Below are positions 1 to 64,000 of a stretch of DNA of 64,000 nt, one piece after another. The position numbers were made by a program, and so were the translations under genes. The DNA is from Brachionus manjavacas. Lineage: Eukaryota > Rotifera > Eurotatoria > Ploima > Brachionidae. Within the stretch, counting starts at the first letter, position 1. The number at the start of each line of letters is the position of its first letter. The notes beneath the pieces were generated by a model. It ran no database searches, had not been told where the DNA came from, and saw nothing but the letters and a program-made list of their open reading frames with translations. The stretch lies in contig JAHQIY010000008.1 in NCBI GenBank assembly GCA_019054805.1, positions 1,287,501 to 1,351,500 on the forward strand. The letters are read 5' to 3'.

Positions 1-435
1 ACTCCTAGACAATGTTAGCTCATACAGCACCAAATTCCAATAGAACTACTTCCTTACTTTGTTCTTTTAATAATGCAATCTTCATTATACTTCTCTGATG
101 GCATCATTCTTATCTGAATTCGATTTTCTCTATTGTCTACTTCAATGTTCATTTCGTCACTGAACATTATTTGTTCCCATTTACCCTTGTTCCATGATTT
201 TACATTGCGACAGAAATTTTTTCTCCCTTTTTTTAGATTATGTTAATCTTGGTTTTCGAACCGCATTCTTCCATTCGAGTTTTCCTTCTAATAAACTTCG
301 TCTAACCAGAGAATCTGATGCTTTTCTGCCATTTTCCAGTTATGATCTGAAATATGTGATGGCGAAGCTCTATTCTTTTTTACCAAACGAACTAATTGGC
401 AATCATCTTTGATAGTAGAAATCTTAGGTTTCCAG
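1..435 (-). pseudogene. Tc1/mariner transposase relic (5' part, runs off the window)
   Basis: Read on the minus strand, this is a decayed Tc1-type DDE transposase. Near 415-350 lies the paired-like DNA-binding part (residues like KPKISTIKDDCQLVRLVKKN). Near 195-150 lies the start of the catalytic core, WEQIMFSDE, the Tc1 block carrying the second catalytic Asp, followed near 30-10 by GSSSIGIWCCMS. In-frame stops fall in the linker near 280 and in the core near 52 and 19, so it cannot make a transposase. The C-terminal half and that terminal repeat lie beyond base 1. No target duplication can be tested. Confidence 0.8.
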
Positions 436-460
436 ATCTTGGAAACTTAAGATTTAACAA

Positions 461-494
461 TTTGAAATAAATTGAAATAAATTGAAATAAATTA
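461..494. repeat. 10-bp tandem repeat
   Basis: About three and a half copies of a 10-bp unit (TTGAAATAAA) sit just outside the Tc1 relic. It is a short AT-rich minisatellite with no visible role. Confidence 0.7.
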
Positions 495-687
495 AGAATT
501 TATAAAAATAAATAAATTATTGCAAATTTATTAAATTTAAATTTAAAGCTGCTTAAGTTTTTTATGACTTTAATTTTTTTAATTTGTTAATTAATTCCAT
601 AAATTGCGCCAAACTCAGCGATCACAAATTTTTTTTTAATTTTTATTTCAACAAGTTCATTTTTGTTTAATTCGAAGCTTTTTCTTT

Positions 688-2597
688 TTAGCTCCAAACA
701 ATCAATTCTTTATAGGATGAACTCACAAAATTTCCATTTGGCAAAACAGCTAATTGAACAACCTTAGATTTGTGTAAGTTTGAATTAAATTTAAGTGTTC
801 CATCAGACGAATTCCAAACTTTTAGACTTTTATCCCAAGATGCACTTAACAAGTCACCGTTGTTTAAAACATGCAAGCAGTTTAAAGCACAAATAGCACC
901 CGTATGGCCAATTAAAGTTCTAATCAATCTTTTTGTTTCCAAAATCCAAATATTGATTGTGCCATCATGAAGGCCACTGGCCAGATAACCACTCTTTAAA
1001 AATGCAATTGATACAACAAAACTTTTGTGTTCAATTGAATTTAAAATAGAGCCGCTTTTTACATCCCATACTTTTACTGTCCTATCCATTGAGCAACTGA
1101 CTAAATTTCCATTTTCCATTTCAATTATTTGAATAACATTCCATCTATGACCGACAAGTCTATGTTTCGTACTTCCATTTTGAGAATCTCTTATCACAAT
1201 ATCATAATTGTTTGAACCATGACCAGCCAAATCATCGTTTTTCAACACAGTTAGACACTGAAAATCTTCATCTGTTTGGATAACTCGTTTCAATGGCTCA
1301 CCACTAGCTATTTTTAAATCCCAAACTAAAAGTGTTTTATTATCATAATATCCAGCAACTAAGTTGCCATTTGACAATAAACCAAATAGCCAAGGGAGCG
1401 AGTACACACTGCTCAAATTTCTTTTAATAACTCCTTTTTCAATATCCCAAATTTCGATTAAATTACTGTCACTCCCTCTAACTAAATCACCATTTGGCAA
1501 AGATAAAATTCTCTGGAAAAAATTACTTGTAGAAACATTTAATTTAACAGTGCCATTAAAATGGACAATATGAGCCGGTTGTGTTGTTGTTGATTGTTCA
1601 GTTGTAAAGTGGCTGAAAAAAAATAAATAAATTTCTACATTTGCTCACTTAGACTTATCATATTATGTTGATATAATAAAAAGAGAGAAAAAAAATAATT
1701 TCAAGATTAAATAAACAAAAATAAAAAATAAAAAATATTTTCTCTAATTCCAAATTTTGACCTGTTGAAAAAAAAATAAATATTTTTATTTAAAAACTTT
1801 TGTTTTTAATCAGCTAAAATCAAGTCATGAATTTTTTTTATAAATTTTTATCATTCTAATCTTCACTCAAAATTTTCATGACATGAATCAGTGACTCGAC
1901 ATTTTTGAGACGATTACTCGCGAAAAGAATCATGAAAGAAATTATCAGATGTATATTATTTGACAAAATCTCAATAAAATAATTTAATCTTTGATTTATT
2001 TACATTTACATTATTTACATTTTTGAATCAATTAATTATCTTGTTTATTTAAAAAATCTAAATAATATAATTTTAGATAAAAAGATTCATTTTTAAATAA
2101 AAGATAAATTTTCTGCCAAAATCTTCCTTATCTGTCATCGGAGTAAAGTGATGAAAACTTAAACTTTTATACTTGGTTTTCAAGAAAAAATTTAACACTT
2201 CTTTTTATTCTTACCCAGGCAGAGATGAACATTTACATATTGGCAAATTATTCTCAACAACACATTGACCACTTTGTGAGTATTGTCCTCTGCAGAAAAA
2301 ATGACAAACTTTTGACTGTATCGGATCCATTGAATCACAAAGCAAATATTCATTTCCATTTATTGTTTCCAAAACGTTCTTGTTGTAAATGTCATCGGCA
2401 CATGCTGAACATTCTGGTTGTCTAAATGAAATGCATGCTTTACATCCATTTTCACCATAACAATTCATACATGAATTAAAAGCAAATGAACAATAAGTGC
2501 ATGTAATAAGCCAATATTTTGTATAAACATCACCAAGTCCTTCACTAATGACAAGAAGTGCCAAAAATAAAAACAAAATTTTCATTATTTTAAACAT
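688..2597 (-). CDS. secreted Cys-rich + WD40-repeat protein (2 exons)
   Basis: Exons 2215-2597 and 688-1612, joined across a 602-bp intron. The donor is GG|GTAAGA and the acceptor TTTTTTCAG|CC; phases agree and the joined frame is open (435 aa). Residues 1-22 form a signal peptide. Residues about 33-126 are Cys-rich with CxxC pairs, ending in an EGF-like CKC tail. Then follows a Thr/Gln linker (TTEQSTTTQ) and, from about residue 165 to the C-terminus, some six to seven WD40 blades (IWD, VWD, VKVWD, INIWI, LKVWN, LIVWS endings). WD40 propellers normally mediate intracellular protein binding; the signal peptide and the absence of a membrane anchor predict an extracellular one here. I do not recognise a named orthologue. 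An unseen extra exon inside the 602-bp intron is possible but not needed. Confidence 0.8.
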
Positions 2598-4049
2598 TTT
2601 TCTGAATGTTTCTTATTGAAAAGATTTTAAAATATTGATAAGATTATAAAGAGAGCCAAAACAGCCATTTGTTCATTTTCACTAGACTTTGATTCTTGAT
2701 AACTTATTTTAGATATAAATTATTAATCACTACATAAAATTATGTAATTTCTAAATGTTCAATTTCAATAATGTTAAATTAAATTTTTAAATTCTTTTAA
2801 AATTACAGATACTTTTCTTTTAAAGGTCTTAAAATCGATCTGAAAAATAAATCATATTAAACAAAATATGTATCAACTAAATTTATTCTATAAAAGATAA
2901 AATTAGTAAAACAATGGCCACAACAAAGACTTAAACGTTTTCTATTTTCAAAAAGCATTAGAAGTAAACTTTTTTACAATTATAGCATAAAAATTTAAAC
3001 AAAAAAAATATAAAATAAAATTTTATTTTCATACCATAATAAAATTAAAGTAAAAAAAAGGCGTTAATTAAGATAAAAAATTGAAAATCATGTCAAGAAA
3101 TAAAAAAACAAAATATTAGTAATGAACAAATTTTTTTAAAATTGAAAATAAAATATTACGGTGATAAAAGTTGATTTTTTCTGTCAAAAACAAAAAAGGT
3201 CTAAAGAATAATCTTTCATTATTTTTTGAAGTCTCTTTTCGCGTATAATGTAAGTTGGGTGTTAAACATTAATATGATTTTTGAAAATAAACTAAATATT
3301 CACTATCAATTTCCATGCAATCGGAACAAAATTTTGGTTTGCATCCATTTTGGTTATTCAATCTATCGTTAATCTTCATGTGCTTGCGAAGTTATTATGG
3401 TGTGTTTGTGCGAAATGTCACAGCTGTTAATACGACATTAATTATTAATGTCACGTACATTTGCCTTTAGTGATCTGAGCTGTTCGCAAATCGTCTATCA
3501 CATCCTTTGAATTCACACCGATTGATTTTTGAATAAGCAAAATAAAGGACGTTTAAAATCGATTCCACAAAAATTTTTAATAAAATACCCCAAATTTTTT
3601 GATTTTTTCCTCAAATATTAAATAAATTCACCAATAATTAAAGTTATTCATAAAAAAATTAGTTAACACTAAATTAAATATAAATCCACTATTTCTAACT
3701 TATTGACATTTTTTTAAAAAATAGCACTTTTTATTAGAAAATGATAACAAATTTAAGAAAAAGTACCTAAATTAGGCAAATTGAAATTTGCAATCAAGAT
3801 AAAAACATAAATTGAAATATTTTTTTTAAATAATAGAAAAGAAATGAATTTTTCAAAAGCAATTACTTGACATGACATGTCAAGTTTACTTTCATTTTTA
3901 AAATTTTAAGATGTCCCTTTTGATCGAACTTTTATAAGTCTAAATATTTTAAATGATTTTTATGAAAACTTACTTTTAAAGACAAAAAATTTGATGTTTT
4001 AAAAATATAATTTATTTAAGTGGACTTATAACCTTACTTCATATTCTAG
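2598..4049. other. intergenic, upstream of the WD40 gene
   Basis: No gene seen. A patch at about 3230-3540 is visibly less AT-rich than its surroundings and contains an imperfect palindrome near 3434-3452 (GACATTAAT-T-ATTAATGTC). It is non-coding in all frames and could be regulatory for the WD40 gene. The dispersed repeat at 3776-4025 is listed separately. Confidence 0.4.
3776..4025. repeat. dispersed ~250-bp repeat, copy 1
   Basis: Nearly the same sequence recurs in the same orientation at 31787-32045. Both copies start with GGCAAATTGAA, share a core containing ATGTCCCTTTTGATCGAAC, and end TTTATTTAAGTGGAC. No terminal inverted repeat was found; the ends may be those of a longer, undefined interspersed element. 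Confidence 0.8.
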
Positions 4050-4440
4050 ATTCCTTAATTCAATGACCATTTTTGTCGCCCTTTTCTGAATACCCTCCAA
4101 TTTTGACATATTCTTTTTTGACATAGAGTTCCACCCTCCTCCAATGCCTTCTTGAAAATAATTTCCAGGACCTTAGCCATCTCATTTGAGCAGCTGCTCA
4201 ATACTCTTTGCGTGACTCCACCCCCAACTTCCGTCTTATCACAATTTAGATTCTGTAGTCTGTCTTTTATGTCCTTCCTGTGAATAATGCTTTCGCCGTT
4301 ACATATGCTCTCAGTTCTGCTCTCAAACTCCTGCTCATCCTCTTCATCCACAGGAAAAACTGACTCGAACTGTGCATTCAATATTTCTGTAATTTCCTTC
4401 CTGTCCGTTGTGTTGGTGCCGTCTTGTCTGCTCAACGGAT
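4050..4440 (-). pseudogene. non-LTR retrotransposon (LINE) fragment, linker before RT
   Basis: A 126-codon open frame matches the linker between endonuclease and reverse transcriptase of Jockey/CR1-type LINEs: EILNAQFESVFP, then a degenerate 'KxGGG(V)xxRVLxxC', then AKVLEIIFKKALEEGG, where the intact family continues with a P..WK..NV.PIFKKG block. That next block is scrambled here, so the copy broke at the edge of the RT domain. Confidence 0.75.
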
Positions 4441-5660
4441 TCTATCATCAAGCTGTTAATTTATCTAAAAGGAAAAAAAAGTAAAAAACAATAAATAATT
4501 TAAATATAATATTATTTCAATTTTGAAACGTATAATTAATAGTGGGGTATTTTTAATTTTTTAAATTTCTTTTTTACCATTTAAGAAAAAGGATTTTACG
4601 TAAATTTACGTAAAATTTGGTATTTTTTTTTATTAATAAAAATTCAATATATTTTAAAACTTTGCAATTTTTTGAAAAATTATGAAAATTGCCCAATTTT
4701 TTGGACTTTTTTTTGTTGTAAATTTCTGTAAATTTACGTTAATTTACGTTAAAATGTCAAATCACTACTGTAAATGTAAATTTTTTTTTTTTATTTTTAA
4801 TTTTCTTAATCTACATAACATGCAAGGCATTAAAATTTAAATTAAAATTTTTAAATTAATTCAAACATTAATTCTAGTATCTAAAGATAAATTTTTTGAT
4901 TTGATCATTAACTTCAAGAAGCCAATGCTCATCACCTTTTTCTTTATTTAGCAATTTCTTGCATGTCTTGAGTGTCCATTCTTTCATTAAAAATTCTTTT
5001 ACATTCACTTTCCATATCAAGCATTTTAGTATTTGGTAAAAAATTCTATTTTAATTTTGGAAATTATTCTTTAATCAAAAAATTTCTTCATTTATAAAAA
5101 GTATATTTTAAACGAATTTAGCATTTCTATAAATTAAATTATTTTAGTGTTAAAAAAAAGTAATGTTAGTAACAAAATCAATTTCTAGCGGTAAAATATT
5201 TTGATTTTTGTATTAAATAATTTGTTTTATTAGTAAATTTTTGCCAAAATAAATTTGTGATCATAAATAAAGATGGAGATGGAAAACTAATTTACCCGAT
5301 CATTCGTTTAACTTCAATTAGCTTTAATACTTACCGTCGCCTTTTTTTTTATTTACTTAAGCTTCTATTAAATCTAATGATTTGATCTTTTATTTAAGCC
5401 TTGAAGATATAACTCAAGCCAATTTTAAAAAATAGCAATAATCAAAATGTCACATTTAATATAAAACATCTTGATTTCACTGATATCTAAGCCAAGTTTT
5501 TTTTGTAACTCAATTGTCTAATTCAACAAGGATTTATTTTAAGAACAAAATCATACTTTTTTTTTAATACCCACCCCCAAAGGATAACATGATGGATTTC
5601 GAGAAAAATCTTCACAAATTTCTGCTTAAACTCAAAGTTAATTTAATGCTTCATTGCTTT
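4441..5660. other. intergenic with DNA-transposon debris
   Basis: No complete gene. Contains reiterated TTACGTAAATTTACGT motifs (4590-4760) ending ATGTCAAATCACTACTG at 4765-4781. The reverse complement of that end resembles the sequence at 45930 (CAGTGCCGATTTGACA), so both are probably terminal repeats of one hAT-like family. A short coding relic (4874-4990) is listed separately. Confidence 0.4.
4874..4990 (-). pseudogene. C-terminal relic of an unidentified repeated ORF, copy 1
   Basis: Minus-strand open frame ending HWLLEVNDQIKKFIFRY-stop. Related pieces occur at 24568-24640 ([15 protein letters not shown]-stop) and 53325-53375 (WHLEIDDQFKGF), all on the minus strand. This is probably the tail of a transposon protein that I cannot name. 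Confidence 0.45.
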
Positions 5661-5670
5661 GACTTTTGGG

Positions 5671-5680
5671 TATAAATAAA
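5671..5680 (+). promoter_or_regulatory. TATA box of the LRR gene
   Basis: TATAAATAAA lies 44 bp before the ATG at 5715, with a pyrimidine-rich initiator-like stretch (TTTTCTTTTCTCTTATTC) about 20-35 bp downstream. It is the clearest core promoter in the window and predicts a very short 5' leader. Confidence 0.65.
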
Positions 5681-5714
5681 AAGAAAAATTTTCTTTTCTC
5701 TTATTCAAATAAAA

Positions 5715-7136
5715 ATGAGTCAGGTGATGCAAAAATTGGTCATTTTCTGGTTTATGGGTGCACTACTAGCTCTAGATGAGTGTTTTTTTGACGGGTGCAG
5801 ATGCGTCAAAAACATCGACTATTCATATGACATCATTTGTGTCAATCAAAAAAATAGCCTGTTTCCCAAACGACTCAAATCCAACATCACCAGAACAATA
5901 AACACATTTCTGCTCAAGCAGTACCTGTTCACAGAAATACCTGATGGTACTTTCGAAGACCTGTCAATCCGGCATTTGATAATAGGAGAAAATCGGCTTA
6001 GAAAAATAGGTGCCGAGACTTTCAAAGGCATCAAGTCTTTATCTCTCCTCAAAATAATAGAAAAAAACTTCGAAACAATTGACTTGGGCGCATTTGATCC
6101 AATTAGTTACTACTTGAGTGAGCTGGGCATTTGGCAGATAAACTACCAAAGTCAAACAATTGACGAGTTTTTTGCCGAGCTGAAAAATCTAAAAAACCTC
6201 AAGACTCTCAGTCTGATGGGATACGGGCTTAAGCAATTTAAGCCAGAGTGGACCAACATTTTTGAATCAATAGTTCATTTAAACCTTGCCTCAAATGAAA
6301 TGAAGTCCATTGAGCCAGACATTTTTAAATCATGCAAACAAATTGAATCGATAAATCTGAGCAATAACTTTATGAGCAATTTGTCATCAATTTTCAGAGC
6401 TCTGGAGCCAGTTAGGTCTCAATTAAGAGAGTTAAAATTAGCCTCGAATCAAATCAGTCAGCTAAAGGACTTTTCAGCATTCCCTAGACTAGAGGCTTTG
6501 GACTTATCAGACAACCAAATAAAGAAAATTCCGAATGGCCTGTTTAATAGCTTGGACAAGCTTAATAGCTTGTACTTGTCATCAAATTTGATTCGGTCCA
6601 TTCCGGACTCTTTGTTCAGTAGTGTGCCGGCACTGAGCATTCTAATGTTGGATAATAATTACTTGAGCTCGGTGCCTAGCGTAAAGAACCTCAAAAATTT
6701 AAAGATATTAGACCTAAGTAATCAAAATAGGAATTTAAAGGAGCTGGCAGACTTTTCGTTCGAGCGTGGAAACTCGACTTGTTGTCTTTATTTAAATTTG
6801 GATGCAAATAGAATTGAAAAATATGGAAAAAAGACATTTTGTTCGAGAGATGGTAGACTGAGTGAAATTAGAAAGCTGGATTTGAGCTATCAATCAATGG
6901 CCAATATGGACCATTGTTTGTTGTCACAAATAAGATCTGACATGGCGAATAAAATCGAGTTTTATGTCACAATAGAGAATGATATTAGCAAAGAGAGTAC
7001 AGTTAGTTGTAACTGTAAGCTAAAGAGCTTCTTGAAGAGTTTAAAAGTTGAGTTCATTGGGCCATGTTCAGATGTGGCCGGTCCATGCAATCAAGATCAA
7101 CAAGCTCAGCAATGTGACAAACAATTTCAATGCTAG
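5715..7136 (+). CDS. secreted leucine-rich-repeat protein, intronless (LRR paralogue 1)
   Basis: 473 aa in one exon. Residues 1-20 are a signal peptide. An LRRNT-like cysteine cap follows (C23-x4-C-x-C30-x11-C), then about twelve LRRs of the LxxLxLxxNxI type (for example LEALDLSDNQIKKIPNGLF, LNSLYLSSNLIRSIPDSLF). The Cys-rich C-terminal cap has CNC and ends in QFQC. No transmembrane segment or GPI signal is visible, so the product should be extracellular; LRR solenoids bind proteins or glycans. It is a clear paralogue of the intronless gene at 35093-36499 (same caps and order). A TATA box sits 44 bp upstream and an AATAAA about 135 bp after the stop. Its ligand is unknown. Confidence 0.88.
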   Translation: MSQVMQKLVIFWFMGALLALDECFFDGCRCVKNIDYSYDIICVNQKNSLFPKRLKSNITRTINTFLLKQYLFTEIPDGTFEDLSIRHLIIGENRLRKIGAETFKGIKSLSLLKIIEKNFETIDLGAFDPISYYLSELGIWQINYQSQTIDEFFAELKNLKNLKTLSLMGYGLKQFKPEWTNIFESIVHLNLASNEMKSIEPDIFKSCKQIESINLSNNFMSNLSSIFRALEPVRSQLRELKLASNQISQLKDFSAFPRLEALDLSDNQIKKIPNGLFNSLDKLNSLYLSSNLIRSIPDSLFSSVPALSILMLDNNYLSSVPSVKNLKNLKILDLSNQNRNLKELADFSFERGNSTCCLYLNLDANRIEKYGKKTFCSRDGRLSEIRKLDLSYQSMANMDHCLLSQIRSDMANKIEFYVTIENDISKESTVSCNCKLKSFLKSLKVEFIGPCSDVAGPCNQDQQAQQCDKQFQC

Positions 7137-7399
7137 AAAAATTAAAAAAAGAATATTAGATTAGTTTTTTTTTTGTTTATTCTGTTACATTGATTGTCGT
7201 ATGATATGAAATTTGTTTTATTTTGTTTATGGATTTATTTTTTTATGTTTATTTCTTTTTTTTTTAATTAAATAAAATTCATTTAAAGTTTACTTTTCAG
7301 AAATTGCTAGTTACAATTGGAAAATATCTTTAAAAAAAATTCTTAGTTAATAAATCATTAAATCTTAGCCTCATTTTTCAGTTTTAATTTGAAAAATAC

Positions 7400-7837
7400 T
7401 AGTGTTGGGATCCGTACAGGACACTTAACCTGCCAAAATTTTTAGAAACCGTGACCGTGTCCGCATTAGGCGGACAACCTTTAAGCGGGCGGTCATTTGG
7501 CCGGCCAGCTAGGCAGTCTATTTTTTGGACCGCCAAAATAAACGGTCTAAAAAAAATGAGCGGCCAAAAAACCAGCAAGCTTTTTGGCGGGCGGTCAAAA
7601 ATTTTACAAAAAAATTTTTGAAAATTAAAATAAATTAAGAAAATTTTTTTTTATTTTTTTTATCATTTTAATTAGTTTTTTTTTTAAATTAAAAACATTA
7701 TTTCGAAAAAATTTCAATTTAAGTGGAGAGCGTTTAATTTAGCGGTCCAAAAATTTGACCGCCTAGCTGACCGGCCAAATGACCGCAAAAAACCGTCCGT
7801 GTATTGGACCGGTTTGTCTTGACCGTATCCAACACTA
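7400..7837. mobile_element. hAT-type MITE with intact 8-bp target duplication (family A)
   Basis: 438 bp bounded by terminal inverted repeats beginning TAGTGTTGG. The outer ~150 bp of each end also pair, sharing GCGGTCATTTGGCCGG and a GGACCGCC-type core, so it is a foldback MITE. It is flanked on both sides by AAAAATAC (7392-7399 and 7838-7845), a perfect 8-bp duplication typical of hAT transposons. It has no coding capacity. It is much more GC-rich than its surroundings. A right-end fragment of the same family is at 10257-10366. Confidence 0.88.
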
Positions 7838-7869
7838 AAAAATACATACAAAAAAATTATTTTGAGTTT

Positions 7870-8131
7870 TTTTTTCATTAATAATAATAATAATAGTATA
7901 TATAAGCTACAGCAAGACTAGCTTGCGGAGGTGGCCTACTAGGAGGTCACCTATGGTAGCTCCTTGCACATTACACATAAAAAAAATACTGCAAAAAGAA
8001 AAAACTGTTTAAATTTTTAGGTCAAAATAATAATAAATAATAATAATATTAGTTACAACAAGCTAACAATCTAGACTTGCTAAGATGGGAAACAGTAGGA
8101 TCCCATCTATGGTAACTGTGGTATGTAATAA
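7870..8131 (-). repeat. two LINE 3'-tail-like fragments with (TTA)n
   Basis: Two related segments (7880-7965 and 8028-8131) each pair a (TAA)n run with a GC-richer stretch (AGCTACAGCAAGACTAGCTT; AGTTACAACAAGCTAAC). Read on the minus strand each ends in (TTA)n, as do the LINE 3' ends at 23195 and 30590. They probably are two severely 5'-truncated LINE copies; no coding remains. Confidence 0.5.
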
Positions 8132-9509
8132 TAACAATAAAAAAAAATTAAAATCAATTAAATTACATTTTTTAACATTATATTATGTAAAATTACGTAA
8201 AAGAAAATGTAAAACTCTTTTGTTTTCTTTCTTTCTTTAAATTTTTAGAATAAAAAAAAAACAAGCAAAAAAAAGCTCAAAAACGAAATTTTCTTCTATG
8301 TAAGCATTTTTGAGATTTTCAAAAAAATTAAGTACAGTTACGAAATTTAAGGTAAGATTTGGTAAAATTAAATTTTTTTGCCGACTAAATTTGATGAAAT
8401 ATTTTGTAATTTTTCCAAGTCATACGTAATATTTCGTAAAATTACTTAAAATTGTATTTTAAAAGTACTTCTTAACCAGTGTGTAATCTATTGAATATGA
8501 AGATACAAAGATAGAAAACAAAAATTCACAAACCAATTTTTTTAGGATAAATCCCTGTATAAATTTCTCCTAATTTAAATTTCTATCATCAGCAAAAAAA
8601 AAGACAAAGACTTGGAATTTTTGGAAAGATTTTCAAATAACCTAAATTTTTGATATCTTTTTTTAGAACATTTATATTCCAATAAAATTTTTAATTTTTC
8701 TCTAAGGTTAAAGTTTGACTTCTCCAAAAAAAATTTAAAGGTTAGATAGGATAAACATATAAAGAGATAAAAAACATTTATAATGTGAGTAAAAAAATCT
8801 TTCTGTGAATTACTAATAGATTTGCTATTTTTTAATAAAAGCCAAAATTCAGTCATAAAAATAAAAAAAAAACCTAAAAATTATTTTTATTCTTGTGATT
8901 ATGAAACTTCAAATGCTAACTTTATTTAAAATTTATCCAAAAATTAAAATATTATGAAAAACATCGTTTTCTTTTTGTATTATTTAATTTTAAAATTTTT
9001 TTTTTGTTTTTTATATTTGCTTACTATGTGTTCTTTTCATTTATTCAAGTTTAGATCTTATTCTACTTTTAAATTTTTTAAACTTATTCAGCTATTCATC
9101 TATTCAATTATTCAAAATCAATGAGCAATTATATATTTAAAAAATTTAGCAGTATTGAAGAATTAACCCTAAGAATTTTAGCTGAACCGAACTCTCTAAA
9201 TTAAAGGTCTATTCCCCGGAGCCCTTTATTTTAAGATTTTGATAAAATAATAATTTCTTTAATTTTAAATTTATTTTGTTGAATAGTAATCTATCGGTTG
9301 TATCAATAATCAAAAAGTTCTTTAAATGATTCGCTTTTTGTTTTATCTTTTTCATACGTTTCATAATAAATCTTTGGTTAAAAAGAAATTCATTTGAACA
9401 AATAACAAAAGATTAATAGAAAAATTGAAAATTTGACTTGAAGATATTTTAGTTGTATAATACAAATGAATGAAAAAATTCCATGTCAAAATTAAATATA
9501 AACTTTAAT
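8132..9509. other. intergenic, AT-rich, no gene seen
   Basis: Only very AT-rich DNA with TACGTAA-type motifs at 8380-8460, shared with 4590-4760 and 45960-46200. The open frame at 8575-8856 (minus) is low-complexity Lys/Phe/Leu-rich and not convincing. Confidence 0.4.
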
Positions 9510-10140
9510 TAAATATTGCTTCTCATCAAGCAATCAATTCCTGCTTTAAAGCTGTCATCATTAGGGACTTCAATTAAATTGCTTGGCGGCAAGTTCCATT
9601 TGCTTGCGGTTCTGTTGAAAATAAGTTATATCTATGCAGCAAACAATTTCTTCCTGGACGAAAGATGGAAATTTGGTATTATATCCCTTCTGAATCTAAT
9701 GAAATAAATAGTTATCAAAATTTTGAAAGTAACCATTTTGATCAGACTAGTAAAGTTCTAGAATTTTTAAATAATTGGAAATGTGAATCTGACAAGAAGT
9801 TTAAAGACTGTATTTTAGCTTTAAGTTACTATATGGCTAAGAATAATTTTTGGTCAATGAATGAATACAAAACCATTGAAGTTTGGTTATCTGCACTGGA
9901 CAATATTGGATATAATTTCCCTGATAGCGTTAACCAAAAAAATGTAAATTACAAAAAGTTCCAAGTATTAATCTCGACCAAATCTAATTTAAACAATGAT
10001 GCCAATGTGGATTCAATCCAGTCATTGATTTTTTCAAAAAAATGTACCAGTTTTCACAAGTTGAGAAAAAGTCTAGCAATTTGGCAAATCTTGACCATTC
10101 TTCAAATTTACTTAACTTAACTCTTCTAATTACTTTCAAT

Positions 10141-10667
10141 CAGAGTTGTTTAAAAGTCACAAGTCTCAAGTCAAGTCCAAGTCCGGACTTTTTTTTTCTT
10201 TTCAAAAGTCCTAACAAAGACTTTAATTTTTTTTTTTCAAAAAAAAAGTCTAATTTAGATCGTTTATTTTGGCGGTCCAAAAAATAGACCGCCTGGCTGA
10301 CCGGCCAAATTACCGCAAAATCCGTCCGTGTAATGGACCGGTTTGTCTTGACCGAATCCAACACTAGCAAAAACTGCCGAATGAACAAAATGGAACAAAA
10401 GTTGGCCTGAAGCAAATTGAGCACAAACAATGGTAGTCCAAGTCATAGATTGAGTCCAGTTTGAGACATAGCAGCACGATAAAGGCTGAAATGGAGCACA
10501 AATCCAAAAAAATCTCAAATTTGGTCATCAAAAACCAAGAACAAAGACTTTTTAATTTTATTGAAAACATTTTTTTTTTATTTACATTAATTAATTATCT
10601 TAAAAGACAAAGAAAAAAAATTAAAGTCCTGACTTGGACTTTTTTTTGAGACTATTAAACAACTCTG
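10141..10667. mobile_element. hAT-type MITE with intact 8-bp target duplication (family B)
   Basis: 527 bp with terminal inverted repeats starting CAGAGTTGTTTAA. The next bases are also related (AAGTCAC versus TAGTCTC). CTTTCAAT flanks both ends (10133-10140 and 10668-10675), a perfect 8-bp target duplication. It interrupts the dead gene in a stretch that was still coding-like. Its interior carries a right-end fragment of family A and a GC-richer unique segment (10380-10530). A solo left end of the family is at 55248-55330. Confidence 0.88.
10257..10366. mobile_element. family A MITE right-end fragment nested in family B MITE
   Basis: Matches the right half of the element at 7400-7837 in the same orientation (GTTTATTTTGGCGGTCC through GACCGCC, GACCGGCCAAAT, GGACCGGTTTGTCTTGACCG) and ends at the terminal CCAACACTA. 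The left half is missing, so it is a deleted nested insertion or part of a chimeric element. Confidence 0.85.
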
Positions 10668-11115
10668 CTTTCAATAAAAAAATTTTACAGAAAATTTTGA
10701 ATATCTCTTTGCCATGTATTATCAAAATTATCATGTATTATCATGTTTTTTCAAAATGTTATTTTCTGTGGCAAAAATTTGATCCAAGTTTTGAAAGAAG
10801 GAATTCTGAGTGGTAGCGAGATGTTTAGATCTATAAGAGGAATAGAACTGGATTCTCATAATGGCTATTTTCATTATGATTGTATGAGCAAAGTAATAGA
10901 GATCAATTACAAAACTAAAGGAATATTATTGATTAGTGACGATGCTTAGATCAAACCATGGAATTTGAGAAATTTGGACATAAACAAAATTTTGTTTTAT
11001 AATTTAAATTGTAAATGGACTGTGAATTGTTTTCATACACTTGATCCCAACTAAAAAACTGCATGGCCCTGGTGGACACGAAAATACGGCTACCACGAAT
11101 ATTGAAGTTTGTTTT

Positions 11116-11674
11116 GTACCAAATTCGTAAAGGACAAATATTTAAATTATTAGTATATTTTTGATGATTAAGAAATCATATATATATTTTTAGAATAAAA
11201 TTGCTCTAATCTTTTGAGTAAAAAAAAAAAAATTTTCTTAATTTTGAAATTCCATTTAAAAAGGACGATTTTTTGTTTAGACAAACAATGAGTCTCAAAT
11301 GAAAATTTTTTTTGAAACTAAATTTCGTAAATTAAAAAAAAATTTAATTTCTTAAATTCAAGAAATAATTATATTGACCGCTGGATATTGTTATCACTTA
11401 GTGAAACAACAAGAAATCAAAATTTCTTATGAAATTTTAATATTTTAGTTTTTTATAGTGATATTTAATTTTGAAATAAAAAGGAAAAGCTCTCAAACAA
11501 AAATTTTCGAAATATCCAAATAAATATGTTTAGATTAAGAAAAAGAACTAGAAGTACTCTTTTTTAAGAGCGCTAAATATAAATAAAGTAGATGAGCTTA
11601 TAGTAAATACAAAAGTCTAATTCCTAATAAGACTGGTAGAATTTAAACTTACAAAATAAATAATACATGAGCTA
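11116..11674. other. intergenic, AT-rich, nothing recognised
   Basis: No gene, repeat or structured signal identified in this stretch. A TATA-like ATATAAATAAA near 11577 lies about 95 bp upstream of the small ORF at 11675. Confidence 0.3.
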
Positions 11675-11905
11675 ATGGCTCATGTATCCGAATTAAGAAA
11701 AGAAAACAAAAGCCTGCTATACGAAATATCAGTGATTACGAATAGACAAACAATTTATGAGATGATAAAATATGGAAATGAAATAGTCAGACGAATTGTG
11801 GATTGCAGGAAAGATCATGAAGTCATAGATATAATGGAGGCTTTGGAGACAGAAGGAGACAATAGAAGAATAAGGTTGAATCAGTTGCTACACATCGAGT
11901 ACTAA
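11675..11905 (+). CDS. short hypothetical ORF (76 aa)
   Basis: A charged, probably helical 76-residue frame (ELRKENKSLLYEISVITNRQ, later EALETEGDNRRIRLNQLL) whose composition looks more like real coding DNA than the flanks. I do not recognise the family. There is no signal peptide or membrane segment. It may be a fragment of a transposon ORF, since the upstream DNA has no further coding signal. A TATA-like sequence is about 95 bp upstream. Confidence 0.3.
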   Translation: MAHVSELRKENKSLLYEISVITNRQTIYEMIKYGNEIVRRIVDCRKDHEVIDIMEALETEGDNRRIRLNQLLHIEY

Positions 11906-14155
11906 TCGAAATAGCTAAAAAAAAAAGGAAATTATTTTTTTTTATTTTTTATTTGTATTTTAATAAACAAATTTTAGCATTACTCTTGTACAATTATAAA
12001 TACACTAGTAATTTCAATAAGAGTACTGGAGGTCCACGATTGACGCTCCAACTCACAAAATCGCCCTAGTTAGTGGAAGTGAATATGGATTTTTTTAAAC
12101 CATGGATGTTTGAAATTGTGCATTTTATGGTCACTCGATGTGTCAAACATAATATCTGATTAATATAAAGTGAATGATAGCTTTCTTATTTAAATAAATA
12201 AATAAAATATCCAAATAAAAAAAGCTTTACTCTTTCCAAAAAAGACTTACTTTATTCATTTGGCCAAAACAAAAAAAAAAACTAAAAAATCTATTCTCAA
12301 ATTATTCAATATTTTTTTCATCACTTCAGAGGTAACGGGTGAACCATAATTCTTTGCTCAAAATTTCAATTGAAAAAAAAATGTCATAGGATTATGGTAA
12401 ATGCTTTCAAGTTTGTGAACTTAAAGATTGTGCATAAAATCTATCTCTTAAATTGTTTTTAACAAAAAAAACGATCTAAAATGAAAATATAAAGTGAAAT
12501 TCATTAGATAATTTTTTTTGTTATTTTATTACATTTTTTAAACAGACTTTGAGTTATTAAGTAAGTTTACTTTTACTGATATCATAAATTTTTTAAAGGT
12601 AAAACACAGATAGGAAAAATCAAAACAATTTTTAATCTATTCATTTTTCATTCATATCGAGATAAAAATTTTTTAATTCTTATAATAATTTTTTATTATT
12701 CTAGTTTGATAATATATAAATGTTATATTATTATTCTAGTTATATAAATGAAAAATAAATTTTGTCTTCCCTATCACACATTTTTCGAAAAAGTGTCCAA
12801 GTATTTTGTAAATTTTTAACTATGGTCCGCATCTTATTTACTAATTTAAATTAAATAAAAAATCAAAATTTTAAACTGGTATTTTAAAAATCAGAAAAAA
12901 TCAAGTGTCCGAAAGTATGTTAATCATTAAAAACAAAATATTAAAATTAAATTTGGAGCTTTCTTAGTCATGCTAAATTCAGTTAAATACAAAAAAAAGA
13001 AATGATTTTTGGCCAATAAATTCAAAAAACTCAATGTGTCAAACCTTTAAAATTAATTATTTAAATATTATCTTTTTTAATTATAAATCTTTTTTTTTTA
13101 TTTTTAAAAATAAATACCGATAATGAATAAAAAAACGGAAAATTTACTTTTCATCATCGGCATTTATGTTTATGGTCTTTAAATGGATTTATACTTTAGT
13201 GACAATTCACAAGAATGAAATGAATTCAATTAAATTGCACAATATAATACTCAACTGAGTCTCCAAGTTTTCTTTTAATGATATCTTTAAATTTGAAATT
13301 ATTTTTGATTATTTCAAAAAATGAAAAAAGTTAGAAAAAAAAAATAAAAAATAAATAAAAAAAATTTAAAAGATAAAAAAGTTAAAATTATATCTCTTTT
13401 AGTAATTAATAACAATTTAATCTGCTTGTAATGAGGTTAATTTATTTTATACCATTATCTGAGTTTAATTGTTTGCTTTTTTTTCTGATTTAAACCAAAT
13501 AGTTCAAAGGCTTAAAATTAATTTTTAAAATTATAGATAAAATTTAAATAAAATTTTCATCTGAAATTGATGATATTTGTGCTAAAACTTTTAAAATGAA
13601 TAATTTTCTAAAATATATCATCAAATTTACCTTTTATATTTTTAAATGAATGCTTGAATTTTTTTTTTTTCAACAAAATTAATTGAGAATTATTTCAAAA
13701 AATTAAATTTTATTTAATCTTTTAATTGTTATTACTAATTCTTCAAAATATTAATATTATCATCTAAAAGAATATAAAAATTATCATATGATGGACCTAA
13801 TATAATGTGCTATTATTATTTGTTCTAGACTAATAAAATTGAAAAATTACTCAACTATCTGTTTTAATTCTTAATGAAACCAAAATTAAATTTATCTCAA
13901 GTATTTTAATAAAATAGATATTTCTTAATGTTTTTTTTTTTAATTTATTTTTTTATTGACTTTGTTGAAATAAAGTCTTATCTAAATTTTCTTAAAAACA
14001 TGACTTAAATCATTATGGTACAACATTCATGTGATTTAAAACAATCAAACTTACTTATCTATTTCGAAAATTTTAAAACAAAGCATTTTTTTAAAATAAA
14101 AGATCTAATCATTTTTTATTTTTTTTTATTTTTTATTATTATTTTCTGGAAAAAA
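11906..14155. other. intergenic, upstream of the aminopeptidase gene
   Basis: 2.2 kb of very AT-rich DNA. A short less AT-rich patch at about 12010-12160 (GTACTGGAGGTCCACGATTG) is non-coding in all frames. No promoter element stands out before the ATG at 14156. An in-frame ATG at 14015 would add 47 mostly hydrophobic residues and is less likely as a start. Confidence 0.35.
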
Positions 14156-17100
14156 ATGGAAAAACTTGAAATAGAAGAGAACAGTTTAGCCACGGTTAAA
14201 AACGGGATTTTTATTTCGAAAAAAATTTTGGCCATAATTGGAGTTTCTTTCGGCCTTATTTTGGTGGGCTCAATTTTGGGTACTTATTTTGGAACTATTA
14301 ATTCTGATTCAACAACTGCAGCACCAACTGCAACACTAACTGCAACACCAACTGCAACAGCAACTGCAACACCAACTGCAACACCAACTGCAACACCAAC
14401 TGCAACACTAACTACAACATCGACTACAACATCGACTACAACATCGACTACAACATCGACTACAACACCAACTACAACATCGACTACGACGACATCAACA
14501 ACAACAACTACTTCATGTAAATTTTAAAGATGCAAACGAAAAGACAAATCTTAATTTTATTTTATTTTTAAGCTCCTCCATTGAATTATAGATTGACTCA
14601 GGATTTGAAACCTTTTTATTATGACATCTTTATTCAGCCATTTTTTAGAGTAACTGAAGAGCCACATAATTATTCAGCCAATGTTACAATAGACTTTATA
14701 TGTGAGGTTCAGACAAACAAACTAATTTTGCACATGAAAGATTTGATTTTGGAAAATTCGACACTTATCATAACAAGTTTAAATGACTCATCTTTTGTCG
14801 ACCATAAAATATCTTCGAATTGGACTTATAACAGCATTAACCATTTTTTTACGGCTGAAATTCCTCAACAATTTAAGATTAATCACTCATATAGATTTAG
14901 GGCTTATTTTACTGGATTTAGCACAGATGATGAGCTAGGATTTTACAAAAGCTCTTACAAAGATTCTAACAATCAAACAAAGTGAGAAGATTTAATTTAA
15001 AATTTTTCTAAATTCAAAAAAATTAAGGTGGCTGATTACCTCTCAAATGGAATATATTGAAGCAAGAAAATCGTTCATTTGTTTTGATGAGCCTATTTTT
15101 AAATCAAAATTTAAAATTAGCATTCTGCATGATGAAAGTCTGCACGCAATGTCCAATATGCCCATAAATAAAACAACTCAAATGTATCCATTGTGATAGT
15201 TAATTTTAATGAAAAGAAAATTTTTTTTTTAAGTGGCCCAAGAGATGGCTATAACTGGACTCTGACAGAATTTGAGGAAACAGTTCAAATGTCCACATAT
15301 TTGGTTGCAATTTTAGTTTCAGACTTCAAATGTAAAAGTGGAGTTTCAAGTTCAAGTTATTCAAATGTTGATGTAAAAGTTTGTGCTAGGCCAAATGCTG
15401 AAGATAAACTTGAACTAGCTTTGAACTCTTCGGTCGACATCCTGGGCTTTTTTGAAGAGTATTACCAAGTAAAATATCCTTTGAAAAAATTAGGTAAGAT
15501 TGCTTTTATTGAAAAAGAAAAAATTTAAAAAATGTACATTAAGATCATGCTGGAGTACCAGATTTTAAATATGGTGCAATGGAAAATTGGGGTCTAGCCA
15601 TTTACCGGGAAGTTTACTTTATTTTCGATGAAAAAAGTAGTCAAACTACCGAAATAAATGTCGTGAGAATAATTGCTCATGAAATTTCGCACATGTGGTT
15701 CGGAAATCTTGTCACTCCAAAGTGGTGGGATGATTTGTGGTTGAATGAAGGCTTTGCTCGATTTGCAGAACATGTTGGGTCAGATGCTGTGAAAAAACAC
15801 TGGAGAATGGTAAATAGTTACACTTTTTACTTTAAAAAAGCATAACGTATCAATTACACCTTCAAATATTGAGAATTTATATTTATTTAATGTTCATAGC
15901 ATTTTTAATTTTGCGATAAGAAGTAGGCTCTTTTGTTTATAATTATTGATCTAAATTTTTTAACCAAAAATTAAGATAAAAAAATGAGAAAAAATATTTC
16001 TATTTGAATAAGCTGGTGAGATTAGTCAAAGATTGTGTGAAAGGCAATGTGTAAATAATTTTTCATTTTTATATTTTCATCTATTTTTTGTGAAATAGTT
16101 CAGTAAATTTTTAAAAAAATTTCTGAAATATTGCACATCTTGCTGTGTGAAGTTAATTTCATTTCAATTCAATTAAAACTTGAATTTTTTTCAAAAAGCT
16201 AGATTAGAGTGATCATACCAAAGATGGTCATTAGTCAAATAATTAACTTGAAAATCTGAAAAAGTAAATGTCATCATTGACTTTTGAAAATTTATTCTTG
16301 TTCTGAGATTTTTTTTCAAAATATTTTAATGAAATTTCTGAGGTAAAGACAATGAGAATATTAAAAATATTGAATATTGAAATTATTTAGCCCTATTCCT
16401 TTGTGTACTTTTTGTTCTTAATGGTAATAAAAAAAAGTTTTAATTAATCAATATTTGAAATATCAATTTTAAATTTAACATATATTTTTCTCACCTCCAG
16501 CATACCCGAATCCATAAACCAGGGCTCCGCCCCGGACCCGGTTTAAGTTTTAATATAATGATTAAATTTACCATTAATTACAAAAAGTACAAAAAGGAAC
16601 AGGGTCGAATAAATTTAAATAATGAAAAATTACAAAAAGTAAAAAAAGTTTTTTTAAAAGTCTGATCTCATTGTCTTTCCATCAAATTTCTCAAAAAAAA
16701 TCTTTAACTTTTTGGCATTATTTTATTTATAGTCTTGCTCATTAATTTTATAAATCTAGGGAAAAAAATTTTTTACTGAATTTGACTTTTGACTAACTCT
16801 GAATCATAGTCTAATGAAAAGATCAAAGTTTAAAATTAGAAAATTAAAATCCTATCCCTGTTAAAATTCCTACAATTGAAAATTTTAGATTATGCCCAAT
16901 TATTAAAAAATTATTACCATAAAATTCGGAAAATACAAAAAAAAAAGAAGATAAAATTTATTTGAAATTCTAAGCAAAGCAGCATCATAAAGAAATTTAA
17001 AAAGTTGTTTTTAATAAACAAAAAGAATTAAAAAAAAAAAGGGTTTAACGGGTATTACTGTGATATTGCGACATCTTTGTCGATCATTGGAAAGTTGATC

Positions 17101-20100
17101 AACTTAACCATGAGCGCTTAAGTTAACAAGGAGCATTAATAGCTGCTCCAATGCGTATTACTAGAAGATCGGATAGATGGGCCCAAGGGTACTAATGTAA
17201 ACATTACAATTACTTCATTTTTTATTTAAATTTTACTTTTGATAAAATTACTTTGAAGTAGAAGTGGTAGTAATTTTGCTGCGTAGAAACCCACAAGCTG
17301 GAACGTGGGCCAGAGCGCCAAAAAAAATCGTCCAACTGTAGCAGCCAGAGTACCTGTAATGTTATGAGCCTCTGAGCCTGGGCATCATAACATTTGAACC
17401 TATCCTCTTAACCAATTTTCTCGACTGCCCTTAATAACCGTTCACATGGATAGAAATATATACAAAAAAAATATAAATACAAAAGCCAATAGATAAGATA
17501 CCAAAATATAAAGACAAATGAATAAAAACAATGTATCTTGTGCTGATTTTTGAATTCTTGAAACACCATTAACCAAGCTTTTTCCTATTCTCATCTTCTC
17601 TAAGCCAAAAATCCAATCTTGCTTTGAAAATATTGAGACTACTAGGGTTTACTATACTGTCCGCCAGCTGATTCCAAATTGTGGATACCCTATTAGTGAA
17701 AAAGTGCATTCTTGCACTGACCGAAAGTCGTTGATTTCACGTAAAGGGAAACTTTGTGACCTTAACCGCCTTTTATTGCCTCTTGTTGATGCCGCAGGAA
17801 CATCTTGAATTACGCTTGATGTATGAAAATTTACTTGTATTTAGTTTCATCAAAATTTTTTTTTTGATAATTTTCTTAGAATAAAAACAGAAAAAAAATA
17901 GGTTTTGTTAGATCATTAACTAAATTCTGGTAAAACTGCAAATATAGCATTTAAATAAAGTCGAGTGGAGTGCATTTTTTCGATTTTTCCCTTTTGCAGA
18001 ACTTCCGAAATTTATTTTTTAAAAAACACATTTAACAAAATTTTATTTGTGTAAGCTTGTCCTTAAAAAAATGCCTACAATTAAAAATACTAGGACGGAG
18101 TTTGGGGCTTTATTAAATTTCTAGTTATCATGTTTTAATGCCACTTTAAAAAAAATTTCTATTTTTATTTTAAAGAATGACAGATTGTTTGATTTACTTC
18201 TAAATGTAATTCAATCAGATTCGACTGAAGAGACAAGAGCTGTCTCAACTGATGTAAATACCCCTGAAGAAATTGATGCAAACATTAATCCCACAATTAC
18301 TTATGGAAAGGTAGATTAATTAATTTTTGTTAATTTTCAATTAAAAAATTTTAATCAAGGGTTCAGCTATTGTTAAAATGTTATCTTATATTTTGGGAGA
18401 TGACACATTCAGAAATGGGCTGAAAGTATAATTTAAAAAATAAAAAGACACAAAGCGCTAAATAATTTTTTTAGAATTATTTTGAAACTTTTGAATATCA
18501 AAATGTTGATCAATCTGATTTGTGGAGGATGATGAACGAAGTAACAATTATTTAAGCTTCAAAAAAAATAAATTTAAAAATAATTTTAATTAAGCAAATG
18601 AAACTGGAAAATAAATCACATGGAGTAGATCTTTTACCAGTAATGACATCGTGGACAAAACAAAAGGGTCATCCAGTTGTTACTATAAAACGAATAAATG
18701 ATACACATATTTCTGTGAGGCAGAATAGATTCTTGGTAGATTCCACCGTTTCCAGCTTACAAGAGTATTTTAATTTAGAAAAAAAAACATTTTGTTTGTT
18801 TATAAAAATAAATACTACCTTCAAGCACTTTTTGGCAAATTCCGATTTCTTTTTCTATCGAGGAACTGGGATCAAGTGGCGAATCTTTAACCAACAAAAT
18901 CAACTCCACCAACTTATTTGACAAATTTGTGTGGATAAGCAACAAAACAGGAGAGAGTATTATTCAATTTTGACAAATTTTATTAGAAAATTAATTAAAC
19001 TTCTTAAAGCAATCATTTCCCTTAATAGAACTTTAGCTTCTACTAATTTTCTAATCGCCAATTTGGACATGGCAGTATTTTGCCGAATTAATTATGACGA
19101 AAAAGATTGGAAGATGATAGCCGAACAACTACTCACAAATACTGAAGTAATCAATTTTTAAAATAAAAAAAAAACAAAAAATTATTTAAATTTTTTTTTT
19201 AATCTAGGAATTATCTGCGAGAACCAGGGCTCAATTGATCAGCGATGTTTTCAGTCTTTCCCAAGCTTTGTACATTAGTCCCGAAATAGCTTTAAACCAT
19301 ATTCGATATCTTGAAAACGAACTGGACTATTTACCATGGAGCGTATTTCTAGAAAGAGTTAAATATTTTACAGGCCAATTGGACTCGACTGAAATTTATA
19401 ATCCTTTCAAAAAATATATTCAAAAATTAGTAAAGCCATACTACCAAAAATTAGGCTGGATTGATAATCCACTTACAGATGATTGGAATGATAGGTTCTT
19501 TTAGACTTTGGTTAAATTTGTAGTATAGATGTATTCACCTTTGCATTCTGTACATTTCCTTTTGGGTTCAATATTTTTTTAATTACAGGAAGAAGTATTG
19601 GTGATAATACAGGAGTCATCTATACTAATATCGGTTTATTTTAGGCGGATCTGAATTTTAATTTAAAAGATTTAATAATAACAATAGTTTATTAAATTAA
19701 TAAATTAACTAGCATAAGTAAAAAATTAGACATTTTTTACAACGAATTGTACCATTTTATTAAGTTTTTCTATTATAATTAGAGTCTAAATTAACATGAA
19801 AGCAAAAGTCAGAATAAGGAAGGACTTTAGAAAACTTTGAGTAAATTATTACTCGCATTTTTGTTCAATTGTTAAACAATTTTATTTAAAACTAAAAGCA
19901 CCAAACTAGACATAATGACTCGTTTTAAAAGTTATTACTTTGTAAAATTACTTTAATTTTTTTTAGATATTTTGGATTAAAAAAAAATTAAAATGCTCGA
20001 TGCTTTTAGTGTTAATTGAAAATTATTGATCCGTAAAGACTTGTCTTTAAAGACATAGTTAGATTAAATTTGTATATTATATAAAGTTTTAGAAAAAAAA

Positions 20101-23100
20101 ATTGAGAATTTTGGTTCATATTTAGTTTAAAAAATTTATTTTTTAGAATCCATCAATCAAACATTGACCAGAATCTTAAAATTCATGATATATTTGATTT
20201 TTGCTAGAATTTAGAAAGTTTTTTTCAATATTCTTTACAAAATTCTTAATGATGCTTAAGATTCTGTTAATTTGTGAACAAGAGCCCGAAAAGAATAACT
20301 TGTTTATATTCTTAAAAAAAATTTTTTTAACATCATTTAAAAGCGAATTTCTTTTATATCTTTAATTCCTTAGATTTATTTTTCTAAAAAAAAAGTACTG
20401 TAAATGTAGCGGTTTATTTTTCGTTTAAAATTTAATTAGTGAATTTTAGGTAAAGACAATGAATAATTAAAATTTAAAATATTTTGAATTTGGTTTTGTT
20501 TTTTTTGTAATATAAGACTTTTTGAATATTTCAGAGCGTCTTTTTTTCAGAAAAAAAGCACGGAGTAAATACTAAAAGTCCTTTTTTATAAAAAAAATAT
20601 TACACATTTTTATCTTAAAATTTAGTTTCATTCAGAGTTGGATAAAAGTCAAAAGCGATTTTTTTACAAATTTCCTTACAAATAGTATTTAAAAATGTAA
20701 AAAATACATGTTACAAAAGTTCTAAAATTTTAAATACTAAAAAGCAGATCTGCACAAAATAGAGTCGATTTTTAATAATGGAAATTTTTCAAAAAATTTT
20801 TTTTTAGAGTAGTGAGAAATAGGTTGGTAGAATTTGCATGTCAAGTTGAACTTACTGATTGTTTGAGCCAGGCTCGATCTATTTATAATGATTTCATTGA
20901 TTCTGGAATTCAAATTAAGTATAAAATAAAATTTCTAAAATTTCTGTTTTCACCTTTTTTAACTTTAAAAACGTTTAGTTTGCCATCATTTTTATACAGA
21001 GTGGCGTTTTGTTCATCAATAGAACAAGGAAACGATGCTGATTTTGAAAAATTATTCGAAAAAACTAAAAATACTAATAGTGATTTAAAATCAGCCATGT
21101 CATATGGCTTGTCATGCAGCAAATCAACAGCTAATTTAAATAAATACTTAAATGACCAAATGAACTCTAACTCAATAATAGCTGCTATTCGAAATGTGCT
21201 ATCTAAACCATCGGGTGTATATGTAGCGTGGAACTTTTTGAAACAAAATTGGCAAAACATCTACAAGTTAGCTGAAATAATTAAATAAATAGTTAAATTA
21301 TTAAACTGTGATTGTAAAAGGGATGGCTCGGCTATTTCAGGAATCGTTTCAGATTTGGTAAAAAAACTCAAAACGCAAAGCGACTTGAATGATGTAAATT
21401 AATAAGATTACAAAATTTAATTAGAATAAAATATTTTTTTTAGATAGAATCATTTTTCGGTGACAAAAATTTGACCGAAGCAGACAGAAATAGCTTGAAG
21501 GTTGCTAAAAATCAATTACTGTCAAACATTAAATGGTTTAGTCAAGAGTTTAACTCTATCAAAAATTGGACTTTAGAATTAAATATTGGTAAAATTAGGC
21601 AATGTAAAGTGTATTTAAATTGGTTAATTTTTTTTGTCAGGAAATGAAGTCAATTACCGCTTGCCTACTAATTTGATACCGAATTCCTATGATATAAAAA
21701 TACGACCTTACATCGGAGATTCATGGCAAGAGAAAGCGTTCACATTTGACGGATCGATAAGCATTAACTTCACATGCGCTGAACCAACCAAAAAAATCAT
21801 TTTTCATGCCATCGATCTGGATTTGGACACTGACACTTTTACAATTCAATCAACAGATCAAATGGAAGTAGAAAAAATGTACACCGAGGACAAAATAACC
21901 AATTTTATAGAGCTTAATTTGAAAAAAGAGTGCCAAAAGGGTTCCGATTATGTTTTGAAAATGAATTACACAGGTTCGATAATCAAAAATTTGTATGGCT
22001 TTTACAGAAGTTCGTACAAAAATGAACTAGATCAAACAGAATAGTAATTTTTATTTAGTTTGTGTTTAAAGTTTAAAAAATATTTGCTAATAAAATAGTT
22101 TGGCTACGACTCATTTTCAACCAACAGATGCCAGAAGAGCGTAAGTTTAAGAAAAATAAAAGAAAAAAATATTAAGAATTTTTTGCTTTAAGCTTTCCAT
22201 GTTTCGACGAGCCAGCACTAAAAGCTTCCTTTAAATTGACAATTATGAGACACCAAAATTTTTCTAGTTCTATATTCAATACTCCGTTGACTAAATCGAG
22301 CCCTAATGGAGATTGGTTTGAAGACGAATTTGCCGAAACGCCAAAAATGTCCACTTATTTAGTTGCTTTTGTGGTTTCTAACTTTAAAAATATAACAAAT
22401 AAAACATCAAAAGGCATTGAAGTAGAAGTTTTTGGAAGACCTGAAAAAATTGATAATGGCGAAGGAGACTTTTCTCTGAGAGAAACTCAATTAATTTTGG
22501 ATTTTTTCGAAAATTATTTTAATCTTTCTTATCCTTTGGCTAAATCAAGTAAGTTTTATCATTTATTTTGAAAATTTTAGTAAAAAATATCATGCATTAT
22601 TGATACAAGTGAAATTTGGAACAAAAACACACTATAAAAAAAAATATTTTGCTAAGCTATTAGATAATTTTCTTCTTTGTTTGACTAAAATCTTGAGAGT
22701 ATCATTACCTTTATAGTTTCAAAACCTTTAGATGACATTTTTTTTGACGCTAAAATGCTTGGATCACTAATTTCTAAAATGTTATTTTTTTAAAAAAAGA
22801 AACCAAGTATTTTTCAAATGTAAACCTTTGGTTTAGGTGGTAGGTTAATGATTTTCTCAAAATTAAATCAAATGAAGAAATAAATCAGGTTAATTTTAAG
22901 TGATGCCATGATTCCAAATACCCAATGTATTAAATTGTCAATTCTTCAAATTAAAAATTATAAGACACTCGTATGACCATGTTTAAGTGGATGAATTTAT
23001 CAAAAATTAATGAAATTCATATTCCTCTTTCTGCAACTGCTGAATATTTTCCAAAGTAGTCTAAATTTGGTCACAGAGCTGATAAAGCATTCGAATTATT

Positions 23101-26100
23101 TTTTTTGAAAAAAAAATAAATTAAAAGTTTAAGATTTTTGAAAAATCGTGGTTAATTCTAGAGGCTTTTAATTCAATTCTTTTTTTAAAGTATCATTATT
23201 ATTATTAGATTATCTGCAAGGGTTTAACCGCGGAATTAAGCACTTAGCTATGGCATATTTAAACTTGATAAAAATTTAAATTAGTTTTTGAATAAATGTC
23301 AAAATTTTTTTTGAAACCATTCACATTCGATTGATGTTCCAGTATGGGGCCACTCGATTTGTAAAAAAATTATGCCTTGCTTGACATGACTTAACAGCTT
23401 GTCTGCATAGCGTGTCTTGGCCTCTTGTTTAACCTGCTGGTTCTGTTGCGAATGAGCTTGGAGGTAGAGCGATTGGATGGAACAACTCGATCATGTCGAT
23501 CCTGTTTTACTTTTTTTCAAGTTAAAAAAATTGTATTAAGTCACCTCAATCCGGCGTTCTTCAAGGCTAGTCAGTCCCAATACTCTGAGCCTTTCTTCTT
23601 CACTTTTGTTCCGGATAGATGGTACAAATTTGTTAGCTCTCTTTTGGACTTTTTCAAGTCTCTTTATGTCATGTTTCTTGTATGGACTCCAAGCCACTGA
23701 TCCATACTCTAATATTGGTCTAACAAATGAGATGAAGAGTAATCTAAATGTTCTGATATCCCAATTTGTAAACGAATTCTTAATTTTTACAAGAATAAAA
23801 TTGTGGATTATTCTCGATAAATAGTTGTCTCATTTCAAATCATCAAAAATTTAAATTCTAAATAACTAATCATTTCTCAATTATATCATTACTTAAGTTA
23901 TAAATTTTCATTTAAGTTAAATTAAAAGATCAATCTTTCCTACCAAAATTTTTGAAATAAAATTCGAAAAAAACTTCAGTAAATCAGTTTTAACGGAAGT
24001 TGCTTTTATAAATGAATTGAGGAATATTTTTTTTAAACCTAAATGGTGAAACAGTCCAAATATTAAAAAAAAAAAACTATTTTTAAATTATCTAATTTTT
24101 GTAAATAAAGATAACATTTAAAATTATTTAAATTTTAGAAGACTCGTGAAGTTTTAAGGACTTCTATTACCATTACCATTAAAAATTAAATATAAGTAAA
24201 TGAAATTATTTTTCCTTATTTATTTTCAAAAATTTAATCTAAATTTTGTAAAGAATTAAATTTTTCAATATAAAGCCAAAAAAAAAATACCATAAAGACT
24301 TGAGATGTTTTTTTGACTTGTCAAGCATTCTGTATTCTTTTGCAGTTAATTTTTCTTTTTAGTCATCAATTTTGGAACAATTTTTTCTAATTCTGAATTT
24401 TAATTTAACAAAATAAATTCTACATGATCAAAATGTCCATAAGAAAATCTTGCTTCAAAGGCCTCCTTTTTTTCATTGTAATTTAAAATAAAAATTTTTT
24501 AACTTCTCGTGCCTTATCGATAAAAAAATTTAGATCTTCAAGTGTTAAACTTATTCAAAGATTAATTTCAATATCTAAAGATATGCTCTTTGAATTTGAA
24601 TTGGTCATCAACTTTATGATGCCTATTTATTTCTATTAAATTTTCTTAGTAAACTTTTCTTTGGTTGGAAAAAAAATGTATCATTCATATTTAGTCCCTT
24701 CAAAATCTAATATAATAACTCAATTAGATCGCATTATTCTTAATAATTATAAAAATTAATTAAAAAATCTTAAAAATATTATTATTAACAATTTTTACAA
24801 CCAATTTTAAATATATAGAAAAACTAAAGAAATTTTTTATTTTTTACTTAAATTCACAATAAAGTCAAAATTTAAAATTTTTTATAAAAGGCCAAATCGG
24901 TGTTCCTGATTTTAATGCGGGTGGTAAGTTAATTTTTTTTGTAATTTACATGAAATTTTTAATTCTGACTGTGTTCAGCTATGGAAAATTGGGGTGCTGT
25001 TATATACCGTGAGACAGCTTTATTTTACAATCCAAAGACTGATGCACTTGCTAACAAACAAAGGGTTTCATCTGTTGTTTCTCATGAACTTGCTCATCAA
25101 TGGGTTAGTTAAAATAATAAAAATTTTATTAATTAATTTTTTTTTTAAATAGTTTGGAAATTTAGTTACACCGGACTGGTGGAATGATATTTGGCTAAAC
25201 GAAGGATTTGCATCATGGGTAGAATATCTAGGTGTCAATTATACACATCCCGAATGGAATTTCGTAATTTATTCTAAATTAAATAGATGCAACAGTTTTA
25301 GATTTTTTTTAAAAGCTTGATTTGTTTTATGTTCAAAAATTGAAAGTAATGGAATTAGACAGTCTTGAATCGAGTCATTCTGTTAGTTTTGATGTAAATG
25401 ACCCTGGTGAAATAAATTCTCTCTTTGACAAAATTTCTTATGACAAAGTAAAAAAATTTTAGATTGAAATTTTGAGTTTTTTTTTTCAAATATTTTTTTC
25501 TTAGGGATCGAGTATTATTAGAATGATGAATTCTTTTCTCACTGAAAAAACATTTAGAAATGGTGTTTCGGTAAAATGATAGATTTAAAAAAAAAATTTT
25601 CTTAAATTTTTTTTAGAATTACTTGAAAGATTTTGCATACAAAAACGCAAAACAAGATGATCTTTGGCAATACTTGACTAATCAATCTTATGTTGATGGA
25701 AGTCTAGATCAAAATTTGAATGTAAAAGATATTATGGATACTTGGACCCTGAAAAAAGGCTATCCATATGTTAAAGTCGAGAGGAAATATGCGGAAAAAG
25801 AAATGATCTTGACTCAAAAATGGTTTTTGTTGAATCCTGCAAGCAAAATTAAGGATACAGAAGAGTACAATAATTACAAATGGTATATTCCTTTTACTTT
25901 TACGAGTCAAGAGGACCCAATTTTTGATTTTGAAAAAAAACCTACTTGGTTGGAGCCGGATCAAAAAGAAGGTATTTTTTTACTTAAAATAAATGAAAAC
26001 AATTAATTTTTAATTAAAAATTTTTTAATTTTTTTTAAATAAATTTTATTTAAGTAAAAGTATCGACGCAGAATATTGATGATGAATCTTGGGTTATTGG

Positions 26101-29084
26101 TAATTTAAAGCATTCAGCATTCATGAGAGTCAATTATGATCAGCACAATTGGGATTTACTAATTGAACAGCTTAATGCGAATCATACAGTTATCGACCCT
26201 ATAAACAGAGCAACTCTTCTTGATGATTCTTTTAACTTAGGAAGAGCGGAAATAATAGATCAGCTTTTATTTTTAAGAATAACTCAATACCTAGTAAATG
26301 AAAAAGAAAACTTGCCATTTGTTCCAGCTTTTATAGGCCTTGATTACATTGGAAATATGATAGCAAATGATTTTTTTGCTTACAACGACTACAAAGTAGT
26401 TTTTAAAATATTTTGATCAAAATTTTAATTTTAACATTTTTAATTTTTCAGAATTATATAATTAATTTAATGAACACCACTTATCAGAGTCTAGGATGGG
26501 ATGATGTTTCAGATGATTTAATGTAAATTTTTTATCATTTACTTGTTTTTTTTAGTCCTGCTGTGATAGTTTTTTCCATGGTTAAGGATAAAGAATTAAA
26601 ATAATGCAACTAAAACTAATGTTAAAAAAATTATCAATAATTATTAAACTAAAAATATAATAGCAATCGAGAAGTTAATTTGGGTAAAAGTTAAAAAATT
26701 TTACCACTATTTTATTTAAAATTTTCGGGCCCAAATTAATGAAAAAACATTAATTTATTTTTCGTAATTTTTGGCTTAATATTCAAACACCAAATTTTTT
26801 TTTTTACTTTAAGTACTAAAAGGCTCCAAAAGACCCCTTTAAATAATATGCTTTTTTGATAGCATAAGTTACCATAATTATTCAAATATGTTAAAAAATA
26901 TATACTGATTATTATATTTTAAAAATATATGTCTCTTATTAATTTTCATTTTGATTTTTAAAATAATTACGTTTATTTTTAAGTTTAATTTTAAAATTAT
27001 TCATAAAAAAAATTAGACAAAAATACCGGAAAAATTATTTTTAAATTCGTATCACTTGTTCTTAACAATTTTTACAGGTTCATTTAAAAACCTTCTCCCC
27101 GATACAAATACCACATCTACTGCTTTCGGGTGACAATTGGTACAATTCAATATAAATTTATCATCGAAAAGTCCAGTATCATGAAAAATTCTTAGAGTTT
27201 GGTCTCATTTATTTACTTGTAGCATAGCTTGTTGTTCAAACTTTCTCATCTAAAATTTATCGTTTTCCTAAGATTTGCCACTTCTCGGTTCCCAGTCAAA
27301 CCCATTACGTTCTATTTTTCGAATTTTTTTCAATATAAGTTGCTTATTCTTCTTCAGGTTGTTGATTACCTAAGTATTCATCTTATTTAAATTTGGCATT
27401 AGGTTGATAAGGTGTTTTCATTTTTTCTTCTAAATCATTATCAAAGTTTTGATAATTCTCATAATCATTATAATTATCATCAGAGACTTCTTGTTGGGTA
27501 TAATCCGCATTTCTAAGAAGTTCAAGAACTTGTAAGGTAGCTTTCATCAAGACTTTGTTCAAAAAGTTATTGATTATTAGAGGAATTATTGAAATGTAGT
27601 AGAGTTTGGAATTAAAAGGATTATTAGCCATGTCTTTACTTTATTTTACCAATAATAATACAATATTTTGGAGGGTCCAAAAAAAAACCTTTTTGGGTTT
27701 TACTTAAATTTTTTTATCCATGAAAATAAAAATATTTTGAATTAATTAATTATAAAATTTTTTGGGTTTTGATGGAAAAAAAGATCGTCAAAAATAATTA
27801 AATTTATTGAGCAATTAGCAAAATAAGAACCAAAAAGGGTTTTGGGTGTTAAAGAGGTGTATTTGGTGAGGTTAAAATACCCGATTTTTTACTGAAAAAC
27901 TACTAAAAATAAATCTTTAATTAATATTTATGTTTTCATTTTCAATATTAAAGTTCAGCTTCAAAACAAAAACTTGTTCCAAGTCTGAGACTTAATCCGT
28001 TTTGAAAATCAAACAAGTATTGCCACTTTTTTAGGTACTGAAAAAAGTATTACAATTTAAGTAATTTGGTTTTCAAAAAAGTCTATAGTTAATCCAGCTG
28101 TGTTATAGGATCAATAGTCTTTTTTGTTTCTGAATGAGATGATTTACTAAGAAGCCATTTCTCAATTTAGAAGAAATTTTAATTTTAAAATTTGAAAATA
28201 ATTTTTGACTAAAAATTCTCTTTTGAAATGAAGAATTAATGATAAAAAATTGCTTCAAAATTCATAATTTTGGTCAAAATTTATTTATTACTTGAAGAAT
28301 TTATTTAAATTTTTTAATTATTTTCAAAATTTTTTTCAAGTGATCTGCAAATTTCGACATTACAGTTGATGTGCAGTTTCGGATTTGAAGATTGCATTAC
28401 TGAAGCCCGATCTCGTTTTGACGATTGGATTAATAACGATATTGCGTAATTAGATTTTTAATTATTAATTATTTTATTAATTTAAATTTAATTTCTTTTA
28501 GACTTCCGAGCAATTTTAAAATTTTAATCTATTCAACAGTGGTCAAGTACGGAGATGAAGAAACTTGGCTAAATTTGTATCAAAAAGCAATAGGCATTTC
28601 TGATAACACTGAAAAACTAAGAATTTTCAGAGGTCTAGCTTCTTCGAGAGAAGCTTCTTTGCTGTCAATGTAATTAATTTTAATTTTGAATAATAAAGCA
28701 ATAAAAAATTTCTTAAGAATACTGAATTCGGCATCCGATAAGAACATCATAAGATCTCAAGATGAAACATCAGTAATTTCTTATGTAGCGAGTAGTCCTT
28801 TAGGCAGAAAACTAGCCTTTGACCATTTGGAAGACAATTGGGATGAACTTTTCGAAAGACATGGTGATGTTTCATTTACACTTTCAAGCTTGATCGACTC
28901 GGTCACAAAATATTTGAACACAAATTCCTATTTGCTGAGATTATTAAGCTTTGCAGAACGAAATTCCAATTTGGGTGTAACTAAGAAAGCCTTTGAACAA
29001 GCGATCGAGAATGTACAATTCAATACCAGGTGGACCATGAAAAATCTAAGTCCAATTAAAGAATGGCTGAATTCTAATCTTTAA
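14156..29084 (+). CDS. type II membrane protein with two tandem M1 aminopeptidase N domains (30 exons)
   Basis: Exons: 14156-14516, 14573-14981, 15028-15192, 15234-15493, 15544-15809, 18176-18310, 18360-18425, 18475-18540, 18595-18764, 18826-18956, 19010-19146, 19208-19494, 20808-20918, 20979-21266, 21321-21393, 21444-21588, 21641-22043, 22099-22140, 22193-22548, 24891-24923, 24979-25103, 25153-25263, 25316-25447, 25505-25570, 25617-25971, 26055-26395, 26452-26522, 28341-28445, 28502-28669, 28718-29084. All junctions are GT-AG with matching phases; 1914 aa. Residues 1-23 are cytoplasmic, 24-46 a membrane anchor, 50-120 a Thr/Pro/Ala stalk. M1 domain 1 (about 122-1022) has GAMEN 409-413, HEISH 444-448 and Glu467. 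Domain 2 (about 1024-1914) has GAMEN 1301-1305, HELAH 1337-1341 and Glu1360. Both keep the TYGKG/SYDKG tyrosine, so both look like active zinc aminopeptidases of the cell surface, cutting N-terminal residues from peptides. The linker ([17 protein letters not shown]) is split by a 52-bp phase-1 intron. Four large introns hold transposon relics. Splitting into two genes is the alternative, but exon 17 has no start or anchor of its own. Confidence 0.88.
14310..14513 (+). repeat. 12-bp coding minisatellite (mucin-like stalk)
   Basis: Tandem 12-bp units (ACACCAACTGCA, then ACATCGACTACA) encode (TPTA)n and (TSTT)n in the first exon of the aminopeptidase gene. This is a probable O-glycosylated stalk between membrane anchor and catalytic domains. 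Copy number is likely to vary between individuals. Confidence 0.8.
16490..16690. repeat. dispersed repeat with GC-rich core, copy 1
   Basis: Shares GGGCTCCGCCCCGGACCC, then TTTAATATAAT, ACAAAAAGTACAAAAA and TCTCATTGTCTTTCCA with the segment at 42240-42400 (CGCTTCGCCCCGGACCCC, TTTAATATAAT, TCTCAGTGTCCTTCCA). Non-coding; the element type is unknown. Confidence 0.65.
17040..17820 (-). pseudogene. LINE relic: C-terminus of ORF2 plus 3' UTR
   Basis: On the minus strand 17815-17570 encodes the typical LINE C-terminus: one frame change, then [18 protein letters not shown] and [14 protein letters not shown]-richer non-coding stretch down to about 17040 is the likely 3' UTR. The F.NR....WN.LP..V....S...FK..LD pattern is characteristic of Jockey/CR1-clade elements. 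It is inserted antisense in an aminopeptidase intron. Confidence 0.8.
19495..20807 (+). other. 1.3-kb intron of the aminopeptidase gene
   Basis: The donor is the weak GTTCTT, but phase and protein continuity (WNDR|VVRNRL) support it. It contains a small piggyBac-type MITE at 19890-20011. A CAGAGTTG-like end near 20635 may be a trace of MITE family B. Confidence 0.7.
19890..20011. mobile_element. short diverged piggyBac-type MITE
   Basis: 122 bp between TTAA tetranucleotides, with inverted ends ACTAAAAGCACC and (reverse complement) CACTAAAAGCATC. It is related to the ends of the larger elements at 31003 and 49683. A TTAA target and CACTA-AGCACC ends suggest piggyBac-driven mobility. Confidence 0.6.
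23195..23795 (-). pseudogene. LINE relic: end of RT/thumb region and 3' tail
   Basis: Minus strand from about 23790: [20 protein letters not shown] then [34 protein letters not shown] and SLEERRI. This is the conserved region after the RT domain in Jockey/CR1-like LINEs. Frameshifts and stops follow, and the element ends in an (ATT/TAA)n run at 23195-23215. It is visibly less AT-rich than the host intron. Confidence 0.85.
24568..24640 (-). pseudogene. C-terminal relic of an unidentified repeated ORF, copy 2
   Basis: The minus-strand frame ends [15 protein letters not shown]-stop, matching the relic at 4874-4990. Confidence 0.4.
26523..28340 (+). other. 1.8-kb intron of the aminopeptidase gene
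   Basis: The acceptor is TTTTTTCAAG at 28331-28340; only this choice keeps the frame into the exon reading [12 protein letters not shown]. The intron contains a minus-strand coding relic (27057-27631) and otherwise AT-rich DNA. Confidence 0.75.
27057..27631 (-). pseudogene. decayed minus-strand ORF nested in an aminopeptidase intron
   Basis: Begins with an 82-codon frame at 27631 ([18 protein letters not shown], later [15 protein letters not shown]). After frame changes it continues as [33 protein letters not shown] and [12 protein letters not shown], ending [18 protein letters not shown]-stop at 27057. About three stops interrupt it. Residue composition is protein-like throughout, with CTNCHP near the end. 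I do not recognise it; a retrocopy or a transposon/virus-derived gene are both possible. Confidence 0.45.
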
Positions 29085-29399
29085 CTAAACAATTTTAACT
29101 AGAAAAAAGACAAAATTAATTAATAAATTTAAAAAATAAATCATTTTAAAAATTTAAAATTTTTTTATAGATTTCCCAACCAAAACACAAAAAATTGCTA
29201 TAATTTCTTATCTAGAGTCAAAGTTTGCTAATGAAGATCTTTGTTAAAAGCTTTTCAAAAAGTTTATTAAATTTTTAAAGAAATTGCAAGTAAAAAAAAC
29301 GCTAAAAGAGATTTGTTCAAATTTTAGTTTAACCTTAAATTTTTGGTTTTCTGAAGTCAATGTCCCAGGCAAAAAAAAGCCATTGCAATAAGTTGGCAC

Positions 29400-30590
29400 T
29401 TGAAATTGAATCAATGGCTTAAAGAAACAAGTCAAGGACGGTGTAATCAGCTTAGTATGTCAAGTAAATTTTTTATACAAGTAATTCTGGGGAGACTAGT
29501 TAAGACCGTAGACTATCAGCTCTCAGAGATACAAGGTGGATTTCGATCTGGACTGAGTTGCGCAGACCAAATATTTACGCTGAGAAGAGTCATGGAAGTG
29601 TCGCGCCGACAAAGGGTACCAATACATATGTGCTTTGTCGATTTTAAAGCGGCATATGACTCAGTTGACAGAAAATCGCTCATGTTAGTATTGGAAAAGT
29701 ATGGCGTGTCAACGAAGTTACAGAACCTTATAAGAGCCTCGTATAAAGATACGGAGGCCGTAGTGCGTGTGTGTGTGGTGAGATGACTGGCTGGTTTAGG
29801 GAAAATGAAAAGGCTCTGCCCGAATGTATGAAACGGCTTGATGTGACCATGCTAAAGTGGGGACTTAAGATCAACATCAAGAAGACAAAAAAGATGTTAA
29901 TTAATGTCAAAGAAGCAGTACACGAGACTCTGAGAATCAGGGGTGAAGAGGTTGAACAAGTTAACCATTTTATATACCTGGGATGTCGTGTGACAAACGA
30001 TTCGAAATCTAGTATCGAGATCCAGAGAAGAATAGGTCTTGGAGCTCACAGATTTCAGTGCTTGAAATCGATATGGAATAAAGCGGAAATTAGTATTAGA
30101 ACTAAAAGTAAGATTTATTTAGCTACAGTAAAGGCAACTGCCATTTACGGTGCAGAGTCGTGGACATGCAGTCCTTCTGACTATCAAAAACTAAGTAGTT
30201 TTAACAGAAGACGTTTGATGAAGATAGTGGGTCCTCGAAGAATTGGATTAACAGAACAAAAACTCTAAAGTCAAACGAAAACTGTTCCGCTTGATAAAAT
30301 CGTCAGAACAATAAGGCTCAGATGGGCAGGACATGTACGACAAATGTTGGACACATGTTTACCAAAGATTGTTCTATTTGGTGATGTTTTAGGTGGAAAG
30401 CGTGGAAAAGGAAGACCAGAAAGAGAGTGGACGGACCGCTTAAAAGAGGATTGTGAGAGAGCTGGAATTTTCTGGACTAAATGAGTGAATGAATCGAAGA
30501 ATCGCAAGAAATGGCGCATCAAAATCTCGTCCCTAACCTTAAACAGATGAGGATAAAGGACCCCTTATTATTATTATTGTTATTATAAGT
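29400..30590 (+). pseudogene. LINE relic (RTE/CR1-like RT), internally deleted, with (TTA)n tail
   Basis: 29400-29760 encodes RT blocks (VSSKFFIQVILGRL-like start, IQGGFRSGLSCADQIFTLRR, then MCFVDFKAAYDSVDRKSL). A deletion near 29770 removes the Y/FADD region. 29771-30530 continues with the thumb and C-terminal part (LDVTMLKWGLKINIKKTK, FIYLGCRV, ATAIYGAESWTC, RLRWAGHVRQM, GKRGKGRPEREWTDRLKED). It ends in a TTATTATTATTATT tail near 30590. It cannot make an active RT. It lies 316 bp past the aminopeptidase stop, same strand. Confidence 0.88.
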
Positions 30591-30644
30591 AAAAAAGAAC
30601 AGAACAAAATGTTAAAAAAATAAATAAATTTTAAAAGGTTAGAA

Positions 30645-30888
30645 GAACGATGGCAAGCAGCTATCGCCCGATGTCTCTCACTTCCGTTACTTGCAAAGTT
30701 CTAGAGTCGCTAATTTAGGACTATTTCGTAGAGCATCTATATAACAATAGTAGGCTCATCACTGACAAATAGCATGGTTTTATTGCTAACAAGGCGTACG
30801 CTACCAATATTTGACGAATTGCATATAAAATCTACATGGACTTTGAGAGAGCATTTGACAATGTGTCGCATGAACTACTACTTGTTAA
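30645..30888 (+). pseudogene. second LINE RT fragment, cut at a TTAA site
   Basis: Reads ASSYRPMSLTSVTCKVLESL-stop, then HGFIANKAYATNI, then IYMDFERAFDNVSHELLL, the RT palm blocks of a family different from the preceding relic. It stops exactly where a piggyBac-type end begins at TTAA 30885-30888. Confidence 0.8.
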
Positions 30889-30998
30889 CACTAGAAGCAC
30901 CTCTGAGTCATTTGATATTTTTTCTTTTGAAATTTTTGATTTTTAGAGTTCAATTTTTTTGACATAAAATAATTATGAATTTTGTTCGCAAATCTTCT
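30889..30998. mobile_element. truncated piggyBac-type MITE end
   Basis: Starts CACTAGAAGCACC after TTAA (30885-30888), then diverges (GAGTCATTTGATATTT). It abuts the TTAA of the next, complete copy, so it is either a partner end of a compound element or an older copy truncated by it. Confidence 0.6.
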
Positions 30999-31002
30999 TT
31001 AA

Positions 31003-31577
31003 CACTAGAAGCACCAAAACGAGTCAAAATTACTTGTTTTAATGGAATCTAATGGATAAAAATGGATATTAATTTATTATTTGATAAATCTATTCAAAAC
31101 TTAATTTTAATTGAGTAAAAATAAAAATTTGGCTAAAAAAAAGTATCTTGCAAAAATTTTATCTTCTACTGAATTCATTCTTTTTTGAACCAATTTTTCA
31201 TCTTTCATGTAAAATAGGCAAACTATAATTTTTGCATTTTTTAAAATTTGCTTATCTTGGTTAAAGTATTAGGATTTGAGTCAGTTTTTTAAAGATTTGT
31301 ATACTTTTTATAAATATTTTATGACTCATCCATTGATTTTGTAGATAAATTCAAAATTTTAATTAAAAAACGAGCCATAATGACTCTTTTTGGTGCTTCT
31401 AGTAGTATATAATTGATTTTGTACAAAAGAAATATTTTTTTTATTTAATTTTAGTTAATTTAGAAAGTTATTTTTTTATGCTGAAAAAAAAATTTTGCTC
31501 AAATAGCAAAAATTGACTTAGATTTTAGCTACCAAAAATCAAAAAAGAGTCATTTTGACTCGTTGGTGCTTCTAGTG
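31003..31577. mobile_element. compound piggyBac-type MITE, copy 1
   Basis: 575 bp with TTAA on both sides (30999-31002; 31578-31581) and perfect outer ends CACTAGAAGCACCA / TGGTGCTTCTAGTG, followed by ACGAGTCA motifs. A third copy of the end (GACTCTTTTTGGTGCTTCTAGTA) lies inside at about 31383-31406, so the element is a fused double unit. The same arrangement occurs in opposite orientation at 49683-50253. TTAA target preference points to piggyBac; there is no coding capacity. Confidence 0.85.
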
Positions 31578-31786
31578 TTAAATGCTAAAGAAGTGAATTT
31601 TTGCCTGTTAATATTTTATAACTAAGGGAGATACCGGTTCGTTTTTGGATCCGGTTTGTTTCTGTTTCTGGTTTTGTATTAAACCGGTTATTTATGAGGA
31701 ATAAAAAAGATATTTTTGATCGAAAAACTTTTTTTTCTCTATAAATTTCATAATTTTTCAATTAAACAATTGAGATAAGTCAATTC

Positions 31787-32045
31787 GGCAAATTGAAGCT
31801 TGAGATCAAGATCAAAAGATCAAAATATAAATTGAAATATTTTTTTTTAATAATAGAAAAAAAATATATTTTTCCAAATCAATCACTTGACATGTCATTT
31901 CAAGTTTATTTTCATTTTTAAAATTTTAAAATGTCCCTTTTGATCGAACTTTAATAAGTCTAAATATTTTAATTGATTTTAATGAAAACTTACTTTTAAA
32001 GACAAAAAATTTGATGTTTTAAAAATATAATTTATTTAAGTGGAC
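31787..32045. repeat. dispersed ~250-bp repeat, copy 2
   Basis: Same-orientation copy of 3776-4025 (see there), differing by scattered substitutions and a short GATCAAGATCAAAAGATCAA expansion. Confidence 0.8.
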
Positions 32046-32372
32046 AAATAACATCATTTAAGTTTGAATGAGTGGATATAAAAGTTATAATTATAAATTT
32101 GTATTTTTGAATTAACTTTACCTGAATTTTTTAAATTGTTGATCGTTTTTGTTAAATAAATTAGAGATCATTTAATTTGATGTTAATTTGATAATGAACC
32201 ATAATTAGACATAACATGTCTAGTAATGTTTAGTATTTATTTCTTAAAAATTATCAAAATCATTAAATTAATTAAGTTTTAAAATTTTAAATGATCGTTT
32301 TGATCTTAAAATTTGATTTGAAATTTCTGTTTTTCAATATTTAACCGCTACAATAAACAAACCGATTTTTCT

Positions 32373-32830
32373 TTAACGCTAGAAGGACCGGGCGGTCAAA
32401 ATGACCGCTTTTCATTTTTAGGCAAAAAATAACAGAATTTTTTTTTTTCAATTTTACTTAAATAAATCTCTTCTCTTAAAAAAACAAAGCTTAAAGATTT
32501 TTTGTTTTTTGAAAATTTTTCATGTACATCACGACCCCAACAGATGCTGAAAATAAAATGAAAATTAAATGCTATAAAAAAATCAACGGCTTTGAGTTTT
32601 GATCCCACGCCGTTTTTTTTGTATAAAAACATGACGAATTAGTTGATGAGATCAAAGAAATAAAGAGAAGAGCACCAGCTAAAGATACTACTCCACAAGA
32701 AAAAAGGTCGAATTCAGAGGAATTTTCAAGGATTCGTAAACAGTGCCAGATAAGAATGTGTAATGGAAACAAGAGTAGTAATGTATGATACATGAATGAG
32801 CTGCATACCATCATATTATTTGTCGAAAAT
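32373..32830 (+). pseudogene. piggyBac transposase relic with one terminal end
   Basis: At 32373-32376 TTAA is followed by CGCTAGAAGGACCGGGCGGT, a typical piggyBac end. From 32645 the plus strand reads EIKEIKRRAPAKDTTPQEKR, then RIRKQCQIRMCNGNKSSNV-stop-YMNELHTIILFVENV. That matches the Cys-rich C-terminal tail of piggyBac transposases (C..C...K........C..C....C..H), with several cysteines already mutated. The catalytic core is deleted. This could be the type of source that mobilised the TTAA MITEs nearby. Confidence 0.65.
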
Positions 32831-35092
32831 GTGAAAAAAAAAAAACAATTTATTTTACCTGTTCTTAATTTATTTAATTTTTATATTTTTTTTGATAATT
32901 TAATGAAAAGATTAAAACAATGAAAGTTTAACAATAACTTTATTGGAGCACATGGCCTGAATCCAAATACTTAATAACCAAAATTAATAACTTAAAAAAC
33001 TGAAACTTTCAAATAATGAAAAACTACAAAAAATGAATGCAAATGTAAGTTTCTGAATGAGCAAAACAGGCTTTTGAGACATCTGCACATGATTTTAAAC
33101 TGTCACTCTGTATTTAAATATGGTCCATAATTTTCCCGCTAATTTTGATAAAATAAAGCTATTTTGATAAAAATAAACCCCTAAATTAAAATTTAGGCTA
33201 ACTTATTAAAAAGACTCTAATCTTCTGCTCACCAAAAACTCCGAACCCCGACTGGGTGCACCCGCTTTTAATTTAGATGAGTTTTTATTAAAAATAGTGG
33301 TACCAAAACATTATTTCCCATTAAATATATCTTTTTTTTCATTTTCTTCAATATTTAAACTTGATTGTTTTATTTAATTTAATTTAATTTAATTTTGTTT
33401 TCAATTTTATATTTTGAATTTTTAATTTCTTCAATATTCAAACTTCTTTGTTTTATTTTATAAAAATTTGTTTATGGTAAATGAGCCTAACCGGGTGACC
33501 TATCTTTTTTTTAATGCATTTTTGGCACTCATTTTATTCAAAAACTCCAAAAATGCTCACCGAATTAGACCAGTTTTTTCTGGTCACCCCTTTACCTCCT
33601 GCTGTTAATTGGGTGAGGCCTTATTGGGTGTATTAGGCTAACCCAGTTACCCATGATTCTGTAAATATTTAGCCCGAGAACTAACCTCTTTTTCAGGATA
33701 TTCACCGAATTCACCCAATTAGCCCAACAAGAATTAAAAAAAGGATTTTAAATGTTATTTTTAAAAATATAAATATTTAAAATATTCTTTATTATTATTC
33801 TTTTAAATATACACTACAACACAACTTTTTAGAAAAAAATTTAAACGAATTATTAACGAATTCAAAATAAATTTTATGTTTGATTTTTTTTTAGTTAAAA
33901 AGATTAGTTAAAAAAATCTGTCTCGGAATGTTGTATAAATTTGAAGCTTGAGTAGAGTTCATTTTTTTTTTTAAAAACATCTTTTTTTGCGTTATCAAGA
34001 TCTTCCATGGAATAATTTTTTTTTTAACTTCTTTTGTTTGTTCTGATTCATTTTTATAATATATTGACGATTATTGATAATACAGAATGAATATTTTTAT
34101 CAAATAAAATCAAATTATTTTTGTAAAAAAAGGAGAAACAAAATTTTAAATTTTTCATAAAAAATGACGTCATTGTGATGATTTTTGTCCTTTCAGTCTA
34201 ATTATGTCAAAAATTTTATTTTTAGGGGTAAATGGGTGGGATTTTTGGGTACTGAGGTGATACCTCATTAACCTCTTAACCCATAGAAAATAACATTAGA
34301 CAACGGATCCATCGGCTTTCTTAAAATTCTAGTAAAATTATATTCTATTAATCAAGACCCGCTGAAAACGATAAGCAAATAAGGTCAGTTCAAACCTGTT
34401 GCGTCATCGGATCAAAAATTGTCAAACAAAATTACTAATTTGAAAAATTCTACCGAATTAGCCGAAAAAAAAACTTTGAATTAAAAAAAAAAAGGTTAAA
34501 AAATTTTTAAAAATATTTCATTTATATATTTGGATTCCTCTCTTCAAGATTTACAAGAATATGTGGGTTGTTTAAAAAAAAAAATAAAACGACTGATATA
34601 TTTCGGTTTTTCAAATTACGTTACCGAATTTACATTAAATACATTTAGGCTGTGTTAACATAATTTTATTTTATTTTAAATTTTTTATTTTTTATTCTAA
34701 AGGAGTTTAAGCTCGATAAATCTAAAAAAATAAATTTATTATTCCAACACCTAAACAAAAGTTTTATTATCTTTAATATTATTTAGTAGATACTATAATA
34801 TTTCCCCTTTGAATAAAAGTCAATTCGTGTTAATTTTTTTTTAAATACAACAAAACAATGCTTAATTCGCATATAATAGAAAAAAATATTAGAGATCTAA
34901 TTTAACTTTAACTAAGTTTCAAATTAAATTAAATCCGCAAAAATAAACAATTCGAAATATTCATTTGACCATGAAAAAAATTTAAAAATTTTAGTAATCG
35001 GTTCAAAAATTAAACGAGGGTGAATTTCAATACAAAAAATGAATTTTTTTTTATTTAAAATTCAATTAAATTTTAAATAAAACAAATACAAA
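32831..35092. other. intergenic with GGGTGA-rich patches
   Basis: No gene seen. Two less AT-rich patches (about 33230-33730 and 34225-34290) are rich in GGGTGA/TCACCC motifs in both orientations (GAGGTGATACCTCATTAACC, AATTGGGTGAGGCC, TTCACCCAATTAGCCC), suggesting a decayed element with internal inverted repeats. A (TTTAA)n run lies at 33370-33395. Confidence 0.35.
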
Positions 35093-36499
35093 TTAATCAC
35101 ACTTAAATTTTAGATCACATTTATTTTCTTCAAAATAAACTCCATCGCAAACCGTTTGATTACAATTTGGTAGACTGTATATACCAATCTCAAAAAAACT
35201 AGCAGCTTTCAAAATTTCACAATTACATTTGCTTACTTCTTCGATCTTAGATTTTTCCGAGTCGATTTTAATAATCATTTTAGCTGATCTACTTGATTTG
35301 AATTGACTAAAAATACACACATCCATACCGTTCAGAGTGCTAAGAGACAAGTCCAAAGTACCTATTTGACTCTCTGTCGAGTGTCTTGAACAAAAACTTT
35401 TCGGCTCAAATTCTAACTCGTTTAAATTCAAATAAAGAGTCAAAAGATTGCCAAAGTCAAAGTTTCGCTCAAAAGCATACTCGCCAATTTTCACCAAATT
35501 GCCATTTTGACTTGACAAGTCCAATATTTTAAGCCGCATCAAAGAACTAATGTTTGGACAATTAACCAAAAAATTGTTGTTCAACAGCAACACCATCAAG
35601 TCTCTCATATCTAAAAATAAATTTTGGTCCAAATTTTTAATTCTATTGCTGCTAAGGTACAAATGGGTCAATTTGGTCAAATTGCGGAACATATATTTTG
35701 ACAAAATTGATATTTTATTGCTGGACAGGTCTAGATACTCTAAATTGGACAATTTGCTCAAACTTGTCAAATTTTTTATTTGATTTTTTTTTAACTTGAG
35801 CTCTTTTAAATTTTCACCAGACTCAATTGCGGACAATAAATTGGTCAAATTGGAAACAAAATTTTGGCTTAAATCAATGGATATAAGCTTTGAACTGAAC
35901 ACATTTGAGTCCAGGAGAGATAAACGATTGGAAGCGAGGCTCAGGTAGCTTAGGCTTTCCAGAGACTCGGTCCAATTCGTCTCGAATTTGTCCAGTTTCA
36001 AATTATTCAATTTGAGAGTGCGTAGATTCTTTAGTTGTCTAAGTTCCATGTTTATTTTGTTTAGCAGAGAAATGTTGGTGTTTGTGAGGCCGAATTCTGT
36101 CAGTGACTCATGCAGAGCTTTTAAAGAGCCCGACTCTACTTCTTCGAGATTATTTTCTATCATGTGAAGCATTGAGATCGACTCAGCTCCCTCAAAAGCT
36201 CCTTTGGTCAGTATTTTTAGATTATTTTGACCAATTATTAAATATTTGATATCTAGATGTCTAAAAGCCTGATCTGGTATTTTTCCGATGTTGTACTTGT
36301 TCATTAGGAAAACATTGATGGGCTTGGATTGGTTGGCCAGGCGGCTTGGAAAGTCAGAATTGAAGCGGTCCAAATCCGGTATGCATCTGATGTCAATGGT
36401 TTCATCGCTGTTGTTAATGCAGCGACATCGCTCGAATACACAACTGGACCCAGTGTTGGCAAAGTTGGTCGCTAGAGCTATTATAAAGAGGAAAGACAT
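35093..36499 (-). CDS. secreted leucine-rich-repeat protein, intronless (LRR paralogue 2)
   Basis: 468 aa in a single exon. A signal peptide (MSFLFIIALATNFANTGSS) is followed by the same LRRNT pattern as the gene at 5715 (C-x4-C-x-C), about twelve LRRs (for example LEYLDLSSNKISILSKYMF, LTHLYLSSNRIKNL), and a Cys-rich C-cap with CNC ending KFKCD. The shared order, the matching FERCRC/FFDGCRC caps and the intronless structure show that the two are duplicates, now in opposite orientation 28 kb apart. No anchor is visible, so it should be extracellular. Only a weak TATA-like TTTATTTTAAAA lies about 25-35 bp upstream. The role is unknown. Confidence 0.88.
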   Translation of the reverse strand: MSFLFIIALATNFANTGSSCVFERCRCINNSDETIDIRCIPDLDRFNSDFPSRLANQSKPINVFLMNKYNIGKIPDQAFRHLDIKYLIIGQNNLKILTKGAFEGAESISMLHMIENNLEEVESGSLKALHESLTEFGLTNTNISLLNKINMELRQLKNLRTLKLNNLKLDKFETNWTESLESLSYLSLASNRLSLLDSNVFSSKLISIDLSQNFVSNLTNLLSAIESGENLKELKLKKNQIKNLTSLSKLSNLEYLDLSSNKISILSKYMFRNLTKLTHLYLSSNRIKNLDQNLFLDMRDLMVLLLNNNFLVNCPNISSLMRLKILDLSSQNGNLVKIGEYAFERNFDFGNLLTLYLNLNELEFEPKSFCSRHSTESQIGTLDLSLSTLNGMDVCIFSQFKSSRSAKMIIKIDSEKSKIEEVSKCNCEILKAASFFEIGIYSLPNCNQTVCDGVYFEENKCDLKFKCD

Positions 36500-36894
36500 T
36501 TTTTTGATTTGAGTTTTTAGTATTTTAAAATAAAGTTTTTTGTCGTCTAATTTAAAGTAAGTTGGGACAATTTAAAGCAAAATGAAGATTAAAAATGCTA
36601 ATCAAAAGGATAAAATTAGTTCTAGTTCATTTTTTTTAATTTTATTAAATTTTTTTTTGTCATGGATGATTTTTAAATAGCAAATTGATAAGAATTCCCT
36701 AATGGCTAAAAAGCGAATCGAATTCTAATGTCAAAAAAGCTAGACTGTGAAAATTGGGTCCTAAGCTTGTCACTTAAACAACCATTTAAGAAAAGCAAAT
36801 TTAAATCGTTCCAAGCAGAGCAGTTGTTTTTTTAGAACAAATTAAATATTAAATTTATTTTTTCATGCATTAATTTATAGAAGACTGTTATTTT
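36500..36894. other. upstream region of LRR paralogue 2
   Basis: No coding signal. It is separated from the next feature by AT-rich DNA only; no strong core promoter motif is seen. Confidence 0.35.
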
Positions 36895-37415
36895 TTCATT
36901 GTATCTAAATAATAAGCTATCTAAATATAGTGAATAAATATTTTTTTTAGTATCTAATTATTTTATCTAAGTATCTAAATTTTTCAATTGTGTATCTTTT
37001 GCGTTTCAATGCCATTCCAATCCTCGATAACGACAAGCAAGAACCAAAATGTGTTTGCAAATGTTATTTTTTCTCCAATATGGGCATGTGCATTCACTTT
37101 GAGACCATTCTAAATGAATAGTAGTCATCCAGATTTTTCGAGCTTGATTTCGTCAAAGTTATCAATTTGCTCTTTGAAAAAATTGGTTTTATAATTTTTA
37201 ATATCTTCCTTTGATATTTGTTTGTTTGAACAACATTTTGACGGCATATAATCAAAAAATTTCATATTTGTCAATTAGATATTAAATTGAATTATTTTTT
37301 GATACAAAAAAAAAATAATTAGATACTGTAAAAAAAATATCAAATACTAATTAATATTTTATTAGATACAATAAAAAAATTAGATACATAAATAAAAAAA
37401 TTAGATAGCTTTGAA
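36895..37415 (-). mobile_element. SWIM-zinc-finger element (MULE-like?) with TATCTAA-repeat ends
   Basis: The ends are inverted and built from reiterated (G)TATCTAA units: at least five copies at 36895-36985, and GATACAAT/TTAGATA forms at 37300-37415, with GCTATCTAA outermost at both ends. Between them the minus strand encodes KCCSNKQISKEDIKNYK, then after a frame change WSQSECTCPYWRKNNICKHI and LVLACRYRGLEWH. The CxC...CxH pattern is a SWIM zinc finger, best known next to MULE transposase cores. The transposase core itself is missing, so this is a non-autonomous derivative. No target duplication is evident. Confidence 0.65.
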
Positions 37416-37869
37416 AATAAAAGCCTTTATAGAATATGATATAAAATATTAGCTGAACCAGCTACTTTGATTTCAGCGGTGCAGTTTTTAGATTATACCA
37501 AATAAGGGAATCTCTCAAAACATCAAAAAAATTTTAGAGATATCAATTAAATTAGAATAAAATATTGTCAAGTCTTAATCTTACTTTCTAAATAATTCAA
37601 TTTATTAATTATTTAAAAAATAAACAAGCAATACCATCAATTTACAATTCAGTTGTTTTTGTTTCGTATTGTGAAACAATTTTTTTTCTTTGATTTTTTA
37701 TCTGATTTTATATCTAATTGAGATTAATATTTTTTTGATTTTTGCTTCCTTGAAAAATACTAATTAACTAAATCTGATTCCATGAAACTTTGTTTTTGAC
37801 GGAAAATTTCAACAACTTTCCCAAATGTGTTTGATAACTTATAATTCTATTATATTTCAATATTTTTAT
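37416..37869. other. intergenic, AT-rich, nothing recognised
   Basis: No coding or repeat signal that I can support between the SWIM element and the LINE RT fragment. Confidence 0.3.
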
Positions 37870-38440
37870 AGATGATTCAATAGAAAAATGCTTAGACAAG
37901 AACATGGGAGATATTTATAATAGGCTCAATGTCAGTATTTTTGTGTATGCGGATGACATAATCCTGAATGAGCCCCGTCGACTCTCATCTCCAATTCCTT
38001 CTTAATATTTGTTCAGAATATGGCTCAAAATGGAGAATTAAATTTAATCCATTAAAATCTAACATAGTTGAATTTGGTCCTCAATTATTAAATACTGACT
38101 TTTATCTAGACAACCAAAAACTAAACAGAGCAGATAGTATTGAATACCTAGGTATTAAAATGAATTCTTACCTCAATTTTGACTCAACTGCTAAAGAAAA
38201 TTTCAGAAAAGTAAACAAAATATTCTTTTCTATTTCCTATCTAGGTCTTGAGCAAAAAAATATTTCTCCAACCTTAAAATCATTTATCTACAAAACATAA
38301 TGTTTATCCAAATTCACATATGGATTGGGTATTACAACTCTAAAAGACGAGACAAAAAAGTTATTGAACACAACCCAGAACAACTTAATTAGACTAATGT
38401 TTGGTATAAAATATCCTCAAAGTGTAAAAATATTTAATTT
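37870..38440 (+). pseudogene. LINE RT fragment with YADD motif
   Basis: 37920-37970 reads SIFVYADDIILNE, the RT catalytic YADD. After a frameshift, 37968-38300 reads HLQFLLNICSEYGSKWRIKF, SIEYLGIKMNSYLNF and KSFIYKT-stop, continuing LGITTLKDETKKLL and LIRLMFGIK. Related to the element at 51470-53080. Upstream RT blocks and the 3' end are missing. Confidence 0.85.
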
Positions 38441-38529
38441 CTAACAGTTCTACTTATTTTCCAAACTATCTTTTATTAGTAGCTTGCAGTATAATCCATT
38501 GGCTTCTTGCATTTTTGAATCAATATGTT

Positions 38530-39850
38530 TAGATATCCCTCTCTTATGAATGCTAAAAACAAATCATTTAAGCATGACATAGCCATCCTTGAAAATTACG
38601 CAGCTTATTTGCTTTGTTCTAGCGTTTAGGTCATCACCTAAATTGTATTTCATACATTTTTTATTAAATGTTTTAAAAAGTTCAAAGTTCAGAAATATAT
38701 TGGGTGGTTTATAAAGACTAAATACAAATAATTCATTATTCTTTCCTAAATTCAGTTTTATATCATGGAGTTCGGAATTTAATTCCTCATAAGAAAAATC
38801 TTTTATAAATTCAATTTCTACTTAATTAAAATAGCTACTTTTCCTCCATACTTGTTGCGTGGTTTCGTTACGGACTGATAATTTTGAAAATCAAGGTAAA
38901 TGTTAGCTTCACTCAAAATTATTTTCAATTCATTGAGCAAAACAATGTCGGTTCAAATTTGAGCTAAAAAATTTCCTAAGAGATGAACCCTACTAGAAAA
39001 TGGAGACAATTCCAGTGAATAATTAATTAGCTGTTCTTTTAAGAAGATTGCCTTAATAGATTTTTCTTCATTGAATATTTGAGTTGGGCTGTTTTTGTAT
39101 AAAATCGATATTATTTTCATTTTAACAAAATAAGAATCCAATTTTGTTGTCTTGAAATACGCCATTAAGTTACTTTTTTTTTGATCATTAGCTTTATCTT
39201 TTATTTTTTTGATTTAGCTTTTTGTGATTCGTCGGATTCTGAAACGCGCTTGATTTACTTACTTTTTGAACATTGGTAACAAGAGATTTTAATGACTTTT
39301 TAGATTGATCTTTTAATTATTCCAAATTTGAGCAGTTAACTTGTTCAAAATCTTTGTTAATTTTGACTGGTAGAACTGGAGGATGCATTCTTTTTGACAA
39401 GATTGTGACGACAATAGAGATTCCTCATCTGTTGACTCGTTATTTAATCATGTCTAGCATGTTTATTTCTATTAGAGAAATCTTCTTCTTTTTCTTCTTG
39501 AATCGCTAGTTCGCTATACTCGGTTTTAGCTCGTTCAATCGATTTAAGTCATTCAGCTAATGAGCATTTGTGAGTCAAATGTCCTTTTTGATTACATTTT
39601 TCGCAAGTTTGGTCTTTAATAGAACATCTTGCAATTGAAATTACGCACTTTAATCTGTATTGAACTGTGGGACCAGTCAAATTTCTAACTAACTGATCTG
39701 ATTCTTTCGAGAATAAAACTAATACTCGTTTCACACCGTTTTTAACTTGACTATCTTTGTATGTTTCTTCTGAAATTTGTTCAACCTTGAGACCATTGAT
39801 TTTAACAGCATCGAAAAAGTCTTAATGTAATTCCTTGTTGAAATCTTTAT
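38530..39850 (-). pseudogene. LINE 5' half: gag-like ORF1 with CCHC knuckle and endonuclease start
   Basis: Minus strand from about 39840: FFDAVKINGLKVEQISEETY, VKRVLVLFSKESDQLVRN, then CEKCNQKGHLTHKC, a CCHC zinc knuckle of a LINE ORF1, and a charged tail to about 39450. Further down, 39165-38820 and 38815-38560 read TDIVLLNELKIILSEANIY, KYGGKVAILIK, LFVFSLYKPPNIFLNF and GDDLNARTK. These are apurinic-type endonuclease blocks (IVLLNET, GGVAILIK, SLY.PP, GDLNA). Stops and frame changes are frequent. It lies tail to tail against the RT fragment at 37870-38440, so both may be pieces of one rearranged element. Confidence 0.8.
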
Positions 39851-40619
39851 CATTTTATTTTATTACATTTTATTTTTCTATTTAAAAATTTCTAAAATGA
39901 AAGAAAAAGTTTTGATTTGAAAAAAAATATTTTATTATAAGGTCAACTCTGATTTTCATTAAGAAAATTAAAAAATTAAAAATTTTTAAAACTAGAAATG
40001 CAGAAAAATACATTTTAGTTTGAGTGATCCCCTATTTGAGAAATTATCTAATTTTAAATTGTTGCTTGATTTATTTAGAACACTTCTTTTCGGAATTAGT
40101 TTAATGATGCATTTGATTTTTAACTGTTTCACCTTTAAGACTGATTTTTGTTTTTTATATTTTTTTTAAATCTTAAGGAGCTTAAGCTCGGCACAGATTA
40201 ACAAATAAATAAATAATAAATTACTCTAATTGCAACTTTACTATTTCCTCTTTTTTCCCTGAAGCTTCAGCTATGTAAACATGTGTCACATGAAAGACTC
40301 TTTTTCAATGTTTTTTAATTTTCTTCTCATTTTATTTTATATCTTTTGGAAAAGAATCGGTTTACCATCCCTATTTTTAAAAACCATTCGCAAAATTAAT
40401 AATGAAATTTAAAAAGATTAATTTTCTTTTAATAATCTAGTCTTTAAAAGAGTATACGATGAAAACCTTATGAATTTTAGGCCGGCGGAACAAAATACAA
40501 AATTAAGGATTTAAATAACCTAAGTTAATGAATTGACCTGACTTACTGTACAAGACGATTCATTTTAAGAAAAATTAATAAGTTATTTTAAAATTTATTT
40601 TTTAAAACTAAAATATATT
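39851..40619. other. intergenic, downstream of FKBP
   Basis: AT-rich, no gene seen. Sequence just after the FKBP stop has several AATAAA-like motifs on the minus strand. Confidence 0.35.
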
Positions 40620-41682
40620 TTAACTAACAGCTTTTAATTCAACATCAAAAATAAGAGTACTATTTGCTGGGATGTCATTTCCCATTCGTTTATTTCCATA
40701 GCCCATATTTGGCGGAACAACAATTTGCCGTTTTCCACCAACTTTCATATTCTCAAAACCAATATCCCATCCCTTGATGACTTCACCAGAGCCTAGACGA
40801 AATTTGAATGGTTTGCCTGATTGACAAGCATCGAATTGTTTTCCATTTTGTTTCAACCGGCCAGCGTAATAAACATGAATAAATTTTCCCTTTTTTGCCT
40901 CAGGACCTTTGCCAAGTTTAGTATCTTTAACAGTTACTCCTCCGGCTAGCTTTTTTGCTTCACCCTCTGCTGGAACTAATTTAGGAGGCTTTTCTTCGGA
41001 TTTTTGATTTTTGGCATTTTTACTAACTCCGTTCATTTTTCGTTTTCCGTTTGCTTCGACCTTTTCTTCTTCTTCTTCCTCTTCATCTTCATCATCATCA
41101 TCATCTTCATCATCATCTTCATCATCATTGTCGTCGTCCTCAACATCATCATCATCATCATCATCATCATCTACATCATTATCCTCATCATCTTCACTTC
41201 CCATCTCGCTATCATCTTCATCACCAGCACCATACATATATTCAGCTAGTTCACGATTGGCCTTGGCTATTTTTTCGGCTCTGTCGTCTTCCTCAAAAGG
41301 AACCATATTATCCTCTTGGATGTAATAGCCGGTCAAATTTACACTACCATGCACACAATCGAGGTAAAATTTAACATTTTCTCCGGCATTTATCATTAAC
41401 TGCAATGGCTGCTGCATAACTCTGTCCTTGCTCAAGGTACACAAGATATATTTGCTTGTTTCGGTTGTCTTAACAACTAATGGGACATAATCATCACCTA
41501 AAAGATTGAATTTATTAAAAAAATTTAAAATTGAGCAATTTTTTTTCACTTTTTTTCTTCACATCTAGTGAGGCCATTGTGATGTGAACCAATCTTTCAC
41601 TTTTAAAGTCGAGCTCTTTTGACTCGCCAGCCTCTAGGGCTAATCCAAACAAACTGTTGTCTAATTCACTTAATAAAACCAT
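40620..41682 (-). CDS. nucleoplasmin-type FK506-binding peptidyl-prolyl isomerase (FKBP39/46-like, 2 exons)
   Basis: Exons 41550-41682 and 40620-41497 (52-bp intron, phase 1), 336 aa. Residues 1-105 resemble the nucleoplasmin-like N-terminal fold of insect FKBP39/FKBP46 (FGLALEAG, LVHITMASLD, YILCTLSKD, VNLTGYY). Residues 137-189 are an almost uninterrupted Asp/Glu tract encoded by GAT/GAA repeats, followed by a Lys-rich nuclear-localisation stretch. Residues 230-336 are one FKBP domain with binding-pocket residues kept: VYYAG, QFDAC, FRLGSGEVIKGWD, MGYGNK, NDIPANSTLIFDVEL. It should catalyse proline cis-trans isomerisation and act in the nucleolus/chromatin as a histone-binding chaperone, by family analogy. 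I chose donor A|GTGAAA because it restores frame and N-terminal homology. Confidence 0.9.
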
Positions 41683-42239
41683 TTTTGGTTAAAATTTCTG
41701 AGTATGCTTTTTTTTTTCTTGAAATAAAAAATAAAATGAATTTTAAAAACGAATTTATAATTTGAAAATTTAGGAACATGTGCTTGAAACTTTATATTGC
41801 AGTAGCTTAATTCGTACGTGTAGGAATGAATAATTATGAATAGAAAGCTTGGTGAAATTTCAGTGTCTTAAATTAATTTTTTTCAAAAATTTAGAAAAAA
41901 TTGTTTTTATTCTTTAGTTCAATTTCTAAAATCAAATAAATTTTTTTAAAAACATTTGTATTTATTGGAAAATAAAATTATTGAATTGAAAAGTAATTAT
42001 TGAACGAGAAATAATAAAAATTTAAAAAAAAATTACACTTACGCTGAAACCTGACGGAAATGAAAACTTAATAAAGAAATTTTCAGTAAAAATAAAATTT
42101 TTTAATGAAAATAAACAGTTTTCTTTATAATTATCAAATAGTAAAACAAAACAAAAAGATTTTAAGACTTCTAAAAAATAGCTAGATTCAAATCTTCATG
42201 TTTATAATAATTAATATTAAATTTAATTTTTAAAAAAAT
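41683..42239. other. upstream region of FKBP
   Basis: AT-rich; no gene and no clear TATA box recognised. Confidence 0.3.
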
Positions 42240-42400
42240 AATTTCGACAATTAAAACCCCTAAAACAGCGCTTCGCCCCGGACCCCGTTTATTTTTTAAT
42301 ATAATATTACCAAAAATTACATTAAGTACAAAAAAAAACAAAAAATAAATTTTTTTACAACAGCTGAATCTCAGTGTCCTTCCATGTTGAAAAGATACTA
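42240..42400. repeat. dispersed repeat with GC-rich core, copy 2
   Basis: Same-orientation relative of 16490-16690 (CGCCCCGGACCC core, then TTTAATATAAT, then TCTCAGTGTCCTTCCA). Non-coding. Confidence 0.65.
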
Positions 42401-42589
42401 AAATTACTTTTTTTTTCCTTTTTATCTAAGTCTACTTAAAATTTTCAAAAAGTTTTTTAAATTCTATATCCTTTGTCCGTATCCTCTAAAAAATGAGAGA
42501 AGAAAAATAAAATAAAATTTAAAAAAAAATTTTTTTCAGGTAAAATCAATTTAAAATATATTGAAGAAGGAAATTAAATATAATTCTTT

Positions 42590-42990
42590 TTGTTATAAAG
42601 TCTGTTAAAAGCAAAATTTTTGAATTTTTTGTATTTTGAAATTTTAATGAAAATTGAACAAAAATTTTTCCTTTTTTATAAATTAAAACTAAAGATATAC
42701 TGCAGCATAATGCAACATAGAGCAACATACTTTGTTGCTTAATTTTACTAATATTAAAATATAAAACTAAAATTAAGATTTAAATTGATTATTGATATGA
42801 TTTACAAAAAAAAAGAAAAGCAAGATTTGATTTTAGCTGAAAAAGGTGCAACAAACTATGTTGCATTGTTTTTAAAGACATATTTTCTTTAATTTTAGTT
42901 TTTCAAAAAAAGAATTTTTGTTCAATTTTCATTTTGAATTTAACAATAAAGAATTTTTTGATTTTTATTTTGTTTTTAATTTGATGAAGA
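42590..42990. repeat. foldback (inverted) repeat 1
   Basis: Left arm (about 42595-42735) and right arm (about 42845-42988) are imperfect reverse complements. AAAATTGAACAAAAATT pairs with AATTTTTGTTCAATTTT, and ATGCAACATA..TTGTTGC pairs with GCAACAAACTATGTTGCAT; the spacer is about 110 bp. Probably a foldback MITE; no target duplication identified. Confidence 0.7.
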
Positions 42991-43107
42991 TTTAAAAAAA
43001 ATAAAAGAATGTCTTTAATGACAGTTTATTATTTTAATAAGATTTGAAAAAAAAAATTTTGGTTTAGGTCAACTATCACATTTAAATTTAAAAATAAATA
43101 TTGATAG

Positions 43108-43480
43108 GTACTTTGAAGTTAATGACAATTTTTGTTATAAAAAAACGACCAAATAAAGTTTAAACTATGAAATAAATTGTTATTTCTTAATAGAATTAAT
43201 GCATAAGTACATTTTTGCATCTAACATACTATGTTGAATTAAAAGGTTAACTCTGCAATATCAAAATGCACATTGCATAGTGAGTTCCACCTAAACGATT
43301 CTATTTTTAGTGAGTAATCATTTTGGAGAATTATGCAGATTTTAACTTTAGTTTACCTAAAAATTTTACAAAAATTTACCTCTACATTAATTCTATTAAA
43401 AAATAACATTTTATTTCATAGTAAAAACTTTATTTGATCATTTTGAATATCAAAAATTGATCATAAACTTCAATTTGCGA
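43108..43480. repeat. foldback (inverted) repeat 2
   Basis: Arms of about 100 bp (43108-43205 and 43383-43480) pair imperfectly, with long blocks such as ATAGAATTAATG versus CATTAATTCTAT and CTATGAAATAAA versus TTTATTTCATAG. The spacer carries CATACTATGTTG, similar to the centre of foldback 1, so the two may belong to one family. Confidence 0.7.
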
Positions 43481-43845
43481 ATGATAAAAATTAAATCTAA
43501 TTTCTTTTGAAATTAGTTTTATAAATCAGTATAGTAGACCGAACTTTTGCAAAAAATCAAAACATAAAATAATTTAGCATATTCTTAATAAAAAATTTTA
43601 ATTTTTAACTTTACATCACTTCCTGATTTCACATTTTGGCTCCAAATCGGCGTTGGGACACTTAAAAAGGTTGATTGCAATAAAAAGCACTCGGAAGGCT
43701 CATCATACACAATACAATATCTAAATTCCTTTTAAATTTCTTAAAATTTAATTCATAAAAAATAAATAATAAAAATATATGTTTTTTTAATTTATTAGAA
43801 ATTAAAAATTAGAAACAAAAAAATAGCTTAATTTTACAATAAAAT
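43481..43845. other. intergenic, nothing recognised
   Basis: AT-rich sequence between the foldback repeats and the 3' end of the coiled-coil gene; no gene seen. Confidence 0.3.
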
Positions 43846-44320
43846 CTAGTTTTTCTTAATTTCTTTTTGTTCTATTATGTTTTTTTCCAAAATAGCTTTT
43901 TCAAGTTGAGTGTCTTTTTTTTCCATTATTTTTAGCTTTTTAATTGTAATCGACGACTTTCCGAGTCTTCTGAATGACACCAATTCTTCCATTAAATTCT
44001 GTTCATAGGCTCTCTTTTCAGAAACCATGCTATAGACTAGATAAGAAATTTGAAAATGAATCAAAATGAGTTTTATTCATAAAGTCATTATTTATAAAAA
44101 AAAATGTCTATGGTTCAGTTATTTTATCGCACATTTCATCGATTTTAATCTGAACGTTTGGCGTGAAATTTAACACAAGATTTGAATAGGCCAGTTCTGA
44201 TTCAAACTTAAAGTCAACTATCTTGTCTTGAAAATTTTTGGTCAATTTCATTAATTCTTTAATTTTCTTATCATCTACTTGATTATCTGAACTAAAACTT
44301 GCTCCAGTATCGTTCTCCAT
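43846..44320 (-). CDS. small coiled-coil protein (2 exons, tentative model)
   Basis: Two frames join if the intron runs from a weak donor (AT|GTGCGA) at about 44123 to an acceptor (TCTATAG|CATGG) at about 44032. Product about 120 aa: acidic N-terminus, then helical heptad-like sequence (KIKELMKLTKNFQDKIVDFK, VQIKIDE), then RAYEQNLMEELVSFRRLG and a Lys/Glu-rich C-terminus. No membrane or signal segment. I do not recognise the family; it could be a small complex subunit or a cytoskeletal adaptor. The donor is non-consensus, so the 70-codon frame at 44108-44320 may be complete alone. It is divergent from beta-PIX with 232 bp between start codons. Confidence 0.5.
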
Positions 44321-44552
44321 TGTCTAAATTAGAAAAATAATTTTATTCAAAAATCAACTCTAACAAAATCTTGAGAGAGTATTTTTTCAAACAGTAAATT
44401 AAAGTTAATTCAAGCTTCTTGTAAGTTTAACAAAAAATTAGACAATTTTCATGTCATGTCTACCGAATTTCAGCTTTTAATAATTTAGTGCCAAAATAAA
44501 TTTTGATTCAATTTTTTAAAAATTTTTAAATTTTAAAAAATTTAACTTTTTA
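44321..44552. promoter_or_regulatory. shared divergent promoter region
   Basis: 232 bp separates the start codons of the minus-strand coiled-coil gene and plus-strand beta-PIX, so promoters and 5' leaders of both must lie here. No canonical TATA box stands out on either strand. Confidence 0.45.
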
Positions 44553-47500
44553 ATGGATCTTAAAAGCAGCCATTTCCAAGGCAAAAAGGCAAGATGCTTG
44601 TTCAACTACAAGGCAACCATGACCGATGAAGTGAGATTTAGAAATAAAAAAATTTAAATTCAAATTTCTGAAGTTGAATATCAAAACTGATGATATCATT
44701 GTGCTTATTCAGTGCTCTGATGATGAAACTTGGTTTGAGGGAACACTAAATGGCTTGACTGGTTGGTTTCCGAGTAACTACGTGCAAATATTAGAAGAAC
44801 AGTCTGAAATTAGTATTTCTCAGAGCTGTGAAAGTTTTTCTAGTGAGGATGAAAAGTCAAGAAACAAAGTAGAATTTAGTAAGAAAAAAAAAATCTTTTA
44901 TTAATCAATTTTTCAAAGTATGTTCACGAGTTAAAGTTAATAGAGGAAAATTTTTTAGACGAAATTTGTAAATTTGTAAAAATAACTATTTTACCTTTAA
45001 AATCAAATGAAGAAATGTAAACTTTTCATTTAAGTTTAAATTTTTAAAACTTTATTAATATATAGATTTAACGCTGCGTTTGTAGATGGTCTTAGTTCAT
45101 GCTTGGATGAAGTAATCCGATGCCATCAAGCATTCTATCAGCAACTCAAAGAACTACCAGAGTATTCAAATTTTGAAATTACATTCTGATTTTATTTTAA
45201 ATATTTTTAAATAAGGGATGGAAATACAAAGATCGGTCACTTTTTGATAACTTTTGCTCCTCAATTTAAACATGTTTATGAAATTTATGCCAAAAATAAT
45301 CCAAAATTTACCCATCTAATAAACAATAAAAAGTGAGGAATTCTTATTCAAAATAAAATTTTTTTATAATTTTCTTTATTAGAGAAAAGCTGAGTAAATT
45401 TTTTGAATCATCGATTTCTAAAATGACCTCACCACTTTTGCCTACAACATCCACAATTACAGTAGCCATTTATTTTACCAAATTCTTGGCCACACCTTTC
45501 AAGCAACTAGAGATCTATGTCAAATTTTTGAAAGAAATCCAAAGATATACAAAAGTGATTCTAAATCGAAAATTTTATTTATTTTATTTTTTTAATTCAA
45601 GGACTCTCATGCTGATAGGGGCGATGTCCAAAGATCGATCGAATTTTATTCAGAATTAACCGTAAGTTTTCATTTAAAATTTATCTTTAAGAAAAAAATG
45701 GATTAAAAAATTTTTTTAACACGCAAAATACCACATTTTTTAAAAAGCGTTTATTACCTTTCGGTTTTTCGAACCCGTTTTTTTCCGTTTTGTTCTTTTC
45801 AGCTTTCAATTTAGTCTGGACTCAGCTGTACAAAAAAATTTGGATAAGAATTAAATGATAAACTTCCTCAAATTTTTGATTTTTTATTTCTAAATAAAAC
45901 GGTTTAATGATAAAATAGAGCCATAAATACAGTGCCGATTTGACACGTGGATTTCTGGGAATATTACGTAAAATTACTTTGTGACAAAAAGTGAATTTAC
46001 GTAATTTTACGTAAAAACTGGTAAAAATGGAAAGGCCAAAAAAAGCTCAATTTTTTGAATTTTTTATTATTTTCTAATTAATTTTGAAAAATATTGAGTA
46101 TTTATTTGAAAATTAAACTTGCTAATTCTTCATCATTTTTGTTTAAATTTTTTTGGTCTGAGTTCAGAAAAAAAATTACTTTTTTTACGTAATTTTACGT
46201 GAAATTTTATTTGATAATGGTAATTTTTAGTAAAAAAAAGTAAAATTTTAAATTTTTTGAAGAATTTTCACAGAAGTTTATTTTCTTTTATTATTATTTT
46301 CAAAGTTTTCGCCAGCTTTTCTCCATGATTCTTTTAAATTAGAATTTTTTGGCACAAGCTTCAACAAATTCTCTTAAAAACAATTAAAATTAAAGCTGCT
46401 TTTTTTTCATTAAAATACTTACTTTTTATATCCTACATTTCATTAGGAATTTTCTTTTCATAATTCCCTAGAGTATGTCCCTTGTCATTTACAAATCTCT
46501 TCACTATCTTTTTCCGAAACTATTTGTAAATGGATTTTTATTTACTTTATCTTAAAGTTTTAGATTTTTTAGATAAAATATTAAATTAAAAATAAATATA
46601 AGAATACTTATGGTTTCAATAGCTTCGCTATCTCTGGAACTACTATAAGTTCTCTTGGCCTTTATTTTGATTCCTGGTGAAAATAAAGAACTGTCAGTTT
46701 CTCTCTCAAATTTCGTTATTAAGTTAAGAAATTTTTGTTTAGTTTCTTAATGTTTTCATTCATTGAACAAAAAGTTTTTTCTAAAGATGCATGTTTGATG
46801 ACTTGATGTCATTGAAGAGCTTATTAGTCTAAATTAAATATTATTTTTACTATACTAAAGAGGATTTGTTGAAGCTTGTGCCAAAAAAATTCTAGTTTAA
46901 AAGAATCACGGAGAAAAGTTGGCGACAGCTTTAAAAATAACATGATAAAAGAAAATAAACTTCTGTGAAAATTCTTCAAAAAATTTAAAATTTTACCTTC
47001 TTTTACTAAAAATTAAAATTTTCAAATAAAATTTCACGTAAAATTACGTGAAAAAAGTAATTTTTTTTTGCTAGATACAATAAAGAGTTGTTAAAAAAAG
47101 ACACAATTCTACTTGATGATTTGTGCTTAGACGTCATGAAAAATGAAATGAAGGAAACTGGAGATAATGATGAAATAGAAGTCTAAGAATTTACTAGAGA
47201 TGAAGAAAATATCAATTCAACCCCATAATTGTACTTTTTTTTTGAGAGTTGGGTGTCTTTGGCTCCTTGTAATTCGGGAAAGGATCGGTAGTACCGGTAG
47301 ATTTTAGTTTTTCTCATGTAAAATTGATTACTCTTTTAGAAAAAATACTTTTTGTGTTAAACTGGATGGGACCCGCATTGCCACAAAAAAATGAGTTTTT
47401 ATTATAAAAAATATTATTTTTTTAAAATGCAAAAAAATTTCATAAAAAGCTCAAACAAGAAAAAACATATTTATAAATAAATATTAATAATTTAAAAAGA

Positions 47501-50500
47501 GGTTTCATTTAATCAAATTTAAAAAGATTGGAAATGTATTTTGTGTGCATGGATAGAGAATTCCAAAGATGAGAACTAAATTAGTTGGGTACTTATATTC
47601 GAGGCACTGTAAGTATGGAACGGAAAGATCTATAAATTAATTAAACATATATTCTTGTAGCTGAGATTTAGCGCTATCTTTTACTTATAAATTGTTCAAA
47701 AAATTATTTCCAAAGTTATTTTTCAACTCGCCGGTATCCTTTAAGTAAAATTAGTTTTTAAATATTTACGGTAAAATTTTTGTGTGATACTTATGGAAAA
47801 TCATTACTGCGTATAAAAATTAATTTTTTTAATTTATTTGCAGAAATTTGCTGAATTTAAAATTTTAGTTTAAAATCCACTGTTTAATTAGAATTTTCTT
47901 TTCTGAAATTAAATTTTATAAACTTATAAAATTAGAGAATTTTGATTAATATTTTTTTATTTTGGTCAATGGCTTTTGGAACAAAAAAATTAAATTTTTC
48001 ATTCTAAGAGTTTAGTTTTGAATGTAGCCCTTAATAAACTATATCATGAATTGTTCAAGATTACAAGTTTAGATCAAAAACTTAATTTTTAATGTTGTTT
48101 TTCAATTCATCTAATAGTATAATCGGAGTAGTAAAATAAAACGAAAAGTTAAAATGATTAAAAGAAATTGTTAAATTTTTTAGTTGAAAAACAAATTAAA
48201 AATTAGCCGATTGAGGAAATTATTTAACGTGAACAAATAAATATAGGTACTATAAAAATTAATACTTTTTCAATAGAATTTTAACTCGTTTTGGTGATTT
48301 TTTTTATTCAAAAAACAACTAAGAAAAACTGTAAAATTTTTTTTCAGAGTTCGATTTTGGAAATTAGAAAAATGAGAGAATACGAATTAGACATCATGTC
48401 AAGCAAGATAAACAATTTAGACGAAAATTTGTTCAAAAAAGGTGAATCGTCTTATTTGTCCCAAGCAGTTCTGATACCAGAAACTGGCGAAATTAAAGAC
48501 AGAATTTTGATACTTATATCAAATCAAATGGTGATTCTTTCACCTACAAACAACCCTAATGAATTCGATTTTGAGAATAGAATATTTTTTCTAAACCAGG
48601 AAAATAAAAAAGCAGCGCAAATAAAAAAAATCACCAATATTGATTCCTTAAAAAATGTTTATGGGCCTAATTTAGACAGTTCAAATTTTGTAAATAAATA
48701 TTGTTTCGAGTTGAGCGATGTTACTTTACAAAATAAAGTCAACTCAGGTCATGTTGGAAAAGTTCTCGTAATGTGTTCAACTTTTCATGATCTGAAAATG
48801 TGGATTGAACTCATCTCTGAAGCAATAAATAGAACTCAGGCGAATTTGAATTTGTCAAGCTTAAAAAAAAACTCATCTATTAACAAACAAAAAAATGATA
48901 ATTCCAAATCTTTTACCTCGCCAAGCATTATCAGAACAAGGAGCAAAAAAATGTTTTGTATCAGACCACACGCACCTCTGATACCACATTTTCAGTTGCC
49001 CAACGATATTCCGATTTTGAACAGTCAAGATCCAAATTCAACACTAAAAAGATTTATGTACAAAAAGCCGAAATCATCTGACATCGGAAAATGTATGTAA
49101 TTTTTTTACTTTATCTGACCACTAAACCCAATGCTCCAAAAAAATTTATGTTTTTTTTAATTAATTTATTTTTTTCAAACAGATTCAGATTATTCAAAAT
49201 CATTTGAATGGAAAAATCATCTTAATTTAATTAAAAACAGAGTTTTTTTTAAAAGTCAAAATTTGATAAGAATAGTTTTTAGATGCGTAAATTTTTTTTG
49301 TCCTTGACTTCATTAAATCATATTTTTAATGCTAGAATTTTAGTTTTAAGTTTATTAAAATTTATTAGATCAGCTCTCTTTGAAATTAATTTAAATAGAA
49401 AATTGTTTGTTGGATAAAAAAATTTAATCCGCCCATAAAAGGAAAGCTAATTATTCAAATTGAAGAAAATGCGTTTTTTTTTATTTTAAGTTTAAGTGAT
49501 AGCTTAAAATAAAAAAAAGCTACAAAAGAAAAATTTGATAAAATTTTGAATTTTCAGTTTAAAAGTATTTAATAGTCACATTTGGCTAATTACTTGCTCT
49601 TAGGATAGCTTTTTTTATTAGATTAAAATTCTAAATTTTTTATTCAAAACTAGTTAAAAAAATGCAATGTTTTTTAATTTAACACTAGAAGCACCAACGA
49701 GTCAAAATGACTCTTTTTCGATTTTTGGCCGCTAAAATCTAAGTCAATTTTTGCTATTTGAGCAAAATTTTTTTTTCAGCATAAAAATAAGAATAACATT
49801 CTAAATTAACTAAATTCAATTAAAAAATACATTTCCTTTATACAAAATCAAGTATATACTACTAGAAGCACCAAAAAGAGTCATTTTGACTCGTTTTTCA
49901 ATTAAAATTTTGAATTTATCTACAAAATCAATGGATGAGTCATATAATTTTTATTAAAAGTATACAAATCTTTAAAAAGCTGACTCAAATCCTAATACTT
50001 TAACCAAGATTTAAAAAAATGCAAAAATTATAGTTTGCGTATTTTACATGAAAGACGAAAAATTGGTTCAAAAAAGAATGAATTCAGTAGAAGATAAAAT
50101 TTTTGCAAGATACTTTTTTTTAGCCAAATTTTTATTTTTACTCAATTAAAATTAAGTTTTGAATAGATTTATCAAATAATAAATTAATATCCATTTTTAT
50201 CCATTAGATTCCATTAAAACAAGTGATTTTGACTCGTTTTGGTGCTTCTAGTGTTAAATGCTCTTTTTAAGTTCAATTTTTTATTTTTATTAATCCTCAC
50301 ACACTGTTAAGTCAAAACTTTAGTTTAAAAGCAAAGTCTTTATCTTAAGATATTAAAATATATAAATATTAGTAGTAGTAGTAGTTTAAACTGCAGCTTA
50401 TAGGTTATCTTAGCATAACTATAAAGAGCTGTAGCAATCGCTTCTTTTTGTTTCTACATCCAAACATCAAGCTTCGCTTTAAAACTATTCAGGTTCTTTG

Positions 50501-53500
50501 CATTTACCACATCTTTGGGAAGTTTTTTCCATCCATTCACGACTCTATTTGTAAAAAAGTTAAATCTAGGAAGACAATTCTTTACATGTCCACGCGTTAA
50601 ACAATAGCTATTTCTCCTTAATTCATATCTTCGGCTCCCGGATCTTGTGTTTAGACTGTAATTGATTCCTTTTTTAAAATAAAATATTAAAATTAATCTT
50701 TGGTTTAATTTAAATAATTTTAATGTAACGTGCTTTACTATTTATGTAGATTTATATAAAAATGTAAAAAAAATTATCTTTCTCAAATTTCCATTTATAA
50801 AATCGATTTTTGATTCATTAAACTGATATTTTTTAAACTTTATTTTTATCTTATTACTTATTTGGAATTTAATAATAATAATAGTGATAAGCTGCAGCAG
50901 GAAATCAGTAAGTACATTTAAGTAAAATATGAGATTTAAATCGATTATGGTAAATTGAGAAAGATTAATTTTTTAAATATAAGTCTACATAACATGTAAA
51001 TCATGTTACATTAATCTTAATATTTAAAACCCAAATGTGTGAAAAAAAGTAAAATTTTCATGCATATTATTACGATAACTAACTTTAATATTTGAATATA
51101 GTGCTTTTAAAATTGTCTTAATCCATTTTTTCAGATTACATAATATTTTTGCAACCTAAAAATAAATTTTATTTAAAAAATTAAGAAAAGAAACAAACAT
51201 TCAAATTCATTGAAATTCATTCATTCAAGTTTTTCTTACAAGAAATGTTGTTTGTACAAGATGTCACAAAAAGTTAGAATCAAGTTGAAAAAAAAAAAAA
51301 TAATTATCTAATTAATGTTTAAGTCCCATGGACAAATTGAAAAAAAAAAAAAAAAAAGGACTGTTAAATATCCATTTTACAATTAAGTAAAAAAATCAGT
51401 TTGTTACCAAAAAAATGATTAAGATTAATCAATATACAATATTCTATTAAATAAAAATAGTATTTTATCGAGTCAGTTAGTCCAGGGTTGCTACATTCGA
51501 GGCAACATTAAATCAAAAGAAAACTGAATGCTAAATCGTATTTAGTACAATTTATATGAGTCAGATCTTCTACTTTTGATAACTGTTTAATAAAAGAAGT
51601 ATTCTCTCTAATAAATATCTTATAAACTTTCCTTAAGTATTCAAAAGCGTTTTAGCACAATTGGTTATTGAAAATTTGTTTGACAAAGAATATTTTATGC
51701 CTATAATAAATTTGTCTAATCCAGTTTTAGTGCTTTGTTCAAGGGTTTTGTTTTTGTAAATTTAGTGAGTCCAATAAATCGTTTTAATAAAATATTTTGC
51801 CGTATATCAAATTCCTTTAAACTCTTTTCATTAATGAAGATATTATCTAAATTATATCTAAAGATTGATTGAGAGAACTGCTTGTATAAGAAAGCTTTAG
51901 TTTCTGGGTTCATTAATTTTGGTTTGCATCCAATACTATTTAGAGAGTAAAAACTTTTTCAATTTTTTTCATCTTATTTTCCACAAAATCCTTAATTGAT
52001 TTTTGATTTCCAATGAGTAGGTCAAGATAAATCAAATTTTGTACTTTTAGAATTGTAGAGCCATTTAATTTAAATTCTGTTTTATAACTTGTACTTTTTT
52101 TTCGAATAGGATTGATGCCGATTTAGAGGCATTAAATTCGATTTTCCAGTTCTTGGCATAATTTTACAAGTTCTTGGTAAAATTTTGGTGTGTTTTTCGG
52201 ATGGTGATAGTAAGACTATATCATCGCAGTAGGCAAGAATCGAAGAATTTATTTCACCAATCTTTTCACCAACTTTTAAATCAGTACATACAGATAGCAT
52301 TTGATCGATGAAAAATTAAATAAGTACGGAGATAATATTCCACCTTGTTTGACTCCTTCTGTTATTGGGAAAGGATTACTCTTTTCTTCACCAACTTTGA
52401 TGATCACCTTAGAAATTTCATAATATCTGTATAATATTCTCCACATATAATTATTCATTTTTTCAAATAATTTGAAGAAAAGCCCAGCACGCCATAATTT
52501 ATCAAATGCTTTACTAGCATCAAGACTTAACGAGATCCTCCTTGGCAATAATAATTGACTACTTCATTAGCTAAAAAATAGCAATGTTTACATGAGCTCT
52601 TTTTTTGTATCCAAATTGATTGCTTTGAATGCCATCAAAAACATTCGTTTTGGCCAAGATAAGAGACTCAAAAATAGTTGATAAACATGTAGACACCGTG
52701 TTAGGTCTCCAATCTGAAGGATCTTTTGATAATCCATTTTTTGGGATAGGTTTTAATAAGGAAATATCGAAATTCTTTGGTAGATAGCTAATTTTAATAG
52801 AAAAATTAAAGAACCATTCAAGCAAAATTAGGAGATTTGTTGATGATCCATATATGAAAAATCATTGCATATTAGATCGTGACCAGGACTTTTCCTACGA
52901 CCAAGTTCTTTAAGTACATCCTTAATTTCTTCAAACGTGAAATAAATAGGTGATTCATCCAGATTATCTAAACTTTTGTTATAATTTTTAACCTCCAATT
53001 CTACATTCTCCTGTTCTCTGTTATTGGGCCTATCATAATGAGAAAATAATCTTTTATAATAGTCTTCAAATTGATTAATGTTTGATTAATGAAATAATGA
53101 ACAAAAAACAACCAGATTAAAAAAAAAGTCTGACTCTAACTTTTTGCGACATACTGTACAGAAATATTCATTAAATCATTTAATGAACACTTATGAAAAA
53201 AATTTTTTAAAATCAATTTTTAATAAGAATTTTTCAATATAATAAATAAAATAAATCAATCAATTAAATAATCAGTACTAATTTATTTTTCTTTTATTTT
53301 TATTATTCTGGCAGTGGAGCAACAGGTAAAACCTTTGAATTGATCATCAATTTCAAGATGCCATGCCATTTTCATACAAAATTTAAAAATAATCAATTGT
53401 GGCAGATTATTTTAATTAAAGAATTAAATTAAATTTTAACTAAAATTTTTGTATTAAGACCATGGAGCTGATGATGACTTGAAGCTTTTAAATGTAATAG

Positions 53501-54051
53501 ATTCATTAAGTAAAATTAAAATACGCCAAGGTTCTAATATCAGCTCAAACAGTTCGACATCAAATGTGAACGAAAAATCTAACCTAATAAATAAATCAAA
53601 TAATTCAATAAGAATGAGAGAAAATTTCAATGAATCATTTAACTCGACTTCTACTATGAATGAAAAAAGTCTTACTAAATATGTAAATCAACTAGTTGAG
53701 GAAAAAAATCAACTCGAAGCTCAATTGCATTCAGTAAGCAATGAATTGAATGAATTTAGAAAAGCAAATAGAGAATTAAAGACAGTAAAAATTTTGCATG
53801 AATTGTTGTTGACAAAATTTCATAAAATTCCTCGATTTTGTGAACAAATAAAATTTCATTTTTATTTAATTAACTATTTAATTAAATTTTTTTAGATTCT
53901 AATTAGTTATCAAAAACACTTGGATAATGAGAAACAAGCACGTAAGAAATTAGAGTATACAATTAAAAAAAATACCAAACAAAATCAAAAACTGATCTCT
54001 GATGAACAAGTTAGTTTGACCATGAATTTAGATCATGAATCGGCGATTTAA
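44553..54051 (+). CDS. ARHGEF7: Rho guanine nucleotide exchange factor, beta-PIX orthologue (10 exons)
   Basis: Exons 44553-44630, 44674-44868, 44919-45016, 45066-45161, 45216-45332, 45383-45554, 45602-45661, 48348-49092, 53459-53784, 53896-54051; 680 aa, all GT-AG in phase. SH3 at about 12-66 (ARCLFNYKATMTDEL, GLTGWFPSNYVQI). DH (RhoGEF) at about 92-285 (KYVHELKLIEENFLDEICKF, DRGDVQRSIEFYSEL, RKMREYELDIM). PH at about 300-435, ending MWIELISEA. A conserved IRPHAPLIP lies near 478, a DDDLKLLNVIDSL block follows, then a coiled coil (about 575-660) matching the GIT-binding/trimerisation region. The protein ends ESAI, a class I PDZ ligand like vertebrate ...TNL. By family it activates Rac1/Cdc42, binds PAK through SH3 and GIT at focal complexes. 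No N-terminal CH domain, as in the short vertebrate form. Introns of 2.7 and 4.4 kb are full of transposon relics. Confidence 0.92.
45662..48347 (+). other. 2.7-kb beta-PIX intron
   Basis: Contains a hAT-like end at 45930 (CAGTGCCGATTTGACA), TTACGTAATTTTACGT motifs (45960-46020), a foldback (46165-47080) and a short plus-strand coding relic at 47085-47190 (LLKKDTILLDDLCLDVM ... IEV-stop). A possible minus-strand LINE trace lies at 47500-47620 (WNSLSMHTKYISNL). The rest is AT-rich. Confidence 0.65.
46165..47080. repeat. large foldback repeat, possibly hAT-derived
   Basis: Arms of about 215 bp (46165-46380 and 46860-47080) are close reverse complements: ACGTAATTTTACGTGAAATT versus AATTTCACGTAAAATTACGT, and TTTTTTGGCACAAGCTTCAA versus TTGAAGCTTGTGCCAAAAAA. 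The 480-bp centre carries on the minus strand FERETDSSLFSPGIKIKAKR, resembling the C-terminal dimerisation motif of hAT transposases (weak). Confidence 0.7.
49683..50253. mobile_element. compound piggyBac-type MITE, copy 2
   Basis: 571 bp between TTAA sites (49679-49682; 50254-50257), outer ends CACTAGAAGCACCAACGAGT and (reverse complement) CACTAGAAGCACCAAAACGA. An internal third end CTACTAGAAGCACC lies at about 49859-49872. It is the opposite-orientation counterpart of 31003-31577, with the same double-unit structure, so this compound form itself has been mobile. Confidence 0.85.
50371..50655 (-). pseudogene. LINE 3' end with (ACT)n tail
   Basis: Minus strand 50655-50450 encodes an uninterrupted C-terminus: NTRSGSRRYELRRNSYCLTR, RFNFFTNRVVNGWKKLPKDV, LNSFKAKLDVWM-stop. 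A 65-bp 3' UTR and an (ACT)5 tail at 50371-50385 follow. The intact frame suggests a younger insertion than the other LINE pieces here. Confidence 0.85.
51470..53080 (-). pseudogene. LINE ORF2 relic covering most of the RT domain
   Basis: Minus strand, in order: QFEDYYKRLFSHYDRPNN, FTFEEIKDVLKELGRRKSPG, IPKNGLSKDPSDWRPNTVST, LSLDASKAFDKLWRAGLFFK, GVKQGGILSPYLFNF, ILAYCDDIVLLSPS, then LYKQFSQSIFRYNLDNIF and KRFIGL. These are RT blocks 0-7 and the thumb. The active site reads AYCDD in place of the usual F/YADD. Several frameshifts and stops make it dead. It is related to the fragment at 37870-38440. Confidence 0.88.
53325..53375 (-). pseudogene. C-terminal relic of an unidentified repeated ORF, copy 3
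   Basis: Minus-strand MAWHLEIDDQFKGF, related to 4874-4990 and 24568-24640. It sits directly before the acceptor of a beta-PIX exon. Confidence 0.4.
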
Positions 54052-54209
54052 CAAATTGTAATTATTAAGACTAATTTTTTGGATTTGATTTTTTAATCGA
54101 ATAAAGTTTTGTTTTATTTTGAAATTCAATTAAAGATACTTCTGTCTTGACACACAGAAATAAATTTTTATAATTCATTAAGAGTAAATTATATGAAAAA
54201 TTTAGAAAA

Positions 54210-55104
54210 ATGCATTCAATTAGTAATCTGATGAAATTTAATAAAATTAATAATGAAAAATTAAATTTTGAAAAAATGAGTCTGGACGAGCTAAAAAATC
54301 ACCAAAAAAAGTTTATCGGCATCAAATCGAATGACAAGCTGATTAATTCTTTAAAAGACAGGGGAGAAAAAATTGATCAAAATTTAAAGATTATACAAGT
54401 ATTTTTTTATTTGATCAAGCATCAAAAAAGTTCTTTCAAATTTATTCTTAAAGGAATTAATCATAAATTTGGAGAACAAAAAAAATGAAAAACAAGAATC
54501 AGGTCAAGAAATAGAAACATTGGTTGATAAAATGGAGATACTTGAATTTGACAGAGAGAAAAGTGCTGAAGAAGAAATAGAGAAAGTGCAGAAAGAAAAT
54601 TATTTTTCAAAAATTTCAGTAAAGTCCGAAAGAAAAAGCGAAAAAAATATTGACGTAAAAAAACTCACTGAGGTTAAAGCCAAGATAAAAGAAAATATAG
54701 ACAAACAGTTTAAATACAAAGAATCCAAAGAAATTCCGGTAGATGAAGCATTTAAACTATTAAAAGAACACGAAAAGCGTATTCAAGTAATTAAAAGAAG
54801 TTTTAATCTTAATTTTTGTGTTATTTATTTGTAGGAATACCAGATGAAACAAGCAGCAGAGAGGCTTTTAATGGGACAATCTGTTAAGTACGAATTTTCA
54901 TTTTTGGAAAAAAGTGATAAAGAAAACTTGGCTTACCGTGAAAATGACAGAGAATTCGATGACGAAGATGATGAAGATGATGAAATCGAGAGTGAACAAT
55001 TTTTTGAAAATGATTTTTATTCCGGATCTGGCATTGATAAAATACACAAGTCAGAAAAAAAGAAATACAAGCAATACAGTGATGATTTGGAAAAGGTCGA
55101 TTAA
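54210..55104 (+). CDS. POLR2M: RNA polymerase II-associated GRINL1A/Gdown1-like protein (3 exons)
   Basis: Exons 54210-54398, 54454-54786, 54835-55104 (introns 55 and 48 bp, phase 0), 263 aa. The N-terminal block MSLDELKNHQKKFIGIKS, then LINSLKDRGEKIDQNLKIIQ, resembles the Gdown1 motif in which a short helix precedes 'LxDxGxKI...I..L'. The middle is Lys/Glu-rich. The C-terminal block IQEYQMKQAAERLLMGQ followed by YREN and a DEDDEDDEIE acidic tail matches the end of POLR2M in order and character. Gdown1 binds RNA polymerase II and makes it Mediator-dependent. The assignment rests on recalled motifs. The start is 158 bp after the beta-PIX stop; an out-of-frame upstream ATG at 54194 could form a short uORF. 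Confidence 0.65.
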
Positions 55105-56828
55105 GATTTGATTTATTATAAAAGCTTAAATGCAGTGTAAATTATCAATATTTTTTTTTATTAATAAAAATTTTAATTAAAAATCATTTTTAATATTTTG
55201 ATCGAATTTTGTCTAAAAATAAATTAGATTTTTTAGTTATTTTGAATCAGAGTTGTTTAAAAGACACAAGTCTCAAGTCAAGTCCAAACTTTTTTTTTTC
55301 AAAAGTCCGAGTCAAAGTTTATTTTTTTTTCACGATGAATATAATGACTAGAAAAATTCTTTAAGTGTTTTATGAATATTAATGAATATTAACTATTAAA
55401 AACAAGATTTTGATGAAATAATTAATATTCGAACAGATGAACAAAATAAAGTGTTTTATCGTATATTATCGCAAACATGACATGTATAATCGTATACAAA
55501 ATTTTTGAATTATTTATTTTTTTGTATAATTATGTATGCTTTTATACAAAATATATATACTAGTATACTATACCGATATTTGGACGTCATTGAGTAATGA
55601 GCCTTATATAGCAGTTACTTGCGACCTACACCTTTTAGATACTATTTATTTTACAAATCCTCATAATTCAAGTTTTATAAACAGAACATTTTTATAATGA
55701 CTTTTTATTTTCCAATAAAGATCTTTTATGATTTGGAAATATCAAATAATGTTCGGTTTTTTGCAAATGCAAATATGGTTTTAGAGGAATAAATTTTTTG
55801 TTCTAAACAGAACAAAATGAAGCAGAATGAAATGTAACAAGTGGTAATTTAGTTAGAAAAATTAAAAACAGCAACTTCCTCTCAACTAGAGAATGAAAAA
55901 GAGTTTTTTTCTCCAAGATTCGATACAACTAATTGGTAATAGGCTGAAAAAAACTCACCGAATTATTTGGACAGGAACTAAAAAATTACACAATTTTCAT
56001 TTTGATATTTCTAAAGCTTTGAATAGAGTTTGGAGTTCCAAAACTTGATTTGAGAATAAAAATAATGCTTCAAAGGGTCGAATTAAAAATACCTTACCAG
56101 TTTTCGAAAGAAATTCGACCTTAAAACAGGCTCTTTAGATCATGAACTTTTTCATTACCAAAAACTTCAACTCAGCCTAATGCTCCAATTTCAACAGTAG
56201 TTGAGTTAGGTCTTTTTTAACTCAATCAACTACTAGCAATAATTTAAAAATAGCCAAGGTAATCAAAGAAAAACCGTTTCAGTTAAATAAGGTTTGAAAT
56301 AAAATTAAATACAGAAAATTAGTATATTTTTTAATTGAAAAAAATGGTCTTTTTTCATCTGTGTTATTTATTTTATTTTAATTTTGCTTCTAACAAAAAA
56401 AAATTATTATAAAAATTGCTTTTTTTCTTCTAAAAAGTAAAAAATTTGCTCCTCGAGAATTTTTTTTTCAAGTGAATGGGGTTTAGACGGACTGCTTGGG
56501 ATCCAATTGCTTCCTTTCAGCTCTTTGAGGATTTAAAATTTGCTTCTACAATATATTTTTTAATTTTTTTAATTTTTTTTCTAGCTAAAATCAAATTTTC
56601 TAAAATATTATATGAATTTTTAAAAAATGGAAAATAGAATTAAATGGAAAGAGAAAACTAAATAGATTTTAAATTATTATTTTTGAATTTTAATCTTGAA
56701 TGATATTTGCATCTAAACAGTTGACAAATTAAATATTCCAATAATCGAATTGTCTTTTAAAAATAATCTGTTGAAATTAATAATCTGTGAATGATTGAAG
56801 ATTTTATTTAAGAAAACAATGTCCATAT
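55105..56828. other. intergenic, AT-rich
   Basis: No gene seen. Contains the family B MITE end at 55248-55330 and a TATAC-rich stretch at 55450-55590. An approximate repeat of ACTCAATCAACTACT/CAACTCAGCC-type sequence lies near 56160-56230, without clear meaning. Confidence 0.35.
55248..55330. mobile_element. family B hAT-type MITE, solo left end
   Basis: CAGAGTTGTTTAAAAGACAC, then AAGTCTCAAGTCAAGTCC, then TTTTCAAAAGTCCGAGTC, nearly identical to the left end at 10141. No matching right end was found downstream, so it is truncated. Confidence 0.75.
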
Positions 56829-56877
56829 GTCTGTTGAAAAACGAGGTATGGAGTCCATACCTCGTTTTTCAACAGAC
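56829..56877. repeat. perfect 24-bp-arm palindrome with 1-nt spacer
   Basis: Arms 56829-56852 and 56854-56877 are exact reverse complements (GTCTGTTGAAAAACGAGGTA...). The spacer is a single G. It lies about 60-100 bp before a LINE relic. Confidence 0.95.
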
Positions 56878-56929
56878 TTTGATAGATTTTGAGTAAAAAA
56901 TAAAAAAATCGATTAAAAATATCCTATGA

Positions 56930-57840
56930 ATAATGGAAAAAGCCACGAAGAATCCAAAAATATTGTACAAATGCTTAAATGATCAACAAATAATCAAAGA
57001 ATCATCAAGATCAGCAAATATAACTCCATTGTTTTAAAAAGGTGGTAAATCAATGCCGGGCAATTATCGTCCGGTGTCTTAAACTTCTATTTCGTGCAAA
57101 ATATAAGAAAGCATAATAAGAACCAAAATTGAAGATTATCTAAGAAAAATATTATATCTAAAGAACAGCATGGATTTGTCAAGAAAAAGTCATGTACACT
57201 TAATCTTCTGGAAACTCTAGATTTCATATCAATGAGTCTAGAAAAAAATATTCCTGCTGATGTGATTCTGCTAGATTGCGAAAGCATATGATTCTGTTCC
57301 GCACAGACGACTTACAGCTAAATTTAAAGCGTATGGCATTGATGTTCTGACACTAAAATGGATCGAAGCCTTTTTAAAAAACCTCACTTCAACACATCAA
57401 AATGGGTGTTGATGTATTATGGTTTAAAAAAAGAATTTTTTTCTTATTAATGCTAAGCGGTTAGTTACGTCAGAAACCGAAAGAGATCTTGGTGTTGTTT
57501 TCAATACAAATCTGAAATGGAAAAATCAAAAATCAAAAAGCACCAATTTTAATTTCACAAAAAATCAAGGAAGAGGTCACTGCTTCAAATATCACAAAAA
57601 AATTTCGAGGCACCAGCATAATTAATTTTTTTAAACCAGATTTTGATAATTCAAGAAATAAATCACTTCATAGAATATAAGAACTAACATTCATCTATTT
57701 TTTTATATAAAACAATAAATGAAGGAAGAATTTATGCTGTCCAAACTTAAAAAGTTAATTCTTTAGAATTCTTGACTCATTTTGCGTAAAGCCACACCTT
57801 GAATACGCCGAAGCTGCCTCGAGTCAATCAATTAACTAGA
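56930..57840 (+). pseudogene. LINE ORF2 relic (RT region)
   Basis: Plus strand, across several frames: MEKATKNPKILYKCLNDQQI, MPGNYRPVS-stop-TSISCK, QHGFVKKKSCTLNLLETLD-like sequence, ADVILLDCESI-like motif A, HRRLTAKFKAYGIDVL, RLVTSETERDLGVVFNTNLK, and FCVKPHLEYAEAA near 57790. All are standard Jockey/CR1-type RT and thumb blocks in the right order, with an internal deletion removing the YADD region. Confidence 0.85.
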
Positions 57841-58969
57841 TGACTGTCAATTTAGTAATTTATAAAAATCTTATTTTATTTTTTATTTAATTAAATTTTG
57901 TTTTAATTTAGAATATAATTAACAAAATAAAAATATAGAGTAATACTTATGTTTTTATTTCTTTTAGAAATATGGGCGTCAATTGATTGAAAATAAATGA
58001 TTAATTATTTTTTTCTAGAAAACAATTCAAGTTTTAATTTTGCTTTAAGTTTTCAAAATATTTTAAAAGTTAACTAAAGCTAAAGATAGACATAAAGTTG
58101 GTTTTGTTTTACTTAATCTAATTTTAGAGTACAATTTATTGATTAAAAAAATATTTATAATTCTAATAATTAAAATTTAGAAATAAACGTTAAGGTATTT
58201 GAAAATTTAGAATTATTTTTCAATTTAATACCTGTGATTAAAAAAAATTTAATATTTATTTGTCTTCAAATAGTTAAAAATATTTTGAAATTAAATTCGA
58301 CTGTAAATACGCACTAGAATTTTTAATTTAGTTTTAAGCTAAATATTTAATTAATAATTGTGATCATTGGTCTTTTCGTACCAGGAAAATTGATTTTATA
58401 TAACATGGGTAAGTTAAAAAAAAATTTCATTACAAATTTCTTTGAGCAATAAATATTTTTATTTTTGTCGTCTCATTTCCATTTATAAACTTCTAATTAA
58501 ATGTTTGGCTTATTGACACTGAGCTCTAGGGATTTAAATTCTGAAGTCTTTAATGAACACAATTTAAAATTCAAAATCCTAAAATATCAACAAAGTACAT
58601 AAAATTGCTTGTTAAAACAAAAAAAACGAATATGTTTTTAATTTAGTTAAAAATAGTTAATTGACTGCTTTAAAATTTAAAGCTAATTGAAAAATGTCCA
58701 GACTTCTTGTCAAAAGCTATTTCGACGCACATAAAGTCTCATTTTTTATAATTCCCTAAAAATAAAATTTTGCTAGAGGAATTTTTCTTCATGTTTGTTT
58801 TGGGGACGGAAATTTAAATTTAAATTTATTGATTTTACTTAAGCTAATTAAACAAAAGTTAGGTAATGAATTTTTCAACTCAATTTTTTCCCATAACTCA
58901 AGCTAACGAGCTAAGCTTTATTTCAGCAGTTAATTATTCATCTAAATTTTTTGATTTAATTAGAAAATA
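57841..58969. other. intergenic, upstream of the orphan gene
   Basis: AT-rich. ATGG|GTAAGT at 58406 looks like a good splice donor and TTTAATTAG at 58953-58961 like an acceptor directly before the ATG at 58970. A 5' UTR intron is therefore possible for the next gene. Confidence 0.35.
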
Positions 58970-59740
58970 ATGAACCATCCAGTTCTTTTGCCAAAGCGAA
59001 AAGAATTCGGTTTTTTGAAGCCTCCACAGACCCAAACAAATTTTAAGAGCTCGTCGATTATCCGGTACACGCCCGGCAAAAGACAAGAATTCATCACCCA
59101 AACAGCCAAGCCGGTAACTTTGAGTCAGAGCATCAAAACCTTAAGAATAAGCTACGAGCTAAAGAGCGCCAGCATGGTAAATCCGAAACAGTACGAATGG
59201 AATAGTGAAAGTTTTAGGCCCGAGCAAAAAAGTGACCTGAAAAAAGAACATTTCAGAAGACAAGCTTACGTCACTGACACTGGCACCAATTTTAAAAATC
59301 TGAAAAAACAGCACCACGTTCTTAGCATTTATTCAATTGATAATAAAAAGCCGAAAACTGCCGACTCGATCAGATCAAAAAATGGCTATTTGAATAAGAG
59401 AAAGGGTGAGAGAAAAAATTGCGTAGGAGCTTGTGTCAGTTGTAAGTTCGGCAAGTGCATTAAATTGGAGGAGTTTGTAACTTTAAAGGCGATCAAAAAG
59501 CCAGATGATTATGACAGAATTCCGACAGCCAATTCTTTGGCCGAATCAAGGACCAGAACTGCAAATAGGTCAACTTATTCGGACATTTTTAGTAAGAGAA
59601 GCCGCAAAAGTGCAGCTTTGTCCGAATCAACAGGCAGAAAGACCACAGAGAACACGTATGAGAACAGTTTGTACCAGAGGTTAGATGACGAAGAAGACGA
59701 TGATGATATCATTCCAAAGCTGACTCTTTGGCTGGTCTAA
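58970..59740 (+). CDS. orphan basic protein, 256 aa
   Basis: Intact single-exon frame, clearly less AT-rich than its flanks, which argues for real coding. The protein is basic and probably largely disordered: RYTPGKRQEFITQTAKPVTL near residue 32, a YEWNSESFRP segment near 75, one compact Cys cluster (CVGACVSCKFGKC, near 150-163) that could bind a metal, Ser/Arg-rich sequence (SRTRTANRSTYSDIF), and an acidic tail (DDEEDDDDIIPKL). No signal peptide or membrane segment. I do not recognise the family. The start is the first ATG after a plausible splice acceptor. An AATAAA lies about 30 bp after the stop. Confidence 0.7.
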   Translation: MNHPVLLPKRKEFGFLKPPQTQTNFKSSSIIRYTPGKRQEFITQTAKPVTLSQSIKTLRISYELKSASMVNPKQYEWNSESFRPEQKSDLKKEHFRRQAYVTDTGTNFKNLKKQHHVLSIYSIDNKKPKTADSIRSKNGYLNKRKGERKNCVGACVSCKFGKCIKLEEFVTLKAIKKPDDYDRIPTANSLAESRTRTANRSTYSDIFSKRSRKSAALSESTGRKTTENTYENSLYQRLDDEEDDDDIIPKLTLWLV

Positions 59741-61769
59741 AACTGTTGTTTTTTTTCATATTGTTTATTTAAATAAATTGGAAAAATTGCTAAAAGGCTT
59801 CTTTTAATTCGTTTTTAGATATCTTTTTTGCTACCTTTAGATTTAAAATTAATTTTGTAACTTTAGCCAAATTTTAAAAGTTGTTGTTTTTATTTTTCTT
59901 CAGGTGAATGTATTAAATTAAACGAAATTTTTTGACAATTGTTACTGAACAAATTTGTTCAAATTTACCAAGTATCAAGAGCTAAACATTGTAAAATTTA
60001 AATGTATTACACAAAACCTAGGAAACCCCGTTTTCAAAGAAATTTGTTTATTTTAAAATTGGTCGAACTGAAAAGGCTTTAAATGAATTTCAATTTTTTG
60101 TTTTCTAAGTGAACAATTAAGTTCTATTATATTCAGAAGAAAACAATAAAAATCTTTTTTTAATTAAATAAAATTTAATTTTGATGAGATTTGTTTTATT
60201 TTCCCAAAGATTCATTTCTAATTAGTTTGTATCTGAAATAGATACCCGAAAATTCTGCAAAGCTCTGCATTAAATTCAGTGTTAGAACTGTGATCATTGG
60301 AATTCAGCATTTTTATGTAAATTTTCTTAAATAACTAATCCTTGTTATTTACAAAAATTAGCGTAAAAACTTATAAAACTAAAAACCCCAAAAAAATAAA
60401 ATTAAAAATAATTTTTTCAACTAATTTCTGTAATTTTTAGTAAATTTTTTACATATAATGTTCAAAAAAAGGAAGTCAAGATAGTGGTTTGATCATTCAT
60501 CATTTTTTGCATCTACAATTTTTATGTTTACAGCAACTTGAAGTTCATGATCAAAACTTAATTGATTTAAATCTAAATAAAAATGATGAAATTAGCTTTT
60601 ATTTTTTTTAATAAAACAAAATTTTTATTTTAATAAAAAAAAACAAACCTTTTTTATTCTAATTGATTTTTCTAAAATCTCTATTTGGAAAATTTAGAGA
60701 CATATATTTAAAAACCACATTAAGCTATCCAATTTATGGCTTTCAATTCTTTTCTTTTCTTTCAAGCATTACCCACGATCTTAAAATAGGTCTTATAAAA
60801 TCGTTTAAGATAAAATTAGTAGTAAGATCAATTTCTTATCTCAAAAAAATTCCAAATAACATCTTAATTTTAAAATTATTATAAGTTTTAACTTAAGATC
60901 TTGCTCATTTCTTAAGAATAAAGAATAATGAGTTTGTTTTAAATTTTGCTTTAAATTCTTGATTAAGATCTTAAAGTTTTCTTAACTAGAGATTTTAACA
61001 GCATAAATTAAATCAAGAACTTGATAAGATCTGAGAATTTTACCAAAAGTCTTTACTTGTTAAGAATTCTATAATATTTTTTAAATTCTCTTGTAAGATT
61101 TTAATAAAAAAAAAAGTTAAAAATGTGCAGAATTCTAATTCATATCAATTTTGAGAAATAAAAGAGAAATAAATGAAAATCTTAAATATTTATTTATTTT
61201 AATTAATTAAATCTTAACATTTAAATATTAAGTTCAAATGTTTAATTTTAATTTAAAAAATTTTTCAATTTAAAAAAAAAGTCAAAAAGTTCCCATTTTA
61301 TTATTCCTTCCAGAATTTTGAGTCAACGAATTTTTATGTCAAATAACAAATCATGAAAATCTACTATTTTTAGAAAATAATAAATTTCCCTTAGACAATA
61401 GTTATCATTAATTTAAATATACAAAAAGAGGTACATCTAGATTCATAAACTTTTTCATAGTGTACAGAATGAAAAATTAAACCTTTACAAACGAGTTGTT
61501 CGATTAAAAAAAATTTTAAATTATTTTTACCAAATTAACTTTTTAAAATTTTTAATTTTGTTTTAGCTACCGAATCTCAAAAAATATTTTGGATTTTTGA
61601 AGGAATTTTGGATTTGGGTCAAGAGGAATATTTGAGTTCCCGATTTTTATTTTCATTCCATTTCATAATCATTCAAAGACCAATTTAGGTAAATGTTGTG
61701 TAACAAGTAGTCTTTTCGTTAATTTTAGATCGTCATTTTTTGCAGTACTCAGTGATTCTATTCATTGCC
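59741..61769. other. intergenic, very AT-rich, nothing recognised
   Basis: Two kb without a convincing gene. The open frame at 60663-60884 is hydrophobic low-complexity translation of AT-rich DNA. AAGATCTTAA-like motifs recur in both orientations between 60780 and 61060. Confidence 0.35.
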
Positions 61770-63003
61770 TTTTGAAGAATTTTTTGAATTTCTCTTTTAC
61801 TGGCCTTTTATTTTAACATTAGGAGGAATACTTTTAGCTTTATCGCTAAAGAAAAAAAAGAAAAACACTCAAATTCCCTGACGGACTCCTCATTTAATAG
61901 GTTTTTTGAAATTTTGTCATTGTGGCCAGCTCTGAAAGAGCGGTTTCTGAGAAAGCTTTCAAACTATCGAAGAAATATTGTATGAAGATTGTGTTCTTTT
62001 AATTTTGTAATTATACCATTGTGTGATGTTTTGTCAAAAGTTTTTTCAAGATCGAAGAAGATAGCTCCAGTTTGTTGATTGTGGTTGAAACCATCTGTCA
62101 TCGATTGGTTTAATCTCAATATGTGATCTTGGATGCTTTTGGATTTTCTGAAGCAAGACTGACAAGTTGGTAGAATTTTTAAGTTTTCTGCCTAATCTTG
62201 AATCTTTTGATTTATAATTTTTTCGAGCCATTTGACTAAGCAACTGAGAAGGGAAATAGACCTGTAAGAGTCTAGACTATCTGGAGGTTTATTTTTTTAA
62301 GAATCATGATAATTTTGGATTTTTTCTAAATTGGAGGTATGTGGCCAAGATTGAGAGAGCTGTTAAATATCTTGTGTACGTTAACAAGCTTTTGCAAAGG
62401 GAGATTTTTAGATACCTTGTTGAATATTGGATCAAAACCTGCTCCTGCTTTTGAGTAAGTTGTTCATAACGTTTTCATCATTTTATTTCTAGTTATATGC
62501 ATATAGCTTCCTAATGGAAAGATAGACGATTTGTGTCTCACAGATATTTGACTATCGTTAAAAAAATTTCTAAATTACATGAAAATAATTCTGCAACTTT
62601 TATTTTCCATGTTTATGCTCAGAAATGCTTGCTAATGCTTCGATTCCGATTGATTGAAGTCCTTTTAATAAGTGAGTTTGTCTTCAAGAACATGTTTTTT
62701 TGTGCTTAGTTAGCTCCGATTTCAAATTTTTTTGTGTGCTGGATTGCTGTGTTTTTGAACCAACCTTTCCAGACATTTTCCTCTATTTCTTTTATCTTTT
62801 TCTACAATCTTTCCGTCAGCACCAAGTAACAAATAATTCTCATTTAACCGAAGACTTGCTAACTTTTTTAAGGAAAAAAAAAGATTTGATACAAATTTTT
62901 TAAAGATGTTTTCCTCCAAGTTCAAGCAGCCATAGTTGAAGCATCTCCAATACAAAAGTGCATTTTTGGCTTCTTTATTACGCTTTAGTAACCATGGTGA
63001 CAA
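61770..63003 (-). pseudogene. LINE ORF2 relic (pre-RT linker and first RT blocks)
   Basis: Minus strand. 63003-62722 is an open 93-codon frame (MSPWLLKRNKEAKNALLYWR, LLLGADGKIVEKDKR), resembling the PW...R...A linker before RT. After frame changes it continues GFDPIFNKVSKNLPLQKLVN, KIIMILKK, then TGAIFFDLEKTFDK (RT motif A) and FESFLRNRSF near 61950. It ends before the catalytic DD. A different family from the plus-strand relic at 56930. Confidence 0.75.
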
Positions 63004-64000
63004 CTCTCAATCAAATTTTTTAAAATTGAAATTTTAAAATTTCCGGAATATTTAGACCATATTCTAATAAGCCTAAATACATTTATGCTTATTAAGATTA
63101 AAAATTTTGTCTTTACAATCCATATTGCAAAATAATCATTAAGTTTCAATTAAATAATAAAAAGTTATTTTACAATTTAATTTTTTAAATTTTGTTTAGT
63201 CAATTAATTAAAGAAAAATTCTATAAAATATTTAAAAGATTACTTTAATTATTTTAACAAAACAGCCTAATAAAAAAAGAATTACAATTATAAATAAAGG
63301 TAAATGCTACCTAATGATAACATATTATGTTATCACCTGATAAAACTTTCAACTAGACCCGTTAAATGAACACCCCATGTTAAGAGCTATCTCTAGTTAT
63401 AATTTAGAGTAAATGTAAACGGACACCTGAGTGATCAGTATGCAATTGAAGCAGAGATTCCACAATAATCAGGTTTTGTGATTTAATTAATCGAATTCTC
63501 TTTATTTTTCTTTGGTATTACGTTTGAATATATATATAGCATTGTCGTTTTTTAAAATGCTTTTTTTACTTAACAATCTCTATGGGAGGTTGAATCTTTC
63601 TAATAAATAAATAAAAAATAAATAAAAATTGAACCTAAAATAATATCAAGGTTAACTTGGCTCAAAAGGTAAAAAAAATTTAATACTCTAAAATTAAAAT
63701 TTAAAATCTTAAGCTGAGATTTAATTAACCGATGGTTGGAGTAAAAAAATTTAAGCAAAGCAAAATAATTTAAAAATTAAAAATTGAATTAACAATTTTG
63801 AAAATTTTTAGCATAAAAGTCTGAAAAAAAGTAACATATTTAGAACAATGTAAAGTTTAGTACTTTTTCTATCAATATTCGATCTATCCTTCAAAATATA
63901 AAGATTTTTTTAATTTCTTCCTTGTTTTACTTTTAACAAATTATGTTAACCAATTTTAATTAAATTAAAAAAAAATTACAATTAAAAATTTTTGTGCAAA
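63004..64000. other. intergenic to window end
   Basis: AT-rich, no gene seen. Contains a short palindrome TGATAACAT-ATT-ATGTTATCA at 63318-63338 and a mildly GC-richer unique stretch (63340-63480), non-coding in all frames. Confidence 0.35.

Follow-up and report, generated by a model that had tools for sequence, protein, structure and literature searches.

Does the aminopeptidase locus in this 64,000-nucleotide stretch of DNA (the window) hold one gene whose protein carries two complete M1 units, or two adjacent single-unit genes, and, if the units are joined, would both of them work as enzymes? A preliminary description, made from the letters of the window, had read the locus as a single gene with two tandem M1 aminopeptidase domains on a mucin-like stalk, both of them expected to be catalytic.

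Gene model and domain order

The gene was reconstructed exon by exon, by listing the open frames and scoring GT-AG joints by open frame, and all 29 introns are therefore GT-AG by construction. The model spans 14156–29084 on the forward strand and comprises 30 exons with a coding sequence of 5745 nt, encoding 1914 amino acids followed by a stop codon, and thus arrives independently at the 1914 codons without internal stop that had been counted before. Most introns are short (25 of the 29 measure 41–83 bp), and the other four measure 1.3–2.4 kb; the GC content is 33.9% in the coding sequence compared with 26.5% in the window. Genome size, base composition, and introns of about 50 bp would be in keeping with a monogonont rotifer; three table rows of PMC11954553 give assembly GC contents of 25.5–27.6%. 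The features are collected in Table 1.

Table 1. Coordinates of features of the predicted double aminopeptidase gene and of the motif-less M1 paralogs
Feature	Position	Strand	Basis
Exon 1: cytosolic N terminus, type II signal anchor (~aa 22–46), Thr-rich mucin-like stalk	14156..14516	+	hydropathy, exon model
12-bp tandem repeat encoding the Thr-rich stalk	14313..14511	+	TRF, 16.6 copies, 87% matches
Unit 1 (aa ~121–1023), exons 2–16: Peptidase_M1_N, Peptidase_M1, ERAP1_C	14573..21588	+	exon model, Pfam
GAMEN exopeptidase motif, unit 1 (aa 409–413)	15573..15587	+	exon model
HEISH-X18-E zinc motif, unit 1 (aa 444–467)	15678..15749	+	exon model, alignment
Intron 5, within unit 1, 2366 bp	15810..18175	+	exon model
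Catalytic Tyr, unit 1 (Y530, in TITYGKG)	18302..18304	+	exon model, alignment
Intron 16, 52 bp, phase 1, joining the units; ninth of the 29 introns in a simple splice-signal score	21589..21640	+	
Unit 2 (aa ~1024–1914), exons 17–30: Peptidase_M1_N, Peptidase_M1, ERAP1_C, stop	21641..29084	+	exon model, Pfam
Intron 19, 2342 bp	22549..24890	+	exon model
GAMEN, unit 2 (aa 1301–1305), interrupted by intron 20	24920..24989	+	exon model
HELAH-X18-E zinc motif, unit 2 (aa 1337–1360), interrupted by intron 21	25083..25203	+	exon model, alignment
Catalytic Tyr, unit 2 (Y1422, in KISYDKG)	25439..25441	+	exon model, alignment
Poly(A)-like AATAAA words at 29122 and 29135, 3' of the stop codon	29122..29140	+	word scan
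Motif-less M1 paralogs C5, C19, C12a and C12b	C5:4134761-4138218; C19:1180609-1184849; C12:1761596-1757106; C12:2979657-2968433		alignment

The chain runs from a single membrane anchor through a Thr-rich stalk to unit 1 and then unit 2, each unit with the domains M1_N, M1, and ERAP1_C. The highest 19-residue hydropathy in the whole 1914-residue protein is 2.5, from aa 24, and all 12 of the most hydrophobic 19-residue stretches in the entire protein start at aa 17–30, as befits an N-terminal type II anchor. The mucin-like stalk was borne out as a segment (aa 48–122) behind this one hydrophobic stretch, in which 43 Thr, 10 Ser, and 7 Pro make up most of the 75 residues. Because a 12-bp tandem repeat encodes the stalk, its length may vary among individuals. 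A comparable Thr run is absent from the N-terminal stretches read of two related genes considered below, on contig C7 and at locus C8b.

All three Pfam domains are present in both halves. For unit 1, the E-values are 1.5e-67 (Peptidase_M1), 1.5e-63 (ERAP1_C), and 5.5e-36 (Peptidase_M1_N), all passing the Pfam cut-offs, and the best values of the two halves are 1.2e-78, 7.3e-66, and 1.2e-40, respectively; such scores exclude chance as the source of the predicted domains. The two units are 33% identical.

The joint between the units

The linking intron, described earlier as 52 bp long and in phase 1, falls at 21589–21640 in our independent model, and a linker of ∼10 residues (TLELNIGNEV) lies between the final conserved Trp in unit 1 and NYRLP. 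Exon 17 had been said to lack a start codon; indeed, no in-frame Met precedes M1_N, and the first Met (aa 1098) lies 75 residues into the exon. Direct splicing of exon 1 to exon 17, which would put this anchor on unit 2 without unit 1, was rejected because it creates a TGA at the joint. Retention of intron 16 would lead to a stop at 21645–21647 and so to a unit-1-only form.

These features bear on the reading that two adjacent single-unit genes have been wrongly joined, with unit 1 ending at about 21588–21647 and unit 2 having its own start. Annotation often fuses neighboring M1 genes wrongly, and poly(A)-like words do occur around the joint, at 21425, 21528, and 21578 and also at 22089. However, the absence of a start in exon 17 before the domain argues against separate genes, as does a scan of 14601–21640 for an alternative anchor exon able to feed exon 17 (an ATG exon of 25 aa or more with a phase-1 donor and a 19-residue hydropathy above 1.9), which found none. 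The locus might also be transcribed as a polycistron, with trans-splicing of the second cistron at the acceptor of exon 17, given that spliced-leader trans-splicing occurs in rotifers and that the gap between the units is only 52 bp. The lack of an in-frame start ahead of the domain again speaks against it, and the one leader sequence tried, from a bdelloid, had no match in the genome at two or fewer mismatches, which is weak evidence. Both readings are further opposed by a paralog of the gene.

A second double gene on contig C7

Contig C7 of the same genome carries a second double M1 gene, at ∼2307658–2317482. Spliced alignment of the 1914-residue protein to this locus recovered 1910 residues with a score of 3777; the start is the ATG at 2307658, chosen by eye, and the spliced aligner had placed the first exon at 2306421. 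This and the other paralog models come from our own aligner, which reproduced unit 2 exactly with unit 2 as the query (a self-test only), and local errors are probable in the models of divergent paralogs.

The exon at 2312497–2313053 of C7 lies in one open frame of 185 codons that runs from the C-terminal helices of unit 1 to NYRLPNDIEPFFYDI of unit 2. At the joint there is no splice call and no acceptor, and both M1 units lie within the one exon. The first 50 residues of this exon matched the unit-1 tail of the window gene with a score of 70 and the tail of the solved aminopeptidase N (APN) chain 6buy, which we take to be pig APN, with a score of 69, in each case with 0 of 2000 shuffles scoring as high; in the latter alignment, KANINWISKNFENLKIWF faces KANIKWVKENKEVVLNWF, the common end of these enzymes. 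Compared with 17 units, the C7 tail was equaled by 0 of 2000 shuffles in three cases, by 1–4 in four, and by 136–1359 in ten, the last group including C8b, itself a near relative (235 of 2000). As judged from these alignments, the C7 unit-1 tail is recognized by nearer relatives and by APN, not by all units. Pfam did not recognize the unit-1 tail in this exon; the second part of the exon is Peptidase_M1_N (Pfam, 2.6e-17). Further, C7 unit 1 scored 1674 against window unit 1 versus 1343 against window unit 2, C7 unit 2 scored 2053 against window unit 2 versus 1184 against window unit 1, and the N-terminal anchor of C7 resembles that of the window gene (score 54; the best of 2000 shuffles reached 53).

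The claim of a single gene with two M1 domains thus gains a counterpart in which both units are joined inside one exon, and we consider it very probable that the window holds one gene with two joined M1 units. Given the sister double gene, a gene-prediction error is very unlikely to have produced the joining. The C7 paralog, which spans both units in one exon, speaks against two wrongly joined genes, a reading to which we give very little credence, and its lack of an acceptor at the joint likewise speaks against trans-splicing, which appears more improbable still. Because the C7 joint is intronless, intron 16 must either be a newcomer to the window gene or have disappeared from the C7 gene.

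M1 loci elsewhere in the genome

Profile searches of the genome (114 Mb, 61 contigs) found at least 17 Peptidase_M1 loci with at least 19 units; these counts are lower bounds because only the best candidates were scored and matches were made exon by exon. At 2 of the 17 loci, the window gene and C7, a second unit follows the first closely on the same strand, and the remaining 15 show a single unit, so that the statement that one M1 domain is the usual layout holds within this genome. One further locus (C4:8343655-8344415) has ERAP1_C only. In the same genome, matches to Peptidase_M2, the family of angiotensin-converting enzyme (ACE), fall into three consecutive groups that share a strand (C13:2074630-2095922).

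Among the single-unit loci, C8b (C8:1258311-1249721, reverse strand) is a unit-2-type gene ∼43 kb upstream of the window gene and on the opposite strand, scoring 2310 against unit 2 versus 1118 against unit 1. Its anchor resembles exon 1 of the window gene (score 64, 0 of 2000 shuffles as high), and C8b may be a double gene that has lost unit 1. In four other single-unit paralogs (C5, C19, C12a, and C12b; rough models), GAMEN and HExxH are both lost and E411 is kept. These four form one clade (support 100/100) and, by their sequences, are apparently catalytically dead aminopeptidase-like proteins. Two more M1 paralogs, C11a and C11b, are partly degenerate.

Active sites and substrate pocket

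Each of the elements expected of family M1, namely HExxH-X18-E, GxMEN, and the catalytic Tyr, occurs in both units, at the positions given in Table 1, in agreement with the earlier statement that each half retains them. We mapped residues onto the 6buy chain with human APN numbering. On this map, G352, A353, M354, E355, N356, H388, E389, H392, E411, E418, and Y477 are kept in both units. Positions N350 and F472 of the human enzyme presumably belong to the substrate (S1) pocket of APN. Both are retained in unit 2; unit 1 has K at N350, I/N at F472, and Met in place of the Gln that follows HExxH (HELAHQW). At the position of Gln213, Glu is found in unit 1 and in both C7 units, and two more columns, labeled R442 and R381 with some uncertainty, are variable among these units. 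C7 unit 1 has S at N350 and Q at E418 and retains F472.

The expectation that both units are catalytic therefore stands at the level of the motifs, the zinc ligands, GAMEN, and Tyr being intact, and is weakened for unit 1 by the changed pocket and by the Met that replaces Gln. We regard activity of both units as likely. Because its pocket residues are altered, unit 1 may have a different specificity or a lower activity than standard APN. Alternatively, the protein could be fused as described with unit 1 serving as a non-catalytic regulatory or binding module and unit 2 alone at work. The substitutions at N350 and F472, the Q at E418 in C7 unit 1, and the longer branch of unit 1 (0.88 versus 0.51) would fit such a module, as would the presence in the genome of the four M1 paralogs that lack the zinc motif, but both unit 1 and C7 unit 1 retain the zinc ligands, GAMEN, and the catalytic Tyr, and we judge the reading unlikely. 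Our preferred reading of unit 1 is a putative working site whose preference has changed. There is an appreciable probability that the site is weak or dead, which is plausible in a genome where other M1 paralogs have lost their catalytic motifs.

History of the two units

A maximum-likelihood tree was built from 18 rows, comprising 17 of the 19 M1 units found and the 6buy chain; C21 and C15, which had no ERAP1_C match and aligned poorly, were left out. The C7 unit-1 row was taken from a stretch cut at 2312300, and it therefore ends in residues other than the true tail. In this tree of domain 1 against domain 2, the domains pair with those of C7 in matching order: window unit 1 joins C7 unit 1 (100/100), and window unit 2 joins C8b and C7 unit 2 (100/100), within which window unit 2 pairs with C8b (99/98). 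A grouping of window unit 2 with C7 unit 2 to the exclusion of C8b is disfavored (p-AU 0.018, in a test named after the tree had been seen). Because each unit groups with its C7 counterpart, the predicted pair was joined before the double gene was copied and the window and C7 genes split.

A recent origin of unit 2 by duplication of unit 1 within this gene was rejected, since forcing the two window units together as sisters gives p-AU 1.3e-88. In the free tree, the solved APN stands beside domain 1 (D1) at 27/0; the AU test does not reject a clade of D1 with domain 2 (D2; p-AU 0.22), nor does it reject a grouping of APN with D2 (p-AU 0.40). Units 1 and 2 have nine intron positions in common, out of the 15 that lie within or border unit 1 and the 14 that do so for unit 2, with the boundary intron counted. 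Three of the nine are also present in the single-unit paralog C1, and the sharing may therefore be ancestral.

We posit that the double gene arose from two single-unit genes in tandem. The upstream unit would have ceased to end at its own stop codon and run on, either through splicing or by direct read-through, into the first domain-coding exon of the unit behind it, whose anchor exon would have been dropped at the joining. The double gene would later have been copied to give the window gene and the C7 gene, and at C8b unit 1 would have been deleted between phase-1 introns.

Relation to APN and other known systems

Among the best 60 of 120 matches, the solved chains closest to either unit are aminopeptidases or APN (9.7e-186 for unit 2 and 3.2e-139 for unit 1). 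Within the same best 60 of 120, unit 2 scored 622.9 bits with APN, 540.9 with ENPEP, 505.9 with LNPEP, 501.4 with ERAP1, and 483.3 with PSA, and unit 1 scored 468.7 with APN, 407.1 with ENPEP, 391.5 with ERAP2, 364.8 with ERAP1, 350.7 with LNPEP, and 286.5 with PSA. Four NCBIfam equivalog models matched unit 1, all below their cut-offs, the best being pepN_strep_liv at 203.2 of the 591.2 bits required, in a library that is bacterial and archaeal. The predicted protein shares with APN (CD13/ANPEP) the order M1_N/M1/ERAP1_C, GAMEN, HExxH-X18-E, and the catalytic Tyr, and APN likewise has a type II anchor and a stalk. It differs in having two units on one anchor, whereas the APN subgroup has one unit per chain; the aminopeptidase and APN chains at ranks 1–26 among the best 60 of 120 measure 900–979 aa, except for one 1184-aa antibody-chain fusion construct. 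On these matches, membership in M1 and APN is secure, and the fused layout is a variant.

Somatic ACE (family M2), the textbook ectopeptidase with two active sites, is a membrane ectoenzyme with two homologous zinc peptidase units in tandem whose specificities have diverged, and the comparison drawn in the preliminary description fits the layout. Family and activity are unrelated, however, and ACE is a type I protein with a C-terminal anchor, unlike the type II protein predicted here.

Invertebrate predictions with two Peptidase_M1 domains are presumably present in public databases, C. elegans T16G12.1 being an example. A published paper names T16G12.1 among the C. elegans M1 paralogs, and another treats the H11 aminopeptidases with one set of domains. 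Within the open-access literature searched, no paper on a two-M1 protein was recognizable by its title and the start of its abstract.

Proposed function

The product would be a type II membrane ectoenzyme of family M1, similar to APN/CD13, with two catalytic units arranged one after the other on a shared anchor and stalk, presumably at the cell surface. It would remove N-terminal residues from extracellular peptides in a zinc-dependent manner, with two sites per chain. Unit 1 probably differs in preference from unit 2, and the standard APN pocket of unit 2 together with the changed pocket of unit 1 could endow a single chain with two specificities, much like the two domains of ACE. A wider scenario, which we put forward tentatively, is a lineage-specific double APN whose units pair in cis as a built-in APN homodimer, with unit 1 re-tuned and the arrangement preserved when the gene was duplicated and, in one case, returned to a single unit. 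If so, one double-APN ectoenzyme would trim successive or different residues, and the natural series of two double genes and one gene with unit 2 alone would bear on why peptidases fuse and on the role of a second site. For annotation, the locus is also a caution that such genes should not be split as a matter of course.

Neighborhood of the gene

Searching the window for Rfam families and tRNA genes gave no hits. RVT_1 reverse-transcriptase fragments lie directly downstream of the gene (29355–29783, forward strand) and at 52279–52563 (reverse strand), and a further reverse-transcriptase-like fragment was noted by eye in intron 19 (23539–23829, reverse strand), with no Pfam hit at E 0.01. The aminopeptidase gene is flanked by two leucine-rich-repeat open frames, at 5676–7133 (forward strand, 486 aa) and 35096–36571 (reverse strand, 492 aa), which run in opposite directions, are of similar length, and by eye begin similarly.
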